A stretch of 57,090 nucleotides of DNA from Modicisalibacter coralii (GTDB lineage Bacteria; Pseudomonadota; Gammaproteobacteria; Pseudomonadales; Halomonadaceae). Below the pieces are notes generated by a model. The model saw only the letters and a program-made list of their open reading frames with translations, searched no databases and was not told the origin of the DNA. The first letter of the stretch is position 1; each line of letters opens with the position of its first letter. Below, one piece after another: positions 1 to 57,090 of the stretch. The stretch covers positions 1 to 57,090 of the forward strand of contig NZ_QWBW01000034.1 of assembly GCF_004117855.1 (NCBI RefSeq), written 5' to 3'. A program made the translations under genes and the position numbers.

Positions 1-328
1 CGTTGCCCGCTCCATTTTACGGTTCACTCAAGTTTGCTCCTCATCGCCACCCCGCATCAAGCCTTGATTCCTCGCCTTTTTCCTGTTCATTCGTGTTCGC
101 CGGTTGGCGTGCGTATGGTAGCCACGGCTGTATGGGGTCGTGTATGTTGGCTTTCCCAGCCACCCGTTGCCCGCTCCATTTTACGGTTCACTCAAGTTTG
201 CTCCTCATCGCCACCCCGCATCAAGCCTTGATTCCTCGCCTTTTTCCTGTTCATTCGTGTTCGCCGGTTGGCGTGCGTATGGTAGCCACGGCTGTATGGG
301 GTCGTGTATGTTGGCTTTCCCAGCCACC
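1..328. repeat. 164-bp perfect tandem duplication containing the putative attL core
   Basis: Positions 1-164 recur as 165-328 with no difference that I can see; each unit ends in CAGCCACC. The first 14 bases of each unit (CGTTGCCCGCTCCA) recur a third time at the other edge of the window (57076-57089), so this is the most likely attachment core. The duplication lies directly upstream of the integrase start at 347 and leaves no obvious Shine-Dalgarno sequence for it. It is open in several frames, but those frames look like chance ORFs. Confidence 0.85.
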
Positions 329-346
329 GACACCATACACCGACGC

Positions 347-1597
347 ATGAAACGCAAAGCCATCAAGCGCCGCCCGCTGGCGGATACCGTGCTGTCCACC
401 CTGGAGCCCGAGGAACGCGAGTACCGCGAATCCTACGGCATGGATCGCCTCTACTTCGTGGTCAGCCCGTCCGGCCGCAAGCGCTGGGAAGTGCGCTACA
501 AGAAACCGTCGAACGGCAAATGGGCCTGGATGGGCGTGGGTAGCTACCCCGACACGACGGCCAAGGCGGCTCGCCGGTCGGCGATGGATGTTGCCGAACT
601 GGTCGCCGAGGGGATCGACCCCGTCCAGCATCGCAAGATGGAGCGCGAAGGCGTCGAAGCGACGTTCGAGCAGACGACGCGCGAGTGGTATCAGCACAAG
701 GTCGCCTCGGGGCTCGCCGAAGGCACGTTGATTCAGGTGCGTCGCTGGATGAAGAACGATGCCCTGCCCCACTTGGGCCGGCTGCCCATCGCCAAAGTGA
801 CGCGGGCCGATTGCGCCAAGCTCCAGACGTTCATCGAGGCACGCGGATCATTCGAGGTGGCCGACAAGAGCCGCGCCTGGCTCAATCAGATATTCGGCTA
901 TGCCATCGCCCTGGGGCGCACTGACAACAACCCGGCATCGAATCTGGCGGACATCGCGGCCAAGCCGCCCGAGGTGGAGCACTACCCGCACCTACTGGAG
1001 CAGGAGCTTCCTCACTTCCTACAGCAGCTCAGGAAGACCACCGGCGGTCCTGTAGTGAAGACGGCAGCATGGATGGTCGTCAGGACTGCGTCGCGCCCTG
1101 GCATGGTCAGGTGGGCAGAGTGGAGCGAGATCGACCTGAAGGAAGGTCTGTGGACCGTCCCGGGCGAGAAGATGAAGATGCGACGCGACCACATCGTGCC
1201 GCTGTCGCCTCAAGTGGTGGAGATGTTGGAAGCGCTGGCCCCGATTACCGGGCATTCGCGCTACCTGTTCGCGGGCGGGGGCGCCAAGGTGCCAGTGATC
1301 TCCGACATGGCGATCAACTCCCTGTTTCGACGCGCTGGCTACAAGCGGCGCATGACCGGGCATGGATCTCGCCATACCGCGAAGACCCTGCTATCCGAGC
1401 ATGGTTGGCCGAAAGCCTGGACAGAGATGCAACTGGCACACAAGCCGCCTGGATTGGAGGGGACGTACAACAAGGCCGCGTATCTGAATCAGCGGCGGGT
1501 GATGATGGGATGGTACTGTGACTATCTGGACGCGCTGGAGTCGGGCATGACCGAGGAGCAGAAGCAATCCTTCGCCGAGCGCGTCATGCACCGCTAG
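347..1597 (+). CDS. int: P4-type tyrosine integrase
   Basis: Site-specific recombinase of 416 aa that should integrate and, with an excisionase, excise the prophage. The N-terminal 95 residues look like the arm-binding domain of P4-family integrases (LYFVVSPSGRKRWEVRYK, then GVGSYPDTTAKAARR). A SAM-like core-binding domain spans about 105-205. The catalytic domain shows Arg250 (ASRPGMVRWAEW), Lys277, the HGSRH box (339-343), His365 (QLAHK) and the nucleophile Tyr374 (GTYNKAAYL). The frame is open upstream to 140, but that part is only the tandem repeat, so I place the start at 347, the first Met of the recognisable fold. No clear ribosome binding site is seen. It converges on the excisionase gene and overlaps it by 14 bp. 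Confidence 0.93.
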   Translation: MKRKAIKRRPLADTVLSTLEPEEREYRESYGMDRLYFVVSPSGRKRWEVRYKKPSNGKWAWMGVGSYPDTTAKAARRSAMDVAELVAEGIDPVQHRKMEREGVEATFEQTTREWYQHKVASGLAEGTLIQVRRWMKNDALPHLGRLPIAKVTRADCAKLQTFIEARGSFEVADKSRAWLNQIFGYAIALGRTDNNPASNLADIAAKPPEVEHYPHLLEQELPHFLQQLRKTTGGPVVKTAAWMVVRTASRPGMVRWAEWSEIDLKEGLWTVPGEKMKMRRDHIVPLSPQVVEMLEALAPITGHSRYLFAGGGAKVPVISDMAINSLFRRAGYKRRMTGHGSRHTAKTLLSEHGWPKAWTEMQLAHKPPGLEGTYNKAAYLNQRRVMMGWYCDYLDALESGMTEEQKQSFAERVMHR

Positions 1598-1802
1598 CCT
1601 GCCGGCGCATCCACTCCTCAAGATCCGATTCGACCCATCTCAGGGTGGCATGGCGCCCAGTCCCGTTGCCGATATTGATCGGCTTGGGAAACGTCGGGTC
1701 TTGCATGCGCAGCTCGTAAATTTTCGTGCGCTTGTATCCGGTGCGCTCCATGATGTCTCGCATCGTGAGCCAGCGTACCGGCTTATCTACTGCATGATTC
1801 AT
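1584..1802 (-). CDS. AlpA-family excisionase/regulator
   Basis: A 72-aa MerR-like helix-turn-helix protein of the AlpA family (RWLTMRDIMERTGYKRTKIY, then FPKPINIG and a C-terminal acidic WVESDLEEW). Proteins of this kind act as excisionases or activate excision in P4-like elements. Its position tail-to-tail with the integrase, with a 14-bp overlap, supports that role. GAGGAGG lies 4 nt before ATG 1802; a GTG one codon upstream is also possible. It is probably the last gene of the leftward operon, so excisionase would be made on induction. Confidence 0.85.
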   Translation of the reverse strand: MNHAVDKPVRWLTMRDIMERTGYKRTKIYELRMQDPTFPKPINIGNGTGRHATLRWVESDLEEWMRRQASGA

Positions 1803-1811
1803 CACGCCTCC

Positions 1812-2189
1812 TCAATACAGGTTCTCAATGCCTGTCGGGATGCCTGCATCTTCCGCCACCGACTCAAAAGCGAAACATGGCACCCGGTATCCTTCGGCTT
1901 TAAGCTCTCGCATCTTCGCCAGCAGCTCTTCGGCGTCATGGATGTGGAACGTCTCTCCGTCTGCACTCAGTCCGATTGGCACGCGCTCAGCCCGGCTCAC
2001 ATACTCCATTTGCTTAGCGTGCGCTTCTGCAAAGCTTCCATCCTTGAGGGATTCCTGCGTCAGCTTCGCTCTTGGCACGTCTCCGGCAACTCGGTTCTTG
2101 GCGACATGCAGCATGTAGACGCCATCGAATCCCTCGTAAATGTAGAGATCGCAACGCCAATCATTGCTGCTGAATCTGCAAAAGCTCAT
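1812..2189 (-). CDS. hypothetical phage protein (125 aa)
   Basis: No family recognised. The start at 2189 is chosen because GGGAGGATGG precedes the ATG directly; the longer open frame runs through an upstream terminator. The N-terminal half (CDLYIYEGFDGVYMLHVAKN) reads like a beta-rich small domain, and the C-terminal half is helical and acidic. It sits between the AlpA gene and a terminator, so it may form a short terminal transcription unit with the excisionase. Confidence 0.6.
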   Translation of the reverse strand: MSFCRFSSNDWRCDLYIYEGFDGVYMLHVAKNRVAGDVPRAKLTQESLKDGSFAEAHAKQMEYVSRAERVPIGLSADGETFHIHDAEELLAKMRELKAEGYRVPCFAFESVAEDAGIPTGIENLY

Positions 2190-2203
2190 CCCATCCTCCC
2201 AAC

Positions 2204-2223
2204 AAAAAAGGCGCCTCAGCGCC
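2204..2223 (-). terminator. intrinsic terminator
   Basis: Read leftward: GGCGC, TGAG loop, GCGCC, then six T. It directly follows the gene ending at 2228 and precedes the gene starting at 2189. Confidence 0.75.
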
Positions 2224-2227
2224 TGTG

Positions 2228-2458
2228 TTATCTCCCGGCCCAATCTCTCAGCCGTTGCTTAATCGTTCGCTTAATCGTTCGCCGTCGCCTATTGGCCAGC
2301 GCGTACTCATAGAATAGATCGCAGCAGTCGAAATACGCCGCCTTGGGGTTGTCTCCATGACCGCAAAGCACCTCGCCATGCTTCAGCGGCCAGACGTAGC
2401 ATTGCCATCGTAGCTGGCCGGCAACGCTGACCTCACGTAGCCTTGGTTTGTGCATCAT
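2228..2458 (-). CDS. hypothetical small protein
   Basis: 76 aa. No family recognised; it has two Cys (DCCDLFYEYALANRRRR) and a basic C-terminus. It starts with ATG ATG inside the stop of the preceding gene (AATGATG), behind GGAGGGTG, so its translation is probably coupled to the upstream membrane protein. A terminator follows immediately. Confidence 0.6.
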   Translation of the reverse strand: MMHKPRLREVSVAGQLRWQCYVWPLKHGEVLCGHGDNPKAAYFDCCDLFYEYALANRRRRTIKRTIKQRLRDWAGR

Positions 2459-2670
2459 TCACCCTCCATCTCTTTCGCCAGCCCTGACGCCGTCCTCGAC
2501 ACCAGCAGGCATGCCGTGGCAAGGCAAAGGGACTGAAGCGTCGGCAGCGTCCACGCCCATCCATGAACGATCCAGTTCGCCAAAGCGGCGGCTCCTGATA
2601 CCAGCGCAGCGACGAACACGATGGCCTCAAGCCTTTTGATCATCCTGAGATTTTTTACCCGGATTTTCAC
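2455..2670 (-). CDS. small membrane protein
   Basis: About 71 aa with two hydrophobic stretches (AIVFVAALVSGAAALANWIV and TLQSLCLATACLLV) and a charged tail. The preferred start is GTG 2670, which overlaps the stop of the upstream gene as ATGTGA; an internal ATG (MIKRLEA) is the alternative. Function unknown. Confidence 0.55.
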   Translation of the reverse strand: MKIRVKNLRMIKRLEAIVFVAALVSGAAALANWIVHGWAWTLPTLQSLCLATACLLVSRTASGLAKEMEGE

Positions 2671-2900
2671 ATCGCCACCCTCACTTGCATGTGTGATAAC
2701 TGCGCCGTCACCCGCATGGCGACATGACCCCTTTGGCTCGTAACGTGCCACCCGCCGCATGACCGGCACGCGTAAATCGACATGCACGGCTTGCCGAATG
2801 CCGAGCAACTGCACATCGCAGCGGCCCGGGCTTCCTCCTCCGTGCTATATCGCAGCTTGGCGAGACAGCGCGGCTCGTCACGATAGCGGTGGGTGTTCAT
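2667..2900 (-). CDS. small Cys-rich phage protein cut off from its ribosome binding site
   Basis: About 77 aa, containing CSAFGKPCMSIYACRSCGGW, a likely zinc-binding knuckle seen in small phage proteins. The ATG at 2900 lies directly beside the left end of a tnpB element and has no Shine-Dalgarno sequence now. If the element (2903-4216) is removed, GGAGGACACTG from the upstream gene falls just before this ATG, a good site. Expression is therefore probably reduced since the insertion. Confidence 0.6.
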   Translation of the reverse strand: MNTHRYRDEPRCLAKLRYSTEEEARAAAMCSCSAFGKPCMSIYACRSCGGWHVTSQRGHVAMRVTAQLSHMQVRVAM

Positions 2901-2902
2901 CA

Positions 2903-4216
2903 ATTTTGCGCGAGATACCCCGTACTTTTAGTGCGGGGAGGGATAGCGCGTCGTCCGCAGGACGACCCTGTTCTCGCTGCCTCCTTCTCAGGTAGTTGCT
3001 ATCTTCACATTTTAGGGCATATGATGTGAGCTATGACGAAACGCGCCTATAAATACCGCTTCTACCCAACGTCTGAACAAGCGCAACTTCTTGCTCAGAC
3101 GTTCGGTTGTGTGCGTTTTGTCTACAACGCGGTGCTGCGCTGGCGTACTGACGCCTTCTACAAAGAGAAGGTCAGGGTTGGTTACGTCGCCGCCAACGCC
3201 CGCTTGACGGCCATGAAGAAAGACGCTGACCTGTCGTTTCTGAATGACGTATCTTGCGTCCCGCTTCAACAGGCGCTTAGGCATCAGCAGACGGCCTTCA
3301 AGAACTTCTTCGAGGGCCGCGCTCGCTACCCGAACTTCAAGAGCAAGCGGCACCGCCAGTCGGCGGAGTTCACTCGCTCGGCTTTCAAATACCGGGATGG
3401 TCAGCTGTTTCTTGCCAAGTGCAAGGAGCCTCTGTCGATCCGCTGGAGCCGTGAACTGCCCAGCGATCCGACGACCGTCACTGTTTCCAAGGACTCGGCA
3501 GGCCGATACTTCGTCAGCTGCCTGTGCGAGTTCGATCCCGAGACGCTTCCCGTCACCTCGAAGATGGTGGGCATCGATCTCGGCCTGAAAGACCTGTTCG
3601 TCACCAGCGACGGACATCGAATCGGCAATCCCCGTCATACGGCGAAATACGCTACTCGTCTGGCCAAGGCACAGCGACGGCTGAGCAAGAAGCGGCTCGG
3701 CTCCGCTAACCGTGCCAAGGCCAAGAAACGAGTGGCACGTATTCACGCCAAGATCTCCGATTGCCGAATGGATCTCTTGCACAAGCTGTCCCGCAGGCTG
3801 ATTAACGAGAACCAAGTAGTCTGCGTCGAATCCCTGAAAGTGAAGAACATGCTCCGCAATCCAACCCTGAGTAAGGCCATAAGCGATGCCGGCTGGGGTG
3901 AGTTCGTGCGCCAGTTGGAATACAAGGCGCAGTGGGCAGGGAGACAGTTGGTCAAGATCGACCAGTGGTATCCCAGCACCAAGCGCTGCTCGAATTGCGG
4001 ACACATTAAAGACGCGCTTCCGCTGAGCGTCCGCGTCTGGATCTGCCCCGCCTGCGGGGTCAACCACGACCGTGACATCAACGCTGCGCGTAATATCAAA
4101 GCCGCCGGGCTGGCGGTGTTAGCCCTTGGAGAGAATGTCAGTGGCATGGAGCAAGTCTCCGTGTCCAGTTCTCGGTGAATTGGGAATCCCCGTCCTTTAG
4201 GTCGGGGAGCAGTCAA
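2903..4216 (+). mobile_element. IS200/IS605-type tnpB-only element, copy 1
   Basis: A 1.3-kb element with no tnpA. The left end has an imperfect palindrome at 2918-2938 (CCCCGTAC, loop, GTGCGGGG); the right end has one at 4188-4207 (CCCCGTCC, loop, GGTCGGGG) and closes with GTCAA at 4216. Ends were placed by comparing the two copies: sequence similarity stops after GTCAA on the right, and on the left after a TCATCA that both copies share. As expected for this family there is no target duplication. It separates two leftward genes and supplies a TGA stop to the one at 4213-4542. Confidence 0.82.
3033..4178 (+). CDS. tnpB: TnpB RNA-guided endonuclease (IS605 OrfB family)
   Basis: 381 aa, the usual length for TnpB. 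An N-terminal HTH and OrfB_IS605 region is followed by the RuvC-like nuclease: Asp182 in GIDLGLKDL, Glu266 in VCVESLKVKNM, and the final acidic motif HDRDINAARNI (345-355). A zinc ribbon is formed by CSNCG (319) and CPACG (338). All catalytic residues appear intact. Known TnpB proteins cut DNA next to a TAM using an omega-RNA made from the element's right end. It is about 85% identical by eye to the second copy at 26319-27464, so the two are not recent duplicates. Confidence 0.93.
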   Translation: MTKRAYKYRFYPTSEQAQLLAQTFGCVRFVYNAVLRWRTDAFYKEKVRVGYVAANARLTAMKKDADLSFLNDVSCVPLQQALRHQQTAFKNFFEGRARYPNFKSKRHRQSAEFTRSAFKYRDGQLFLAKCKEPLSIRWSRELPSDPTTVTVSKDSAGRYFVSCLCEFDPETLPVTSKMVGIDLGLKDLFVTSDGHRIGNPRHTAKYATRLAKAQRRLSKKRLGSANRAKAKKRVARIHAKISDCRMDLLHKLSRRLINENQVVCVESLKVKNMLRNPTLSKAISDAGWGEFVRQLEYKAQWAGRQLVKIDQWYPSTKRCSNCGHIKDALPLSVRVWICPACGVNHDRDINAARNIKAAGLAVLALGENVSGMEQVSVSSSR

Positions 4217-4236
4217 GTGTCCTCCTCTGCCATAGC
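4080..4236 (+). ncRNA. putative omega-RNA (reRNA) scaffold and guide of tnpB copy 1
   Basis: Inferred from family knowledge: TnpB guide RNAs come from the 3' end of tnpB plus the right end, and the guide begins at the element boundary. Here the scaffold would end with the right-end palindrome and GTCAA at 4216, and the guide would start GTGTCCTCCTCTGCCA at 4217. The 5' limit is arbitrary. Confidence 0.4.
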
Positions 4237-4542
4237 GGCGGCAGCACGTACGATCGCGCGGCGGAAACCAGTGATGTCGTATTCATCGCAGATGGGGCAA
4301 GCGTTGAACGACATGTCCCCGACAACAGTGATGATCGGTTCACCTAGTTCGTTCTCGCCGCGATGGGTGTCGAGCTTCATGTCGTGCAACAGTCGAAACG
4401 CATCGCCGTCGTCTGCAAGTGGGTTCCATACCTCGAAACACCCATACTCATCTGTCCTTCCAACACCCCGCCACACGACATGATATTTACCATCTATGCC
4501 GGCAGCCCGCGCCGCCTTCTCCAGCAGTTCCTTGTCGTCCAT
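4213..4542 (-). CDS. hypothetical phage protein with 3' end replaced by the IS
   Basis: 109 aa of a type common in phage accessory regions: an N-terminal helix, then FEVWNPLADDGDAFRL, and a CPICDE pair. SD GAGGTGAGCG precedes ATG 4542. The stop codon TGA lies inside the GTCAA terminus of the tnpB element. In the reconstructed empty site the frame would continue about nine codons and overlap the next gene. Function unknown. Confidence 0.65.
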   Translation of the reverse strand: MDDKELLEKAARAAGIDGKYHVVWRGVGRTDEYGCFEVWNPLADDGDAFRLLHDMKLDTHRGENELGEPIITVVGDMSFNACPICDEYDITGFRRAIVRAAAAMAEEDT

Positions 4543-4545
4543 CGC

Positions 4546-4830
4546 TCACCTCACAAATTGGTATCGCCCGTCAACCACGCTTGCTTTCTGTCGCTTCGCC
4601 ACATCGCTATGGCTCTGCGCCGGCATTGTCGCCGCAATTTGCTTGTCCATACCACGCGACACTCGACCGTAATACGTGCCATCCGGGATGCCGTTCTTTC
4701 GCGCCATTAGCAGCCAGGGATTGATGGGGCGGTACTGGCCACGAAAGCGCCGATCGCTGTCATCCGGGCAAAACAAAGGCGCCGATTTCAGGGCGCCTAT
4801 GGGTCGGTCGTTGTGGTGAATTAGTGCCAT
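4546..4830 (-). CDS. small phage protein with DRPIGA N-terminal motif (A)
   Basis: 94 aa starting MALIHHNDRPIGALKSAP, then PINPWLLMARKNGIPDGTYY and a basic tail. The start at 4830 follows GGGGGTG. Its N-terminal motif and the following RKNGIPDGTY/GRVSRGM stretch resemble the neighbour at 4851-5225, suggesting an old tandem duplication. The codons for GALKSA form a hairpin followed by TTTGTTTT, which reads like a terminator within the first 25 codons. Function unknown. Confidence 0.6.
   Translation of the reverse strand: MALIHHNDRPIGALKSAPLFCPDDSDRRFRGQYRPINPWLLMARKNGIPDGTYYGRVSRGMDKQIAATMPAQSHSDVAKRQKASVVDGRYQFVR
4770..4798 (-). terminator. terminator-like hairpin inside the start of a coding region
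   Basis: Read leftward: GGCGCC, CTGAAATC loop, GGCGCC, then TTTGTTTT. It lies within codons about 12-22 of the gene 4546-4830, so it may act as an attenuator when translation is weak. Confidence 0.5.
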
Positions 4831-4850
4831 CATCACCCCCTTTTGTACGT

Positions 4851-5225
4851 TTACCCAGGCAGCCTGCCGGTCTGCCTCAAAGTCCTGATCCGCGCCTGGA
4901 TCACGTTCTGGTAACGCCCAAGCTCTTGCGCCACCTCCGGCCACGTATAGCCTTGGTGCCTCATCCGAAGCGCCTTACTGATTTCCCAATCATCAAAGTG
5001 GCGCTTATGCTTGACTGGCTTTCTGAGTGCGTCATAGACGCTCATACCGCTCTCTCGTCGGCGCGAGAAAGTCGATAGCTGAATGCCGGCCTGATCGCAG
5101 ATGTCTTGCCAGCACATGACAATCCATTGGCGCTGTTTCGGCTTCTCGTCGTGGTCGTCACCGTCGATGATGGGCGCGGCCTTGATCGCCCCAATCGGCC
5201 GGTCACTCTTGTGCAGTAGGCTCAT
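4851..5225 (-). CDS. small phage protein with DRPIGA N-terminal motif (B), HTH-like
   Basis: 124 aa starting MSLLHKSDRPIGAIKAAP. Downstream, WQDICDQAGIQLSTFSRRRE and a second segment (YTWPEVAQELGRYQNVIQAR) look like two DNA-binding helix-turn-helix-like units. AAGGAG lies 8 nt before ATG 5225. It overlaps the upstream gene by 23 bp. Possibly a transcription regulator; family not recognised. Confidence 0.6.
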   Translation of the reverse strand: MSLLHKSDRPIGAIKAAPIIDGDDHDEKPKQRQWIVMCWQDICDQAGIQLSTFSRRRESGMSVYDALRKPVKHKRHFDDWEISKALRMRHQGYTWPEVAQELGRYQNVIQARIRTLRQTGRLPG

Positions 5226-5586
5226 GGGTGGCTCCTTCGGCCTGGCGGCGGTATCCGTCACGCAGGACAAGTAACTCTAAACGATCATCCCTGTCGATTA
5301 TCTCCGGCAGCAGTTCGTCCAGCACCTCCGCCTTCATCCGCGCATCGCGCTTGGCGAGGGAGGTTTCGGGCATGTCGTCCTCGTCTCTGTCCGAGAGCCA
5401 ATCGAGAAATGCGTCCGCCTCTTTCTGACAGCCGAAATAGCCGCGCTCGTCTCGCTCGTAGTGCCACAACTTCGCAAGAGCAATGCCATGGCGCCACTCC
5501 TCCATATACGCCGCCAGCGCGTCCCTCTCAGCCTTTACCTTCTCCAACTCCTTGAGGGCATCCGTATACTTCTGATCCATTGCCAT
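5203..5586 (-). CDS. coiled-coil phage protein (ead/Ea22-like)
   Basis: 127 aa, charged, with an N-terminal coiled coil (YTDALKELEKVKAERDALAA) typical of lambdoid early accessory proteins of the Ea22 kind. ATG 5586 shares its A with the stop of the upstream gene (TGATG) and follows GGAGGTG. Function unknown. Confidence 0.6.
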   Translation of the reverse strand: MAMDQKYTDALKELEKVKAERDALAAYMEEWRHGIALAKLWHYERDERGYFGCQKEADAFLDWLSDRDEDDMPETSLAKRDARMKAEVLDELLPEIIDRDDRLELLVLRDGYRRQAEGATHEPTAQE

Positions 5587-5783
5587 CACTCACCTCCGCT
5601 CAGTTCTTCTTCTTCCCGGTGGAACTCCATACATTCATAGCCCCTAGGCATTGCCCAATAAGGGCATGGATACTCCTCCTCACTCACCACCCGCACCGGC
5701 CTACCGAATTGCTCGCAAAGGTGTCCGATCATCACGTTCTTCGCCTCGAGTCGCCCGTGATCCGGGCATTCGTAGGTCACCAT
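5586..5783 (-). CDS. small protein with Cys/His residues
   Basis: 65 aa beginning MVTYECPDHGRLEAKNVMIG, with further Cys at HLCEQF, PCPYW and YECMEF, so possibly zinc-binding. The start at 5783 is chosen for GGAG 7 nt upstream; it overlaps the membrane-protein gene 5701-5919 by 83 bp in another frame. Confidence 0.5.
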   Translation of the reverse strand: MVTYECPDHGRLEAKNVMIGHLCEQFGRPVRVVSEEEYPCPYWAMPRGYECMEFHREEEELSGGE

Positions 5784-5919
5784 CGCTTTGCTCCAGTTCT
5801 CTCTCGAATTGTTCGCTCGCATCGCTGGCGTTACCTGACACGCGGCAGAGCGCGAGCATGAACAGGTAGGCCAGGGCGAACCAGCATAGGATTACGGGGT
5901 AAAACCAGATCGAAGTCAT
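5701..5919 (-). CDS. small single-pass membrane protein
   Basis: 72 aa. The first 27 residues are strongly hydrophobic (WFYPVILCWFALAYLFMLAL); the rest is polar and highly charged. It starts at ATG 5919 inside the stop of the upstream gene (ATGA). The last 25 codons overlap the next gene, so the real product might be shorter if a frameshift exists. Confidence 0.5.
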   Translation of the reverse strand: MTSIWFYPVILCWFALAYLFMLALCRVSGNASDASEQFERELEQSDGDLRMPGSRATRGEERDDRTPLRAIR

Positions 5920-6095
5920 GACGCCTCCTGTCGCTTGGTCAGCAGATCCATCAGCCGCATGTTCTCAATCTCCAGATACGCCAGCTTCCGCTCTGCGCTG
6001 GCCAGCATCGCCCTGAGCGCCAAGTTGTCGTTGCGCAGCTCGTGAATGATCAGCGCCTCGCACTGCGGCCCTTCCATGCCTTGGTCGGTTGCCAT
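5916..6095 (-). CDS. small coiled-coil protein
   Basis: 59 aa, mostly one amphipathic helix with heptad-like leucines (LRNDNLALRAMLASAERKL). It is coupled to dCTP deaminase upstream (TGATG at 6095) and to the membrane protein downstream (ATGA). SD GGGGGTGAGG. Function unknown. Confidence 0.55.
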   Translation of the reverse strand: MATDQGMEGPQCEALIIHELRNDNLALRAMLASAERKLAYLEIENMRLMDLLTKRQEAS

Positions 6096-6646
6096 CACCT
6101 CACCCCCTTAGATGCCTCAACTGTCTTGCTTTGGTTGTATTGGCCGCGCACCGCATAGCTCGCGCTTTCCGGTACTGGCTGCCCTCGCCAGAACACCATC
6201 TGACCGCACTTGTCACCGGGCTTAAGAACGAGCGAATGGAAGGTCAAGCAGTTGACCAACTCCAGCGTAAGCGCGCTGCCGTGCCACGTCGGGTCAGCCC
6301 ATCCCGCGAAAAGATGCTGCAGCCCAGCCCTGGCAAGGCTGCTCTTGAGCATGTAGTGGCCGGCGATGTCGTTTGGAAGGTGGAAAATCTGCTGAGTGGC
6401 AGCAAGCGCGAACTCGCCCGGATGCAAGACGAGTTGCCCCGTCCTTTTACTCATTGCCGGCGTCTGCTTTTCGCCAAGGTGTACCAGCCTCGTGAGGCGA
6501 TTGTCGTTCTCAGGTAGTGACTCCTTCAGGAATCCATCGGCCAGCGTCAGATCGATGCTCGCCCCGTTGATCTGATCCGGCTCCACGCCCTCAATCGCCC
6601 CGCTTTCGACCAGTGCGACCAGCTCGTTATGCGTCAGTAGCGACAT
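6095..6646 (-). CDS. dcd: dCTP deaminase
   Basis: 183 aa, matching the Dcd/dUTPase superfamily in length and motifs: NGASIDLTLADGF near the N-terminus, a LHPGEFALAATQ strand, the catalytic-site segment MLKSSLARAGL, and WADPTWHGSALTLELVN, followed by KPGDKCGQMVFW. It would convert dCTP to dUTP (or dUMP), feeding dTTP synthesis during phage replication. The second of two ATG codons is preferred because GGAGG lies 4 nt ahead. Coupled to 6646-7059 (TGATG). Confidence 0.85.
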   Translation of the reverse strand: MSLLTHNELVALVESGAIEGVEPDQINGASIDLTLADGFLKESLPENDNRLTRLVHLGEKQTPAMSKRTGQLVLHPGEFALAATQQIFHLPNDIAGHYMLKSSLARAGLQHLFAGWADPTWHGSALTLELVNCLTFHSLVLKPGDKCGQMVFWRGQPVPESASYAVRGQYNQSKTVEASKGVR

Positions 6647-7059
6647 CATTCCTCCACGTATTTCTCGACGGTGTAGACGTGACTGTCGCCGTGCTGTTGA
6701 GACTGAGTCCCGTCACTGAATAACCGATACTCGGCGGGTAGGGTTGCGATATGCTCCATTACGATTTCGCGCTGTTCATCCTTGCCCGAAAGAGACTTAG
6801 CCCGGCGACACTCAACTCGCTCCCTGATCACCTTCATACCCAGCTTGCTGCGATCATCTTCGTGAGTGAATCGGTTGACGGGCGCTTTCACTGCACCAAG
6901 GCCGGTCAGGCATCGCATAAAGTCTGCCAGCGGCATCTCAAACTCGACGATAGGTAGCCGCGATGATTCGTCATCGATACTGACTACAATCACTTCCTCG
7001 TCTCTGGCCCCGCCTTGTGGGCGAGAGATCGTCACTGAAACCTGCTTCGGTGTACTCAT
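6646..7059 (-). CDS. hypothetical phage protein
   Basis: 137 aa, beta-rich N-terminal half (VSVTISRPQGG, EEVIVVSIDDESS) then a helical, charged segment. SD GGAGG stands 5 nt before ATG 7059, which overlaps the stop of a 31-codon ORF. Upstream of and coupled to dcd. Family not recognised. Confidence 0.6.
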   Translation of the reverse strand: MSTPKQVSVTISRPQGGARDEEVIVVSIDDESSRLPIVEFEMPLADFMRCLTGLGAVKAPVNRFTHEDDRSKLGMKVIRERVECRRAKSLSGKDEQREIVMEHIATLPAEYRLFSDGTQSQQHGDSHVYTVEKYVEE

Positions 7060-7151
7060 ACTTCCTCCGGGTAAAGAAAAACCGGCACTTGGCCGGCTGC
7101 GTTGATGCGACTGATCTCGGTGTCGCGTTCCCAGTAGGTGGCGGTGATCAT
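7056..7151 (-). CDS. 31-aa coupled mini-gene with an internal terminator-like hairpin
   Basis: MITATYWERDTEISRINAAG followed by QVPVFLYPEEV. Both ends are ATGA overlaps: its ATG shares bases with the stop of 7148-7450 and its TGA with the ATG of 6646-7059, which is hard to explain unless it is translated. The codons for AGQVPVFL contain CCGGC, loop, GCCGG, then TTTTTC (7077-7096), a hairpin that could terminate transcription when not covered by ribosomes. Confidence 0.55.
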   Translation of the reverse strand: MITATYWERDTEISRINAAGQVPVFLYPEEV

Positions 7152-7450
7152 CGGGGTCGCGGCGAGTGCTTGATGAATGACTCGATCACGTCATAGATCA
7201 CGGCGTCGTCTTCAATAGCGCCATCGAAAACTTCGTCGACAATCTCACCAACAACCGATGGCGAGAAAGTTTCAGGGACGCAATGCCAACCTTCTTCATC
7301 AGGCTCCGGTATGCGATCGCCTATCTCTTCAAACCAATCATCATCGGCCCAGCCGCCAAAAATGCGCCAATCACCATCACCCTGATGAAAAGCGGGCTCC
7401 CATTCGCCATCAACCCTGGTCCAGTAATATCCCGCTACTCGCTCACTCAT
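7148..7450 (-). CDS. hypothetical acidic phage protein
   Basis: 100 aa, Trp- and Asp/Glu-rich (GYYWTRVDGEWEPAFHQGDG, WADDDWFEEIGDRIPEPDEE), a kind of small beta protein frequent in phage early operons. ATG 7450 overlaps the upstream stop (ATGA) behind GGGAG. Function unknown. Confidence 0.65.
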   Translation of the reverse strand: MSERVAGYYWTRVDGEWEPAFHQGDGDWRIFGGWADDDWFEEIGDRIPEPDEEGWHCVPETFSPSVVGEIVDEVFDGAIEDDAVIYDVIESFIKHSPRPR

Positions 7451-7710
7451 ACCGACTCCCGTATCACATACCGTGGCAAACCTGTCTCATTCACCCGCTG
7501 TATCGCCCCGCGCTGTAGCCAGTCGTCTATCGCTGCGCCTGCCATGTCTCCCGCGCCCTTGCTGTGATACTGCGGCCACAGCGCCGTGATCGCTGCTGTC
7601 AGGTGGCGCTTATTGAAGGGCTTGGGCATATCGAACAGAAGATTGATCTGGCGGGCGGGGTGAAGGGTGAGGCGACATTGGCGGGTGCGTATCGGCTCAA
7701 GTCGGACCAT
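7447..7710 (-). CDS. hypothetical protein with winged-helix-like C-terminus
   Basis: 87 aa. The longer frame is a shadow of the gene upstream; I start at 7710 because GGGAGGAAAGCG precedes it. The C-terminal part (FNKRHLTAAITALWPQYHSK to NETGLPRYVIRESV) resembles a small winged helix. Overlaps the 3' end of the DUF5664-like gene by 14 bp. Confidence 0.6.
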   Translation of the reverse strand: MVRLEPIRTRQCRLTLHPARQINLLFDMPKPFNKRHLTAAITALWPQYHSKGAGDMAGAAIDDWLQRGAIQRVNETGLPRYVIRESV

Positions 7711-8674
7711 CGCTTTCCTCCCGCAATGCCAGTTCGAGCCGGAACAGAATGCAGCAAGCCGCATGCGCCAAGTGATGCTCGCTTGTCTCTGGATCGCGCG
7801 TCTCTCCGCGAGAGAGTGCCAGGTCGTGGCGAATTCCTGCCGCCTGATACCGTCGCTGCGCATCTTCGACGTGTTGCCAGTTGCCGTCACCCGGCTTCGT
7901 GATCGTCACTATCTCTCCATGGCTGGTAAGGCGCAGTTTCTGCACTGCGCAAGTAGGCGAGTGCCTTTTCAAGACCTGCAATATCATCTCCCAAGAGTCC
8001 AAGTCCTTTGTTGCATCGGTGGCATATGAGCCCTCGGAACCGCCCCGTTGCATGGTCATGGTCGATGTCAAATCCTCGCCCGGAATCCCCGCCACATATC
8101 CCGCATCGATTCCCTTGCTGCTCAAGGATTCGTACCTCGTCTTCGATGGTGAGTCCGAATCGCAGCAGAGAGGCTTCCCGATCCCGGAGTTTGTCCCGTT
8201 GCTTAACTCGTCCTTGTGAGTAGTACTGGCGCTTCTGGGCAACCTTTCGCTCTGCGTTGAGTTCTGTCCAGCGCAAGCTATTGCGGCGCTGCCGCTCTGC
8301 ATACTCAGGGTTGCGGGCTTTGAGTTTCTTGTCGTAGCAGGATTTGCATAATCCGTGCGCTCGTCGAAGTCGGTCTGGGTGGCACGTGGCGCGCTCTGCT
8401 TTAGGGTACTGCTCTGCGTAACACTCGAAGCACATACCTTTGGCGGCATGCCGTCTGTCGGGATGACACTTTGCCTTTTTGTGGTTCTCGCGCACGTACA
8501 CCATTGCCTAACCTCCTGGGCTAATTCTTCCTTCGTGCAAGATCGCGTCGCTGAGTACTTGATCGCACCGCTGGTCAGGACGCGGCCGATTGCTTCCAGT
8601 GCGAGCGGCATGTCGGTAACCATCAGGTCCATACGCGGCTTGTCGGTGTCGAATTTCATTCCAGTGTTACTCAT
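7697..8674 (-). CDS. DUF5664-like gene (putative nucleotide pyrophosphohydrolase) split by a homing endonuclease, frame still open
   Basis: The 325-codon frame starts with MKFDTDKPRMDLMVTDMPLA to LTSGAIKY (8555-8674) and ends with GDGNWQHVEDAQRRYQAAG to DPETSEHHLAHAACC (7697-7891). These are the two halves of one DUF5664-type domain of about 105 aa, expected to join directly at KY(S)DGNW. Between them lie 663 bp, exactly 221 codons, occupied in another frame by an HNH endonuclease gene. By chance or selection the host frame has no stop there, so read-through would give a 325-aa product with a 221-residue nonsense insert. ATG 8674 overlaps the upstream stop (ATGA). Activity is doubtful. Confidence 0.75.
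   Translation of the reverse strand: MSNTGMKFDTDKPRMDLMVTDMPLALEAIGRVLTSGAIKYSATRSCTKEELAQEVRQWCTCARTTKRQSVIPTDGMPPKVCASSVTQSSTLKQSAPRATQTDFDERTDYANPATTRNSKPATLSMQSGSAAIACAGQNSTQSERLPRSASTTHKDELSNGTNSGIGKPLCCDSDSPSKTRYESLSSKGIDAGYVAGIPGEDLTSTMTMQRGGSEGSYATDATKDLDSWEMILQVLKRHSPTCAVQKLRLTSHGEIVTITKPGDGNWQHVEDAQRRYQAAGIRHDLALSRGETRDPETSEHHLAHAACCILFRLELALREESDGPT
7887..8504 (-). CDS. endonuclease VII-like HNH homing endonuclease inserted in the DUF5664-like gene
   Basis: 205 aa. The N-terminal half has two CHPDR repeats with paired Cys (GMCFECY, GLCKSCYDKK), probable zinc knuckles. The C-terminal half carries the recombination endonuclease VII motif: NRCGICGG, then GFDIDHDHATGRFRGLIC, then HRCNKGLG. 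Such genes are mobile in phages. It has its own ribosome binding site (AGGAGGTTAGGCA before ATG 8504), only about 50 bp after the 5' host segment, and its stop lies within the first codons of the 3' segment, leaving no room outside the ORF for a group I intron core. Confidence 0.88.
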   Translation of the reverse strand: MVYVRENHKKAKCHPDRRHAAKGMCFECYAEQYPKAERATCHPDRLRRAHGLCKSCYDKKLKARNPEYAERQRRNSLRWTELNAERKVAQKRQYYSQGRVKQRDKLRDREASLLRFGLTIEDEVRILEQQGNRCGICGGDSGRGFDIDHDHATGRFRGLICHRCNKGLGLLGDDIAGLEKALAYLRSAETAPYQPWRDSDDHEAG

Positions 8675-9495
8675 CCTGCCCTTCTCCCGTTTGCCAGCGT
8701 CGCCCCGTAGTGCTCGGCAATGATCTCGTTTATCCGGTCAATCAGCGCTTCGTCGTTGATCCAGATATGCAGGTTGCCGTTTCGGAACCAGCGCAGAGTC
8801 AACGGCCCGCTGTCTATCTCGCTATCTCCGGCACGCTTAGCCCGGTCAACGACATTGCTCAGCTTATCTTCGGGCTGATCGCTTCCCTCGATCAGTGCAA
8901 TGACCCGTTGCAGGTCGTCTACCTGATCGTCCGCGTGCCGGTAGAAATTCCAGCCGCAATACTCGGAGAACGCGTGTTCGATGATGAGCCGCTTACCGAC
9001 CTTGAATGGGTCATGGCTGCGATAGTTGCCCGACAGGCTGGCGAACAGCTCAACGACGCCTCTCCGCCATGTCTTGTGGCGATTGCCAAACAGCTCCGTG
9101 AACGTCCCGATGACCGACTCCCGATTCAGCGGCGGTGGGTCTTTGCTGAGCTGCTCATAGTAGGCGTCCTTGTCCTGTTTGCTCATGAGCTGAGAGAGCT
9201 GCGATGCCTTGAGCAGATATAGCCATCCTTCCTTGTCGAAATCATTCATGCAGCGCTTGACCAGCTTCTCACGACCGTCCGGCTTGTTGACGCCGTACCA
9301 GTCGCTCGACCTAAGCTCGGCAGCCAGACCGATTCCTCGCACCCTGCCATCCTGGCGGGGCGTCAGGTCGTTGGCCTCAGCGATCATCTCCACTGCTCTG
9401 GTGAGCAGGTCTTGCGCTCTCTCGCGATTCTCCAGCAGCTTGTCGAGTTCACTGGTGGGCGGGGATAGTCCACGAGTATCCGTGCTGAGGTTCAT
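8671..9495 (-). CDS. DUF4942 domain protein
   Basis: 274 aa. The central segment (NRESVIGTFTELFGNRHKTW, GVVELFASLSGNYRSHDPFK, VGKRLIIEHAF) is the DUF4942 signature found in phage and plasmid proteins, sometimes next to a methyltransferase domain, which is absent here. C-terminal RWFRNGNLHIWINDEALIDR. SD GGAGGTTGC before ATG 9495. First gene after a terminator, so probably the head of a sub-operon. Biochemical role unknown. Confidence 0.8.
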   Translation of the reverse strand: MNLSTDTRGLSPPTSELDKLLENRERAQDLLTRAVEMIAEANDLTPRQDGRVRGIGLAAELRSSDWYGVNKPDGREKLVKRCMNDFDKEGWLYLLKASQLSQLMSKQDKDAYYEQLSKDPPPLNRESVIGTFTELFGNRHKTWRRGVVELFASLSGNYRSHDPFKVGKRLIIEHAFSEYCGWNFYRHADDQVDDLQRVIALIEGSDQPEDKLSNVVDRAKRAGDSEIDSGPLTLRWFRNGNLHIWINDEALIDRINEIIAEHYGATLANGRRAG

Positions 9496-9587
9496 GCAAC
9501 CTCCGATAAAATGACGATCAAGAAATAACCTGTTGATTCGAATAGTCTTTGCCGCGACATGGCGGCGCCAATCAAAAGTCGGTCAAG

Positions 9588-9610
9588 AAAAACCCCGCTC
9601 GATGGCGGGG
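9588..9610 (-). terminator. intrinsic terminator
   Basis: Read leftward: CCCCGC, CATCGA loop, GCGGGG, TTTTT. It separates the gene 9671-9919 from the DUF4942 gene. A second hairpin without a T run (GCGCCGC/GCGGCGC, about 9631-9650) lies between them. Confidence 0.85.
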
Positions 9611-9670
9611 ATCAGTCCAGAAGATTTGCAGCGCCGCTATGAAGCGGCGCGGGCGTCCGAAGAAAGAGGG

Positions 9671-9919
9671 TTAGAAGCTCATCGCTTCCAGCTTGGCAAG
9701 CTGCTTCTTGACCGATTTAATCTTGCGCTGTCGCATGTCCTCAGCTGCTGCGATGGCGCTTTCACGGTCGCGGTGCCAGTGCTTTGCCGGCACATGGTCC
9801 ATAAACGAATCTGGGCTGGGTCGGAAAAAAAGGGCTCCGCTGTCAGTAACCGAGTCATCGGGCACATCATACTCACGGATTCCTGCAGTCATTGAATAAC
9901 TGGTGATCCACACTTTCAT
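9671..9919 (-). CDS. small phage protein (MKVWITSY family)
   Basis: 82 aa; the N-terminus MKVWITSYSMTAGIREYDV matches a type of small protein common in phage genomes, with a basic helical C-terminus (RQRKIKSVKKQLAKLEAM). Start at 9919 behind AGGAGA; the longer frame upstream covers two other small genes. Function unknown. Confidence 0.65.
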   Translation of the reverse strand: MKVWITSYSMTAGIREYDVPDDSVTDSGALFFRPSPDSFMDHVPAKHWHRDRESAIAAAEDMRQRKIKSVKKQLAKLEAMSF

Positions 9920-10044
9920 GCTGTTCTCCTGATATGCTTCGCGCACTCGTAACACGTCGGGTACGTGCATCGGTGCGCATTGACTTGCCACGGCATCGCC
10001 AGAATGGCGAAGGCGGCGAGGAATTGGCGGCGGGGCATGCGCAT
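9916..10044 (-). CDS. 42-aa exported Cys peptide
   Basis: MRMPRRQFLAAFAILAMPWQ then VNAHRCTYPTCYECAKHIRR. The Arg-rich start, hydrophobic core and VNA cleavage-like site suggest a signal peptide that releases a small peptide with three Cys. Both ends overlap neighbours (TGATG at 10044, ATGA at 9919), which supports translation. Function unknown. Confidence 0.5.
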   Translation of the reverse strand: MRMPRRQFLAAFAILAMPWQVNAHRCTYPTCYECAKHIRRTA

Positions 10045-10202
10045 CAGCCGTCTGTAGCTTCGATTGATGCGTGGCAGCGATATACTCGGCCCGATGGCGC
10101 GATGTGAGTGAAGGTGAATTCAACTTCATCCTGGTCGCTGCCATTCGAGACTTCTTCGTCAAGGGCGTCGGCTTCCTCCTGCAGACACAGCTCGATATTC
10201 AT
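10044..10202 (-). CDS. 52-aa hypothetical protein
   Basis: MNIELCLQEEADALDEEVSN and then a beta-like segment EVEFTFTHIAPSGRVYRC. SD GGAGATGACT before ATG 10202 and coupling to the exported peptide gene downstream. Family not recognised. Confidence 0.55.
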   Translation of the reverse strand: MNIELCLQEEADALDEEVSNGSDQDEVEFTFTHIAPSGRVYRCHASIEATDG

Positions 10203-10218
10203 AGTCATCTCCGAATCG

Positions 10219-10243
10219 AAAAGCCCCTCCGACTGGCAGGGCC
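10219..10243 (-). terminator. probable intrinsic terminator
   Basis: Read leftward: GCCCT, loop, AGGGGC, then TTTT. It sits between 10266-10679 and 10044-10202. Confidence 0.5.
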
Positions 10244-10265
10244 TCGTGATGGGTGAGGGTGGGTA

Positions 10266-10679
10266 TCAGGCAGCCGCCTTACGCCGCGCCGCGTTGCGCC
10301 GGCACACGGCAGCCATGCGCAGCCGCTTGTTCTGAATGGCGCGGTCGCGCAAGTAGCGGTCCTGGCCGACCCGGGTGTAAATGGCGGTCTGGCAGATGCG
10401 GTAGCCCAGCGCCTTGAGGTGCTTGGTCGCCTGCGGCACCGTCATCAGCCGGGTCTCGATGCAGTCCTCAAGGATGCGGTCGATCTCCGGCCAGTCGCGG
10501 CGCTTCTGGTGGCCCTGGCGATCAGGGTGGGTCAGCCCGATGCGCTGGGCTGTGCCCTGAACGCTCATCCGCTCCCGCCCCATGCGCTCGGCGACCTGCG
10601 CATAAGAAAGGCCCTCGTTGATGAGGGCCTCGAGCGTGTCGTATTCCTGGCGGGACCAGGGTCGATATTTGCGGGGCAT
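10266..10679 (-). CDS. SANT/GcrA-like HTH DNA-binding protein
   Basis: 137 aa. The N-terminus RPWSRQEYDTLEALINEGLS then YAQVAERMGRERMSVQGTAQ is a Myb/SANT or GcrA-like helix-turn-helix for reading short DNA sites; a second such unit (DRILEDCIETRLMTVPQATK) may follow. The basic C-terminus (RRNAARRKAAA) fits DNA contact. ATG 10679 shares its A with the recT stop (TGATG). Possibly a regulator of the leftward operon. Confidence 0.7.
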   Translation of the reverse strand: MPRKYRPWSRQEYDTLEALINEGLSYAQVAERMGRERMSVQGTAQRIGLTHPDRQGHQKRRDWPEIDRILEDCIETRLMTVPQATKHLKALGYRICQTAIYTRVGQDRYLRDRAIQNKRLRMAAVCRRNAARRKAAA

Positions 10680-11455
10680 CACTCCGGCTCCTGATAGCTG
10701 AACTCGCCGTCGAAGACGTTGTTGTCCTGCACGCCGGCCTCGGCCTGCTCGTCCAGGCTAACGGCCTTCTGCATCTCGACGCTGACCGGCAGGTACTTGA
10801 ACAGCCGTCGGATGGCGGTCTTCTTGGCCATCTCCTCGTAGTGGTCGCGCCACGGCCCGGAGTTGCCGGCCTTGGACTGCTGTCGGATCGCGTCCACGTC
10901 TTCCTTCCACATGACCTCGATCTGATGGCCACCGCCGGTCAGCTTGGCCACGGCGTAGACCGCGATCATCGGGCCGCGCTGTCCGCGGGCTGGGACGTGC
11001 CGCAGCTTCTCATCCAGCCCGTACTCGAACTCGAAGTCGTCATTCTCGTGGACCGTGTGCGCCTGCAGCGACACCATCTGGCCGGAACGGCGGGCGAGGT
11101 CGATCATGCCGCGATAGCCGATGATGAACTGGGCCTGGTCCTTGTAGGGCACGAGGTAGGCGTGGCCCAGGGCGCCGCCCAGCTCAAGGCCGAGCTGCGC
11201 CGACTGGATGATGGAGCCGAACAAGCTCATCGGATCGCACTTGCCCAGTGCCGGGGTCTTGTTGACCTCGGTCAGCGCGATGCGCGAGATGCGGTCGGGG
11301 GTGATGTGCTTGGGCAGGGCCCGGGCGATCTGCCCGGTAAACCGGTCGTCCTTGAGCATGCCCTGGATGGTGGTGGGCATGGGCTTGCGCTGGCTGTGCT
11401 GCTGGAGCTGCTTGCCGAGGTCTTCCTGCGGCTCGGCGGTGGCTTGATCGGTCAT
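10679..11455 (-). CDS. recT: RecT single-strand annealing protein
   Basis: 258 aa, a RecT/Bet-type recombinase that anneals single strands made by its partner exonuclease. Recognisable RecT features are the N-terminal MLKDDRFTGQIARALPKHIT, RISRIALTEVNKTPALGKCD, GLELGGALGHAYLVPYKDQA and FIIGYRGMIDLARRSG. The long frame upstream belongs to recE; the start at 11455 has AAAGGAGG and overlaps the recE stop (ATGA). Works with 11452-12276 in phage homologous recombination and repair. Confidence 0.93.
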   Translation of the reverse strand: MTDQATAEPQEDLGKQLQQHSQRKPMPTTIQGMLKDDRFTGQIARALPKHITPDRISRIALTEVNKTPALGKCDPMSLFGSIIQSAQLGLELGGALGHAYLVPYKDQAQFIIGYRGMIDLARRSGQMVSLQAHTVHENDDFEFEYGLDEKLRHVPARGQRGPMIAVYAVAKLTGGGHQIEVMWKEDVDAIRQQSKAGNSGPWRDHYEEMAKKTAIRRLFKYLPVSVEMQKAVSLDEQAEAGVQDNNVFDGEFSYQEPE

Positions 11456-12276
11456 GATGCCTCCTTTGCCCACCAGGGCAGTGATAGGGTTTCGATGCCG
11501 GGCCACTCGCCGGTGTCCATGCACCGGGCGTAGGTGGCCATGTCGGCGAGGTAGTCGTTGCGACCGCTGCGCTTGGCATCTTCGTCCAGGCAGAAGATCC
11601 GCACCGGGTAGCGCCCGCAGTCGATCGACGTGCTGACCACGATGAACAGGAAGCCGGCCGGCGCCTCGCCGAAGTGGGCGGCGTAGCCGTCGCTGTAGAA
11701 GGCGTCCTGAACGTGGTAGCGGTAGTCGTAGAAGCTGCGGTGGAATTTCTTTAGATCGGCGGTCGTCTTGAGATCGACGATCCAGCCGTACTGGCTGAGT
11801 GTCTTGTCGGGCCGGCAGCGGGCCAGGTGGCCGGTGCTGGCCTCGTTCCAGTAGATGCTGGCCTCGACGTCGCCCCGGGCCTCGATGAGCTGCCGGGCGA
11901 AGGGGTGGGCCATGACGCTGTCGCGGATCAGGTGCGCCTTGCGGCCCTCGGCGTGCGTCAGCACCGTGCGCTCGCCGGCCTGCTCCTCGAACGCGGCCCA
12001 GGCCTCCTTGCCGGCCTTGGTGTTGCGCGGCGCGTCCGGCCCGATGGCGTACTCTTCGCCGAACCGGTGCGGCTCGAGAACCAGCGCGTGGCAGGCGTCG
12101 CCCATGTCGAGCGCCTTGGTTTTCTCCTCGTCCTCCGGCGCCAGGCGCGACCACTGCAGCAGCGCCGGGCACTGGTGGAGCAGGTCGAGCTGCGTTTTCG
12201 AGACGCCCGGCCCGCCGTGGTATTCGTCATTCGGCATGGCCGGGTAGTAGCCGGGCTTTACCGTGTTCCCGTCCAT
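11452..12276 (-). CDS. recE: RecE-like exonuclease (PD-(D/E)XK, DUF3799/YqaJ type)
   Basis: 274 aa, the size of the RecE nuclease domain. MPNDEYHGGPGVSKTQLDLL is the typical opening. The nuclease core reads GDVEASIYW, RCRPDKTL and WIVDLKTT, giving the E, D and D-x-K residues, followed by YHVQDAFYSDGY. It should digest linear duplex 5' to 3' and hand single strands to RecT, encoded directly downstream. SD GGAGAG before ATG 12276. Confidence 0.9.
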   Translation of the reverse strand: MDGNTVKPGYYPAMPNDEYHGGPGVSKTQLDLLHQCPALLQWSRLAPEDEEKTKALDMGDACHALVLEPHRFGEEYAIGPDAPRNTKAGKEAWAAFEEQAGERTVLTHAEGRKAHLIRDSVMAHPFARQLIEARGDVEASIYWNEASTGHLARCRPDKTLSQYGWIVDLKTTADLKKFHRSFYDYRYHVQDAFYSDGYAAHFGEAPAGFLFIVVSTSIDCGRYPVRIFCLDEDAKRSGRNDYLADMATYARCMDTGEWPGIETLSLPWWAKEAS

Positions 12277-12315
12277 CGTTTACTCTCCGTTCTGATTCCT
12301 GCCTGTGAATCACCG

Positions 12316-12349
12316 GCCCTGCCCAGTTGCCGCTGGACAGGGCTTCTTT
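12316..12349 (+). terminator. strong hairpin in the recE leader, terminator-like on the plus strand
   Basis: GCCCTG, C, CCAG, TTGCCG loop, CTGG, A, CAGGGC followed by TTCTTT. The T-rich side is on the plus strand although all genes around are leftward. It could stop antisense transcripts or act as a structured 5' leader of recE. Confidence 0.5.
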
Positions 12350-12635
12350 ATTCGCCGCGCGCTTTGGCCAGTGCTTTGCGGGCTTGTCGAATCGACTCTC
12401 CATACCTCGCAAACTCGGATTGATCGCTTGGTGCCGAGCTTCCCATCAGTTTTTCTATCGCCTCGATAAGCTCCTCTCGCTCGATGAGCAGGAAATCCAG
12501 AACGTGGTCTACCTGCTGAGCATCAAGCCATGCTTTCTTGGGCTCGCCGCGACGCTTGCCGTATTCAAGGCGCGCTGCACATTCCCTGCGCAGGGATTCG
12601 GCTTGCTTAACCAGATACTGCGGTTGCTCGCTCAC
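12348..12635 (-). CDS. hypothetical helical protein
   Basis: 95 aa, charged and helical (LVKQAESLRRECAARLEYGK, IEREELIEAIEKLMGSS). The GTG at 12635 overlaps the upstream stop (GTGA) and follows GAAGGAGG, so it is preferred over the ATG at 12653. Function unknown. Confidence 0.6.
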   Translation of the reverse strand: MSEQPQYLVKQAESLRRECAARLEYGKRRGEPKKAWLDAQQVDHVLDFLLIEREELIEAIEKLMGSSAPSDQSEFARYGESIRQARKALAKARGE

Positions 12636-12880
12636 GCCGCCTCCTTCGCCCATCGCCGGGCTGCTGCCTTGATCTCGGGGTCATTCAAGTGGTCAACGAT
12701 GAACTGGTAAATGTCGTCGTCTTGCCCGATGAACCACTCCACAAACTCTTCCGCCGCGATCTCGCTCTCGCCGTCATAAAGTGCATTGAGACGAGCATCA
12801 GGCGGGCTGTCTGGCTGGTCGGGATCGAACTGCGGGAACTTGACCGGGACGCTACCCCAATCGACTGCTGCGTTACCCAT
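12632..12880 (-). CDS. hypothetical acidic protein
   Basis: 82 aa, acidic (EFVEWFIGQDDDIYQFIVDH); SD GGAGG before ATG 12880. Lies in the chain of coupled small genes 12348-13877. Family not recognised. Confidence 0.6.
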   Translation of the reverse strand: MGNAAVDWGSVPVKFPQFDPDQPDSPPDARLNALYDGESEIAAEEFVEWFIGQDDDIYQFIVDHLNDPEIKAAARRWAKEAA

Positions 12881-13055
12881 GGTTGCCTCCTGTGCGCTCC
12901 AGTTCGGCGTTAAGTCGATTCGCTGCCTCGATAATTCGCTGCTGACGCTCTTCCTCGCTGAACACCGGCATGGGGACGAAGCCGATTCCGGCCTTGCTGT
13001 ATTCCTGGGCGATCTTGAGCGAGGTGCGAAGGTCTGTTGGCTTGGCTCGATTCAC
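12873..13055 (-). CDS. DUF1382-like small protein
   Basis: 60 aa. MNRAKPTDLRTSLKIAQEYS then AGIGFVPMPVFSEEE closely follows the pattern of the DUF1382 family of lambda b/red-region proteins. It begins with GTG overlapping the upstream stop (GTGA). Its position next to the RecE/RecT genes matches that of lambda relatives near the exonuclease genes. Function unknown. Confidence 0.7.
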   Translation of the reverse strand: MNRAKPTDLRTSLKIAQEYSKAGIGFVPMPVFSEEERQQRIIEAANRLNAELERTGGNHG

Positions 13056-13285
13056 GCCGCCACCTCCATGCTTGCGTAGTAGGCCCGCACGAGAGCCTTG
13101 GTGGACTCCGCGAGATGCTTTGCAGCACTGCTGTAGTTACCGTCTCGCTCGGCGTTGTACTGCAGCCAGTACCAGTAATCGGTCAGCTCAGGCGCGCTAA
13201 CTCGGTGAGCCCACAGCATCGCCCTGCCGAACTCATTCAGGTTCTTCTCGCTGATCGCCTGATCCGTCAGCTCCTCGATGTCCAT
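13052..13285 (-). CDS. hypothetical helical protein
   Basis: 77 aa, rich in aromatic residues (PELTDYWYWLQYNAERDGNY) and Ala at the C-terminus. Good SD (AGGAGGAAAGAGG) before ATG 13285. Part of the coupled chain. Function unknown. Confidence 0.6.
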   Translation of the reverse strand: MDIEELTDQAISEKNLNEFGRAMLWAHRVSAPELTDYWYWLQYNAERDGNYSSAAKHLAESTKALVRAYYASMEVAA

Positions 13286-13409
13286 CCTCTTTCCTCCTGC
13301 GCCTCTCTCGCGGCAATGGCCGCCACCCTGGATAGATCCGCTCGTCTACAGGCAGCGGCAGCTCGATAACCGTTGAGCCGTCTGGCGACCTGTAGAGATC
13401 GGTTCTCAT
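13233..13409 (-). CDS. 58-aa protein overlapping two genes
   Basis: MRTDLYRSPDGSTVIELPLP then VDERIYPGWRPLPRERRRRK. The ATG at 13409 overlaps the stop of the membrane-protein gene (ATGA); the last 18 codons run into 13052-13285 in another frame. The first 35 residues look like a genuine protein; the tail may be overlap only. Confidence 0.45.
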   Translation of the reverse strand: MRTDLYRSPDGSTVIELPLPVDERIYPGWRPLPRERRRRKEDGHRGADGSGDQREEPE

Positions 13410-13573
13410 CTCTTGCTCAACCGCTCATAGCCCCACACGCAAATCCCGCACAGGGCGAACGCGGCCAGTAACGGCACCATGATTCCAATGAAAATGGCCG
13501 CCCCTTGAATCTCTGGCGGCCATCCTTGAGTGAGCTGGTGAAGCCATACAGCCATGGCATGGGTTGGGTTCAT
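13406..13573 (-). CDS. 55-aa single-pass membrane protein
   Basis: MNPTHAMAVWLHQLTQGWPP, then a hydrophobic helix (AAIFIGIMVPLLAAFALCGI). ATGA overlaps at both ends (13573 and 13409). It resembles tiny inner-membrane proteins of phage early operons; role unknown. Confidence 0.55.
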   Translation of the reverse strand: MNPTHAMAVWLHQLTQGWPPEIQGAAIFIGIMVPLLAAFALCGICVWGYERLSKR

Positions 13574-13743
13574 GGGGCCTCCCGCTTCGGTTTAGCAACC
13601 AACATGATTACCCAAGCGGCAATGCGCTCCCGCTTGGCTGCTTTTATTGCCTTAATGCGGCTTGGGTAGGGTGAATCTTTCAGGTCGCATCTAGGGGTGA
13701 TCAGGCGGTCACCTATTTCCTGCACAATGTATCCCTTATTCAT
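13570..13743 (-). CDS. 57-aa hypothetical protein
   Basis: MNKGYIVQEIGDRLITPRCD, basic C-terminal helix (RIKAIKAAKRERIAAWVIML). ATG 13743 overlaps the upstream stop and follows GGGAGGTGTGGG. Function unknown. Confidence 0.6.
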   Translation of the reverse strand: MNKGYIVQEIGDRLITPRCDLKDSPYPSRIKAIKAAKRERIAAWVIMLVAKPKREAP

Positions 13744-13877
13744 TCCCACACCTCCCGCGTATTGCGCTGCAACTCCCGACGCTCGTGATACTTCTCGGCA
13801 TCTCTGCGCCCCTGAAACAACGGCGCGGCCTTGCGATCCTGATCGACCTTCTGATCCCACTTCGACTTGGGCTTCAT
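13740..13877 (-). CDS. 45-aa basic protein
   Basis: MKPKSKWDQKVDQDRKAAPL then FQGRRDAEKYHERRELQRNT. Highly charged. AGGAGG lies 5 nt before ATG 13877, and its stop overlaps the next ATG (ATGA at 13743). Probably a real small gene; no family recognised. Confidence 0.55.
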   Translation of the reverse strand: MKPKSKWDQKVDQDRKAAPLFQGRRDAEKYHERRELQRNTREVWE

Positions 13878-13885
13878 GTGGCCTC

Positions 13886-14074
13886 CTAGAAGTGTCCGAG
13901 GCGCTTTGCGCGACGCCGAGATCGGCGCTTTGACGCTGCCCGTTTCGCTGTCTTTACGCTTCCCGGCCGTGGTGATGGGTAGCTATTACGGTGTAAGCTG
14001 AATCCAGTCCACGCGCTGGGAAGCTCGGCACTGAATGCCGCAAGCATCCCGCCCATGAGGGCCAACCGCTTCAT
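13886..14074 (-). CDS. small basic protein with N-terminal hydrophobic segment
   Basis: 62 aa: MKRLALMGGMLAAFSAELPS is signal- or anchor-like, and the rest is very basic (VKTAKRAASKRRSRRRAKRL). Start 14074 has AGGAGG 5 nt ahead; the frame upstream runs through terminators and is not coding. Possibly an exported cationic peptide. Confidence 0.5.
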   Translation of the reverse strand: MKRLALMGGMLAAFSAELPSAWTGFSLHRNSYPSPRPGSVKTAKRAASKRRSRRRAKRLGHF

Positions 14075-14090
14075 ACGACCTCCTGGCAAT

Positions 14091-14112
14091 AAAAAGCCCG
14101 CACTGGGCGGGC
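14091..14112 (-). terminator. intrinsic terminator
   Basis: Read leftward: GCCCGC, short loop, GCGGGC, then TTTTT. Lies directly upstream of the gene starting at 14074. Confidence 0.8.
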
Positions 14113-14203
14113 GAAGGGTTGTGCTGATCTTTTGGGTGAGCGCTGCCGCACGCGGTTGCCTAGCCGCGTGTGATGAGGCATGCATCAACGGGAACGCTCA
14201 CTC

Positions 14204-14228
14204 AAAAAAGCCCCGAGGGGATCGGGGC
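14204..14228 (-). terminator. intrinsic terminator after the tRNA-like element
   Basis: Read leftward: GCCCCGA, loop, TCGGGGC, TTTTTT. It lies 23 bp downstream of the tRNA-like element. The 75 bp between this and the next terminator hold no gene that I can see. Confidence 0.85.
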
Positions 14229-14250
14229 AAACGCAGGGATCGAACAGTAG

Positions 14251-14397
14251 GTATCGGGATGGGGTTTGCCCGGAGTCGAACCGGGGCTCACGACTTACAG
14301 CCGTCGCAAGGTCCCCAAGCGCTTCGCGTGCACACTCCACGCTGGTCTACTTGCTAGCATCAATCCGAACAGATGCTTTCAAACCCCATCCCAATAC
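14251..14397 (-). ncRNA. tRNA-like structured RNA 1 (GTA anticodon loop, enlarged 5' half)
   Basis: The leftward strand closes with an 18-bp stem having one mismatch (14251-14268 with 14380-14397) that includes an acceptor-like GGGGTTTG/CAAACCCC. Near its 3' side are a perfect T arm (CCCGG, TTCGACT, CCGGG) and a loop CTGTAAG, as in tRNA-Tyr (GTA). Between the acceptor 5' strand and that loop lie about 80 nt instead of about 25, with extra hairpins (AGCATC/GATGCT, GCGTG/CACGC). It may be a degenerate or expanded tRNA, or an RNA that mimics one. Confidence 0.55.
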
Positions 14398-14429
14398 CCA
14401 CTGCCGTGCAATGGGTGGGTGCTGGCGGG

Positions 14430-14594
14430 CTAATAGCCCATGCAGTCGTTGCAAGCTGCCTCCGCCGCACCCTCCGCTTCTTGCCGGGCTTCGGCTCTCA
14501 GGTCGGCCAACTGACTGTACATCTCGTGCATGTCAATGAAGCCGTCTTCGTACTCCTGCTCTATCTGATCTGCCGCTTTATCGAACCAGTTCAT
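14430..14594 (-). CDS. 54-aa phage protein
   Basis: MNWFDKAADQIEQEYEDGFI then DMHEMYSQLADLRAEARQEA, ending CNDCMGY. This matches a recurring type of small acidic phage protein. GGAGGGTGT precedes ATG 14594. Lies between two structured RNA elements in the PL-proximal region. Function unknown. Confidence 0.65.
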   Translation of the reverse strand: MNWFDKAADQIEQEYEDGFIDMHEMYSQLADLRAEARQEAEGAAEAACNDCMGY

Positions 14595-14635
14595 ACACCC
14601 TCCTATTAATCCGCCCTGCTCTGCGGGGCGGTGTG

Positions 14636-14827
14636 TTATGCCGGTTCAAAGCACCGGGCTTTTACCCACAGTTCGTCGCCGTCGTTATCCACAACACGGA
14701 TAGGCATTGCGGCGTCGTCGAGATCAACCCGGCTGACTACATACTCATTGCCTTTCGTGAAGTAATCTCCCAACTCGAAATCCGTGGATAGGCACCTCGC
14801 CTTACCTCCAACTGTGTACTCACACAT
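14636..14827 (-). CDS. small SH3-like phage protein
   Basis: 63 aa, beta-rich (YTVGGKARCLSTDFELGDYF, GNEYVVSRVDLDD, DELWVKARCFEP), like the compact SH3-type barrels often encoded in phage early regions. AGGAGGAGATGAGAC precedes ATG 14827. A GC hairpin (14611-14632) follows its stop. Function unknown. Confidence 0.65.
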   Translation of the reverse strand: MCEYTVGGKARCLSTDFELGDYFTKGNEYVVSRVDLDDAAMPIRVVDNDGDELWVKARCFEPA

Positions 14828-14892
14828 GTCTCATCTCCTCCTGTCTCTGCCATCCATCTAACGCCTCATCGAAGCGCTATATCGTGATGATG

Positions 14893-14995
14893 CATCTGGA
14901 AGGGCTGGCTATGGGCAAGTCGTGACAATTTCACGACTATGGGTTGCAGAGGCCAAAATAGCGTGCTTTCCGCGCAGGCCCAACCCTTCCAGATG
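14893..14995. ncRNA. structured element A, closed by CATCTGGAAGGG/CCCTTCCAGATG
   Basis: A 12-bp perfect closing stem (14893-14904 with 14984-14995) encloses about 80 nt with further hairpins, notably AGTCGTGA/TCACGACT and GGCC/GGCC arms. The same closing sequence, including flanking GCT and AAC, closes element B at 16464-16564. No ORF of note lies inside. The transcribed strand is presumably leftward, as for its neighbours, but strand is not determined. Confidence 0.55.
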
Positions 14996-15034
14996 GACAG
15001 ATATTCCGGCCTCTGCCCAGGGCGCTTGGCCGCA

Positions 15035-15643
15035 CTACGCAGCGGACCTCGATCCATCGAGGTAGTCTTCGGCGTTCTGCTTGTTGGCTCGCTCCACAGC
15101 GGCGTCAAACTCGCCACCGGTGATCTCAGTAAACGGAACGCCTTTCGGCTCGGCATGTGCAGCGAAATAGACCGCGCCGGCCTCATAGTCAGCCGCCATG
15201 CTGGCACCGCCGAACATGAGGTCGATCTGTCGATGTCCGGCAATCAACCATTGATCGTCACGGCTAATCTTCGGGCACTGATTGACTATCTCGTCCCAGC
15301 GCTTATGCATTTCTCGCAGGCGTTCGCGGTTTTCAGCGTTCGCCTTGCCTTTCAGCGCACTTGGCGTGCGCAAGTTGGAGTGATGCGGATAGTGGCGATC
15401 GGGTTTTCGCCACAATTCGGCATCCTCGCGAGACGGGTAGTTGTTTAGCTTCAGACCGGCTACGTATACGCCCTCGCGAAACACCACCGCTCCATCGAAT
15501 TCATCCTCTAGCGGTTTGACCGCTTCCGATAACTCCTTGCGCTTTTTGACGTGGGCCAACATGGCACCAATTGGCGTCCCGTGCTCTGCCAGCTCGTGGC
15601 CTTCTGGATACGGCTGATCTAGCTTGAAGTAACGCTTGCTCAT
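15035..15643 (-). CDS. hypothetical phage protein (202 aa)
   Basis: Starts MSKRYFKLDQPYPEGHELAE behind GAGGAGGAAGT at 15643. Contains GTPIGAMLAHVKKRKELSEA, GLKLNNYPSREDAELWRKPD and a C-terminal AAVERANKQNAEDYLDG. Reads as a complete globular protein but I recognise no family. Its leader contains a hairpin and the GGATTCAGAGGAGGA motif shared with 15811-15948. Confidence 0.6.
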   Translation of the reverse strand: MSKRYFKLDQPYPEGHELAEHGTPIGAMLAHVKKRKELSEAVKPLEDEFDGAVVFREGVYVAGLKLNNYPSREDAELWRKPDRHYPHHSNLRTPSALKGKANAENRERLREMHKRWDEIVNQCPKISRDDQWLIAGHRQIDLMFGGASMAADYEAGAVYFAAHAEPKGVPFTEITGGEFDAAVERANKQNAEDYLDGSRSAA

Positions 15644-15691
15644 ACTTCCTCCTCCTCTGAATCCATCAACGCACTCGCTGAATGCACTCAT

Positions 15692-15722
15692 GGATGCGCC
15701 CTGACTTTGCCAAGGCGCATCC
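15692..15722 (-). other. intergenic hairpin, GCGCC/GGCGC family
   Basis: GGATGCGCC, CTGACTTTGCCAA, GGCGCATCC: 9-bp perfect stem. Stem core and loop (GCGCCCTG.. CCAAGGCGC) recur at 16305-16327. No T run, so processing or leader function is as likely as termination. Confidence 0.55.
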
Positions 15723-15810
15723 CAGGGAGTCATCTGATCTAAGATCATGGCGTATTTCTGTCATAGCGCCCGCCTGCAATCTCGCTCCGCGTTGCGAGTA
15801 GTTGCGGCGC

Positions 15811-15948
15811 TCACCTACTATCCACTTCCCGATGACGTTTCAGCTTAGGTGCCGGCGTGGCGCGCTCAGCGCTCATAACCGGCGATTTCACCATCAGCGG
15901 TCGCGGTTCCGCTGTCGTCATCAGGAAGAACAGCCAGATATCAAACAT
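15811..15948 (-). CDS. 45-aa membrane-anchored peptide
   Basis: Starts MFDIWLFFLMTTAEPRPLMV behind GAGGAGGAGAGCCG. Short hydrophobic N-terminus, basic C-terminus (PAPKLKRHREVDSR). Shares its leader motif with the gene 15035-15643. Function unknown. Confidence 0.5.
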   Translation of the reverse strand: MFDIWLFFLMTTAEPRPLMVKSPVMSAERATPAPKLKRHREVDSR

Positions 15949-16001
15949 CGGCTCTCCTCCTCTGAATCCCGAAACCGACTCATCGAATCGGCTTGGGGAT
16001 G

Positions 16002-16020
16002 GCCCCTGATCGCCAGGGGC
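16002..16020 (-). other. intergenic hairpin
   Basis: GCCCCTG, five-base loop, CAGGGGC. Perfect 7-bp stem directly upstream of the gene 15811-15948 and downstream of 16032-16253; no T run. Confidence 0.5.
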
Positions 16021-16031
16021 TGCTGGTCGGA

Positions 16032-16253
16032 TCATTCACTTTTCTCGGGACTTAATCGGTAGGCGACAATATCGCCATCCATTCCGTCGTGTTGCCAGAT
16101 TTCAGCCATGCCATACCCTTCGCTATCCTCCTCCCAGGAGGGCAAACCTGCATGGAGACGGGTCCCGTAATCCCCATCGCGCAGCTTCACATCGACCAGA
16201 GTTCCAACTTTTACTGGACACTCGCCTCCGCTCCACTCAATCCACTCGCTCAT
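16032..16253 (-). CDS. small phage protein, first gene after PL
   Basis: 73 aa: SEWIEWSGGECPVKVGTLVD, DYGTRLHAGLPSWEEDSEGY, GDIVAYRLSPE. This is a very common type of small beta protein in phage accessory regions, function unknown. GGGAGGTGAGAG precedes ATG 16253. Confidence 0.7.
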   Translation of the reverse strand: MSEWIEWSGGECPVKVGTLVDVKLRDGDYGTRLHAGLPSWEEDSEGYGMAEIWQHDGMDGDIVAYRLSPEKSE

Positions 16254-16304
16254 CTCTCACCTCCCTTCAACAAAAACGACCTGCCCATCAAGCCGCTTTG
16301 GAAG

Positions 16305-16327
16305 GCGCCCTGGCATCACCAAGGCGC
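16305..16327 (-). other. intergenic hairpin, same family as 15692-15722
   Basis: GCGCC, CTGGCATCACCAA, GGCGC. Lies just 3' of the tRNA-like element 2 on the leftward transcript. Confidence 0.5.
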
Positions 16328-16333
16328 TGAATC

Positions 16334-16449
16334 TGGCAGCCAGTGGGGGATTCGAACCCGAAGAAACCGCACACCATGCGCGAGCGGATAGCAGCTTCAC
16401 CATGTTCCTGACGCAAATTCAGGCGCTTTACCGTTAAGCTAACTGGCTG
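16334..16449 (-). tRNA. tRNA-like RNA 2 with encoded CCA and oversized variable region
   Basis: Leftward strand: acceptor CAGCCAGT paired with ACTGGCTG (8 bp), followed by encoded CCA; D arm GCTT, AACGGTA, AAGC; anticodon arm CCTGA, ATTTGCG, TCAGG. The T loop GGGTTCGAATCCC is present but only three base pairs of its stem hold. Between anticodon and T arms lie about 46 nt instead of 4-24, including a repeated CATGGTG. A strict 7-nt loop gives anticodon TTG, with an unusual C37. Possibly a tRNA with an insertion, or no longer functional. Confidence 0.6.
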
Positions 16450-16463
16450 ATTGTGATGCGGTT

Positions 16464-16564
16464 GCATCTGGAAGGGCTATTGGCAGTCGTCTCGCTCAGG
16501 CTTTGCTTGCCATCGGCTGGGGTTTATCCATCCCCTTGCGACACTTCATAACCCTTCCAGATGC
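16464..16564. ncRNA. structured element B, same closing stem as element A
   Basis: GCATCTGGAAGGG (16464-16476) pairs perfectly with CCCTTCCAGATGC (16552-16564). The inside has TGGCA/TGCCA and GGGG/CCCC arms and little resemblance to the inside of element A. Begins 15 bp upstream of tRNA-like RNA 2 on the leftward transcript. An 8-bp hairpin (GATGCCCA/TGGGCATC, 16561-16585) overlaps its edge. Confidence 0.55.
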
Positions 16565-16838
16565 CCACTCTCTCGAATGGGCATCACTCACACGTCGCGG
16601 CATCGCTTACTGCCAGCGCTCACCGGGGTCTACCCGTCTATCGCGCTACGCTGGTGGCTAGCCTCGCGGCATGGGCCAGCGCCCCGCTAGGGAGCGACGT
16701 GTTCGCCTACTCGGCACTTGCCGGTAGTCGCCCCTTATACCCGGGGAGGGATTGTCAGCTTGTAAAAGAGCCTGCTGTTGTCCGGTCAGCATCCGGTGGG
16801 CTTCCTGCCCTGGCGTTTCCGCCGTGTCCATGCCTCAA
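16565..16838. other. non-coding leader of the leftward operon
   Basis: Between PL and element B. An open plus-strand frame (16561-16845) exists, but it lacks a ribosome binding site and runs against PL. I see no convincing gene; the stretch probably forms the 5' untranslated leader, GC-rich with several short inverted repeats. Confidence 0.5.
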
Positions 16839-16867
16839 ACTGTAAGCATGCTGATAGAAAGAGTCAA
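16839..16867 (-). promoter_or_regulatory. PL promoter with operator
   Basis: Leftward: -35 TTGACT, 17-bp spacer ending CAGCATGCT, -10 TACAGT. The spacer end and -10 match PR (CAGCATGCT then TACAAT), so the same repressor motif AGCATGCTTACA overlaps both -10 boxes. It would drive the leftward early genes from 16253 on. Confidence 0.75.
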
Positions 16868-16932
16868 GCAATCTGACAGCAATTTTTCAGCTTGCTGACA
16901 ACTCACTGAAATTGCTGAAAAGGCGGGCAAAG

Positions 16933-16957
16933 AAAAACCCGCCTCAAGGGGCGGGTT
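16933..16957 (-). terminator. terminator of the repressor gene
   Basis: Read leftward: CCCGCC, loop, GGCGGG, TTTTTC; 30 bp after the cI stop. On the plus strand the hairpin is followed by TTTCTC, so it may work both ways. Confidence 0.8.
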
Positions 16958-16989
16958 TCTCAATCAAGTGGTGGGGGGGGGTGCCGCAG

Positions 16990-17670
16990 TTACGGCGTAT
17001 GGCGTGAGGGTTTTGCGATGGCGCCGACGTAATGAATGCGGTCTACCTGGTCTTCGAAGAGGTATAGGGGCTCGAAGTCGTCATTGATGCTATCGAACCG
17101 GTACTGGCCATCACGCAACCAAATGTAAGTCTTGATCATGCATTGGCCATCAGCGGTGCAGATCAGGACCTCGTCGCCGGCAACGTAATCGTGGTTTGGC
17201 TCAACGATGACGTACTCGTTGTGCTTGATGCGGGGTTTCATGCTGTTGCCAACAACACGAAGTCCATAGGCATCCTTGTCGCTGCTTTGAATCATGATGT
17301 AGCCATCGCCCATCTCGACCGGATAGTCAAGCGCCTCAAAGTATCCTTCAGGTCCTAGCTGGGCAATACCTTTGACTGGCACGCGCCCCATACCGATCGC
17401 GAATGGCTCACCAGAAACGTTGGAATCGAATTGCGCCGGATGCTGCGACACGTTGGATGCAAGCATGTCCCCTCGCCCATCCACGAGCCACGTATACGAC
17501 ACCCCGGTAACCCTGGCCAGCCTGAGCAGTTTCTCGGCCTTGGGCGCCTTTGTTTGACCGCTCAACCACTGGTTGACGGCAGATGGGCGGACACTGCACT
17601 GCCGGGCTACCTCGCTCTGGCTGAGGTGGCTGTGCTGGATGGCCCGTCTGATTCGCTCGCTAATCTCCAT
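16990..17670 (-). CDS. cI: CI-like repressor with S24 peptidase domain
   Basis: 226 aa. Residues 1-60 form an HTH_3 domain (HLSQSEVARQCSVRPSAVNQ, WLSGQTKAPKAEKLL). The C-terminal half is a LexA/S24 domain with the Ser in RVVGNSMKPRI and the Lys in QCMIKTYIWL. A classical Ala-Gly cleavage pair is not obvious, so RecA-stimulated self-cleavage is uncertain. ATG 17670 lies 7 nt after a -10 box with no Shine-Dalgarno sequence, suggesting a leaderless mRNA as for lambda cI from PRM. It should bind operators at PL and PR and keep lysogeny. Confidence 0.9.
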   Translation of the reverse strand: MEISERIRRAIQHSHLSQSEVARQCSVRPSAVNQWLSGQTKAPKAEKLLRLARVTGVSYTWLVDGRGDMLASNVSQHPAQFDSNVSGEPFAIGMGRVPVKGIAQLGPEGYFEALDYPVEMGDGYIMIQSSDKDAYGLRVVGNSMKPRIKHNEYVIVEPNHDYVAGDEVLICTADGQCMIKTYIWLRDGQYRFDSINDDFEPLYLFEDQVDRIHYVGAIAKPSRHTP

Positions 17671-17699
17671 ATCAGCAATCTTACAAGCGCGCATTGTCA
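17671..17699 (-). promoter_or_regulatory. PRM promoter and operator
   Basis: Leftward -10 TAAGAT (17678-17683) with a poor -35, so activation is probably needed. The imperfect palindrome TTACAAGCG/CGCATTGTCA (about 17681-17700) overlaps it. Confidence 0.55.
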
Positions 17700-17705
17700 G
17701 GATGC

Positions 17706-17734
17706 TTGCAGATATCATTCAGCATGCTTACAAT
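17706..17734 (+). promoter_or_regulatory. PR promoter with operator
   Basis: -35 TTGCAG, 17-bp spacer ending CAGCATGCT, -10 TACAAT. The operator motif AGCATGCTTACA matches that at PL; a further related half-site ATGCTTGCA lies at 17702-17710. Confidence 0.75.
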
Positions 17735-17755
17735 CAAGTCTGAAAGGAGGCGCTT

Positions 17756-17932
17756 ATGAAGACCAAGGCAGCGATTGAACATTTCGGCACCGCAAGCGCA
17801 GTCGCGCGCGCCCTGGGGATAACGCCGCACGCGGTCATCCAATGGGGCGATGTTGTGCCGATTCGGCGCCAATACGAGCTGGAAAGAATCACCAAGGGAG
17901 AACTCAAGGCTGCGCCGTTCAAGGCGGCTTGA
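17756..17932 (+). CDS. cro: Cro-like regulator
   Basis: 58 aa: MKTKAAIEHFGTASAVARAL then GITPHAVIQWGDVVPIRRQY, a compact helix-turn-helix of the Cro type that ends in a short basic tail. AAAGGAGG before the ATG and PR just upstream. Expected to repress cI and favour lytic growth. Confidence 0.88.
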   Translation: MKTKAAIEHFGTASAVARALGITPHAVIQWGDVVPIRRQYELERITKGELKAAPFKAA

Positions 17933-17969
17933 GGGCAAGAAAGAAAAACGGACAGCAAAGGACTCAGCC

Positions 17970-18161
17970 ATGTACTCGAACCCTCGTCACCTGCGAGACC
18001 ACGAAATCAAGGCCCGCTTCGATGAAGAAACCTACGCGCTCATCGAGGCAATGGCCCGATTCCACCGGACACAGAAAGCCGTACTGATTCGCGAGCTCGT
18101 CGAATCAGCGCTCGAAAAGATGGTGTACGACGAGGATACCGCCGATCACAACGTGGCCTGA
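17970..18161 (+). CDS. ribbon-helix-helix-like small regulator
   Basis: 63 aa: DHEIKARFDEETYALIEAMA then QKAVLIRELVESALEKMV is the beta-alpha-alpha layout of Arc/MetJ-like proteins. It occupies the cII position, so a role in the lysis/lysogeny choice is possible. The longer frame upstream overlaps cro and is not used; only a weak SD (AAAGGA) precedes 17970. Confidence 0.6.
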   Translation: MYSNPRHLRDHEIKARFDEETYALIEAMARFHRTQKAVLIRELVESALEKMVYDEDTADHNVA

Positions 18162-18194
18162 AGGCCCTCTCAAGGGTCGCTACGAGGAGGCCGC

Positions 18195-18371
18195 ATGCCA
18201 GAGCAAGACGTCGCGCTTGACGCGCGCACTGCCGAACGCCTTGCGAAATACGCCAGGCAACACGGCATCACGCAAGAACAAGCGATTCAAGAACTGGTGT
18301 CCGGCGAGCTGAGAAGCCGGACAAAACCGAGGGCCTGCAAAGGGACTGTTCAGCCGTTCCGCAGGCGCTGA
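18195..18371 (+). CDS. 58-aa RHH-like protein
   Basis: MPEQDVALDARTAERLAKYA then HGITQEQAIQELVSGELRSR, similar in pattern to the preceding gene, with a basic tail (PFRRR). GAGGAGG precedes the ATG. Function unknown; possibly DNA-binding. Confidence 0.55.
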   Translation: MPEQDVALDARTAERLAKYARQHGITQEQAIQELVSGELRSRTKPRACKGTVQPFRRR

Positions 18372-18374
18372 ATA

Positions 18375-18437
18375 GGGCCTTAAAAGGCCCGGACGCGAAA
18401 AAGCCCGGCGAGCTGGGGAGCTAGGACCGGGCTTCAT
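18375..18437 (+). terminator. double hairpin with terminator
   Basis: GGGCCTT/AAGGCCC (18375-18390) followed by AAGCCCGG/CCGGGCTT (18401-18434). The T tract is short, so it may be a regulated (tR1-like) terminator before the antirepressor gene. Confidence 0.5.
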
Positions 18438-18458
18438 CACTAAGCAGATGGAGACAGT

Positions 18459-19187
18459 ATGAACGCTCTAGTCGAATCCCGCAACACTCCCACCATGACC
18501 AGCCTTGAGCTGGTTGAGTTCATCAATAGCGAGCGTGGAGAAGGTGATGCTCGGCTTCGCCATGACCATTTCATGGCCAAGGTGCCGAGAGTGCTTGGTG
18601 ACGCGGCTCCCAAATTTTTGGGAACCGATCACTACACCGCTGGCGGCGTGCTACGCGCCCGGAATATCTGTCACTTCCCCAAGCGCGAAGCCTGCCTGAT
18701 GGCCATGAGCTACAGCTACGACCTTCAGGCCAAAGTGTTTGACCGCATGACAGCGTTGGAGCAACAAGCCAGCAAGCCCGCGCTGCCCGATTTCACCGAT
18801 CCCGTCGCCGCTGCCCGCGCCTGGGCTGACGAGGTTGAGCACAAGCTGCGCGCCGAAGCCGCCCTCGAGAAAGCCAAGCCTGCCGTCGAGTTCGTTGAGC
18901 GCTATGTCTCTGCCGATTCCGGCAACAAGGGATTCCGTCAGGTCGCAAAACTTCTCAAGGCTAACGAGCGCGAGTTTCGCTCCTTCCTGAACGACCAAGG
19001 CGTCATGTACCGCCTTGGCGGCGAATGGATGCCCTACCAGAAGCATATCGACGCTGACCGCTTCGTCGTCAAGACAGGCGTCACTGATGACGGAGCGCAC
19101 TCCTACAGCCAAGCGAAATTCACCCCGAAGGGCGTCAACTGGATTGCCGGCCTTTGGGCTCAGCACAACCTGGGAGGTGGCGAATGA
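18459..19187 (+). CDS. antirepressor: Rha-type N-terminus with KilAC domain
   Basis: 242 aa. Residues 13-105 follow the Rha family (SLELVEFINSERGEGDARLR to ACLMAMSYSYDLQAKVFDRM). Residues about 130-240 match the KilAC/ANT domain (FVERYVSADSGNKGFRQVAK to SQAKFTPKGVNWIAGLW). Such proteins bind DNA or repressors and can inactivate lysogenic repressors. Its stop overlaps the next ATG (ATGA). Confidence 0.85.
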   Translation: MNALVESRNTPTMTSLELVEFINSERGEGDARLRHDHFMAKVPRVLGDAAPKFLGTDHYTAGGVLRARNICHFPKREACLMAMSYSYDLQAKVFDRMTALEQQASKPALPDFTDPVAAARAWADEVEHKLRAEAALEKAKPAVEFVERYVSADSGNKGFRQVAKLLKANEREFRSFLNDQGVMYRLGGEWMPYQKHIDADRFVVKTGVTDDGAHSYSQAKFTPKGVNWIAGLWAQHNLGGGE

Positions 19188-20314
19188 GCAATCTCGCGTA
19201 CCTTCCGGGGCATGCTCCTGATTCGGCGCAGAAATCCGCCAAGGGGCCTCAAGTGGAAGATGGCTACACCCGCATCGCCAACGAGCTGTACGAGGTCGTG
19301 AACAACGCTCACGCCTTCCCGGTCACGTTGACCCAGCTTCGCATCGTCCATGCCGTTATCCGTCGCACCTATGGCTTCAACAAGACCATGGACGCCCTGG
19401 CTGATACTCAGATCGCAGCCGATACCGGCATCCCTCGCCAGAAGGTAAACCCGGCCAAGCACGCCCTCATCGCCATGAAGGTTCTAGTGCTGTCCGAGGA
19501 TGGACGGAAGATCGGGATCAACAAGGCATACGACCAGTGGGATTTCAGTGCTCGCCCTGAGAAAAAAGCACCTCAGCGCAAAGCAAAGTCAGATGGTGAC
19601 ACTGTCACCAAAAAGGTGACACAGAGCGTCACCAAATCGGGTACACACAAAAGACAGAAAGACACTAACTCTACTGACGTAGAGTTAGGTGCGCCAAAAT
19701 CATCGCGCAACGACATCGACTTCTCGGAATTCGCTGCAGACGTTGACGAGCAGACGCTTCGCGACTTTGCCAAACACCGGAAGGCCATGCGCAAACCGCT
19801 CACTCAGCGTGCGCTGCGCTCCATCGTGAAGCTCGCCAAACGTTGCCAGGATCAAGTTGGCGTTTCAGTCGATGACGCACTTGACGTCGCCATGGCGTCT
19901 GGGTGGATGAAAGTCGAGCCCCAATGGCTCATCAATGCCGGATACGGCAAGGGCGTCATTAGCGAAAACGGCGCCCCAGCCTGCCCCCATGCCGACATCC
20001 TGGCCATCTGGGACGAGACATGCGCCCAGTACAAGGGCAAAGCGCCGAACCTGCTGGACTGGCAGGGCACCAAGTCTGCCGAAGCCCTGGCCGAGCGTTG
20101 GGCCGAGTTCTACAACGTCGAGGTCAACGGAAAGGTTCGTTACGACTCGTTGGAATCCGGCCTGGCGTGGTGGCGAATGGCGCTAAGTCGCATCGCCAGC
20201 CTCTCCAATTTCCGTCAGTCCGACGCGACCATCTGGGACGTGTTCTACAAGACGCGCTTCAGCAAGGCCGCCAACGGCAACCTGCCGACTCAGTCAGGGG
20301 GTGCCGTACGATGA
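19184..20314 (+). CDS. replication initiator (phage replication protein O-like)
   Basis: 376 aa. The N-terminal winged helix (DGYTRIANELYEVVNNAHAF to GFNKTMDALADTQIAADTGI, PRQKVNPAKHALI) is that of lambda O-like initiators; a polar linker with repeated Thr-Lys follows; the C-terminal region would contact the helicase. It is directly followed by and overlaps dnaB. Possible origin iterons within the gene were not obvious by eye. Confidence 0.85.
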   Translation: MSNLAYLPGHAPDSAQKSAKGPQVEDGYTRIANELYEVVNNAHAFPVTLTQLRIVHAVIRRTYGFNKTMDALADTQIAADTGIPRQKVNPAKHALIAMKVLVLSEDGRKIGINKAYDQWDFSARPEKKAPQRKAKSDGDTVTKKVTQSVTKSGTHKRQKDTNSTDVELGAPKSSRNDIDFSEFAADVDEQTLRDFAKHRKAMRKPLTQRALRSIVKLAKRCQDQVGVSVDDALDVAMASGWMKVEPQWLINAGYGKGVISENGAPACPHADILAIWDETCAQYKGKAPNLLDWQGTKSAEALAERWAEFYNVEVNGKVRYDSLESGLAWWRMALSRIASLSNFRQSDATIWDVFYKTRFSKAANGNLPTQSGGAVR

Positions 20315-21642
20315 ACGCCGACCTCCTGCAGTACGAAAGCCAGATCATCGGTGCTGTGTCCATCGACTCCAGCCTGCTGATCAAGATTGGCGACCAGCTC
20401 CATCCTGAAGACTTCTCGGGTCACGAGCAGCAAGTCGTCTGGGGCGCTGTCCAGAAGCTATGGCGCGACGGCAAGCCAACCGACGTGGTGACGCTCTCCG
20501 AAGTCAGCGGGGTCGAGCTGCACATCCTGGCTGATTGGGCGCGCGACACCTACAGCACCGATCAGGGCTCCGTGTCCACTTGGGCCAACATCGTCCGTCA
20601 GAAAGCCCGCCTGCATCGCCTGACTGCAGGGCTGGCCGACCTGATGAACACGGCTCAGGAGCGCGACGCCGACGCCGATTCGCTGATGAATCGGGCCCGC
20701 GAGATGCTGATGGGCATCGAGCAGGACAGCGTCCAGCAAAAGCGAACCACGTCTCAGATCCTCAAGGACCGTATAGCGGCGCTTGACCGTCGCATGGACG
20801 GCACCGAAAGCCATATCGGCCTCACGACCGGGCTGAAGGATCTCGACAACAAGGTCTATGGCTTCAAGCCCTCGGAATTGATCCTGCTGGCTGCACGTCC
20901 CGCCATGGGCAAGTCGGCGCTGGCTCTGCAGATCGCCCAGCAGGCCGCCTGCGACCACGATAAGCACGTCGCCGTCTTCAACCTGGAGATGGATGAAGAC
21001 GAGATGTTCGACCGCTTCATTGTGCAGCGCGGCCAATTCCCGGCCGACTGGTTCGCTGACCCGAGAAACCATGGCGACGAGATTCATCGCATCGGCAAGG
21101 CAGTGCAGTCCCTGCAGCACGCCCCGCTGACCGTCTTCGACAACATCTTCGACATCGAAGGCATTGTGGCCAAGTCGCGCTCGCTCCACCAGCAGCGCCC
21201 GCTCGATCTCGTCGTCGTTGACTACCTGCAGCTAATCAGCAGTCGTAATACCGCCCGCTTTGGCAACCGCACTCAGGAAGTCGGTGAATACAGCCGCGCA
21301 CTGAAGATGCTGGCCATGTCGCTGGGTTGCCCCGTCCTGGCTCTATCCCAGCTCAACCGTGATGTCGAGAAGCGTCCCGACAAGCGCCCGCTGATGGCGG
21401 ATCTGCGCGAATCCGGATCGCTGGAGCAGGACGCCAACAAGATCCTGATGCTCTACCGAGACGAGATTTACAACGAGAACAGCGACCAGAAAGGCGTCGC
21501 CGAGATCATCGTCCGCAAGCATCGGGGCGGGCCGACAGGGACGGTGTTCAGTGCCGCCAACATGCGGATGTACAGCTTTGGTGACTTGGCGCACAGCGGA
21601 CAGATGCAGGCACAGGAGGCGAGCTATGACCCATTCAACTAA
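20311..21642 (+). CDS. dnaB: replicative helicase DnaB
   Basis: 443 aa. N-terminal DnaB domain (LLQYESQIIGAVSIDSSLLI), then the RecA-like motor: Walker A in LAARPAMGKSALALQIAQQA, DLVVVDYLQLIS as Walker B, LSQLNRDVEKRPDKRPLMAD and DLRESGSLEQDAN. It unwinds the phage replication fork on the 5'-3' strand, loaded by the O-like protein. ATG 20311 overlaps the previous stop. Confidence 0.94.
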   Translation: MNADLLQYESQIIGAVSIDSSLLIKIGDQLHPEDFSGHEQQVVWGAVQKLWRDGKPTDVVTLSEVSGVELHILADWARDTYSTDQGSVSTWANIVRQKARLHRLTAGLADLMNTAQERDADADSLMNRAREMLMGIEQDSVQQKRTTSQILKDRIAALDRRMDGTESHIGLTTGLKDLDNKVYGFKPSELILLAARPAMGKSALALQIAQQAACDHDKHVAVFNLEMDEDEMFDRFIVQRGQFPADWFADPRNHGDEIHRIGKAVQSLQHAPLTVFDNIFDIEGIVAKSRSLHQQRPLDLVVVDYLQLISSRNTARFGNRTQEVGEYSRALKMLAMSLGCPVLALSQLNRDVEKRPDKRPLMADLRESGSLEQDANKILMLYRDEIYNENSDQKGVAEIIVRKHRGGPTGTVFSAANMRMYSFGDLAHSGQMQAQEASYDPFN

Positions 21643-22261
21643 CTCCGTCTGGAACCAGCACGAAGGCTACGTGATGCGCTCGTACGCAGAGGCTCGGGTG
21701 GCTGAGGTCATGACGCGAATCGGCTTCGCCTGGGTGTACGAGCACATGCCCTACAACTTCCGGGGCTACCTGCCTGACTTCTATCTGCCGAACCTGGATG
21801 CATTTGTTGAGGTGAAGGGTGTCGATGCTTCCGATGAGGAGCTTGAGAAGTGTGAGCGCCTGCACAACGAGACCGGATGCCCGGTAGTGCTGAGCGAAGG
21901 AAGTCCAGCGGAACCGGGCTGGCGTCCGCGTCTTTACCTGGATGGCCGCTGGCGAACGATTCCGATGATGACCATTCGTGAAGGCGTTAACCGCTTCGCC
22001 TCTCCCGAAGAAGCGATCCGCTTCCGTGCCGCTTTCGACGTGAGCCACATCGGATCTCGCGGCCCGGCCTTAATCAGCGCGTTTTGTGACGCGTTTCGCG
22101 TCAGCATCCATCACGAAATGGATAGCAAGTCTCGCGCGATTTATGAGCACAACGAGCCGGTGACGCAAGAGCGCCTGCAGTCACTCGACGGAAAGATGAG
22201 CCCGGCCGAGCGGCACTGTCACGACTTCCTGGCCCCTCGTCGCATCGGAGGTAACGCATGA
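21626..22261 (+). CDS. PD-(D/E)XK nuclease-like protein
   Basis: 211 aa. MRSYAEARVAEVMTRIGFAW, then RGYLPDFYLPNLDAFVEVKG gives the E, PD and E-x-K residues of a restriction-like nuclease fold. C-terminal Cys/His are few. Similar proteins occur in phage replication clusters and may process DNA ends or junctions. CAGGAGGCGAGCT before ATG 21626, inside the end of dnaB. Confidence 0.7.
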   Translation: MTHSTNSVWNQHEGYVMRSYAEARVAEVMTRIGFAWVYEHMPYNFRGYLPDFYLPNLDAFVEVKGVDASDEELEKCERLHNETGCPVVLSEGSPAEPGWRPRLYLDGRWRTIPMMTIREGVNRFASPEEAIRFRAAFDVSHIGSRGPALISAFCDAFRVSIHHEMDSKSRAIYEHNEPVTQERLQSLDGKMSPAERHCHDFLAPRRIGGNA

Positions 22262-22452
22262 CTCTCACCCGAGAAGAAAAACAGCGCCTCCGCTCTCTCG
22301 GCATCTACGTCTGCTGTGAGTTCTCCACTGGCGAGTGTGTCGTCGAGCAGAGCGGCGTGACATGCCGGAAATCGGCAGAGCATCTCAAGCGCCTCGCCAA
22401 TCCCAGCATCGGCGAGCGGATTCGGAACTGGCTGATCGGGAGGGTGGCGTGA
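22258..22452 (+). CDS. hypothetical small protein
   Basis: 64 aa with a Cys pair (GIYVCCEF) and two further Cys (GECVVEQSGVTC), then a basic helix (IGERIRNWLIGRV). ATGA and GTGA overlaps on both sides. Function unknown. Confidence 0.6.
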   Translation: MTLTREEKQRLRSLGIYVCCEFSTGECVVEQSGVTCRKSAEHLKRLANPSIGERIRNWLIGRVA

Positions 22453-23159
22453 TCGAACTTCTTAATATGGATTGCATGGAGTACATGAGCGGCCTGTCCG
22501 ATAAGGCGTTCGACCTGGCTATCGTTGACCCGCCATATGGTGTTGGTGAGCACGGCGGCAAGAATCGCACGAGCGCCGTCCTGCAGAAGAATGGGGCGCG
22601 CTTAGTTGCACGCGACGGCGGGTATGCAAAGAAGGATTGGGACAAGGTTCCGCCGCCACCGGGGTACTTCGAAGAGTTACGCCGGGTCAGTCATGCGCAA
22701 ATTATCTGGGGCGCCAATTATTACGCGGGTCTGCCAGCGGGCGGCTGCATCGTATGGGACAAGGTTAACGACAGATCGGATCAAAGCGCAGCCGAGATCG
22801 CCTACAACAGCTTGACCAAGCGCGTAGACATGGTGCGGTACATGTGGCGCGGGATGATGCAGGGCGAATCCATCTACAACGGCACTCGTCAGCAGGGCAA
22901 TAAAGCGCTGAACGAGAAGCGCATTCATCCCACCCAGAAGCCCGTCAAGCTCTACGAGTGGCTTCTGCAGAACTACGCCAATCCCGGTCAGCGCATCCTT
23001 GATACTCACCTGGGCAGCGCCTCGAGCGCCATTGCTGCGCACTACTACGGCTGTGAATTCGTCGGCACTGAGCTGGACCCCGACTACTACGCCGCCGCGA
23101 AAGCTCGATTTGAGCGCGAGACGGCGCAGTACGACATGTTCGCCGGGGGTGCCGCATGA
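22449..23159 (+). CDS. site-specific DNA methyltransferase (N4/N6 type)
   Basis: 236 aa. Catalytic motif IV is DPPYG (LAIVDPPYGVGEHGG); HPTQKPVKLYEWLLQNYANP and the AdoMet-binding LDTHLGSASSAIAAHYYG with FVGTELDPDYYAAA follow, an order like the beta class. It starts with GTG overlapping the previous stop. No cognate nuclease is adjacent, so it likely protects phage DNA from host restriction or marks it. Confidence 0.9.
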   Translation: MIELLNMDCMEYMSGLSDKAFDLAIVDPPYGVGEHGGKNRTSAVLQKNGARLVARDGGYAKKDWDKVPPPPGYFEELRRVSHAQIIWGANYYAGLPAGGCIVWDKVNDRSDQSAAEIAYNSLTKRVDMVRYMWRGMMQGESIYNGTRQQGNKALNEKRIHPTQKPVKLYEWLLQNYANPGQRILDTHLGSASSAIAAHYYGCEFVGTELDPDYYAAAKARFERETAQYDMFAGGAA

Positions 23160-23260
23160 CCCTCATCAACCGCTATCCCCTCGCCTCCTGCGCTGTGCTG
23201 CTGTCCGTGCTGATCGCTGAGGTTGTCGCCGCTCACTGGTATATGGGAGGTGTCGCATGA
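23156..23260 (+). CDS. 34-aa membrane peptide
   Basis: MTLINRYPLASCAVLLSVLI then AEVVAAHWYMGGVA: one hydrophobic helix. ATGA overlaps with the genes on both sides support translation. Function unknown. Confidence 0.55.
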   Translation: MTLINRYPLASCAVLLSVLIAEVVAAHWYMGGVA

Positions 23261-23604
23261 GCAAGTGGACTGCTGAGCAAGAAGAGCAATTGCGCGAACT
23301 CTACACGGGTAATGTCCCTGCCAAGGCGATTTCAAAACTCATCGGGAAGTCGATCAACGCTATCTACAAGAAGGCGAACGCTCTAGGGCTATCGGATTGC
23401 GAGCGGGCTCAGGTGATTACCAAATCGCTTGATCGTAAAGACCCGGAGGCGGCTTACAGGGATGGGCGTAAGCGTCGCCAGGAAGGTCGGCATAAGAGCC
23501 CGCCTTCACTCCTGCCTATGGTTGATCGCGCGTGGTGGTTGGCCGGTTGGCACGACGCCGACATGGAACTGGGCAGCAGCGTGATCGCCGGGAGGGCTGC
23601 ATGA
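23257..23604 (+). CDS. HTH protein with RMF/CrpP-like C-terminus
   Basis: 115 aa. Residues 1-45 are a GcrA/SANT-like HTH (EEQLRELYTGNVPAKAISKL, GKSINAIYKKANALG). Residues 65-110 (AAYRDGRKRRQEGRHKSPPS, RAWWLAGWHDADME) follow the pattern AYxxGxxA..G....W..GW..A of ribosome modulation factor and CrpP-like proteins. The combination could link DNA binding to ribosome or protein modulation; this is inference from pattern only. Confidence 0.6.
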   Translation: MSKWTAEQEEQLRELYTGNVPAKAISKLIGKSINAIYKKANALGLSDCERAQVITKSLDRKDPEAAYRDGRKRRQEGRHKSPPSLLPMVDRAWWLAGWHDADMELGSSVIAGRAA

Positions 23605-23774
23605 GCAATATCCCCCAAGACGTAACCGATCACTGCAATGCCCACCCGATGTGCAAGGGCTGCCCGCTGCGGACGTGCGTCGCACCGCTGGCTGATGCCG
23701 GTAGACCGGAATGGGCTGCGTGGATCGATGGCCGTATCGCTGCGATTCGGGCGCTCAAGGAGGAGGCGAGATGA
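23601..23774 (+). CDS. Cys-rich small protein
   Basis: 57 aa: HCNAHPMCKGCPLRTC holds four Cys in a zinc- or metal-binding spacing. Start at 23601 overlaps the previous stop. Function unknown. Confidence 0.6.
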   Translation: MSNIPQDVTDHCNAHPMCKGCPLRTCVAPLADAGRPEWAAWIDGRIAAIRALKEEAR

Positions 23775-24187
23775 CTCTGCCTTATGACACGGCACGCTGT
23801 TCCGGCCGCTACGACCTGCAGGCCGATGGCGAGTGGTGTCCGCATCGCGACACCTGCCAGCGCTATCTCGCGTTCTCCGAATGGGACAAGGCTTCCGGCA
23901 TCCCTGATTCCCAGGCGATTCCTGTCGCCATGGGCTCGCCGGAGTGCGGCATGAAGATCGAAATCGTGGAGGACGACATGACCCCCGAACAGCAGATCCT
24001 CGACATCCTCGCTCACAGCGAGCCGCTGACCGCCAACGAGATCGCCCAGAGAGTCGGCTGCACGCAATTCGAGATCCGCCCAGTGCTGTGGCGCATGCAA
24101 GCAACGGGTGAGCCGATACGCGACCACGGAGACGGCGTAGAGCGCGTGTATTGGCTAGACGATGGCGATAACGGGAGCGCGGCATGA
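23771..24187 (+). CDS. Cys-cluster plus winged-helix protein
   Basis: 138 aa. The first 40 residues carry Cys at CSGRYDLQADGEWCPHRDTC; residues 85-138 (PEQQILDILAHSEPLTANEI then AQRVGCTQFEIRPVLWRM) form a winged helix. A second start (MTPEQQ, behind GGAGGACGAC) might express the C-terminal domain alone. Possibly a regulator. Confidence 0.6.
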   Translation: MTLPYDTARCSGRYDLQADGEWCPHRDTCQRYLAFSEWDKASGIPDSQAIPVAMGSPECGMKIEIVEDDMTPEQQILDILAHSEPLTANEIAQRVGCTQFEIRPVLWRMQATGEPIRDHGDGVERVYWLDDGDNGSAA

Positions 24188-24621
24188 GCAAGGAAGTCAC
24201 CGTCGTGATAGACGACCACGCCGACGCCCGCCAGAAGCTGCCCATGATCCACGACTACCTGAATCGCGGCCTCAAGGCGGGCCGCGTGATTCTCACGTTC
24301 GGTCGCGAGAAGCGCAGCCCTATCCAGAACCGCAAGATGTGGGCCATGTGCCGCGACATCAGTGAGCAGGTTGAGTGGCACGGCATGACGCTCTCCGACG
24401 AGGACTGGAAGCAGATCATCAGCGCCGAAGTCGAGAATCAGCGGATCGTGCCGGGCATCTCCATCCCGTTCATCGCGCTGGGTGTCAGCACCCGCCGACA
24501 GAGCAAGAGGTGGTTCAGCGACTTCTTCGAACAGGCCTATGCGTTCGGTGCCGAGCATAGCGTTCGGTGGACCGGCGATTCGCTGTTGGAGTGGGCAATG
24601 GAGCAGGAGGAGGTGTCATGA
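24184..24621 (+). CDS. ninB: NinB/Orf recombination mediator
   Basis: 145 aa, full length for lambda NinB (Orf). VILTFGREKRSPIQNRKMWA, EDWKQIISAEVENQRIVPGI, FIALGVSTRRQSKRWFSDFF are the family pattern. It binds single-strand DNA and SSB and substitutes for RecFOR in phage recombination. Coupled to its neighbours. Confidence 0.9.
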   Translation: MSKEVTVVIDDHADARQKLPMIHDYLNRGLKAGRVILTFGREKRSPIQNRKMWAMCRDISEQVEWHGMTLSDEDWKQIISAEVENQRIVPGISIPFIALGVSTRRQSKRWFSDFFEQAYAFGAEHSVRWTGDSLLEWAMEQEEVS

Positions 24622-24764
24622 CAGATGCAGAGCTGCGCCAGGCAATCGATCAAGCATGGCATCACACGCAAAAGACATCGCGGGGGCCGGAGCTAGACCG
24701 AGCAACAATGCACTTGCAGGCCTTGCGTGCTGAACAGGTGCGTCGTGCAAGGAGTGAGGCATGA
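24618..24764 (+). CDS. 48-aa helical protein
   Basis: MTDAELRQAIDQAWHHTQKT then LDRATMHLQALRAEQVRRAR. Shares ATGA overlaps with ninB and the next gene. Function unknown; lies in a nin-like region. Confidence 0.55.
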   Translation: MTDAELRQAIDQAWHHTQKTSRGPELDRATMHLQALRAEQVRRARSEA

Positions 24765-25177
24765 AGCGCTCGCAAATCGCACGTAAAACGCCTCTCACCG
24801 CACGCAAGCCGATGCAGAAGCGTCGCAGAAAGCAATCGTCAGCGCAGAAAGAAAGCCGCTTCCGCTCGCCGGCCTATCTGGCCTTCGTGCGCAGCTTGCC
24901 GTGTTGTGCATGCGGTGTATCGCCCTGTGACCCGCACCACGTCATCGGGCTGCACTGGGGCCTGTCCGGTGCGGGCATGACTGCGCCGGACAACTACGCC
25001 ATGCCGTTGTGCCGAGCGTGCCATGGCGAGATGCACCGTGAGCCGGGCTGGCTCCAACATCAACCCCGGTGGCTGGTGGACACGATCAATCGCGGGCTCG
25101 ACGAATTCACGGACGAGCCGATAGTCGGGGCGCTGTGTGAAGCGCTGGAATTCATCGCAGAGCGGGAGGCGGAATGA
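24761..25177 (+). CDS. DUF968/Ref-like HNH protein
   Basis: 138 aa with a basic N-terminus (RKPMQKRRRKQSSAQK) and an HNH-type zinc nuclease: PCCACGVSPCDPHHVIG, then NYAMPLCRACHGEMHREPG. This fits the DUF968/Ref type of phage recombination nucleases found near ninB. Not an insertion: it sits in the normal gene order. Confidence 0.8.
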   Translation: MKRSQIARKTPLTARKPMQKRRRKQSSAQKESRFRSPAYLAFVRSLPCCACGVSPCDPHHVIGLHWGLSGAGMTAPDNYAMPLCRACHGEMHREPGWLQHQPRWLVDTINRGLDEFTDEPIVGALCEALEFIAEREAE

Positions 25178-25707
25178 GCATCTTTGCACCATGGACAGTG
25201 CTTTGGAGTGGCGAGGCAAATGACGACTGGCTCGCACCATGCCGGCATGCCAATGGCGCTATGGCCATCCATTCAATCAGCAGGCCATGCGACGGGAAGC
25301 CGCTCTTCGGGAAGACGCATCCCAATCGGCAGCGTCAGGCTATGGCGCAATGCCTGTGCGACATTTGCGGGAAGCCGCTGGCCACGCGCACCAAGGTTTC
25401 GATGAGCCAGCTTCGCACAATTGAGGTCGGCGGCAGGGCGGTGTCGGCCCAGGTTGAACCGCTTTGTTGCAAGCCGTGCGCCGCCGCATCTCTATCGGCA
25501 TGCCCTCATCTGAGAAAGCAAGTTGCCAATGGTGCGATCCAAGTAAGGCAGGTATTGCGGCACAGCCTGATCTCGCAGGTGCTCACCAGCGAGGCGGTGA
25601 TGGAATTCACAGGCCAACGATGCGGCGAGCCTGTCATTGGGCATCTGAAGCTCGTTATCGAGAAAAGTCGAGACCGCACCACTAAGTGGCTGGGAGGAGT
25701 GAAGTGA
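25174..25707 (+). CDS. hypothetical zinc-binding phage protein
   Basis: 177 aa. A Cys cluster (CLCDICGKPL, LCCKPCAAAS) followed by a helical domain (VRQVLRHSLISQVLTSEAVM). Coupled on both sides. Family not recognised; its place suggests a recombination or late-regulation role. Confidence 0.6.
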   Translation: MSIFAPWTVLWSGEANDDWLAPCRHANGAMAIHSISRPCDGKPLFGKTHPNRQRQAMAQCLCDICGKPLATRTKVSMSQLRTIEVGGRAVSAQVEPLCCKPCAAASLSACPHLRKQVANGAIQVRQVLRHSLISQVLTSEAVMEFTGQRCGEPVIGHLKLVIEKSRDRTTKWLGGVK

Positions 25708-25892
25708 TCATGGTAAGCGAACCGGCTGCGCGGCGGCTGGCGAGGGCACGTGACGCCATTTTGAATTCCGTTCAACGAGATGGCGTAACGGATGTCGAGA
25801 TCGGCGCAGCCATGTGGGAGTTCGATGAAGCGGCGAATGCACTGGCCGACGATCTGATCGCCGACAACCACCACCTGACCGAGGGCGACTGA
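25704..25892 (+). CDS. 62-aa helical protein
   Basis: GTG start overlapping the previous stop, behind GGGAGGAG; then an all-helical acidic protein (EIGAAMWEFDEAANALADDL). Function unknown. Confidence 0.55.
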   Translation: MIMVSEPAARRLARARDAILNSVQRDGVTDVEIGAAMWEFDEAANALADDLIADNHHLTEGD

Positions 25893-26284
25893 TGGGCAAG
25901 ACCTCCCGCACCAAGGGCGCCAAGGGCGAGCTGCAACTGGCCGCCCTGCTCAACGAGCGCTTAGGCCTCTCCCTCACTCGCCGCCTCGCTCAGTACCAGT
26001 CAGGCGGGCACGACCTCGACGGCTGGGAAGGCGTGCACGTCGAGAGCAAGCGCAATCGCACGGCGACCCAGGGCCAGATCACCGGCTGGTGGCATCAGAC
26101 CCTGGAGCAATGCCCCGGTGGCGAGACGCCTGTGCTGGCCTACCGGGCAGATCGGCAGGATTGGCGGTTCGTCATCCGCCCCAGCGACTGGTCCGGGCCT
26201 ACTCACGAGCCTATTGAGGTGACGATTGACGGGTTCGTTGAGTGGGTCAGGCATGGTCGGCAGCTCAAGATGGAGGCGCTTTGA
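25892..26284 (+). CDS. Holliday-junction resolvase-like nuclease, 3' end set by the IS
   Basis: 130 aa. KGAKGELQLAALLNERLGL, SGGHDLDGWEGVHVESKRNR gives the E, D and E-x-K of a PD-(D/E)XK junction resolvase, and GQITGWWHQTLEQCPGGETP fits this phage family, which takes the place of RusA. The stop TGA lies in the TTGAC terminus of the second tnpB element (from 26281). In the reconstructed empty site the frame would continue into the downstream gene region, so the C-terminus here is altered. Confidence 0.75.
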   Translation: MGKTSRTKGAKGELQLAALLNERLGLSLTRRLAQYQSGGHDLDGWEGVHVESKRNRTATQGQITGWWHQTLEQCPGGETPVLAYRADRQDWRFVIRPSDWSGPTHEPIEVTIDGFVEWVRHGRQLKMEAL

Positions 26285-26420
26285 CCGCTCCCCGCCCTGA
26301 AGGACGGGGATTCCCAATTCAGCGAGAACCGGACATAGATACTTGACCCATGCCGCTTACATTCTCTTCAAGGGCTAACACGGCCAGCCCGGCCGCTTTG
26401 ATATTGCGCGCTGCGTTAAT
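26265..26420 (-). ncRNA. putative omega-RNA scaffold and guide of tnpB copy 2
   Basis: By analogy with known TnpB guides: scaffold from the 3' end of tnpB to the right-end terminus at 26281, guide beginning AGCGCCTCCATCTTGAG from 26280 leftward, which is antisense to the resolvase-like gene. The 5' limit is arbitrary. Confidence 0.4.
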
Positions 26421-27561
26421 GTCGCGGTCATGGGTAGTGCCACATTCCGGGCAACCCCAAGCGCGAATGTTCAGCGGCAATGCATCTTTGGTGTGTCCGC
26501 AATCCGAGCAGCGTTTTGAGCTGGGATACCACTGGTCAATAGCGACCAGTTGGCGTCCTGCCCATTGCGCTTTGTATTCAAGCTGGCGCACGAACTCGCC
26601 CCAGCTTGCATCGGCAATGGCTTTGCTCAGCGTCGGATTGCGGATCATGTTCTTCACTTTCAGGGATTCGACGCAGATCACTTGGTTCTCGTTAATCAAT
26701 CTGCGGGACAGCTTGTGGAGTCTGTCCATCCGGCAATCGGAGATTTTGGCGTGAATACGCGCAACCTTTTGCTTGGCCTTGGCACGGTTAGCGGAGCCGA
26801 GCTTCTTCTTGCTAAGCCTGCGTTGTGCCTTGGCAAGCCTGGCGGCGTATTTCGCCGTATGGCGGGGATTGCCGATCCTTTCTCCCTGGTCGGTGACAAA
26901 CAGGTCTTTCAGGCCAAGATCAATGCCCACCATCTTCGGTGTGACGGGCAGCGTCTCGACATCGAACTCGCACAGGCACGATACGAAGTACCGGCCCGCC
27001 GAATCCTTGGAAATAGTAATCGTGCTGGGTTCGCTGGGGAGTTCACGGCTCCAGCGGACATTAAGCGGCGTCTTGCTCTTGGCCAGAAACAACTGGCCAT
27101 CGCGGTACTTGAACGCGGAGCGGGTAAATTCTGCCGACTGGCGATGCCGCTTGCTTTTGAAGGTCGGATACTTCGCGCGTCCTTCAAAGAAGTTCTTGAA
27201 CGCCGACTGCTGGTGACGCAGACATTGTTGCAACGGAACGCAAGACACTTCATTCAGAAAGGCCGTGTCAGGCGTCTTCTTCATTTTTGTCAGGTAGGCG
27301 TTGGCCTCGATATAGCCAATCTTCTCCTGCTGCTGATAGAAGGCATCGGCGCGGTAACGCAGCACTGCATTGTAGACGAAGCGCACGCACCCGAAAGTCC
27401 GGGCAAGCAACTGCTCTTGCTCGGGCGTCGGGTAAAAACGGTACTTGTATGCGCGTTTAGTCATGCGTCACATTATATCTAAGATTTTGTGATAACATCA
27501 ACCCAAGGAGGCGCGCATTCCTCCCCGCACTAAAAGTACGGGGTATCCAGCGCGAAAAATC
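26281..27561 (-). mobile_element. IS200/IS605-type tnpB-only element, copy 2
   Basis: 1.28 kb, opposite orientation to copy 1. Right end at 26281 (TTGAC, palindrome 26290-26309); left-end palindrome 27523-27543. On the element's strand the left end again follows TCATCA (plus-strand TGATGA at 27562-27567). No tnpA. Inserted after the resolvase-like gene and before the gene at 27626; the empty site would read GGAGGCGCTTGATGA, the same Shine-Dalgarno/start layout as at copy 1. Confidence 0.82.
26319..27464 (-). CDS. tnpB: TnpB RNA-guided endonuclease (IS605 OrfB family)
   Basis: 381 aa, colinear with copy 1. Catalytic motifs GIDLGLKDLFV, VCVESLKVKNM and HDRDINAARNI and zinc-ribbon Cys pairs (CSDCG, CPECG) are all present, so it looks active. 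Differences from copy 1 are scattered substitutions, for example in residues 37-66, pointing to separate arrivals. In other elements such proteins keep the IS at its site by cutting empty copies. Confidence 0.93.
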   Translation of the reverse strand: MTKRAYKYRFYPTPEQEQLLARTFGCVRFVYNAVLRYRADAFYQQQEKIGYIEANAYLTKMKKTPDTAFLNEVSCVPLQQCLRHQQSAFKNFFEGRAKYPTFKSKRHRQSAEFTRSAFKYRDGQLFLAKSKTPLNVRWSRELPSEPSTITISKDSAGRYFVSCLCEFDVETLPVTPKMVGIDLGLKDLFVTDQGERIGNPRHTAKYAARLAKAQRRLSKKKLGSANRAKAKQKVARIHAKISDCRMDRLHKLSRRLINENQVICVESLKVKNMIRNPTLSKAIADASWGEFVRQLEYKAQWAGRQLVAIDQWYPSSKRCSDCGHTKDALPLNIRAWGCPECGTTHDRDINAARNIKAAGLAVLALEENVSGMGQVSMSGSR

Positions 27562-27625
27562 TGATGACAGACACCACCGAGAAACCGCCGTCACGGCGCT
27601 ACGTGAACTGTCCGAGGCCGCAGCG

Positions 27626-27814
27626 ATGAAGTGGACCAAGGTCAATCCGTACTGCATCCGGGCAGGCGAGTATCAGATCACGAAGTTCACGCTCGGCGGC
27701 GAGGATTTGTACCTCGTCTATCACCAGGGCGAACAGATCGGTAACGCCAGGGACGGCAACGCGGCGCGGAAAGTGGCAATCAAGCACTCAGATAAGCAAG
27801 GGGTGGAATCATGA
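27626..27814 (+). CDS. hypothetical small protein downstream of the IS
   Basis: 62 aa: MKWTKVNPYCIRAGEYQITK then FTLGGEDLYLVYHQGEQIGN, a compact beta protein of a common phage type. Its frame is open back into the IS left end (RETAVTALRELSEAAA precedes the ATG), so the native gene may have begun further upstream or been fused to the resolvase frame. A 21-codon alternative ORF (27564-27629) ends on its ATG. No good SD for 27626. Confidence 0.6.
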   Translation: MKWTKVNPYCIRAGEYQITKFTLGGEDLYLVYHQGEQIGNARDGNAARKVAIKHSDKQGVES

Positions 27815-28410
27815 GTATCACACGCGAGCCACGCTTGGCCTGGGCGATGGCCACCAAGAGCGCATCCAAGGCCGCCCCTGGCCCTTGGGTCGATGAGATG
27901 CCGGGCGGGCATAGCAGCATGACGATGCTCGAGCTGTGCGCGGAATACAGCCCCATCTGGTCGCTGATCCAGCGCATGGAGCGCGAGCAGCCCGATACAG
28001 CAGCTATTGGGCACGTCATCTGCCACGCCGACACCGAGGCCAGCAATTGGCACCTGGATGATGCGGTGGCCGCGCTGATGGGCCGAGTCGTGGCGATGAT
28101 CCCGAACTGGGGTGATGGCCGCGCATGGCGTCAGGCGAAAAAGGATCGTGTGCCGCACCTAATCCGCATTGCCCTGCTGGAGCGCCGGGAGAACCTGAGC
28201 GGTGAGCGTCCGGCATGGCAGCCCGAGCGGATCGGCGCCGTGATGCATGAGTGGTATGGCATGGCGATCACTACACGGGATTGGGCGCGGGACTGGCTGC
28301 CTGTTTGGTCCTGCATTCAGGTGGCTGTCGACGACATGGAAGCGGACGCCCTGGAGCCCGTCAGTGACGTGATCGGCGCAATGATTCGTCGCGAGCGTAT
28401 AGCCGCATGA
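27811..28410 (+). CDS. possible late antiterminator (Q-like)
   Basis: 199 aa. ASNWHLDDAVAALMGRVVAM, then WRQAKKDRVPHLIRIALLER, IGAVMHEWYGMAITTRDWAR and DWLPVWSCIQVAVDDMEADA. The gene lies last in the early operon and just before the lysis cassette, where lambda-like phages encode Q. The sequence is not clearly one of the known Q families, so the call is mostly positional. ATGA overlap with the gene before. Confidence 0.45.
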   Translation: MSITREPRLAWAMATKSASKAAPGPWVDEMPGGHSSMTMLELCAEYSPIWSLIQRMEREQPDTAAIGHVICHADTEASNWHLDDAVAALMGRVVAMIPNWGDGRAWRQAKKDRVPHLIRIALLERRENLSGERPAWQPERIGAVMHEWYGMAITTRDWARDWLPVWSCIQVAVDDMEADALEPVSDVIGAMIRRERIAA

Positions 28411-28433
28411 GTGCATAATTGCGGTTTATGCAC
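28411..28433. promoter_or_regulatory. 8-bp inverted repeat upstream of the KilA-N/HNH gene
   Basis: GTGCATAA, seven bases, TTATGCAC. A perfect dyad in the gap between 28410 and 28467, followed by GAATTGCAC. Likely an operator or part of a promoter for the next gene; no clear -35/-10 pair. Confidence 0.5.
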
Positions 28434-28466
28434 GAATTGCACAATAAAGTTTGCCCCGGAGGTGGT

Positions 28467-29375
28467 ATGAAAGCATTGTTTGTCAGAGAGTTCGAAGGTC
28501 AGAAGATTGCATTTGGACGGGGCGGTTGGTTTAACGCCAGCCAGGCCTCTGCACGGTACGGAAAGGATGTTAGCTCATGGCTATCTTCGCCTGCTGTAAG
28601 TGGGTATATCAATCGCTTGGCAGCGCACTCCGGCAGTAAGCGAACCGGCTATGTATCAAAGTCTCGACAACGCGAGCATGGTGGATATTGGCTGCACCCT
28701 GATTTGGCGGGCATGGTCGGAAGATGGCTGGGTGAGGATATTTCTGAGTGGCTGGATTCCGAGATACAGGCTGTTCAAAAAGTTGGGCGCGAGATTTGCA
28801 GATCCTCGCTTCTGGATAGAGACTGGCTTAACGAATGCTTTCTGTATGACGATGAGACGGGGTTGTTAATTTGGAGAGCGGACAGGCCTGCAAGTCACTT
28901 TTCTTCACCTGCAAGATATCAGTCATGGATAAAGGATACGGCTGGCACGATCGCTGGTTATCCCAGTAGCGATGGGTACTTGCTTATCAAAATAGAGGGT
29001 ACCCGCTTGTACCAGCATCATATTGTATTAGCCATGCATGGTATAAAAGTTCCTTATGACAAGGAAGTGGATCACCTTAACGGCAACAGGTCCGATAACA
29101 GGATGCAAAATCTTCGCGTCGTTTCGCATCTGGTGAATATGCGGAATCGCACAATGCACTCGAACAACACAAGCGGCATTAACGGTGTCAGTCGCATAGG
29201 GGGAAGCCGTCCATGGATGGCCCAGGCAGGACTGAATGGCGGGACGATCATTATAGGTAGGTATCATACTTCCGAAGAAGCAGAAGCCGCTCGGCAAGCA
29301 TGGCAAGATAAAGTCGGCGACTTCACGAAAAGACATGGAAAAAAGTCTTGCGATATTGCGGCATCCATGGTTTGA
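28467..29375 (+). CDS. KilA-N / HNH / AP2-like fusion endonuclease
   Basis: 302 aa in three parts. Residues 1-100 form a KilA-N DNA-binding domain (GWFNASQASARYGKDVSSWL to GYWLHPDLAGMVGRWLGEDI). Residues about 120-235 are an HNH_3 nuclease (YKVPYDKEVDHLNGNRSDNR-like core: PYDKEVDHLNGNRSDNRMQN). Residues 235-290 (NNTSGINGVSRIGGSRPWMA, FHTSEEAEAARQAW-like) resemble an AP2 DNA-binding unit. CCGGAGGTGGT precedes ATG 28467. AT-richer than its neighbours; probably a mobile selfish gene. Confidence 0.78.
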   Translation: MKALFVREFEGQKIAFGRGGWFNASQASARYGKDVSSWLSSPAVSGYINRLAAHSGSKRTGYVSKSRQREHGGYWLHPDLAGMVGRWLGEDISEWLDSEIQAVQKVGREICRSSLLDRDWLNECFLYDDETGLLIWRADRPASHFSSPARYQSWIKDTAGTIAGYPSSDGYLLIKIEGTRLYQHHIVLAMHGIKVPYDKEVDHLNGNRSDNRMQNLRVVSHLVNMRNRTMHSNNTSGINGVSRIGGSRPWMAQAGLNGGTIIIGRYHTSEEAEAARQAWQDKVGDFTKRHGKKSCDIAASMV

Positions 29376-29425
29376 TATGTTCATGCTGGTCGAAGTTTGC
29401 ACTGCCAGCAGTTGATTTATTCAAT

Positions 29426-29450
29426 CGCTCGCCACTCGGCGGGCGTTTTT
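29426..29450 (+). terminator. strong intrinsic terminator
   Basis: CGCTCGCC, ACTC, GGCGGGCG, TTTTT. Follows the KilA-N/HNH gene and could be the site where a Q-like protein allows read-through into lysis and late genes. The 170 bp that follow hold no gene that I can see. Confidence 0.85.
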
Positions 29451-29586
29451 CGTTTATGGCGTCCTGCGAGCCTCGATCCTCGCCCTGGTCGGACGCCACC
29501 CTTTCGGCTCCCGCGCTCTGCACTCCCCCGTCGCGTTCCCGGCGCGGTCGAGCCGATCTATTCCGCCGTCCCAAAGATACGGCATT

Positions 29587-29606
29587 GCCCCTCGTGCGGG
29601 GCTTTC
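29587..29606 (+). terminator. second terminator before the endolysin
   Basis: GCCCC, TCGTGC, GGGGC followed by TTTCTTATT, 20 bp before the endolysin start. Confidence 0.55.
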
Positions 29607-29626
29607 TTATTCATGAGGTACCGCCT

Positions 29627-30169
29627 ATGCCCCGTATCAACCCGCGAGAGGCAGGTGGTGCCAACGTTGCTGCATTCCTCGACATGACGCGCGTGTCGGA
29701 GATTGGGCCGGAGATGATGGCTGCATCAGACAGTGGCTATAACGTCCTCGTCGGCAGTCTGCCCGGTAAGCTCAAGCTGTTCCACGACTACAGCCACCAC
29801 CCTCTCCCGCCAGGCATGGCTATCGAGTATTCGCCCGGACTGTGGAGCACGGCGGCTGGCGGCTATCAGATCCTGTCGCGGTACTGGAAGCATTACCAGA
29901 ACCTGCTCGGGCTGCACGACTTCGGCCCGGTCAATCAGGACCGCTACGCAATCCACATGTTCAAGGAGCGCGGCGCCCTGGATGACATCAAGGCCGGGCT
30001 GATCCGCGACGCCATCGCCAGATGCTCGAATACCTGGGCCAGTTTTCCCGGCGCCGGATACGGACAGCATGAACACCAGATCGAAACGCTGATCGACGCA
30101 TACATCAACGCAGGCGGCTCGCTGCACAGTGACGAGAAGGATTGGTTTGATCGAGTCGTCAAGGTCTGA
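29627..30169 (+). CDS. lambda R-like endolysin (lytic transglycosylase)
   Basis: 180 aa, close to lambda R in length and order: AFLDMTRVSEIGPEMMAASD with the catalytic Glu in VSE, GYNVLVGSLPGKLKLFHDYS, PGLWSTAAGGYQILSRYWKH, LGLHDFGPVNQDRYAIHMFK, RCSNTWASFPGAGYGQHEHQ. No signal peptide, so it needs a holin. It cleaves peptidoglycan glycan strands at lysis. The start at 29627 is the first Met of the fold. Confidence 0.92.
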   Translation: MPRINPREAGGANVAAFLDMTRVSEIGPEMMAASDSGYNVLVGSLPGKLKLFHDYSHHPLPPGMAIEYSPGLWSTAAGGYQILSRYWKHYQNLLGLHDFGPVNQDRYAIHMFKERGALDDIKAGLIRDAIARCSNTWASFPGAGYGQHEHQIETLIDAYINAGGSLHSDEKDWFDRVVKV

Positions 30170-30463
30170 ATGCCTATGGAAACCATCTCAATCACGTTTG
30201 CCTATCTGCAGATACCGCTAGTGATCCTGCTGGCCGCGCACTGCATCAAGGTCCGTCATAACGTCACTGGCTGGGTCAGCAAGGCCATTCTCTCGGTGAT
30301 CGGCTGCTGTGTGTTCTTCCTTGGCTGGCGACTCGCCACAATCGACCTGATTACCGACCCGGTGACGCGGCAAGCGGGCGGGATCGGCATGCAGACCCTG
30401 TTCATCATCGCCATCTATGTCCTGGTCACTGCCATAGGAAGCCTGAGCACCCACAAAAAATAG
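30170..30463 (+). CDS. holin-like membrane protein 1
   Basis: 97 aa with three hydrophobic helices (FAYLQIPLVILLAAHCI, AILSVIGCCVFFLGWRLAT, TLFIIAIYVLVTAIGSL). It begins directly after the endolysin stop. Candidate holin or holin-associated protein by position and topology. Confidence 0.6.
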   Translation: MPMETISITFAYLQIPLVILLAAHCIKVRHNVTGWVSKAILSVIGCCVFFLGWRLATIDLITDPVTRQAGGIGMQTLFIIAIYVLVTAIGSLSTHKK

Positions 30464-30475
30464 GTAGGGCTGCTC

Positions 30476-30796
30476 ATGCTCGACGCGCTTTCTTCGCTGT
30501 GGCAGTTCGTTGCCGACGTGATGCACAACCCGCGTGTCGCGGCCGCTTGTGCGGCGATGATCGTTTCTATTCTGTTTGGCCGGTGGCGGGAGACCCTGCT
30601 GGTTGGATTTCTGGCCTACTGCTTCATCCCCATCTTCATCGCGAACCCGATTTACCCGATGCCCAAGGAGTGGGCGTCCGGTGCTGGAGCCACTATGGCC
30701 GTCATGGGCGTACATGGCATACAGGCTCGCATCGAGCAGCTTGATTTCAAGTTTCTGATCACTGCGGTCATGGATCGCATCAAAGGGAAAAAGTGA
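30476..30796 (+). CDS. holin-like membrane protein 2
   Basis: 106 aa: VAAACAAMIVSILFGRWRET, LLVGFLAYCFIPIFIANPIY, ASGAGATMAVMGVHGIQ, then a basic tail (AVMDRIKGKK). This resembles three-helix phage holins. It shares TGATG with the next gene. Two or three membrane genes in one cassette suggest a holin/antiholin pair. Confidence 0.65.
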   Translation: MLDALSSLWQFVADVMHNPRVAAACAAMIVSILFGRWRETLLVGFLAYCFIPIFIANPIYPMPKEWASGAGATMAVMGVHGIQARIEQLDFKFLITAVMDRIKGKK

Positions 30797-31206
30797 TGCG
30801 TCTCCTGTTCTCCAAGCCAAAATACGTGATTGCCGCCGGCGTAATGACCTTTGCCCTGGCGATCCTCGCCTCTGGTTGGGCGAACACCTACAAGCGTCTG
30901 CAGGACCAGCGCGAGGTGAACGCCAATCAGCGCGAGATAATTCAAGGTCAGATCAAAAGCGGTCAGCGTAAGGATGACATGAACCTTGTGGCGCTCAATG
31001 GTGCGCTGGCTGCGTGGCGATTCCAGCAGGGCGAGTCGGGTGCCTATGAAGCCAAGTGGCTTGATCGCGTCGAAAAGCTCAACAACGCTCGACGCTACAT
31101 CGGATACCTGCGCGGCAAGCTCAAGGGCTGCACAGCCACCACAAACATGCTCGGCGACGAGGGATGGACGGGCAACGCTGACATAAAGCCGGAGGCGAGC
31201 GAATGA
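30796..31206 (+). CDS. putative i-spanin (Rz-like)
   Basis: 136 aa: one N-terminal membrane helix (YVIAAGVMTFALAILASGWA) followed by a long helical, polar periplasmic part (YKRLQDQREVNANQREIIQG). This topology and position fit an inner-membrane spanin. I found no lipobox-bearing Rz1 gene embedded in another frame. Confidence 0.55.
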   Translation: MRLLFSKPKYVIAAGVMTFALAILASGWANTYKRLQDQREVNANQREIIQGQIKSGQRKDDMNLVALNGALAAWRFQQGESGAYEAKWLDRVEKLNNARRYIGYLRGKLKGCTATTNMLGDEGWTGNADIKPEASE

Positions 31207-31661
31207 TGGGCATCATCGAAAAAGCCTTGGGCGCCCTCACTGGCCCCGTTTTCGACGTGATCGACCAAGCGGTGACGGATAAAGACGAGGCCAACCGGCT
31301 GAAGCAACAGATCCAGTCGCAGCTTATCGACTCCGAAGACTCGGCGGTCAAGGCGCGGATGCAGATCATCCTAGCTGAAGCGACAGGGGAAAGCTGGGCA
31401 CAGCGGAACTGGCGCCCCGTCCTGATGCTCGTGATCGTTGCCATCGTGGCGAACAACTATCTGATCGCTCCCTACCTTGGCGCGATGTTCGGCGTCGGTC
31501 TGATGCTTGACCTGCCCAGCAGCCTGTGGGATCTCATGACGCTGGGCGTTGGTGGGTACATAGCGTCGAGAGGCGTGGAAAAGAGCATTGATAAATGGAG
31601 CAATGCCAAAGCGAGCCAGGCTACAGCTAGCTTTTATCAGTCTGTTGAAAAAAAGAAATAA
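31203..31661 (+). CDS. 3TM-type holin with replaced C-terminus
   Basis: 152 aa of the DUF3154/3TM holin type: a helical amphipathic N-terminus (GIIEKALGALTGPVFDVIDQ), ESWAQRNWRPVLMLVIVAIV, LIAPYLGAMFGVGLMLDLP, SLWDLMTLGVGGYIASR. After GGYIASR the protein ends in GVEKSIDKWSNAKASQ and more, whereas a better family-like ending, RSGEKITRN, lies 635 bp downstream beyond an endonuclease gene. Confidence 0.72.
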   Translation: MMGIIEKALGALTGPVFDVIDQAVTDKDEANRLKQQIQSQLIDSEDSAVKARMQIILAEATGESWAQRNWRPVLMLVIVAIVANNYLIAPYLGAMFGVGLMLDLPSSLWDLMTLGVGGYIASRGVEKSIDKWSNAKASQATASFYQSVEKKK

Positions 31662-31722
31662 CACACTGTACCAATGATTTTTCTCTCTATATACTCCTAG
31701 GAGGCTATGGGGAGAAAATAGC

Positions 31723-32295
31723 ATGTCATGCACAATTGAAGGTTGCTCTAATCCGCTGTATGTCAAGAAGCGTGGCTTGTGCCTAGCGCATTACCTTCGG
31801 TGGTATAAGTATGGGGACCCAGAGTTCTTTCCTGAGCCACGCAGAGGATCAGATGCCCCGTCCTATAAGCATGGTGCGTGGGGAAAGCCTGTGTTCGGCA
31901 TTTGGAAGCACATGATTTCTCGATGCTACAACCCTGCTAACCAGTCCTATCAGCGGTACGGGGCGCGAGGTATCAAAGTCTGTGAGCGTTGGCGAGATGA
32001 TTACTTTGCGTTTGAGGCTGATATGGGGCCTCGCCCGGAAGGCATGAGCATTGACCGAATAGACAATGATAGGGGTTATGAGCCGGGCAATTGTCGATGG
32101 GCTACTGATGAAACACAGGGCCGCAACAGGCGTTGTGTGAAGCTCACCAAGGAGAAGGCTGACGAGATGCGCGATCTGCCGCGACGGGCTAAGAATGGTC
32201 GCGGTCCCGGCTACTCGAAAGCAGAGATAGCGGAGATGTATGGCGTATCTGTTGCGACGGTCAAGAAGGTGTTGTCAGGCGATTACTGGAAGTAA
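31723..32295 (+). CDS. HNH-like homing endonuclease inserted in the holin gene
   Basis: 190 aa. An N-terminal Cys knuckle (CTIEGCSNPLYVKKRGLCLA), then the mobile-phage pattern MISRCYNPANQSYQRYGARG, IKVCERWRDDYFAFEADMG, GMSIDRIDNDRGYEPGNCRW and TDETQGRNRR; a C-terminal HTH (YSKAEIAEMYGVSVATVKKV) probably helps target DNA. It has its own SD (AGGAGG and GGGAG upstream) and a possible -10 (TATATA), so it can be expressed independently. Confidence 0.82.
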   Translation: MSCTIEGCSNPLYVKKRGLCLAHYLRWYKYGDPEFFPEPRRGSDAPSYKHGAWGKPVFGIWKHMISRCYNPANQSYQRYGARGIKVCERWRDDYFAFEADMGPRPEGMSIDRIDNDRGYEPGNCRWATDETQGRNRRCVKLTKEKADEMRDLPRRAKNGRGPGYSKAEIAEMYGVSVATVKKVLSGDYWK

Positions 32296-32296
32296 T

Positions 32297-32365
32297 CGGT
32301 CTGGCGAGAAGATCACCCGCAACGTGACTGGCAAGGGCTTCATGGCTGCGGTGAAGAAGCAATGA
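32297..32365 (+). pseudogene. displaced C-terminal remnant of the holin gene
   Basis: RSGEKITRNVTGKGFMAAVK then KQ and stop. It begins two bases after the endonuclease stop, has no start codon, and continues logically from GGYIASR of the holin at 31203-31661. Its TGA overlaps the next ATG (ATGA at 32362), as expected if this was the original end of the holin gene. Confidence 0.7.
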
Positions 32366-32490
32366 GACCCCTCGCCGCCTGGATGCTCTCTCGCTACCTC
32401 GTCTGCCTGTTCGTCGCCTCGCTGATATGGGAGCGGATCTATGGAGTTCACCCTGGAAGGCATAAAGCGAGAGATGGAGAGGATTGTTGA
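32362..32490 (+). CDS. 42-aa membrane peptide
   Basis: MRPLAAWMLSRYLVCLFVAS then LIWERIYGVHPGRHKARDGE. One hydrophobic helix. Coupled to the holin remnant (ATGA); overlaps the next gene by 50 bp. Its translation may have dropped when the endonuclege insertion uncoupled it from the holin. Confidence 0.5.
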   Translation: MRPLAAWMLSRYLVCLFVASLIWERIYGVHPGRHKARDGEDC

Positions 32491-32626
32491 AGAAGCCAAG
32501 AACCATGATCGGGTCCGGGTGATCGGCTATGCGACGATTTGCTTCGACTGGGATATAGATGAGCGTGAGGCCAGGCGCATTCGTCACTCGGTCAAGCGTG
32601 CAATCCAAAGTTGCCGCCGAGGATAG
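32441..32626 (+). CDS. 61-aa hypothetical protein
   Basis: MEFTLEGIKREMERIVEEAK then a beta-helix pattern (RVRVIGYATICFDWDIDERE, ARRIRHSVKRAI). GGGAGCGGATCT precedes the ATG. Function unknown. Confidence 0.6.
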   Translation: MEFTLEGIKREMERIVEEAKNHDRVRVIGYATICFDWDIDEREARRIRHSVKRAIQSCRRG

Positions 32627-32629
32627 CCC

Positions 32630-32785
32630 ATGTCCGACCACCTTCTGTGGTATCCCATCGGCCCGATCATCTGCGACGGCATGACCATCGCTGAGCGCAT
32701 CGAGCAGCGGATAGGGGATGTGGCGTTCGAGATGCTGTTCGAGTGCGAGTGTGTGGGCGAGATCGAGTGTGACGTATTCGACTGA
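32630..32785 (+). CDS. 51-aa acidic protein
   Basis: MSDHLLWYPIGPIICDGMTI then AERIEQRIGDVAFEMLFECE, ending CVGEIECDVFD. Three nt after the previous stop. Function unknown. The 119 bp after it hold no gene that I can see. Confidence 0.5.
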   Translation: MSDHLLWYPIGPIICDGMTIAERIEQRIGDVAFEMLFECECVGEIECDVFD

Positions 32786-32904
32786 ACACAAACCAGCCGC
32801 TGGGGGTGATCCTACGGCTACTCAACGACGGACGCTGTGAAGCGCTGCACTCCGTACGAGCCGTCTGAGAAAGCTCAGGCGGTCCCTATTCGATGAGGTG
32901 ACGT

Positions 32905-33159
32905 ATGCAGCACATACATTACTGCAACGGCCCCGACCTGCCCGATTTCCCGGATGACGTGCAGCCAAAGGACGTGAATATTTGGCTGCACGACAGCGGC
33001 ATGGTGGCAACGCACGACTACGCATGCCCGGTGTGCCGCAGCGAAAGCGCCGTCCTGAGCCTGCATAACGGCCTATTCCAGCCGTGCTGGGAATGTCAGG
33101 ACAAAGGGTATCGTCTGATCAAGAAAGATCAGCGCAAGTGGTGGCAGAAGTTGCTGTGA
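32905..33159 (+). CDS. zinc-ribbon phage protein
   Basis: 84 aa: an acidic N-terminus (GPDLPDFPDDVQPKDVNIWL), then YACPVCRSESAVLSLHNG and QPCWECQDKGYRL give two CxxC pairs. Immediately before the terminase genes. Function unknown; it could bind DNA. Confidence 0.6.
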   Translation: MQHIHYCNGPDLPDFPDDVQPKDVNIWLHDSGMVATHDYACPVCRSESAVLSLHNGLFQPCWECQDKGYRLIKKDQRKWWQKLL

Positions 33160-33236
33160 ATATTCGATGAGCCGCCCCGCGCGGCCATCTCAATGCGCTG
33201 AGTGCGTATCGAGATGAAATACAACGAGAGATAGCT

Positions 33237-33713
33237 ATGACGAACACGACTGCGGAGGCGGTCGAGCTGACCCCTAAGCAGTCTCGATTCGTCGATGAGT
33301 ACCTGATTGACCTGAACGCCACTCAGGCGGCTATCCGGGCCGGATACAGCGAGAAGACGGCATATGCCCAAGGGCAGCGACTGTTGAAGAATGCTGAGAT
33401 TGCCGCCCAGGTACAGAAGGCGATGGATGCCAGGGGTGAGCGCACTCAGATCGACGCTGATTTCGTGCTTCAGGGTATCGCCCGAAACATCGCCCGCTGT
33501 GAGCAAGGCGCGCCCGTGCTAGATCGTTCAGGTGAGTACGTGATGGTCGAAGGCCCCGATGGGCAAACCGCTCCGATGTGGAAGTACGACGCCGGCAACG
33601 CCCTCAAGGGCTATGAGCTATTGGGCAAGCACCTGAAGCTGTTCACGGACAAGACCGAGCACTCCGGCGAGATCAAGACCACCGCCCCGACGATCAACAT
33701 CACGAGGGAATGA
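33237..33713 (+). CDS. terS: terminase small subunit
   Basis: 158 aa of the terminase_2 type: ELTPKQSRFVDEYLIDLNAT, QAAIRAGYSEKTAYAQGQRL, LKNAEIAAQVQKAMDAR. It recognises the packaging site and loads the large subunit, encoded next (overlap ATGA). Weak SD GAGAGATAG. Confidence 0.9.
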   Translation: MTNTTAEAVELTPKQSRFVDEYLIDLNATQAAIRAGYSEKTAYAQGQRLLKNAEIAAQVQKAMDARGERTQIDADFVLQGIARNIARCEQGAPVLDRSGEYVMVEGPDGQTAPMWKYDAGNALKGYELLGKHLKLFTDKTEHSGEIKTTAPTINITRE

Positions 33714-35167
33714 TGAGCGACGACGCTGCCCTGAACGTTCGGCTGCACAAGCGTCAGGGGGAAGCGTTCGACTCGGAAGCCACGGAGATCCTGTACGGCG
33801 GCGCTGCCGGGGGCGGCAAATCACACCTGATGCGTGTGGCCGCCATTATCTGGTGTGCTGAGATACCGGGCCTGATGGTCTACATCTTCCGCCGCCTCTC
33901 TGACGATCTGGAGAAGAACCACCTTTACGGCCCCGGCGGCTTCTTCGAGCTGCTGGCTCCGTGGTTCAAGACGGGGTGGGCGAAGTACAACGGCTCCAAG
34001 CACTACATCGAGTTCTGGAACGGCTCACGCATCTTCCTGAGCCACTGCCAGCATGAGAAGGACAAGTTCAAGTACCAGGGCGCGGAGATCCATGTTTTGC
34101 TCGTCGATGAGCTTACCCATTTCACCGAGAGCATTTATCGCTACCTCCGTGGTCGTCTTCGTCTAGGCGCGCTCGATGTCCCCGATAAGTACAAAGGGGG
34201 ATTCCCTCGTGCTATCTGTGGGTCGAATCCCGGCGGCGTCGGCCACAACTGGGTCAAGTACGCCTTTGTCGATGCGGCGCGTCCCATGGAGATCCACCGG
34301 GCAGCCAAATCAGATGGTGGCATGCTTCGCCAGTACATCCCGGCCCGGCTGGACGATAACCCGTCGCTGCTGAGCAATGACCCCGACTACATCGACCGCC
34401 TGGAAGGGCTAGGTAACCCGGCGCTCGTCAGGGCGATGAAGGACGGTGACTGGAACATCGTCTCGGGCGGTGCCTTCGATGACATCTGGAACGAGTCACG
34501 CCATGTGGTGCCGCGCTTTGCCGTTCCGGCTAGCTGGTACGTGGATCGCTCGTTCGACTGGGGCTCAACGCACCCGTTCTCCGTGCTGTGGCACGCCGAG
34601 GCAGACGGCTCAGAGGTGACGTTGGAGGATGGCCGCACCTTCTGCCCGCCCAAAGGGTCGATCATCGTCTGCCATGAATGGTACGGCGCCAAGGGACCGA
34701 ACGAAGGCATGAAGCTGTCCGCCCCGGAGATCGCGCAAGGCATCAAGGAGCGCGAAGAGTCGCTGCGCATGGGTAAGTGGCTGCCCGGTCAGGTCAAGCC
34801 CGGCCCTGCTGACAACCAGATCAGCAACGTCAACGAGTCTGGCAGCGATAGCGTGGCCAGGAAGATGGAGTCGGAAGGCATCAAGTGGACGGAGTCGGAC
34901 AAGAAGCCCGGTTCTCGCGTGAACGGCCTTGAGCTGATACGCACCCGCCTGAAGGAAGCCGCCAAGGAAGCCCCCGAGGATCCGGCGCTCTACTTCATGG
35001 ATCACTGCCGCAACATCATCTCGCACCTGCCCGTGCTGCCCCGGAGTGAGCGCAACCCCGACGACATCGACACCACGGCAGAAGATCACGATTACGACGC
35101 TCTGCGCTACAGGGTGCTGAACCGCCGCGCTAAAGCCGGCATGAGACGACTCGGAGGACTCGCGTAA
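33713..35167 (+). CDS. terL: terminase large subunit
   Basis: 484 aa packaging motor. Walker A GGAAGGGKSH, Walker B VLLVDELTH, then the nuclease domain with the first Asp in RSFDWGSTHPF and DHDYDALRYRVLNRR near the C-terminus. It translocates DNA into the prohead and cuts it. The second of two ATG codons suits the SD (GAGGGA) better. Confidence 0.94.
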   Translation: MSDDAALNVRLHKRQGEAFDSEATEILYGGAAGGGKSHLMRVAAIIWCAEIPGLMVYIFRRLSDDLEKNHLYGPGGFFELLAPWFKTGWAKYNGSKHYIEFWNGSRIFLSHCQHEKDKFKYQGAEIHVLLVDELTHFTESIYRYLRGRLRLGALDVPDKYKGGFPRAICGSNPGGVGHNWVKYAFVDAARPMEIHRAAKSDGGMLRQYIPARLDDNPSLLSNDPDYIDRLEGLGNPALVRAMKDGDWNIVSGGAFDDIWNESRHVVPRFAVPASWYVDRSFDWGSTHPFSVLWHAEADGSEVTLEDGRTFCPPKGSIIVCHEWYGAKGPNEGMKLSAPEIAQGIKEREESLRMGKWLPGQVKPGPADNQISNVNESGSDSVARKMESEGIKWTESDKKPGSRVNGLELIRTRLKEAAKEAPEDPALYFMDHCRNIISHLPVLPRSERNPDDIDTTAEDHDYDALRYRVLNRRAKAGMRRLGGLA

Positions 35168-36549
35168 TGGCGGTGACCGCAACACATAGTCAATACGCCG
35201 CCATGAGCGACGACTGGCAGATGATGGAGGATGCCCTGGCTGGCCCGCGCACGGTCAAGCTCAATGGCGTCACCTACCTGCCCAAGACCTCGGGCATGAT
35301 CGAGGCGGAGTCGCTGGCCGGCACTGACCAGAGCCCGCTGACCAAGGAAGACGCCGAGAAGCTCTATCGGTCGTACAAAGAGCGCGCCGAATACCCCATG
35401 TGGGTCAAGGACAGCCTGCGCACCATGGTTGGTCTCGTGTCTCGCCAGGAGCCGGAAATCGCCCTGCCCGACAAGATGTCCGGCATCGAGGAGAACGCCA
35501 CGGCGGATGGCTTCGGGCTCAAGGAGTTGTTCCTGCGGGTGGTGATCGCCAACCTGACCAAGGGACGCAAGCCGTTGCTCGGCGAGTTCGACGAATTCGG
35601 CAAGCCCTACATCGCCACCTACACCGCCGAGACGGCTATCAACTGGCGCGCAGAGAGTGTTAACGGGCGGCAGGACCTGATTCTAGCTGTCCTCAAGGAG
35701 CAACGCCTACGCGAAGGCTCCGACGAGTTCGATCCGCAGTATGACGACGTGTACCGGGTGCTCGACCTGTTCGAGGGCCGCTACCGCGTGCGTCTGCTCA
35801 AGGCGAGCGGTGAGCAGATCGGCGACGACGATTTCCCAGGCTTCACCAACAAGCCCCTAGACTTCATCCCGCTGGTGTTCGCTGGCTCGACCGACAACAG
35901 CGTAGCCGTGGACGAGATCCCGCTGCTCACCATGGCCCAGTCGGCGATCAAGTATTACCAGCTCTCGGCGGACTACTATCAGTCGCTGCACTATTGTGCG
36001 CACCCGCAGCCTGTGATAACGGGGATCAAGTCTGATGAGGATCTCCGTGTCACTGGCCCTATGGCGGCCTGGACTTTAGAAGATCCTCAGGCAGACGCTA
36101 AATACTTGGAGTTTACTGGGTCTGGCGTTGAGGCGACCCGCATCGCGATGCAGGACGCCCGCAACGCCGCCGCCGAGGCCGGCGCCAAGGTGCTGGATAC
36201 CGGATCCCAGGAGTCGGGAGACGCCCGCATTGCCCGGCAGAACGATCAGCACAGCTCGCTCTACAGCGTGTGCGTCACGTCGGCTCAGGCTATCGAACAG
36301 GTGCTGCAATACATCGCTATCTGGGTCGGCGCCAATCCCGATGATGTGGTCTTCAAGGTCGAGCCGAAATTTAGCCAGACCGACATCGACGCGGCGATGC
36401 TCACCATCCTGCACAACATCGTCATGGCCGGCTCCGCCCCACGTGAAGTCCTCTACGATGCCCTGCGCAAGATGGGCTTCACCGAAGAAAGCGACGAGGA
36501 GCTGGACGCCAAGATTGAGGCTGGCGTGATGCCGCAACAGGTGGCCTGA
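35167..36549 (+). CDS. portal protein (DUF4055 type)
   Basis: 460 aa, following terL directly (TAATG). EYPMWVKDSLRTMVGLVSRQ, FGLKELFLRVVIANLTKGRK, GYKYYQLSADYYQSLHYCAH-like helical wing and a C-terminal stem are as in DUF4055 portals. It forms the dodecameric channel at one capsid vertex. Confidence rests on position plus overall pattern. Confidence 0.85.
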   Translation: MAVTATHSQYAAMSDDWQMMEDALAGPRTVKLNGVTYLPKTSGMIEAESLAGTDQSPLTKEDAEKLYRSYKERAEYPMWVKDSLRTMVGLVSRQEPEIALPDKMSGIEENATADGFGLKELFLRVVIANLTKGRKPLLGEFDEFGKPYIATYTAETAINWRAESVNGRQDLILAVLKEQRLREGSDEFDPQYDDVYRVLDLFEGRYRVRLLKASGEQIGDDDFPGFTNKPLDFIPLVFAGSTDNSVAVDEIPLLTMAQSAIKYYQLSADYYQSLHYCAHPQPVITGIKSDEDLRVTGPMAAWTLEDPQADAKYLEFTGSGVEATRIAMQDARNAAAEAGAKVLDTGSQESGDARIARQNDQHSSLYSVCVTSAQAIEQVLQYIAIWVGANPDDVVFKVEPKFSQTDIDAAMLTILHNIVMAGSAPREVLYDALRKMGFTEESDEELDAKIEAGVMPQQVA

Positions 36550-37709
36550 TGCCCAAATACGACGAATCCCGCGAAGCGGCCCAGCAGAAAGCCTTTGATG
36601 CCATCCTGCGGCACGCCCTCAACGTCGAGCGCAACAACAACGGCCTCGTGGCCGACATGACCGGCGTGATCGATGAGGCGGGCAAGCGGCTGACGAGCGA
36701 GTTGTCGGATCGGCTGGACAATCTGACCCAAGGCGAACTGGCCGCCCTGTCCAAGTACAGGGTGGGCCAGCGTACCGACCGGCTGCCGACTCGTGTGCAG
36801 GGCGTCGCCAAGCTGATCGACGAATGGACCGACAAGCTCGGCAAGGACATTCTTGACACTTGGCAGAGCGAAGCGACCGACTTCGTGCAGTCCGAGGTGG
36901 ACTTCACCAACGATCTGATGTCGAGCGTCCTCGTGGAATCGTCCGCAGCCGCCGTCTCTGCCTCGCAAATCTACAAGGAGGCCATGGACACCCCGGCGCT
37001 CGGGATATTCGTCGAGGACGCGCTACGGGATGTCTCGACGCAGACTCGGGAACGGATCTACGCCAAGGTACGCGAAGGCGTGACCCAAGGGTGGACGAAT
37101 CAAGAGATCATCCGGGCGTTGCGCGGCACGCCGGGCATGAAATTCAAGGACGGACTGCTTCAGACGAGCCGGAACAACGTCTCGACCATCGTGAGGACTG
37201 GGCGCAATCATCTGTCCAGCACCACGTATGATGCGACGTACAAGGCGTTGGGCGTTGATAGCGTCATTTTCTGTGCCGTAATCGACGGCAGAACCACTCT
37301 GCTGTGCAGCTCCAAAGATCAAGAATCATTCCCGATTGACAGCAATTATCCGCGCCCTCCTTTGCACCACGCATGCAGGAGCACCATATGCCCAGACTTC
37401 GGTGGCAAGATTGCTGGGAAGCGGCCTTACGTCAAAGCGTTTAAGCCGATTCGCCAGATTCGCAAGGCTGACCGCCCTGACGACATGGTGGGGCAGGTAA
37501 AGGCGTCCACCAGTATGTCGGAGTTCCTGAAGCGTCCCGACAATGCCGCGTTTGCCAAGCAATACTTCGGCGAGACACGCTATCGCCTGTTCAAGCAAGG
37601 CAAGCTGAGCATCAAGCAGATGATCCGCGCTGACGGCACACGCTACAGCATCGAGGAGCTGCGCGCCCGCAACCGTGAGGTGTTCCGCGAGGTATTCGGT
37701 GACGCCTGA
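36549..37709 (+). CDS. minor head protein (Mu F / SPP1 gp7-like)
   Basis: 386 aa. Helical N-terminal region, then the MuF-type core: VRTGRNHLSSTTYDATYKAL, FCAVIDGRTTLLCSSKDQES, YPRPPLHHACRSTICPDFGG. It is thought to enter the capsid or aid head assembly. TGATG-type overlap with the portal gene. Confidence 0.88.
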   Translation: MPKYDESREAAQQKAFDAILRHALNVERNNNGLVADMTGVIDEAGKRLTSELSDRLDNLTQGELAALSKYRVGQRTDRLPTRVQGVAKLIDEWTDKLGKDILDTWQSEATDFVQSEVDFTNDLMSSVLVESSAAAVSASQIYKEAMDTPALGIFVEDALRDVSTQTRERIYAKVREGVTQGWTNQEIIRALRGTPGMKFKDGLLQTSRNNVSTIVRTGRNHLSSTTYDATYKALGVDSVIFCAVIDGRTTLLCSSKDQESFPIDSNYPRPPLHHACRSTICPDFGGKIAGKRPYVKAFKPIRQIRKADRPDDMVGQVKASTSMSEFLKRPDNAAFAKQYFGETRYRLFKQGKLSIKQMIRADGTRYSIEELRARNREVFREVFGDA

Positions 37710-37726
37710 TCGACAAGGAGGAAAGC

Positions 37727-37945
37727 ATGAGCCGCATCAATGCTGCATGGTCAGCCATCAAGGACTGGCGCAACAACGAGTTTCTGCACTGTGCTTTCGT
37801 CTGGGCGCTGGTGGCGTTCTCGTGGAACGTCATGGAGTCAGGGCCAGCTAAGACAGGCATCGACGTAGCTGCTTTCCTGATTGCGCTCTACTGTTTCGTC
37901 AGGATGTGGAGGCGGCAGCGATCATCGCCTGATGCTAAACTGTAG
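37727..37945 (+). CDS. small membrane protein in the head cluster
   Basis: 72 aa with two hydrophobic helices (FLHCAFVWALVAFSWNVM, GIDVAAFLIALYCFVRMW). AAGGAGG precedes the ATG. An unusual kind of product for a head operon; possibly a late-expressed accessory gene. Confidence 0.6.
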   Translation: MSRINAAWSAIKDWRNNEFLHCAFVWALVAFSWNVMESGPAKTGIDVAAFLIALYCFVRMWRRQRSSPDAKL

Positions 37946-37948
37946 GGA

Positions 37949-38001
37949 TGCGCGACTAGGGTAGCTCCCGAAAGCACGTTACGCCTACGTGTTGTCGCGC
38001 A
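37949..38001. other. structured intergenic element
   Basis: TGCGCGAC (37949-37956) pairs with GTCGCGCA (37994-38001); inside is a second stem CACG/CGTG. No T tract. It precedes the gene at 38033 and resembles in layout the structured elements of the leftward region. Confidence 0.4.
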
Positions 38002-38032
38002 CTCACCCAAGGCGATGACGAGAGGCGACGTT

Positions 38033-38305
38033 ATGGCGAAACATGAACTTTTCTTGCGTGAGCTTGGAAATGATCTCTATGTCGCCTGTGACGAAGGTGA
38101 TGCTGACGCCAAAAGGTTCTTTTCAGAAGAGTCCGTAAAGGCGTTGATGGCCGGCGATCAAGGTGGCAGAGAAGGATACGCTGACGCGCTTAAGAGCTAC
38201 GCTGAAGCTCTGCTGGAAGGGAGTAACGATCAAACCGTTTCGCTACATGATATGGCTAGGCAAATGATCGCCTCGGCAGACGAGATGATGAATCCTGATC
38301 GCTAA
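38033..38305 (+). CDS. hypothetical protein
   Basis: 90 aa, helical and acidic (MAKHELFLRELGNDLYVACD, GREGYADALKSYAEALLEGS). Start chosen behind GAGAGGCGACG; an in-frame ATG at 38015 is an alternative. Family not recognised. Confidence 0.55.
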   Translation: MAKHELFLRELGNDLYVACDEGDADAKRFFSEESVKALMAGDQGGREGYADALKSYAEALLEGSNDQTVSLHDMARQMIASADEMMNPDR

Positions 38306-38306
38306 T

Positions 38307-38459
38307 ATGCCTGAACCCTGCGACTCATGGTTCGCCCTGTGGTGGCGGTGTCTCCTGCGACGACACGCCGGCATCGCCACGCCTGCCGACCTGATGCAGG
38401 GCGAGATGGGCTGGCAGATGAGCATGGCGATCATGCAACGGATGGAGGGGTGGAAGTGA
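38307..38459 (+). CDS. 50-aa protein
   Basis: MPEPCDSWFALWWRCLLRRH then GIATPADLMQGEMGWQMSMA. Starts one base after the previous stop and its TGA overlaps the next GTG. Function unknown. Confidence 0.5.
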   Translation: MPEPCDSWFALWWRCLLRRHAGIATPADLMQGEMGWQMSMAIMQRMEGWK

Positions 38460-38644
38460 TACTCACAACGCTTGATTCATTCCTGAGCAACTCGCGTCGA
38501 TGGCGCAAGTGGCGGGGCGGGGTCTGGCATCAAGTGGCGCCATGGCCGTCCATGCCCTACATCGACCCGCTATGGGTTCGCGGCGATCCTGTCTCAGGTA
38601 TCGAGAAGGTTTTTGAGACCGAGGATCACCGAAAGACAAGCTAG
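38456..38644 (+). CDS. 62-aa protein, GTG start
   Basis: ILTTLDSFLSNSRRWRKWRG then QVAPWPSMPYIDPLWVRGDP. GTG overlaps the previous stop (GTGA), behind GGAGGGGTG. The Trp/Pro-rich middle is distinctive, but I recognise no family. Confidence 0.5.
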   Translation: MILTTLDSFLSNSRRWRKWRGGVWHQVAPWPSMPYIDPLWVRGDPVSGIEKVFETEDHRKTS

Positions 38645-38660
38645 CCACCACACCAAACAC

Positions 38661-38711
38661 AGCCCTCCTAGCGCGGGCTTTTTCATGGGCTGCCTACGGG
38701 CGGCCTTTTTT
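38661..38711 (+). terminator. tandem terminators
   Basis: AGCCC, loop, GGGCT then TTTTT (38661-38684); GGCTGCC, TACG, GGCGGCC then TTTTTT (38688-38711). They separate packaging from capsid genes, so the latter may have their own promoter or depend on antitermination. Confidence 0.8.
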
Positions 38712-38791
38712 GTTTCCACAGCTCCTTGGTGAGACGCCATTGAGCATTCCCCAAAGCCCGAGATGGGCGAATCAAACGAGAGGTTTGATAC

Positions 38792-39547
38792 ATGGCACTG
38801 CAATTCGAAGTCGATTCGCTCGACGGTGTTCCCGAAGCCCTGCAAGACCAATACACCGAGACCGACAACGGGACGTTCCGGCTCGCGGTTGATGGCTATG
38901 AGGATCCTTCCGGGCTGAAAACCGCTCTGGAAAAAGAGCGCGGCGAGAAGAAAGAGACCGCCAAGCAGCTTCGCGAGATGCGCAAGCAGTTTGAAGGGAT
39001 CGACCCTGACCGCACGCGTGAAATCTTCCAGCGTCTCGAGCAGGACGAGGAAGCTCGTCTGATCGCGGACGGTAAAGTGGACGAAGTCGTGAATCAGCGC
39101 ACCGAACGGATGCGTTCGGAATACGACCGCAAGCTGCAGTCGATGGAGGAAGAAGCCGAGAAGGCCAAATCCTTCGCCAACAAGTTCCGCACTCGCGTTC
39201 TGAGCGACGAAGTGCGTGGCGCAGCGAGCGAGGTCGGGCTGGTTGATTCCGCCGTCTCTGACGCGGTGTACCGGGCGAAAGACCTTTTCCAGGTAGACGA
39301 CGAAGGCAATGTCGTGCCGACGGAGGATGCCGGCTTCGATGCCGATGGCAAGCCTCTGACCCTGAAATCGTGGCTCGACGGAATGCGCGAGTCAGCTCCC
39401 CACTGGTTCCCCGTTCCCAAGGGTGGTGGTGCTCCCGGCAATGATGGCACGCGCTCAGGTATGAAGCGCTCCGACATGAGCCCGGAACAGAAGTACGCCT
39501 ACATCCGCAAGAACGGCCAAGACGCTTATCTCAACTTGCCTGCATGA
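38792..39547 (+). CDS. scaffolding protein
   Basis: 251 aa, highly charged with a long coiled coil (LEKERGEKKETAKQLREMRK, LQSMEEEAEKAKSFANKFRT) and a C-terminal MSPEQKYAYIRKNGQDAYLN. Position directly before the major capsid gene and this composition fit a scaffold. It guides prohead assembly and is then lost. Confidence 0.78.
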   Translation: MALQFEVDSLDGVPEALQDQYTETDNGTFRLAVDGYEDPSGLKTALEKERGEKKETAKQLREMRKQFEGIDPDRTREIFQRLEQDEEARLIADGKVDEVVNQRTERMRSEYDRKLQSMEEEAEKAKSFANKFRTRVLSDEVRGAASEVGLVDSAVSDAVYRAKDLFQVDDEGNVVPTEDAGFDADGKPLTLKSWLDGMRESAPHWFPVPKGGGAPGNDGTRSGMKRSDMSPEQKYAYIRKNGQDAYLNLPA

Positions 39548-39558
39548 GGACATGACAC

Positions 39559-40512
39559 ATGGCAACCACCACCAATTCTGACCTGATCATCTACAACGAT
39601 CTGGCTCAGACCGCCTACCTGGAGCGCATCCAAGAAGTCTTTCAGGTGTTCAACGCCCAGTCACAGGGCGCCATCGTTCTCGACTCCGAGATGCTGGAAG
39701 GTGATTTCCGCAAGCGCGCCTTCTACAAGATCGGCGGCGCCATCGAGCATCGCGACGTGACCTCCTCGGCCACTGTGACCGGCAAGAAGATCGACGCCGG
39801 CGAGATGGTTGGGGTGAAGGTGCCGTTCAAGTATGGCCCTTACGAGACCACCGAAGAAGCGTTCAAGCGCCGTGCCCGCAGCCCGGAGGAGTTCTCCATG
39901 CTGGTCGGGCAGGACTACGCCGACGCCCTGATGCAGGGCCGTCTGTCTTACGCCACCGCCGCGCTCAAGGCCGCCATCCTGGCCAACGGCAATATGGACG
40001 TGACAGCCGAGTTCGCTACCGATGGCCGCATCGCCTTGACCAAGGCGCTTCGCAAGTTTGGTGATCGCTTCAACCGCGTTGCGATGTGGATGATGGATTC
40101 CTCGAACTACTTCGACATCGTGGACAATGCGATCTCCGAGAAGATCTTCGAGGAAGGCAACACCGTCATCTATGGCGGCCAGCCCGGCACCATGGGGCGT
40201 CCGGTTCTCGTCACCGACGAAGCCCCGGCGAATACCGTGTTCGGCCTTCAGCCCGGCGCTGTGAGCGTCACCGAGTCTCAGGCTCCTGGCTTTCGGTCTT
40301 ACATGATCGATAACCAGGAGAACCTGGGGATCGGCTGGCGTGCCGAGGGCACCTTCAACCTCGAGTTGCTCGGCTATAGCTGGAATGACAGCGCTGGCGG
40401 TGCAAACCCCAACCTGTCTGCCGTTGGCACTGGCGCCAACTGGAGCAAGTACGCCACCAGCGACAAGAACACTGCTGGCGTTCTGATCGACACCACCCCG
40501 GCAGGCACCTGA
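39559..40512 (+). CDS. major capsid protein
   Basis: 317 aa. SDLIIYNDLAQTAYLERIQE, then RVAMWMMDSSNYFDIVDNAI, IYGGQPGTMGRPVLVTDEAP and NLGIGWRAEGTFNLELLGYS: a pattern of major coat proteins with HK97 fold in siphoviruses. Follows the scaffold; spacing 11 bp. Likely the most abundant virion protein. Confidence 0.85.
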   Translation: MATTTNSDLIIYNDLAQTAYLERIQEVFQVFNAQSQGAIVLDSEMLEGDFRKRAFYKIGGAIEHRDVTSSATVTGKKIDAGEMVGVKVPFKYGPYETTEEAFKRRARSPEEFSMLVGQDYADALMQGRLSYATAALKAAILANGNMDVTAEFATDGRIALTKALRKFGDRFNRVAMWMMDSSNYFDIVDNAISEKIFEEGNTVIYGGQPGTMGRPVLVTDEAPANTVFGLQPGAVSVTESQAPGFRSYMIDNQENLGIGWRAEGTFNLELLGYSWNDSAGGANPNLSAVGTGANWSKYATSDKNTAGVLIDTTPAGT

Positions 40513-40557
40513 TGGCAGCGGGCGGCTTTCGGGCCGCCCTAGTCTTTGGAGAACGCA

Positions 40558-40830
40558 ATGGAATTGATCTATACGACGCGCCATCGCGATTTCGAGCCGG
40601 GCAAGCATTACCGAAACCCCGAGTATTTCGAGCGAGCGGAACGCGGCGTCGAAAGCGTGGTTCTGGATGGAAATTTCCCTGCCGTCCGGGATGCATACGA
40701 AGCGCTCAACGTGCCCGTCTCGGACGCGCAATCGAAAGCCGCACCCAAAGCTCAAGCCGAGCCCGAAAAGCCCGCAGAGGGCGACAGCAAGCCGAAACGA
40801 GGGCGTCCTCGCAAGACGGAGAGTGAGTGA
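40558..40830 (+). CDS. small virion-cluster protein with AT-hook-like tail
   Basis: 90 aa: MELIYTTRHRDFEPGKHYRN, then an Ala/Pro/Lys-rich linker ending KPKRGRPRKTESE, which holds the GRP core of an AT hook. GGAG precedes ATG 40558. Perhaps a head protein that contacts DNA; role unknown. Confidence 0.55.
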   Translation: MELIYTTRHRDFEPGKHYRNPEYFERAERGVESVVLDGNFPAVRDAYEALNVPVSDAQSKAAPKAQAEPEKPAEGDSKPKRGRPRKTESE

Positions 40831-41204
40831 TGGTCGATTACGTCACCAAGGCCGATGTAGACACCACGCTGGGCTCTGGCTGGGAGGGGTCTGGTGATGC
40901 TGATCGCGCCGTCAAGCAAGCCAACGCCTGGCTGTCCGCCGAGCTGAACAGCCGCACGTTCGAGACGGTGCCCACGGAGGTCGTGGAAGCCGGTTCTGAA
41001 CTGGCCCGCATGTCCGCCGAAGGCACGCTGTACGCCGACTCCGATGGCGACGTGAAGAGCGAGAGCGTGAAGGCGGGCGAAGTCGAGGTCTCTACGGAGT
41101 ACCAGGACCGCTCACGCGCCACGAACGGCACGCTGCAATACGTGAAGGCGCTGCTCAAGCCGTGGTTGATGCCGCTTGGCGTGACGCTGCTTAAGAGGCT
41201 GTGA
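40830..41204 (+). CDS. head-tail connector candidate (DnaT-like fold)
   Basis: 124 aa: YVTKADVDTTLGSGWEGSGD, ADRAVKQANAWLSAELNSRT, GTLQYVKALLKPWLMPLGVT. Such small helical proteins after the capsid gene act as adaptors on the portal; the pattern resembles DnaT-like phage proteins. TGATG start. Confidence 0.65.
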   Translation: MVDYVTKADVDTTLGSGWEGSGDADRAVKQANAWLSAELNSRTFETVPTEVVEAGSELARMSAEGTLYADSDGDVKSESVKAGEVEVSTEYQDRSRATNGTLQYVKALLKPWLMPLGVTLLKRL

Positions 41205-41206
41205 CC

Positions 41207-41494
41207 ATGACCAACGTGACTTCGCTGGACGACTATCGCCCGCATGACTCCGGCAATGCGCGATGTCTGCAATGTGGACATGAGTGGCATGCTGTTGTCC
41301 CTTCCGGGGTTAAGGGAAACCTTGAATGCCCTGCCTGCCATTTCTCGAAGGGCGAGTTTCTTGGTAACTGCGTCCCGCCTGAAGACTGGGAAATCTTCAC
41401 ATGCAACTGCGGCAACGACCAGTTCTATGTGTTGCATGGCGCCGTGTTCTGTCGCGGTTGCGGCGAGTCAGTGGCGTTTGATGAATTGGAGTGA
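41207..41494 (+). CDS. double zinc-ribbon protein
   Basis: 95 aa with four Cys pairs: RCLQCGHEW, ECPACHFS, TCNCGND, FCRGCGES. Two complete zinc ribbons are implied. Phages often carry such proteins in head-tail clusters; function unknown. Confidence 0.65.
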   Translation: MTNVTSLDDYRPHDSGNARCLQCGHEWHAVVPSGVKGNLECPACHFSKGEFLGNCVPPEDWEIFTCNCGNDQFYVLHGAVFCRGCGESVAFDELE

Positions 41495-41497
41495 TCC

Positions 41498-41887
41498 ATG
41501 GGCTACATCAGCGACAAGATCAACGCCAAGCTGCCCAGAGCCTTCGACGGCAAGCTAGCCGATGCTGTGCATGCGTTCAGATTCACGCGCGTCGAGGGTG
41601 GCGACATTGACCCGGTAACGGGAATTCCGACCGGCTCAAGCGTCACGATCAACGTCACCGGGCGCGGTCCATTTGGCAGCTATCGGGCTAGCGAGACGGA
41701 CGGCACGAACATCCTGATCACCGATACCCGGCTGACTGCTGTTCAAGCCGAGGTAGTCGATCAGGACGGGCTGCCCATCGCCCCTATCGTCGGCGACGTC
41801 ATCACCAGCGAGGGCGTCAGCTACGACGTGGTCAACGTCAGCAACACCGCCGGGGCGACGTGGACGCTGCAACTCAGGAATTCGTGA
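41498..41887 (+). CDS. head completion/neck protein
   Basis: 129 aa, beta-rich: LADAVHAFRFTRVEGGDIDP, VTINVTGRGPFGSYRASETD, VGDVITSEGVSYDVVNVSNT. Order and fold pattern fit a head-closure protein. Confidence 0.6.
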   Translation: MGYISDKINAKLPRAFDGKLADAVHAFRFTRVEGGDIDPVTGIPTGSSVTINVTGRGPFGSYRASETDGTNILITDTRLTAVQAEVVDQDGLPIAPIVGDVITSEGVSYDVVNVSNTAGATWTLQLRNS

Positions 41888-41896
41888 GGTGAGGTC

Positions 41897-42274
41897 ATGT
41901 GGGATCGGAGACCGACGCTGTTTATCGAGGATGTCGAAAAACAGATCACCGATGGCGTAAAGGGTATGGCGGGCGAGGCCCTGGCTGGGGTCATTACCCG
42001 CTCCCCGGTCGACGAGGGCACTTTCCGAGCCAATCACCGCGTTGCCGTTGGCGGTGATGGCGGCGAGTACGATGCCAGTGACCACGATGAACAGGGTAAT
42101 GCAACGCTCGACAGAGGTATGTCGATCATCGATGCCATTGAGACGCCATTCGTGCGCGTGACCATCTATAACCTCTCGCCCTATGGCCAGCGACTGGAAG
42201 ATGGTTGGTCGCAACAGGCCCCTGGCGGCATCTATGAGGTCACGGCAGCCAGCTTGCAGGAAAAATACCGATGA
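41897..42274 (+). CDS. HK97 gp10-like tail completion protein
   Basis: 125 aa. VKGMAGEALAGVITRSPVDE, GTFRANHRVAVGG, YNLSPYGQRLEDGWSQQAPG are typical of the HK97 gp10 family (tail completion). Overlaps the next gene (ATGA). Confidence 0.8.
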   Translation: MWDRRPTLFIEDVEKQITDGVKGMAGEALAGVITRSPVDEGTFRANHRVAVGGDGGEYDASDHDEQGNATLDRGMSIIDAIETPFVRVTIYNLSPYGQRLEDGWSQQAPGGIYEVTAASLQEKYR

Positions 42275-42696
42275 GCATGTCATTCGAGGACATCAGGCAA
42301 TCGCTGTATGGCCTGCTGGCGCAATGGGGTGAGCACCCCATCGAGTACGACGACATCAAGTCGTCAGCGGTCGATGGGGCAAGGCAATCCGGCGATCCGT
42401 GGCTGCGAGCGACGATCCTGCCGGGCGATTCATTCACCGCCTACATCGGCGACGGCCCGAAGGCTCGCGACCCCGGCGTGCTAGCCCTGCAAATCTTCGT
42501 GAAACCGCCTGCCGTGATCACTGTCGATGACCTGCCGGCCAGCATTCAGGCGTACCGCATCGCGTCCTCGCTGGCCGAGCACGTCTCGTACTATCAGGAC
42601 GGATGGCTGGAGACGCGAGCCGCCTCGCTGCGCCGTGTTGGCGAGCAAGACGGCTATTACCAGATGAACGTCACCACGGTATTCGTGGCGAACTGA
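42271..42696 (+). CDS. tail terminator (DUF4128-like)
   Basis: 141 aa: MSFEDIRQSLYGLLAQWGEH, RATILPGDSFTAYIGDGPKA, LALQIFVKPPAVITVDDLPA. This pattern matches the DUF4128/gpU-like proteins that cap the tail tube at the head. Followed by a terminator. Confidence 0.8.
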   Translation: MSMSFEDIRQSLYGLLAQWGEHPIEYDDIKSSAVDGARQSGDPWLRATILPGDSFTAYIGDGPKARDPGVLALQIFVKPPAVITVDDLPASIQAYRIASSLAEHVSYYQDGWLETRAASLRRVGEQDGYYQMNVTTVFVAN

Positions 42697-42722
42697 CCTT
42701 CCCTCCCAACGGACCAACACAC

Positions 42723-42746
42723 ACCCGCCGCTGAGCGGGTTTTTTA
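42723..42746 (+). terminator. intrinsic terminator before the tail tube gene
   Basis: ACCCGC, CGCTGA, GCGGGT, then TTTTTATT. Confidence 0.88.
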
Positions 42747-42772
42747 TTGCCTGAAACCCGCGAGGAAAAACG

Positions 42773-43690
42773 ATGAGTGAGTCGAACCGAGTACGCATTG
42801 CCATCCGCCCTGATGGCAGCTCAAGCAACTGGAAGACGCTTCGGCGCACCAATGATGCCCTCACTGCCGGGACGAATACCACTCGCTCCGAGAATGTCCG
42901 ATCTGATCGGATGCGTGACGGCCAAAAAATCACCACCATCACGGTCGGCGGCACGCTGAATATCGAGATGACGGCAGCCGAGTACGATGACCTGATTGCC
43001 GCCGCTATGTGCAGCACTTGGACCGCTGATACTCCCACAGCGGGGACGGATCAGATCACGGTCGGAACCACGACTACCAAGTTCGAGGTGCTGAAATCGT
43101 ATCTTGATGAAGACCGCCACATCCTCATGTCTGGCATGGAAGTGGGCCAGCTCGAACTCAACATGGACTCCGGCAGCAAGATCACCGGCACAGTCACGTT
43201 CATGGGCACTCAAGAGGATCATGAGTACGATCCCAGCACCGATACCTTCGACCCGGCGTCAGACGCGCTGTTCTTCGACAGCTCCAACAACCTTTCGTCC
43301 GTGACTATCGACGGTTCGCCGTTGAGCGGCATCGCCATCACCGGCATGTCTATGACGATCAACAACAACCACCAGACCGATCAGGAGCTGGGCACGCAGT
43401 ACCAGACCCACCACAAGGGTTCTGCAGACATCACAACCAGCAAGACCGTGCGGATGTCTGCGTCTGCGTTCGATCTCTGGAAGAACACCCTCACCAACAC
43501 GCCCATCGCCACCAGCTTCACCATGGGTGATGGCTCGAACTCCTACGTGTTCAGCCAGGGTAGAGAGTTTCTGTCCGGTGATGCGCCATCCGGTGGGCTC
43601 GACGCCATCCTGACCTTCACCCTCAACGGCGTTTCTGCCGTCGATGCAACCGGCGAGATGCTCACCATCGAACGCACCCTGGCGCCGTAA
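42773..43690 (+). CDS. major tail tube protein
   Basis: 305 aa. RIAIRPDGSSSNWKTLRRTN, TTITVGGTLNIEMTAAEYDD, QLELNMDSGSKITGTVTFMG, then a second beta domain (SGIAITGMSMTINNNHQTDQ). Typical of tail tube proteins of the lambda gpV/DUF group. GAGGAAAAACG precedes the ATG. Confidence 0.85.
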   Translation: MSESNRVRIAIRPDGSSSNWKTLRRTNDALTAGTNTTRSENVRSDRMRDGQKITTITVGGTLNIEMTAAEYDDLIAAAMCSTWTADTPTAGTDQITVGTTTTKFEVLKSYLDEDRHILMSGMEVGQLELNMDSGSKITGTVTFMGTQEDHEYDPSTDTFDPASDALFFDSSNNLSSVTIDGSPLSGIAITGMSMTINNNHQTDQELGTQYQTHHKGSADITTSKTVRMSASAFDLWKNTLTNTPIATSFTMGDGSNSYVFSQGREFLSGDAPSGGLDAILTFTLNGVSAVDATGEMLTIERTLAP

Positions 43691-43791
43691 GAATGCGGCG
43701 GCTTGGCGTGTCCTGGTCCGTGCGCCTCGTCGCCGCTCTATATGCAGCACCAACGGACCAATCGTATTCAACGGACCAATGAGGTATCACC

Positions 43792-44271
43792 ATGGGTTAC
43801 AAGTTCAATCGCTACGACACCGAGAAATTCATCGACGGTGACTGGGTCGAGATCGACGGCGGTCAATTCAAGATTGCAAAGTTCGGAAATCCCGCTCATC
43901 TTGAGGCCAGCGAACGCATCGAGAAGGAAATGCGTCGCCGCTACAACGGCAAGGATATTCCGACTGCGGTCAAGCTCGAGAACGTGGCCCGAGAGTACGC
44001 CGAAGGCTTGCTTCGCGACTGGCGCGACATGGAAGGCCAGGACGAAGATGGCAACCCGGTACAAGTGCCCTACTCCATTGAGAACGCTACGGAGCTGCTG
44101 CTCAACGATGAGCCGCTGAGGAACCGTATCCGACAAGAAGCCGGCGACCTGGCTCGCTTCGAAAAGGAGTATGTCGACGAACAGGCGGGAAAGCGCGGCG
44201 CTTCCTCCGGTGGCGGTACGAGTGGACGCAAGAAAGGCTCGAAGACGCCTACAGCGAATACCGCCGAGTAG
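43792..44271 (+). CDS. tail assembly chaperone (gpG-like)
   Basis: 159 aa. MGYKFNRYDTEKFIDGDWVE, HLEASERIEKEMRRRYNGKD, PYSIENATELLLNDEPLRNR. It is the short form of the chaperone pair that binds the tape measure during tail assembly. The heptamer GGGAAAG (44187-44193) near its end allows a -1 shift into the next frame. Confidence 0.82.
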   Translation: MGYKFNRYDTEKFIDGDWVEIDGGQFKIAKFGNPAHLEASERIEKEMRRRYNGKDIPTAVKLENVAREYAEGLLRDWRDMEGQDEDGNPVQVPYSIENATELLLNDEPLRNRIRQEAGDLARFEKEYVDEQAGKRGASSGGGTSGRKKGSKTPTANTAE

Positions 44272-44513
44272 CGGAGCAACTGGGTATTGATGACGATCCC
44301 CCGCCGCTTGACGAGCGCACCGCCTTCTGGATGCGCACGTTCAGCCTTCTCTGCAAGGGTCGCCCTATCGCCATGGGCGGCCTGCCCCCGCTTCCGCCGC
44401 TCGACATCATGGAGATCATTGACCGCTTGAGGCTCCCTTGCGACTACGAGGAGGCGCTAGAGGTGATCGGTGCCATGGACGATGAATGGCGGAGCCTACA
44501 GTCGACGAATTGA
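43792..44513 (+). CDS. gpGT-like frameshift product of the tail chaperone gene
   Basis: G GGA AAG at 44187-44193 is in the correct phase for slippage and is the same heptamer as in lambda G-T. After a -1 shift the frame is open from 44193 to the TGA at 44513 (about 106 residues), reading WRYEWTQERLEDAYSEYRRV, DDDPPPLDERTAFWMRTFSL, MEIIDRLRLPCDYEEALEVI. The fusion would be about 240 aa. As in lambda, the minor long form would recruit tail tube subunits. Confidence 0.75.
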
Positions 44514-44552
44514 TGAGCAGCAGAAGCTGCAGAAGGCCGCATAGGAGGCAGT

Positions 44553-44807
44553 ATGGAAAGCAATAGCAACCTGCATCGCAGTGAGATGAAAGTGCCCGAG
44601 AGCCATCGGCTGGCCATCTCCATCGACACGGATCTCGACCTAAGCCAGCGCAAGGCTGTTGTTCGCGCTCTGGACATGCTGGCGAGCGCCCTCGCCGACC
44701 ATGGGCATACATGGACCGACGAGGAGCGCGGGGCTTACGATGAAGCCGTTGCTAACATTCAGGACGTGAGAATGTCACCTACTTCCAATCCTTGCCAAAC
44801 CCCTTGA
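44553..44807 (+). CDS. hypothetical protein
   Basis: 84 aa: VPESHRLAISIDTDLDLSQR, VRALDMLASALADHGHTWTD. GGAGGCAGT precedes the ATG. The last 10 codons converge with the leftward zinc-ribbon gene. Function unknown. Confidence 0.55.
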   Translation: MESNSNLHRSEMKVPESHRLAISIDTDLDLSQRKAVVRALDMLASALADHGHTWTDEERGAYDEAVANIQDVRMSPTSNPCQTP

Positions 44808-44982
44808 GGGTGTCGTCGATAATGCGCTGACCTTCCGCCTCTAGCGCCTCTCGAATGGCGCCGTTCTTACCAACGAAGATTCCACAGTCCTCGCAATAGA
44901 CATCGGAATCGTCGGTAACCGGCTGTTCAGGCTTGAGGCGGTCGCTTCCGCACTTCTCGCATCTTGCTACTATGTCTCCCAT
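44779..44982 (-). CDS. zinc-ribbon protein, leftward accessory gene
   Basis: 67 aa: ARCEKCGSDRLKPEQPVTDD then VYCEDCGIFVGK, two CxxC pairs; helical C-terminus. It stands against the late operon and begins the leftward accessory block inside the tail cluster. Function unknown. Confidence 0.6.
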   Translation of the reverse strand: MGDIVARCEKCGSDRLKPEQPVTDDSDVYCEDCGIFVGKNGAIREALEAEGQRIIDDTLKGFGKDWK

Positions 44983-45084
44983 CCTGCGTACCTCTCTAGT
45001 TATGGGTGGACTAGCAGGCTAATCAGAATTTGGCAGCGGCGCATCTGGTAATGCATCCATGGGAGATGGCTTACAACGAAGGTT

Positions 45085-45104
45085 GCCCCGGGCTGTGCCG
45101 GGGC
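45085..45104 (-). terminator. hairpin terminator after the antirepressor gene
   Basis: GCCCCGG, short loop, CCGGGGC, 10 bp beyond the stop at 45115. No strong T run. Confidence 0.5.
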
Positions 45105-45114
45105 GTCAGCTTAG

Positions 45115-45993
45115 TCAGTGGATCGGGAAGATGCCGTAGTTCAGGCCAAGCCGCTTCCTTGATGCCTCCAGAAGCTCGCCCTTGGCCCTGGCGACGATGG
45201 TCTTGTATGTGTCCGCCATGCTCATGTGCTCGCACATTTGTGAGGCTGCGGGAGATTGCACCAAGCGAAGCGCCTCTTCGATCCGATAGTCCGACCAATG
45301 ACGGTAGATCCAGTGGACATGGCACAGCAGGATGTAGAGGTCGCTCAAGTCTCCGTCGCTGAACGTGGCCGATGGCTTCTCTTCCTGTGGCATCAACTCC
45401 CCTTCCAGCTCGTATGACTGGATCGCCCCAAGCGCTTCGGTGTACTGGCTGTCGTCGATGTCCTTGTAGGTGCCGACGTTGAAGCGGTCCTTGAGGTGGC
45501 CATAGAGGCGGCTGAACGCTTGGCGCTGGATCGGCTTGGGCAGCGACTGCGCCTTGCGGGCAACAGCCTTCTGAATGCCGCGCTGGTGGTCAGGGGTGAG
45601 CGGGTTGGGTAGAGCCAGATTATTGGCCTTGGGTTCGAACTTGCCGAAGTAGTTGTCTTCCAGCGCCTCGAATACGTCCCATGCCGCATTGGTCTCCAGC
45701 ATCTTGGCGTGACGAGCTGCGCCGCGCTCGGTGTAGAGCACCAGGCTCCGTGCTTTGGCAGGGATTTGTGAGTCGCTCAAAGCTACTCGCAAACGAGAAA
45801 GCTCTTTTCCTTCAACCTTGTAGCAGTGCTTCCCCTGAACGAAGCGATCCTTGTTCTTGGTGTAGTTTTGGCGGATGCGCACCTCGTCAGTGCCGTACAG
45901 TTGAGCCAGCACGGCGGTGGTCACGACAGGCTTGCCATCGTATGTCAGTTGCGGGACGTTGTCGGGCGTCACGGTAGTGATAGAATGAGTCAT
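45115..45993 (-). CDS. ORF6N-type antirepressor
   Basis: 292 aa. Residues 5-115 follow the ORF6N DNA-binding domain: LTYDGKPVVTTAVLAQLYGT, VRIRQNYTKNKDRFVQGKHC, YTERGAARHAKMLETNAAWD. The C-terminal part (HQRGIQKAVARKAQSLPKPI to YKDIDDSQYTEALGAIQSYE) resembles those of large-phage antirepressors. Part of the second immunity cassette with 46070-46858. Start 45993 has AAAGGAAAG. Confidence 0.8.
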   Translation of the reverse strand: MTHSITTVTPDNVPQLTYDGKPVVTTAVLAQLYGTDEVRIRQNYTKNKDRFVQGKHCYKVEGKELSRLRVALSDSQIPAKARSLVLYTERGAARHAKMLETNAAWDVFEALEDNYFGKFEPKANNLALPNPLTPDHQRGIQKAVARKAQSLPKPIQRQAFSRLYGHLKDRFNVGTYKDIDDSQYTEALGAIQSYELEGELMPQEEKPSATFSDGDLSDLYILLCHVHWIYRHWSDYRIEEALRLVQSPAASQMCEHMSMADTYKTIVARAKGELLEASRKRLGLNYGIFPIH

Positions 45994-46030
45994 GTGGACT
46001 TTCCTTTTGGTAGGGGTTTGCTCTGCACTT

Positions 46031-46062
46031 GAAGCCTCTGGCGTTGGCCCGCCAGGGGCTTC
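46031..46062. other. long intergenic hairpin
   Basis: GAAGCC, T, CTGGCG, TTGGCC, CGCCAG, G, GGCTTC (plus strand): a 12-bp two-part stem between the two antirepressor genes. T-rich only on the plus side. Confidence 0.55.
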
Positions 46063-46069
46063 TTCGCTT

Positions 46070-46858
46070 TCATGCAGCTTTACTGAGGCCCAGTGTTTGA
46101 AGAAGGTCATCAAACTTGTCTTCGTACCAGTGGGGCTGTGTCTGTCGCGGCGACTGCGGCGATGTAATGTTCTTGCCGTACTCGAGCCCGAGGTGCGTCA
46201 GGCACCAATAGCCGACCTCTTTCCCCTTGCTGCTGGTCCTGCTCTTCTTTTCGAGGATTCCCTGGCTGTGGCACACCTTGTTGAAGAATGCGGCGCTAAC
46301 GCCTGCGGCGTGCCGCTTGAGCAGGTCTGACGCCGATGCGGTAGGCAGACTGGAGCCGCCGCCTGCAATCGCGGGTGCGTCAACGGCATAGTCAGGTATC
46401 AACGGCAGGTACTGAGGGCAGTTGCTCGCTGCAAATGCCTTCATGCAGGTGATGCGGGACGACCCTTCGACGCGAAGGGCGTCGAGGAAGGCGCCGGCGC
46501 CCTCGATCATGTCTTTCTGTGATGCTGAGACGCCTACGGGCTGAGCCGAGCCGCTCTCCAGGTCGTGCCAGCGCTTGATGACGGCAGCACGGCGCTTCAC
46601 GTCGTAGCCGGTGACCAGCACTTCGGTGTGGTAGCGGTCCAGCTTGAAGCACGGCAGCGAGCGCCCAGTGCTGTCCTGATACTGGGCTGAAAATTCAGCC
46701 GAGCTGATATCGAGCTGTTCACACATCGAGCGGATATCGGCCATCACGTTCTTGTGCTGCTTGCCGGTCAGGTCGGCGATCTCCCGGCTAGACATGGTTG
46801 CAGCGGTGGATACGGCAATGTGCTGCGCTGAGAAGTTCTGGGTGGTAACATTCACCAT
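46070..46858 (-). CDS. Rha-family antirepressor
   Basis: 262 aa. TMSSREIADLTGKQHKNVMA, DIRSMCEQLDISSAEFSAQY, RSLPCFKLDRYHTEVLVTGY, RRAAVIKRWHDLES is the Rha regulatory domain. C-terminal residues 190-250 (DLLKRHAAGVSAAFFNKVCH, GYWCLTHLGLEYGKNI) form an accessory winged domain. First gene of the leftward cassette, divergent from the repressor at 46936. AGGAG precedes ATG 46858. Confidence 0.82.
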   Translation of the reverse strand: MVNVTTQNFSAQHIAVSTAATMSSREIADLTGKQHKNVMADIRSMCEQLDISSAEFSAQYQDSTGRSLPCFKLDRYHTEVLVTGYDVKRRAAVIKRWHDLESGSAQPVGVSASQKDMIEGAGAFLDALRVEGSSRITCMKAFAASNCPQYLPLIPDYAVDAPAIAGGGSSLPTASASDLLKRHAAGVSAAFFNKVCHSQGILEKKSRTSSKGKEVGYWCLTHLGLEYGKNITSPQSPRQTQPHWYEDKFDDLLQTLGLSKAA

Positions 46859-46862
46859 TACG

Positions 46863-46919
46863 GTAACTCCTGTGAGCTTATGGGACACAGTTGATGCTAT
46901 ACCTGTCTCACAAGGTTAC
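46863..46919. promoter_or_regulatory. divergent control region with inverted operator motif
   Basis: GTAAC, 3 nt, TGTGAG (46863-46876) is mirrored by CTCACA, 2 nt, GTTAC (46907-46919). This pair lies between the divergent antirepressor and repressor genes, as expected for operator sites of the latter. Confidence 0.6.
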
Positions 46920-46935
46920 ATAATTGCCTTTTTTA

Positions 46936-47460
46936 ATGGTGCGGCCCATGCCGATAGTATTCTCCGATGACTTCCCTGACCGACTTTTGGCTGCGAGGGG
47001 TCGGCTTGGCCTTTCTCAGCAAGAGTTGGCTGACGCCATTGGCGTAAGCAGGAAGAGCATGTCGCGATATGAGCAAGGACAGACGCTTCCTCGTGCTGGC
47101 GTTCTTCTGCGTATGGCGAACATCCTGGAAGTAGATCCTGGCTGGCTAACAGGGGCAGAAGGCGAGGTTGACCGTGCAGAGATTGAGAGAGAGGCAGAAT
47201 ATCATGGTCTTTACCCGAGTAAAGTTACTGGCACCCCTGTTCATTTAAGCGCCTCTCTTAGAAACAAGATCGTTGTTTCTTCTCGCAAGAATCAACGTAG
47301 CGTTCACGACGAGATCGTTAGCAGGCTGGAGTCTTCTTTTGAGCGATCAAATCGTTTTTATGCTGAGGTACTCAAGGAGGTTGCTTATATGCTCGACTTC
47401 AATGAAGACGATGAGGTTCCGGTAGCTTACGAGGATACAAAAAATGATGAAAATCAATAA
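46936..47460 (+). CDS. repressor combining XRE-type HTH with an Arc/Mnt-like ribbon-helix-helix
   Basis: About 174 aa. Residues 15-75 are HTH_3 (LLAARGRLGLSQQELADAIG, VSRKSMSRYEQGQTLP). Residues about 105-145 (VHLSASLRNKIVVSSRKNQR then SVHDEIVSRLESSF) match the Arc/Mnt RHH pattern. In P22, Mnt and Arc control ant in the immI region; here both DNA-binding types sit in one protein divergent from antirepressor genes. No SD; the start may be 46936 or 46948. AT-richer than the tail genes, so probably acquired. Confidence 0.78.
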   Translation: MVRPMPIVFSDDFPDRLLAARGRLGLSQQELADAIGVSRKSMSRYEQGQTLPRAGVLLRMANILEVDPGWLTGAEGEVDRAEIEREAEYHGLYPSKVTGTPVHLSASLRNKIVVSSRKNQRSVHDEIVSRLESSFERSNRFYAEVLKEVAYMLDFNEDDEVPVAYEDTKNDENQ

Positions 47461-47513
47461 CCAAGCTTAATCACGGAAGTAGAACGCAAAGAAGGGAACA
47501 AGAAGGGGGAGTG

Positions 47514-47831
47514 ATGAAGGGTAAGATTTTAGCGGTGACAGCAGGCGTTGCAGTGATGCTCTCAGCGATATCAGCAGAGGCGAGGCAATTCAATGGTAAT
47601 GGCCAAGCTGCCTGCGTCACAGAGAAGAAGCTTGACCAATTAATCGATGCTGCAACTCAGCGAAACAAGCCTGCTATCAACTATTTACTGCAGCACGGCT
47701 GCATTATCCCGAAAGCTGGGGTGCCTGTGACAGTTTTAGACACCACGTTTTCGGGAAAGGCTCAGGTTCGCGTCTTTGCGAACGGTAGGCCAATAGAGCT
47801 TTGGACTGTTTTTGAGGCGCTATCGAAATAG
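47514..47831 (+). CDS. exported small protein, probable lysogenic conversion gene
   Basis: 105 aa. MKGKILAVTAGVAVMLSAIS then AEA is a classical signal peptide. The mature part (about 80 aa) has two Cys (AACVTEKKLDQLIDAATQRN, LLQHGCIIPKAGVPVTVLDT). GGGGGAG before the ATG and its own terminator after it make a stand-alone moron. Function unknown. Confidence 0.7.
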   Translation: MKGKILAVTAGVAVMLSAISAEARQFNGNGQAACVTEKKLDQLIDAATQRNKPAINYLLQHGCIIPKAGVPVTVLDTTFSGKAQVRVFANGRPIELWTVFEALSK

Positions 47832-47850
47832 CGAAATCGGATAATGTATC

Positions 47851-47876
47851 GCCCCGCCATAGAGCGGGGCTTTTTT
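47851..47876 (+). terminator. intrinsic terminator
   Basis: GCCCCGC, CATAGA, GCGGGGC, TTTTTT; ends the accessory block and precedes the tape measure gene. Confidence 0.9.
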
Positions 47877-47900
47877 ATGCCTGTAATTTGAGGTTGCGCC

Positions 47901-50900
47901 ATGCCTTATGACTCTACTTTGCGCTTGGTGGTAGACAGTAGCGGCGCTGAGAATAACTTGCGTCGTTTCAGGGGTGAGCTGGATCAGACTGAACAATCAG
48001 GCGCGAGTGCAGGTAGGTCGCTTAAAGGTGTGGCCACTGCTGTCAGCGCACTAGGCGTAGCAGTCGCCGGGCTTGCTCTCCGCGAAGTGATCAACGAGAC
48101 GGCGAAGTTTGAAGATTCCATGCTCGGCCTACAGGCTGTTTCAAAGGCAACTGCGCAACAAATGCAGCAGCTTGAGAAGCAGGCGCGCACACTTGGTGCG
48201 ACCAGCATGTTTTCAGCTAAGCAGGCTGGCGATGCTCAGCGTTATTTGGCTCAGGCAGGGTTTGAGGTCAATGAAATCCTTTCGGCAACCCCTGGCCTGC
48301 TAAATCTGGCAGCTGCTGGCCAGATGGATCTGGCGCGTGCTGCTGATATCGCGTCGAACGTTCTCGGCGGCATGCGACTGGAGGTTGACCAGCTTAACCG
48401 TGTTAATGACGTGCTGGCAGCTACTGCGTCTGGTGCCAATACTAACATTGAGCAACTTGGTGAAGCTCTCTCCTATGCAGCGCCTTTTGCCGCCGCTGCA
48501 GGCATCTCTCTCGAAGACACCGCCGCTGCAATTGGCGCCATGTCGGATGCAGGTATTCAAGCGTCTCGCGCCGGTACCGGCCTTGTAGGTATCATCCGGC
48601 AGCTGTCAAACATCACCCCTGCGGCGCAAGAAGCACTAGAAGCCGCGGGGGTATCTCTTGAGTCTGTGAATATCCAAGCTCGCGGGCTGCAGCCCGTTCT
48701 GGACACGCTATCTAAAGCGAGCCTGGATGTTGGCCAATCCATTGAGATTTTTGGATCTGAAGCCGGCTCGGCTGCTCTCAATGTCATTGAGGCGTCTGAC
48801 AAAATCGAAGGATTCTCTAAAAGCCTTGGTAACGCTGAAGGCGCTGCGGAGCGAATGGCCCTTGTTATTGGAAGTGGTCTAACTGGCTCAATGCGAAGCT
48901 TTAACAGCATGGTTAGTGAGTCCACTTTACAGCTAGGCGACAGCGGTATTGCGGATGCCTTTAAACAAGTTACAGACACTGCTACTGGCGTTTTAGCAAT
49001 TTACAATCGGATGCTTCCAGCATTTGCCGAAGCTAACGATCTATCAGAATCGCAAGTTGATCGCTTGAAACTGCTTGCCAATGGCCTGGAATCTTTAGGC
49101 AAGGCCACGGCTGGTGTTGCTGCAATTTATGGGGTTCGCTTGGCCACAGCTTTCGCCGCGTCGACTGCGGCTATGGCTAAAAACACCTTTGCTAGCGTTG
49201 CTGCGGCAAAGGCGGATGCTTCAGCGGCTCAAGCTACTGTTCGCCGCACAGGTGCAGAAGTTCAAGCGGCTAAAGCCATTCTCAGTACTGCGCGAATTGA
49301 CGCCCAGGCTACTGTCGGAACTAACGCGCACGCATTCGCACTTCAGCAAGTGTCTGCGGCCCGCATTCGCGCAACAGAGGCTGCCGGTGCTCACAATGCC
49401 GCTTTGGCGGCCGAGACAGCCGCTATGGGTCGTGCGAGCATCGCGGCTCGTGGGCTCAGCGGTGCACTAGGCTTGCTCGGCGGCCCGGTTGGGGCAGCTA
49501 TTGTCGCTGGTGGCGCTATATATTATTTCCGTGAGCAATTGGGTCTTGTTCCTAAACCCGCTCGCACAGTCAGCGAAGAACTAGACACGCTTAGGCTGCG
49601 CCTAAATGACGTATCAGAAGCTACGATAAAATACAGCGTTGCAAGTTTTACTGCTGAGCTATTCCAGCTTCAGGTTCAAGCTCAACAAGCTTCTGAACGT
49701 CTGGAAACTCTCAAAGAGGCTCAGAACTCTTCTAGTTCATTCGGTCAGGGTATGCGCGGCGATCTTTCTGCCGGCATAAGAGAGCAGGAAGTCGAGCTAG
49801 AGGGGCTCAACAACAAAATTGAGTCTCGCAAGCAAGCCGTTGAGCAGCTCATGCAGAAAATGGCTGAGCTTAATACCACGGCTAGTGACGGCGCATCTAT
49901 TTTTCGTACTCTCGATGACTGGATGTTCCCTGTTGTAGAAACCATGGCCGCTGGCGGCGACGAAGCCGACAAGTTCGCAAAATCCATTTCTGGATTACTG
50001 GACGAGCTTTACCCGCTGCAAAAAATGCAGCGTGAGTATGCCGATCAGAAGGCGATGCTCACCCGCTACGCTCGCGAAGAAGGGCTCAGCAATGAATGGC
50101 TGAATGAGACACTCTCACGCCTTGATGACAGCTATCGCAATGCGTCCGACGCCGCAGAGGTCTACAACTTCACCGGGCAGAAAGCGGCAAAAGACGTGCA
50201 AGAGGCGTTCGACCCTGCGCTGAAAGCGATGGAGCGCGGCGTCGAGCGGCTGGACGACTCCTTCGCCGATGCCTGGCGGTCGATGCTCGATGGCTCCAAA
50301 GACGCATTCTCGTCGCTCAAGGACATCGCTCTCGACACGCTCGCCGAGATCATCCACGCCTATACCACGCGTCGGATCACCGCGTCGCTGGGCATGACGC
50401 TGGCCGGCACGGGAGCAGCGGCTGCCGGACAGAGCGCGTCGAGCCTCGGTGGAATCGGTGATGTTGGCGATCTGGTCAGCATGGGTTCGTCGCTCTACAA
50501 CGGTGGGCTCCAGGCAGCGGGCAATGCCTACCGCGGCGGCATGCTCGGCAATGCCGTGTTCGGTGGCGGTGGGTACTCCAATACCGGGGCAGCGCTGGGT
50601 GCGGCAGCCGGCCAGGTGCTGATCCCCATTCCGGGCGTCGGCGCAGCCATCGGCTCGTTTCTTGGCTCTGGTCTTGGCTCCCTGTTTGGCGGCTCTGGCG
50701 TTGATCCCAACCTCGTCTTCAAGACTGAGGGGAAGTATGGAACGGCCGGCCGCTCTGGTTTTGAGCGGGAGATCAGCGCCCAGTCGGCACTTGGCCAAGT
50801 GGGTTTTGCGCGCGAGTCGCGGGATCTCGACTACGCCTTCGATAGCTTCGACGAGGCTCAGCAGTACATTGACGGCGTGGCGCAGCTCGACAACACCTTC

Positions 50901-53102
50901 GCCGCCATTGCTGACTCTGCCGATCAGCTCGCCGCTATCCAGCAGACGGTACAGACCAAGGGGCTGCTCGACCGTTCCGGCTCCGAATTCCTGACGGATC
51001 GCTACCGCTCCGGGTTCGCAACACTGGGCAATAGTTTCCAGTCCGTATTCGATTCGTTCGACGGCACGCCAGACAAACTGGTGTCGCTAGCCGTCGCCCT
51101 GGATTCGCTCGACGACACGATCACCGGCAATGCAACGGCGATGGCTGACGCCCAGGATGCCCTGGGCTCAAGCGATGACGTGTTGGCCACGGCTCAGGCC
51201 ATGGCACAGCAGGCTCAGGCCATGGGTACGCTGGATAGCGCAGCCAGTCAGCTCAATCTGCGCTTCGATGCCACGGCTCAGGGAGCCCTGGATGCGGCCG
51301 GCAACCTGGCTGAATTGGTCGGCGGGATCGACAACCTCAACGCGCTGAACTCGCAGTATTACCAGGCGTTCTACACCGACGCCGAGAAATTCGACCGCCT
51401 GTCGTCGTCTCTCAGCGAGGCGTTCGACGAGATGGGTCGCGATCTCCCGACGACTCGCGAGGGTGTGCGCTCACTGGTCGAGGGCCTGGACCTGATGACC
51501 GAATCGGGTCGCGAGCAGTACGCGCAGATCATGCAGCTCGTGCCGTCGCTGCAGCAGTACACCGGCACGCTTTCAGAGCAGCAGCAGGCCGCCGAACAGG
51601 CTGCCGAGGCTATCGCGAGTCAGCGCTGGGATCTGCAAAACAAGCTGCTCGAGGCTCAAGGAAAGGACACCGAGCTGCTCAATCGCCAGCGCGAGCGCGA
51701 GCTTGAGGGGCTTGACGAGTCGAATCGTGCGCTGCAAAAGCGGATTTGGGCGCTACAGGATGAGGAGAAAGCCCAGGAAGCGGCCGCACAAGCAGCGCAG
51801 GAAGCTGCCGAAGAAGCGGCAAGGCGTGCATCACTGATCACTGGCGCCAATATCTATGGTTCCGGCTTGATCGGCAATGTGTCTGACGCGCTCGGGTCGT
51901 TCAACGATGCATCAAGCACGCTTGATGACATCGCGCAGACTCGTCAAGCGCAGCTCAGCGATGAGTATCGCGCTATCGAGTCGCTGTCTGATCTGATCGA
52001 CTCGCTGTCCGTTTCTGAGCTTGCTACCGGCTCACGCCTTGATGCAGCTCGTCAGCAGTACAACGAACTGTATCAGCAGGCGATGGGCGGCGATGCAGAG
52101 GCCGCTCAGCAGTTGGGCGATGCCGCGCAGACGTATCTGGACCTGCAAAAGCAAAGCTCATCGACAGCCCAGGAGTACGCGCGCGTCTATGGCCAAGTGA
52201 CGAACGGCGTCGTCGGCCTGCAAGGGCAGTTTGAGGAATCCGTCGATCAACTCGATGACGTAGCTCGCTACAACGACCGTCAGTTGCGTGAACAGGAGCG
52301 GACGAATCACACGTTGCTCGACTCGCTCACGCAGCTCGTCGACTCGAATAGCTCGCTGCAATCCATCGCCGATCTGATCGACATTCTTCCGAGTGATCTC
52401 GCCAGCCAGTTGAGCGACATTTTCCCCGAGTACGGCAGTGACGTCGGGCAGTCTGCTTTCAATGAAGCGGCTTATCTCGCGAACAAAACAGCGCAGGTCA
52501 ACGCCAATAATCAGGGCGGTCGCAGCGACTGGACCGTGGGCGAAGTCTATGACCGGATCATGCAAGACTTTGGCTCGGTCTATGCCCACTACCAGCAGTA
52601 TGGTCGCGATGAGGGTGTGTTGCCGGGATTTGGCGATTCATCCTCGCCCGGCTCGGCTAGTAACGCTGATCGGTTCAATGAGTCCAAGTACCTCTCAAAC
52701 TACCTGGACTACTTGAATCAGCGCGACTCCGGTGAACGCGATTGGTCTCGCATGGAAATGCTCGATGCATTCTCGGACGCCAATCTGACGCCTTATGAGC
52801 ACTGGATGCGATACGGGCGCTCCGAGGGCGTCAAGGCGTATGCAACAGGCGCCTGGAAGCTCGATAGCGATCAGCTTGCGTATGTGCATAAAGACGAAAT
52901 GGTCGTGCCGTCGCGCAATGGGATTGCCGATGAATTCCGCGCGTATGCCTCTGGCAATAGCTACGGCGAATTGCTCAAAGAGGTCAAGCAACTGCGTTCG
53001 GATCTCGCCGCATCTCAGCGCGCCATCGCCGAGAATACCCGTAAGTCGGCGCGCGTACTTGAGCGCTACGATCTCCGCCAGCGCCAAGAGGAGTTTGCAT
53101 AA
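47901..53102 (+). CDS. tail tape measure protein (TP901-like core)
   Basis: 1733 aa; length should set tail length. N-terminal helical region and the TP901-type core (VIGSGLTGSMRSFNSMVSES, NVLGGMRLEVDQLNRVNDVL, GEALSYAAPFAAAAGISLED), Ala-rich coiled coils, a Gly-rich hydrophobic stretch near 830-930 (SLYNGGLQAAGNAYRGGMLG, GAALGAAAGQVLIPIPGVGA) that could insert in membranes, then more coiled coil. At about 1510-1660 are two repeats ending HYQQYGRDEGV and HWMRYGRSEGV. Coding style is uneven: the first 700 codons are AT-richer than the rest, so recombination within the gene is possible. Confidence 0.9.
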   Translation: MPYDSTLRLVVDSSGAENNLRRFRGELDQTEQSGASAGRSLKGVATAVSALGVAVAGLALREVINETAKFEDSMLGLQAVSKATAQQMQQLEKQARTLGATSMFSAKQAGDAQRYLAQAGFEVNEILSATPGLLNLAAAGQMDLARAADIASNVLGGMRLEVDQLNRVNDVLAATASGANTNIEQLGEALSYAAPFAAAAGISLEDTAAAIGAMSDAGIQASRAGTGLVGIIRQLSNITPAAQEALEAAGVSLESVNIQARGLQPVLDTLSKASLDVGQSIEIFGSEAGSAALNVIEASDKIEGFSKSLGNAEGAAERMALVIGSGLTGSMRSFNSMVSESTLQLGDSGIADAFKQVTDTATGVLAIYNRMLPAFAEANDLSESQVDRLKLLANGLESLGKATAGVAAIYGVRLATAFAASTAAMAKNTFASVAAAKADASAAQATVRRTGAEVQAAKAILSTARIDAQATVGTNAHAFALQQVSAARIRATEAAGAHNAALAAETAAMGRASIAARGLSGALGLLGGPVGAAIVAGGAIYYFREQLGLVPKPARTVSEELDTLRLRLNDVSEATIKYSVASFTAELFQLQVQAQQASERLETLKEAQNSSSSFGQGMRGDLSAGIREQEVELEGLNNKIESRKQAVEQLMQKMAELNTTASDGASIFRTLDDWMFPVVETMAAGGDEADKFAKSISGLLDELYPLQKMQREYADQKAMLTRYAREEGLSNEWLNETLSRLDDSYRNASDAAEVYNFTGQKAAKDVQEAFDPALKAMERGVERLDDSFADAWRSMLDGSKDAFSSLKDIALDTLAEIIHAYTTRRITASLGMTLAGTGAAAAGQSASSLGGIGDVGDLVSMGSSLYNGGLQAAGNAYRGGMLGNAVFGGGGYSNTGAALGAAAGQVLIPIPGVGAAIGSFLGSGLGSLFGGSGVDPNLVFKTEGKYGTAGRSGFEREISAQSALGQVGFARESRDLDYAFDSFDEAQQYIDGVAQLDNTFAAIADSADQLAAIQQTVQTKGLLDRSGSEFLTDRYRSGFATLGNSFQSVFDSFDGTPDKLVSLAVALDSLDDTITGNATAMADAQDALGSSDDVLATAQAMAQQAQAMGTLDSAASQLNLRFDATAQGALDAAGNLAELVGGIDNLNALNSQYYQAFYTDAEKFDRLSSSLSEAFDEMGRDLPTTREGVRSLVEGLDLMTESGREQYAQIMQLVPSLQQYTGTLSEQQQAAEQAAEAIASQRWDLQNKLLEAQGKDTELLNRQRERELEGLDESNRALQKRIWALQDEEKAQEAAAQAAQEAAEEAARRASLITGANIYGSGLIGNVSDALGSFNDASSTLDDIAQTRQAQLSDEYRAIESLSDLIDSLSVSELATGSRLDAARQQYNELYQQAMGGDAEAAQQLGDAAQTYLDLQKQSSSTAQEYARVYGQVTNGVVGLQGQFEESVDQLDDVARYNDRQLREQERTNHTLLDSLTQLVDSNSSLQSIADLIDILPSDLASQLSDIFPEYGSDVGQSAFNEAAYLANKTAQVNANNQGGRSDWTVGEVYDRIMQDFGSVYAHYQQYGRDEGVLPGFGDSSSPGSASNADRFNESKYLSNYLDYLNQRDSGERDWSRMEMLDAFSDANLTPYEHWMRYGRSEGVKAYATGAWKLDSDQLAYVHKDEMVVPSRNGIADEFRAYASGNSYGELLKEVKQLRSDLAASQRAIAENTRKSARVLERYDLRQRQEEFA

Positions 53103-53992
53103 TGCAGATTGTCCGCCCCGAGCCGGTCACGGAAGACCGGCTCACTTCTTCCGACGTGCCGCTCGATGACTATCCGGTCTGGTCATCGGTGACTTATACC
53201 GCTGGCGACCGCGTGCTCGTCGACATTGAGGCATACGAGGCCATCGTCGATACAAGCGATGAGCCCGTGGCCGGCTCGCAGAAAAAGACGCCGACGTGGC
53301 TTCGTCTCGGTTATGCAAATCGCTGGCGTATGTTCCGCGACGGTCGGGATTCCAAGACGACTCAGGACGGCGGAATCAATGCCGTCGTCACGCCATCTCA
53401 GGTAGTCAATGGCCTAGCACTACTCGGGCTTGAGGGATTGAGCGTCACGGTCACGATGACGGATCCGGTAGAAGGACAGGTTTATCAAAAAACCAGGTCA
53501 ATCACGGATATTGGTGTCGGCAACTGGTACGACTGGTACTTCGCGCCCTACGGCATCAAAGAAGATCATGTATTTACCGATCTCCCACCCTACCCAGGCG
53601 CAGACATAGAAATCTCAGTGCAAACGGCCTCGCCAACTGATGCTTCTGCAGTCGGCCGCTTCGTCATAGGCATGGTCCGCGACCTCGGGATAACGCTTTA
53701 CGGAACTAGCGTCAGGACTCAGGACTTTTCGGTTCGTGAACGCGACGGTTTCGGTAACGTGACAATTACTCGCCGGCGACACATCAAGCTATGCGACTAC
53801 CAAGTCGCCGTTGCGACTCAGCGCGTCGATTACGTCAAGCGTGAACTAGATAATATCGCTAGTCAGGAAACCGTATTCATCGGCAGCGATCAATTCGGCA
53901 GCACGGTCATTTTCGGCTTTTACCGAGATTTCGACATCACGATTTCAAACTACGGCGTGAGCGACGCCACCATTGAAGTGGAGGGTTATTGA
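53102..53992 (+). CDS. distal tail protein
   Basis: 296 aa. VWSSVTYTAGDRVLVDIEAY, GYANRWRMFRDGRDSKTTQD, GVGNWYDWYFAPYGIKEDHV, VATQRVDYVKRELDNIASQE. A beta-rich tail protein of a type found after the tape measure in some siphophages; may form the tip or hub. TAATG overlap with the tape measure. Confidence 0.7.
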   Translation: MQIVRPEPVTEDRLTSSDVPLDDYPVWSSVTYTAGDRVLVDIEAYEAIVDTSDEPVAGSQKKTPTWLRLGYANRWRMFRDGRDSKTTQDGGINAVVTPSQVVNGLALLGLEGLSVTVTMTDPVEGQVYQKTRSITDIGVGNWYDWYFAPYGIKEDHVFTDLPPYPGADIEISVQTASPTDASAVGRFVIGMVRDLGITLYGTSVRTQDFSVRERDGFGNVTITRRRHIKLCDYQVAVATQRVDYVKRELDNIASQETVFIGSDQFGSTVIFGFYRDFDITISNYGVSDATIEVEGY

Positions 53993-55047
53993 TGGCATAT
54001 CCCCAGGTCCCTAACTTGCCGCCAGCCCCGGTTCGCGGCGAGGATTTCGAGACGTTCGCGGCTAAAGCCAATGACCATGCTGCCGCCCTTAATCCGTGGA
54101 CTGACGACATCAATACGCTGGCTGACTGGATGGATACGACTGCCGGCCAGGTCGATGCCGATAAACAGGCTGCCGCATCGTCTGCAACTGCTGCATCAGA
54201 TAGCGCCACTGCCGCCGCTAACTCAGCACAATCAGCAAGCGACGACGCAGACCGAGCGGAAAGCGCCGTTGCAACGCTGCCAGAAGGCACGCTCAACGAC
54301 TCCGTGACAGCGACCGACAGTACATGGTCAAGCGACAAGATCAGCTCGGAGATTGCGGCGTCGGCGTCCGTCGTTCAATACGACGAATTTACTGCATCTG
54401 GCACTTGGGTAAAACACCCTAATGCTCGGTATGTTTACCGTGAAATCGTCGGTGCCGCTGGCGGCGGGGCTAATCAAACTGGTGACGACAAGGCAGGCGG
54501 CGGCGGCGGCGGCCTTTTCGACTCAAAACTGTTGTTAGCTAGTGACCTCTCGGACACTGAAGACGTTGTTATAGGATCGGGTGGTCTTGGCGCTCCAGCG
54601 GGTAGCAATGCAAACGGACAACCGGGTGGGTCCACGTCATTTGGCGATATTTCAGTGCCCGGATCAGACAGGGGTTTTCTAGGAGGTCGCGGCGGATTTT
54701 CTGGATCCTCTGAACAGAGTGTCCCGAAAAACATATCAGGATTTGGCGGTGGTTATTTTGGTGCGACTGGAGGCGACTCTAATTCTACATTCGGGATTCT
54801 TTCGCAGCCAATTGGAGGTGATTCCCGAAAAGGGGGCGGTGGAGGCGCAGCAACAGAAGGGGCTGGTGTTACAATAAATCGTGCCGGAGGGCTATCGGTA
54901 GAAGCAGGAAATGGCGGTAATGCATCGACTGATGCCAACGTTAAGGGTGGTGACGGTCAATACCCCGGAGGCGGTGGCGGCGCATCGAAAAACGATGGCG
55001 GTGGCGGCAATGGCGCTGATGGTCGCGTTAGAGTCTGGCAATGGTAA
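53992..55047 (+). CDS. tail fibre/adhesin with glycine-rich tip
   Basis: 351 aa. An N-terminal attachment part (PQVPNLPPAPVRGEDFETFA), an Ala/Ser coiled-coil repeat (SSATAASDSATAAANSAQSA), then a domain with many Gly runs (GGGGGGLFDSKLLLASD, KGGGGGAATEGAGVTINRAG, GDGQYPGGGGGASKNDGGGG). The poly-Gly pattern is like the tips of gp38-type adhesins and other Gly-rich fibre ends, so it is likely to decide host range. Confidence 0.8.
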   Translation: MAYPQVPNLPPAPVRGEDFETFAAKANDHAAALNPWTDDINTLADWMDTTAGQVDADKQAAASSATAASDSATAAANSAQSASDDADRAESAVATLPEGTLNDSVTATDSTWSSDKISSEIAASASVVQYDEFTASGTWVKHPNARYVYREIVGAAGGGANQTGDDKAGGGGGGLFDSKLLLASDLSDTEDVVIGSGGLGAPAGSNANGQPGGSTSFGDISVPGSDRGFLGGRGGFSGSSEQSVPKNISGFGGGYFGATGGDSNSTFGILSQPIGGDSRKGGGGGAATEGAGVTINRAGGLSVEAGNGGNASTDANVKGGDGQYPGGGGGASKNDGGGGNGADGRVRVWQW

Positions 55048-55058
55048 CGGAGTCAATT

Positions 55059-55460
55059 ATGCGAGCTGCAATTATTGAAAACGGCGTTGTCGTTAATGTA
55101 GCCCGAGTCGCTGATCAGGATTTCGCCGATCAAATGGGATGGGTTGTTAGTGATGAGGCGAGGATAGGCGACAGTTACAATGCCGACACCGGAGAATTTA
55201 CAAGCCCGCCCCCTGAACCACAGCCCGAACCCAATTATTTCACATACAAAACTGACATCTGGCAGCGATGCACGGATGCCGAGGCCGAGACGCTGGACGG
55301 CGCTTTGTCCCAGGCGACAGCAAAAGAGCGCCGCATGTGGGAAGACAGTCTCACTATTGAACATTCGAGCGACTACTACGACATCCTGCGCGCTGAGATG
55401 ATCGATCGGTTCGGCGAGGCGCGCACTGATGTAATCCTGGCCCCATCAAGCGAGGTGTAA
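55059..55460 (+). CDS. tail fibre assembly-like protein
   Basis: 133 aa. MRAAIIENGVVVNVARVADQ, GDSYNADTGEFTSPPPEP is the opening of small proteins that follow fibre genes, including fibre assembly proteins; the C-terminus is helical (AKERRMWEDSLTIEHSSDYY). GGAG precedes ATG 55059. Confidence 0.65.
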   Translation: MRAAIIENGVVVNVARVADQDFADQMGWVVSDEARIGDSYNADTGEFTSPPPEPQPEPNYFTYKTDIWQRCTDAEAETLDGALSQATAKERRMWEDSLTIEHSSDYYDILRAEMIDRFGEARTDVILAPSSEV

Positions 55461-55461
55461 A

Positions 55462-55785
55462 ATGACTCATCGCATGGACATGCTGACCGATTTCACCGAC
55501 TAAGACGTGATTCCAGCGTTCTGGGGTGGCTGCCAGCGGCTGGTAAAGCGCAGCACTGTGCTTGGCGCTCTGGAGCAACGCATTTCGACTGTCGAGTATG
55601 CTCCCAGCAATGCCGGCTTGGCGTCTCGTGTTGGATCGCTTGAGCAGTGGCGCCAGAACAAAGCGGCGGCGATCTCGGACGCCAGCACCGATATGGGCGG
55701 TATGGGCGTCAGTGTGGCCGGCGTCAACGTCGCCAGCACGTCCGCTGTGCAGTATCTGAAGGCGCTGAGGCGAGAGCAGAGCTAG
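55462..55785 (+). pseudogene. tail-end gene interrupted by an in-frame TAA
   Basis: MTHRMDMLTDFTD, TAA (55501-55503), then the same frame continues DVIPAFWGGCQRLVKRSTVL, GALEQRISTVEYAPSNAGLA to the stop at 55785. CAA to TAA would be a single transition. Translation may restart at GTG 55507 to give about 92 aa, but no SD stands before it. Either a recent nonsense mutation, or a real gene starting at 55507. Confidence 0.55.
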
Positions 55786-56204
55786 CGGCCACACCATGCT
55801 TTGCCATGTGTGCCGGGTCTGTACGGGATAGCGTAGCCCTCGGCGAGCAGTGTGTCGTTGAGCGATTCGCCGTCTAGCGTAACTTCGACGAGGGGCCGGT
55901 TGAATCCGTCCTCACCCTGCCGCTTCACATCCACCACCTCTGCCGCCCTGACGCGCTCTCTGACGTACTGGGTCGCCCGGGCGGCTAGCTCCCTCTCCCG
56001 CTCGCGTTCGGCTTCTGTGTCGCAGCGTGAGCGGGATTCTGGGGTGTTGAGCCGGACGAGGCGCACATCGAACACGTCCCAGCCGGGCTCGTTGCCTCGG
56101 ATCTCGACTCGGATCGTGTCACCATCTACGACCTCAAGGACGTTCACCGGCATGGCCAGGGCCGGCAGGGGCAGGAGTGCGAGGGCTAGGGCGAGGCGGG
56201 TCAT
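55782..56204 (-). CDS. secreted thermonuclease (SNase family)
   Basis: 140 aa with a signal peptide (MTRLALALALLPLPALAMPV). The nuclease core shows VVDGDTIRVEI (Asp), VRLVRLNTPESRS (Arg and Glu) and DGFNRPLVEVTLDGESLN (Arg), as in staphylococcal nuclease, and LLAEGYAIPYRPG. It would degrade DNA or RNA outside the cytoplasm. Lies against the late genes at the prophage edge, so it is probably expressed in the lysogen. Confidence 0.88.
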   Translation of the reverse strand: MTRLALALALLPLPALAMPVNVLEVVDGDTIRVEIRGNEPGWDVFDVRLVRLNTPESRSRCDTEAERERERELAARATQYVRERVRAAEVVDVKRQGEDGFNRPLVEVTLDGESLNDTLLAEGYAIPYRPGTHGKAWCGR

Positions 56205-56362
56205 TCGCTATCTCTATCGGACATGGCTTGATCTATGCATTCTCGCAAGGACGACCCAAAGTAAGTCTCATCACCAATAAACGTCGCAGAAAATCCGTCC
56301 CAGTCGCATCCGGCTTTTTCGATAAAATCAAGTCGGCGCTTGTCGTCGATCTCTTCTCCCAT
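56201..56362 (-). CDS. 53-aa protein coupled to the thermonuclease
   Basis: MGEEIDDKRRLDFIEKAGCD then WDGFSATFIGDETYFGSSLR. Its stop overlaps the thermonuclease ATG (ATGA at 56204). GGGAGTGAGAG precedes its ATG. Function unknown. Confidence 0.55.
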   Translation of the reverse strand: MGEEIDDKRRLDFIEKAGCDWDGFSATFIGDETYFGSSLRECIDQAMSDRDSE

Positions 56363-56365
56363 CTC

Positions 56366-56578
56366 TCACTCCCCATCCAGTCGCACAGCGCATCCGGCGT
56401 ACTCGCCGTTAGTGTACCTTTCTTCGATTGTCCTTTGCTCAGCCACCGACAGCCCCACATAGACAGGCGTCACGCCGTACTCCCGGCGGATCTCGGCGAA
56501 CGCCTCGGCCATGTGCTGGTCAATGATGGCCTGCATGCCCTGCTTGGCTTCGCGGTAGTTGCTGATTGCGTTGTTCAT
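56366..56578 (-). CDS. 70-aa hypothetical protein
   Basis: MNNAISNYREAKQGMQAIID, FAEIRREYGVTPVYVGLSVA. GGAGGCGGGG precedes ATG 56578; three bp before the next gene. Function unknown. Confidence 0.6.
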   Translation of the reverse strand: MNNAISNYREAKQGMQAIIDQHMAEAFAEIRREYGVTPVYVGLSVAEQRTIEERYTNGEYAGCAVRLDGE

Positions 56579-56598
56579 CCCCGCCTCCATATCCTGTC

Positions 56599-56955
56599 TC
56601 ACGCATTCTCGCACAATGCCGCGTACTGCCGGCATACCTCATAATGGCCACGCTCGGCATCAAGGCTGTGGTTGTATCCCTCCATTTCCAACCCACCCCA
56701 GTCCAAGATATTCGGATCACCGTCAGCGTTGTCGCCATCCATCTCGAAAACCATAGTCTCGAAATAGCGATCAGCACCTACCTGCTCGATCTTTCCCGGC
56801 TCCCGGAGTGGGTCAAGAATAAGTCTCCCGACTGTTGATACGAGATACTTGCCGTTGATACTGGTTGCCAAGTGGAATTGGCACCTAGCACCGCAGATGT
56901 GATGGCCGGGGAACCCGTACCACTTCCAGCCTTCTTGACTATGCATGTTGCTCAT
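56599..56955 (-). CDS. conserved prophage hypothetical protein
   Basis: 118 aa: WKWYGFPGHHICGARCQFHL, ATSINGKYLVSTVGRLI, ADRYFETMVFEMDG, GYNHSLDAERGHYEVCRQYA. This is a frequent type in proteobacterial prophages, function unknown. GAGAAAG precedes ATG 56955. Confidence 0.7.
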   Translation of the reverse strand: MSNMHSQEGWKWYGFPGHHICGARCQFHLATSINGKYLVSTVGRLILDPLREPGKIEQVGADRYFETMVFEMDGDNADGDPNILDWGGLEMEGYNHSLDAERGHYEVCRQYAALCENA

Positions 56956-57032
56956 TGCTTTCTCTCCTCGTGGTGTGCTAGCAACAACCCAGCAGCGAGC
57001 ATCGTGTATGGCGTGATGTATGGTGACGCCAC
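56952..57032 (-). CDS. 26-aa peptide, GTG start
   Basis: ASPYITPYTMLAAGLLLAHH then EERKQ. The stop overlaps the next ATG (ATGA), and GGGGCAGG stands before the GTG. Short hydrophobic peptides of this pattern occur in other phages, to my recollection. Low certainty. Confidence 0.42.
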   Translation of the reverse strand: MASPYITPYTMLAAGLLLAHHEERKQ

Positions 57033-57045
57033 CCTGCCCCTAATG

Positions 57046-57066
57046 AAGCCCTATATTTCGGGCTTG
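57046..57066. terminator. hairpin at the right edge
   Basis: AAGCCC, TATATTTC, GGGCTT, followed by GTT. Works in either direction; 10 bp before the att core. Confidence 0.5.
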
Positions 57067-57075
57067 TTAGGAGCG

Positions 57076-57089
57076 CGTTGCCCGCTCCA
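57076..57089. other. putative attR core
   Basis: CGTTGCCCGCTCCA, identical to positions 1-14 and 165-178. Together with flanking bases it forms GGAGCG/CGCTCC with a 7-nt loop (57070-57088), so it may lie in a host terminator or structural RNA. Confidence 0.7.
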
Positions 57090-57090
57090 G

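What the first reader, a model, noticed from the sequence alone, without database searches (positions are those of the whole stretch)
2897..4236. tnpB copy 1: exact ends, candidate TAM (TCATCA) and predicted guide
Comparing the two tnpB elements in this window fixes their ends without outside data. Both right ends stop after GTCAA, and both left ends are preceded by TCATCA. Family knowledge (IS200/IS605 insert 3' of a short motif that is also the TnpB TAM; the guide starts at the right-end boundary) then predicts TAM TCATCA and a guide beginning GTGTCCTCCTCTGCCA. Removing 2903-4216 restores GGAGGACACTGATGA, a good Shine-Dalgarno site and start codon for the gene at 2900, which supports the chosen ends independently.
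Basis: partly seen in the sequence, partly recalled or inferred. Interest (0 to 1): 0.78.

Follow-up and report, generated by a model that had tools for sequence, protein, structure and literature searches.

The report
Orphan TnpB element, target TCAT
A small mobile element that encodes a predicted RNA-guided DNA-cutting enzyme sits in a predicted bacterial virus genome; relatives that lack such elements show that the family inserts right after the letters TCAT (not TCATCA), which often places it just in front of a gene's start codon.

Summary
Real feature, mostly well read; the left boundary is off by 2 nt. Copy 1 is an orphan tnpB element (IS1341-type, IS200/IS605 family) at 2901-4216; copy 2 is at 26281-27563 (-). 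The right end GTCAA| and the guide start GTGTCCTCC hold. TAM TCATCA does not. At three insertion sites of relatives, 63 empty alleles (39 viral contigs, 9 and 15 same-family loci) read TCAT joined to the right flank. Among 73 distinct insertions the target is TCAT in 66, but the next two letters vary. A four-letter guide beside the left hairpin predicts the target by IS608-like pairing (70 of 88 left ends, permutation maximum 62). Cutting at TCAT restores an ATGA stop/start overlap for the neighbours of both window copies; TCATCA does not. No empty site of the window copies themselves was found, and the genome has no TnpA. Insertions lie at antisense start codons more often than other TCAT sites (28 of 68 against 284 of 2547), so guides often address a ribosome-binding region. 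Guide RNA, TAM use and cleavage are inferred.

The parts
2897..2900 (+). Left cleavage site / predicted TAM: TCAT. On the other strand it is ATGA, with the start codon of the neighbouring gene
2901..4216 (+). Copy 1 of the orphan tnpB element (IS1341-type, IS200/IS605 family), 1316 bp
   Evidence: left end set by analogy with empty sites of relatives
2914..2917 (+). Left guide GL = GATA, pairing with TCAT (GA:TC, and last A:T)
   Evidence: pairing scheme of IS608 from PMC5934647 passages
2918..2938 (+). Left hairpin CCCCGTAC-TTTTA-GTGCGGGG
2908..2980 (+). Left-end three-way-junction fold (outer stem, left hairpin, second hairpin), with compensatory changes among 21 relatives
   Evidence: z -3.97
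3033..4178 (+). tnpB, 381 aa; RuvC residues D182/E266/D348 by motif and alignment; two CxxC pairs
4184..4187 (+). Right guide GR = GAAT, same letters as IS608
4188..4207 (+). Right hairpin CCCCGTCC-TTTA-GGTCGGGG; part of the predicted guide-RNA scaffold
   Evidence: (alone z only -1.6)
4213..4216 (+). Right cleavage site CR = TCAA (last bases of the element); on the - strand TTGA, which supplies the stop codon of the upstream neighbour
4217..4232 (+). Predicted 16-nt guide GTGTCCTCCTCTGCCA (complement of the neighbour's ribosome-binding region)
   Evidence: sequence; guide position by homology to ISDra2 TnpB (PMC8612924 passages); not shown experimentally
4213..4542 (-). Upstream neighbour, 109 aa, ends ...EEDT with or without the element
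2667..2900 (-). Downstream neighbour, 77 aa (MNTHRYRD...); start codon kept but separated from its Shine-Dalgarno site
26281..27563 (-). Copy 2, 1283 bp; left flank TCAT (27567-27564), right end GTCAA, predicted guide AGCGCCTCCATCTTGA (26280-26265)
25892..26284 (+). Upstream neighbour of copy 2, 130 aa, ends ...MEAL with or without the element
27564..27629 (+). Downstream neighbour of copy 2, 21-aa ORF MTDTTEKPPSRRYVNCPRPQR; a similar 21-aa ORF starts at the equivalent ATG in same-genus genome G007

Best explanation
Copy 1 is an orphan IS200/IS605-family (IS1341-type) element that carries only tnpB. A Y1 transposase supplied in trans (inferred; none was found in this genome) excises and inserts it as single-stranded DNA. 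The guide GATA beside the left hairpin selects the target TCAT, and the element joins directly after that T. Its right end, TCAA, is selected by GAAT. The 3' end of the tnpB transcript should give a guide RNA whose spacer is the first 16-20 nt of right flank. TnpB should then cut TCAT + GTGTCCTCCTCTGCCA, the empty site, so that the element is copied back or empty relatives are destroyed; the filled site reads TCAA at that place and should be spared. Shown by comparison with relatives: the right end, the target TCAT and the target code. Inferred: the left end of the window copies themselves (by analogy), and from homology the single-strand mechanism, guide RNA, TAM use, cleavage and retention.
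For: Empty sites: 39 of 39 pattern matches have 0 nt between TCAT and the right flank although 0-2 were allowed; 37 of 39 align across the junction with each of two queries. At two chromosomal sites 9 of 11 and 15 of 15 loci read align through TCAT|; the other two of 11 hold the two flanks apart, as in a filled site. Targets at 73 insertions: TCAT 66, CCAT 3, TTAT 2, TCCT 1, TCGT 1, followed by CA 49, CT 16, CG 7, AA 1. Guide code: 70 of 88 unique left ends obey the three-pair rule, permutation maximum 62 in 10,000; 12 of 18 non-TCAT ends, permutation maximum 6. CR TCAA and GR GAAT equal those of IS608 (PMC5934647, Figure 1 legend, passage seen). TnpB: 390 bits to NCBIfam guided_TnpB (cut-off 100), 405 bits to IS200_TnpB (under its cut-off of 425), E 3e-77 to ISDra2 TnpB chains. 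Both window copies give an ATGA stop/start overlap when cut at TCAT.
Against: No empty site for the window copies: 0 in viral contigs for the copy-1 pattern (no such scan was made for copy 2), none in 275 family genomes (where only two candidates per genome were scored; three short cross-junction hits were read as chance). No Y1_Tnp match in the genome, so transposition now would need a donor. Exceptions to the guide code: L074 (TTAT with GATA), L105 and L057 (CCAT with GAAA), L079 and L151 (GAAG); the other misses look like hairpin-register errors of the script, which I judged by eye. The element starts of eight extra loci were set by eye, and most left ends were found with a TCAT-like pattern, so the target counts lean towards TCAT.
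Confidence: 0.9

Rival explanations
1. One reading: target and TAM TCATCA, element 2903-4216.
For: Both window copies read TCATCA before the homology; 43 of 73 distinct insertions read TCATCA.
Against: Empty sites of relatives read TCAT joined to the right flank, with no CA. The two letters go with the element lineage (CT throughout the near-identical L116-L122, L126-L128 group at different sites). Cutting there loses both ATGA overlaps.
Confidence: 0.03
2. The TAM used by TnpB is longer or looser than the TnpA target, for example TTCAT or NCAT.
For: T is the commonest base before the target, 36 of 73. ISDra2 uses five letters, TTGAT, for both (PMC8612924 passages). SfaTnpB takes NTAC (PMC12781874 passage).
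Against: Copy 1 has T and copy 2 has G before TCAT; ATGAA is a usual gene start (recalled), so the T can come from start-codon sites.
Confidence: 0.25
3. The element is a relic: no transposase, TnpB idle.
For: No Y1_Tnp match in the genome; the two copies are only 79% alike, so they are old or separately acquired.
Against: Both tnpB ORFs are open over 381 aa and both copies keep their ends; catalytic motifs are present in copy 1 and, by reading, in the translation of copy 2.
Confidence: 0.2
4. TnpB here is a nuclease-dead regulator of the TldR kind.
For: Viral setting, and guides that often address ribosome-binding regions.
Against: RuvC motifs GIDLG, VESL and HDRDIN are present.
Confidence: 0.02

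Closest known systems
IS608 (IS200/IS605 family)
   Same: CR TCAA and GR GAAT identical; a guide beside each hairpin pairs with a four-letter cleavage site; insertion 3' of the target without duplication
   Different: CL TCAT with GL GATA instead of TTAC with AAAG; no tnpA here
ISDra2 TnpB (8bf8, 8ex9, 8exa, 8h1j)
   Same: Closest chains apart from an AI-designed nuclease (E 3e-77); RNA-guided nuclease whose TAM equals the insertion target (PMC8612924 passages)
   Different: ISDra2 has its own tnpA and the target TTGAT
IS1341-type orphan tnpB elements
   Same: tnpB alone between two hairpin ends
   Different: No difference in kind seen. A TCAT target was not met in the held library: no paper holds TnpB, TAM, TCAT and IS605 together or TCAT and IS1341 together; supplementary tables and most subscription papers were not searched
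TnpB-driven gene drive of IS in plasmids (PMC11870625, preprint, abstract and passages seen)
   Same: The guide targets the IS-free copy of the same site
   Different: Shown there for plasmids; the parallel for phages is only inferred here

Membership tests
IS200/IS605 family | Subterminal hairpins at both ends | tested here: met
   (the right hairpin alone is weak, z -1.6, but conserved with compensatory changes)
IS200/IS605 family | Insertion 3' of a short fixed target, no target duplication | tested here: met
   Empty sites of relatives at three sites; not directly for the window copies
IS200/IS605 family | Guide sequence pairs with cleavage site | tested here: met
   70 of 88 left ends, permutation maximum 62; CR/GR as IS608
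IS200/IS605 family | Y1 transposase TnpA in the element | tested here: not met
   No PF01797 match in the own genome, 5 of 14 control genomes positive; hence filed as IS1341-type orphan, a recognised tnpB-only group (PMC9956272 passages), and not as an autonomous IS605 element
TnpB RNA-guided nucleases | RuvC catalytic residues and zinc ribbon | tested here: met
TnpB RNA-guided nucleases | Guide RNA from the right end | tested here: inconclusive
   Conserved fold at the right end (largely inside the coding sequence); weak sub-threshold Rfam RF02656 match on copy 2, E 0.25
TnpB RNA-guided nucleases | TAM-dependent DNA cleavage | not testable with these tools
   needs an assay
TldR (nuclease-dead TnpB) | Lost RuvC residues | tested here: not met

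The most novel reading that the evidence does not exclude
This TnpB lineage is suited to gene starts. Its target TCAT is ATGA read backwards, so it often lands between a gene's Shine-Dalgarno site and its start codon, and its right end TCAA can supply an in-frame stop (TTGA) for an overlapping upstream gene, so that neighbouring coding sequences survive. The guides are then addressed to the translation start of a gene in element-free relatives: an address suited to a gene drive among phages, and a ready starting point for TldR-like repressors once nuclease activity is lost.
Probability: 0.3. Interest if true: 0.6.

Novelty: new member of a known kind. Interest (0 to 1): 0.4.

Why it matters
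It replaces a six-letter TAM guess by a four-letter one that rests on 63 empty alleles at three sites, and shows a simple code (the left guide predicts the target) by which targets of orphan TnpB elements can be read from sequence. The start-codon bias, and the 39 element-free contigs that match a guide exactly, make the gene-drive idea for phages directly testable.

Tried and rejected
TCATCA as TAM: rejected (empty sites of relatives). Direct empty sites for the window copies: not found; short cross-junction hits in G086 (copy 1), G079 and G081 (copy 2) looked like empty sites at first, but their translations read as unrelated host genes. A pattern scan of viral contigs for copy 1 found nothing. 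A search with the upstream neighbour gave the window itself and one distant relative (38% identity) without this junction. Right-flank relatives of copy 2 in G054, G061 and G062 do not continue into the left-flank gene.

A crude gene caller left 46 of 72 classified insertions undecided, so the start-codon test rests on open-frame lengths. A first version used wrong right ends for some loci and was redone. A regex count of catalytic motifs over 100 relatives (67 passed) was too strict to interpret and is not used. Start-codon bias as mere avoidance of genes does not suffice: among sites without a frame of 100 codons open on both sides, start-like sites are still 25 of 54 against 151 of 1110. 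Against a simple survival story: insertions that look inside an antisense gene are not rarer than at control sites by the in-frame test (16 of 68 against 377 of 2547), though frames crossing the site are rarer by the six-frame test (12 of 66 against 569 of 1679 at 100 codons). The ATGA-overlap test with a Shine-Dalgarno motif is modest: 6 of 68 against 53 of 2547.

Full report
What is there. The window is one whole contig (C27) of a 4.44-Mb genome in 74 contigs, and a viral contig of the same length is held in IMG/VR. Its bacterial family includes genome G021, which carries both flanks of the Chromohalobacter canadensis locus L072 at 99-100%; I take the host to be a member of the Halomonadaceae (inference). 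Two tnpB elements lie in the window, 79% alike. TnpB copy 1 (381 aa) has three Pfam domains of the family, 390 bits to NCBIfam guided_TnpB (cut-off 100) and 405 to IS200_TnpB, under that model's cut-off of 425. Among solved structures it is closest to an AI-designed nuclease and to ISDra2 TnpB. GIDLG, VESL and HDRDIN place the RuvC residues at D182, E266 and D348. The genome has no match to the Y1 transposase model PF01797, while 5 of 14 control genomes have one.

Right end. In 112 of 125 related loci GTCAA follows within 110 nt of the tnpB stop, and what comes next differs between sites. The 13 others are distant families with other ends (L061, L062, L065, L067, L068, L070), loci cut short or with a longer or unreadable tail (L112, L124, L125, L132, L136, L138), and one without a stop (L137). 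The right end, and the predicted guide start at 4217, are sound.

Left end. From the 125 loci (45 viral, 80 genome; the window's two copies are among them) I dropped 8 below 55% identity, 11 with a left end that I could not read (L053, L054, L069, L071, L110, L113, L114, L115, L139, L145, L147), L107, 5 without a right end found (L124, L125, L132, L137, L138), 24 repeats of a site already counted and 3 with too little flank (L136, L146, L149). This left 73 distinct insertions. The four letters before the element are TCAT in 66, CCAT 3, TTAT 2, TCCT 1 and TCGT 1; the next two are CA 49, CT 16, CG 7 and AA 1. Most element starts were found with a TCAT-like pattern and some were set by hand, so these counts lean towards TCAT; the empty sites carry the argument.

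Empty sites. A pattern of TCAT + 0 to 2 free letters + 19 nt of right flank found 39 stretches of viral contigs, all with 0 free letters; 37 of 39 align across the junction with each of two queries. The filled counterparts L030-L044 match Pseudomonas aeruginosa phages phita81A, 5371, 5399 and PACT201 (52 phage records match the query, 4 of them over at least 80% of it). For two chromosomal insertions I searched 275 genomes of the family with joined flanks (61 and 91 genomes with any match). Of the 15 loci fetched for the first site I read 11 (the other four matches do not reach the junction): 9 run through TCAT| into the right flank, two hold the flanks apart. Of the 15 fetched for the second site all 15 run through. 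Three independent sites give the same boundary. For the window copies no empty site was found, so their left ends are by analogy.

Guide code. In IS608 the cleavage sites TTAC and TCAA pair with guides AAAG and GAAT beside the hairpins (PMC5934647, passages seen). Here the right guide is GAAT and the right site TCAA, the same letters. On the left, TCAT goes with GATA, GAAA or GAGA. With eight loci added (element starts set by eye), TTAT goes with AAAA, AATA or AAGA, TTAC with AAAG, TTAG with AAAC. The rule CL1:GL2, CL2:GL1, CL4:GL4 holds in 70 of 88 unique left ends scored by script (permutation mean 52, maximum 62 in 10,000) and in 12 of 18 ends with other targets (mean 2.3, maximum 6). By eye, L260 (TTAC, AAAG), L274 (TGAT, CAAA) and L253 (TTAT, AAAA), which the script misread, also fit. 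L074, L105, L057, L079 and L151 are exceptions or possible exceptions. Related sequences are not independent events, so the permutation overstates the certainty.

The window's own genes. Cut at TCAT, the upstream gene of copy 1 ends ...EEDT with its TGA inside ATGA, and the next gene starts at that ATG (MNTHRYRD...). Cut at TCATCA, the upstream frame runs on. Copy 2 behaves the same way (...MEAL, then MTDTTEK...; the TCATCA cut for copy 2 was worked out by hand). Same-genus genome G007 has a similar 21-aa ORF that starts at the equivalent ATG after GGGAGGGAAA. With the element in place, TTGA on the reverse strand of its right end gives each upstream gene a stop in the same frame, so EEDT and MEAL are unchanged.

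Start-codon bias. For 68 insertions with enough flank, an open frame of 60 or more codons that starts at the antisense ATG and is closed within 30 codons upstream occurs in 28, against 284 of 2547 other TCAT sites in the same flanks (odds ratio 5.6, P 5e-10); with a Shine-Dalgarno-like motif, 14 against 93. Among sites with no frame of 100 codons open on both sides it is 25 of 54 against 151 of 1110. Some of these sites read to me like the starts of selB, rsmE, tex and a UDP-glucose dehydrogenase gene (translations; names recalled, not searched). Start codons were judged from open frames, not annotation; control sites are not independent; whether the bias comes from targeting or from survival is open. 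Two searches of the held papers for start-codon insertion of such elements listed 3 and 6 papers, none of which appears from its title and abstract start to treat it (listings only).

How it probably works. A transposase from elsewhere moves the element between TCAT sites. TnpB, guided by the right flank, cuts the empty site TCAT + flank and spares the filled site, which reads TCAA. In the own genome the best match to TCAT + the first 15 nt of guide (up to 3 mismatches) is the element's own right end with one mismatch; two other places have three. This is the retention model of PMC8612924 (passages seen); the plasmid gene-drive preprint PMC11870625 (abstract and passages seen) supports a wider use. 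The phages with and without the element at one site are a natural pair for testing it.

Noticed in passing
window 1-328: Exact tandem repeat of 164 bases at the contig start (1-164 = 165-328); possibly an assembly artefact.
   Followed up: no
window 16337-16448 (-): tRNA-like gene above Rfam's threshold (37.7 bits, threshold 29) with an insertion of about 43 nt in the variable region; ARAGORN does not call it.
   Followed up: partly
window 2908-2980: The left end of copy 1 folds into a three-way junction (z -3.97) with compensatory changes in the outer stem and second hairpin among 21 relatives; copy 2 has a shorter left end without the second hairpin.
   Followed up: partly
window 26289-26480 (-): Sub-threshold Rfam match (21 bits, threshold 88, E 0.25) of the 3' end of copy 2 to RF02656 sot0042, a sense-overlapping transcript.
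   Followed up: no
L030-L044 (filled, 15 loci) and L152-L190 (empty, 39 loci): One phage insertion site seen both with and without the element; 39 element-free stretches match TCAT + the first 19 nt of the guide exactly, a natural TnpB target population.
   Followed up: partly
L275 (phita81A) 2818-3183 (-): An annotated phage gene ends inside the element's right end, as the upstream neighbours in the window do.
   Followed up: no
L257, L265: Relatives with target/guide pairs TTAC/AAAG (as IS608) and TTAG/AAAC, consistent with a readable target code across this TnpB group.
   Followed up: partly
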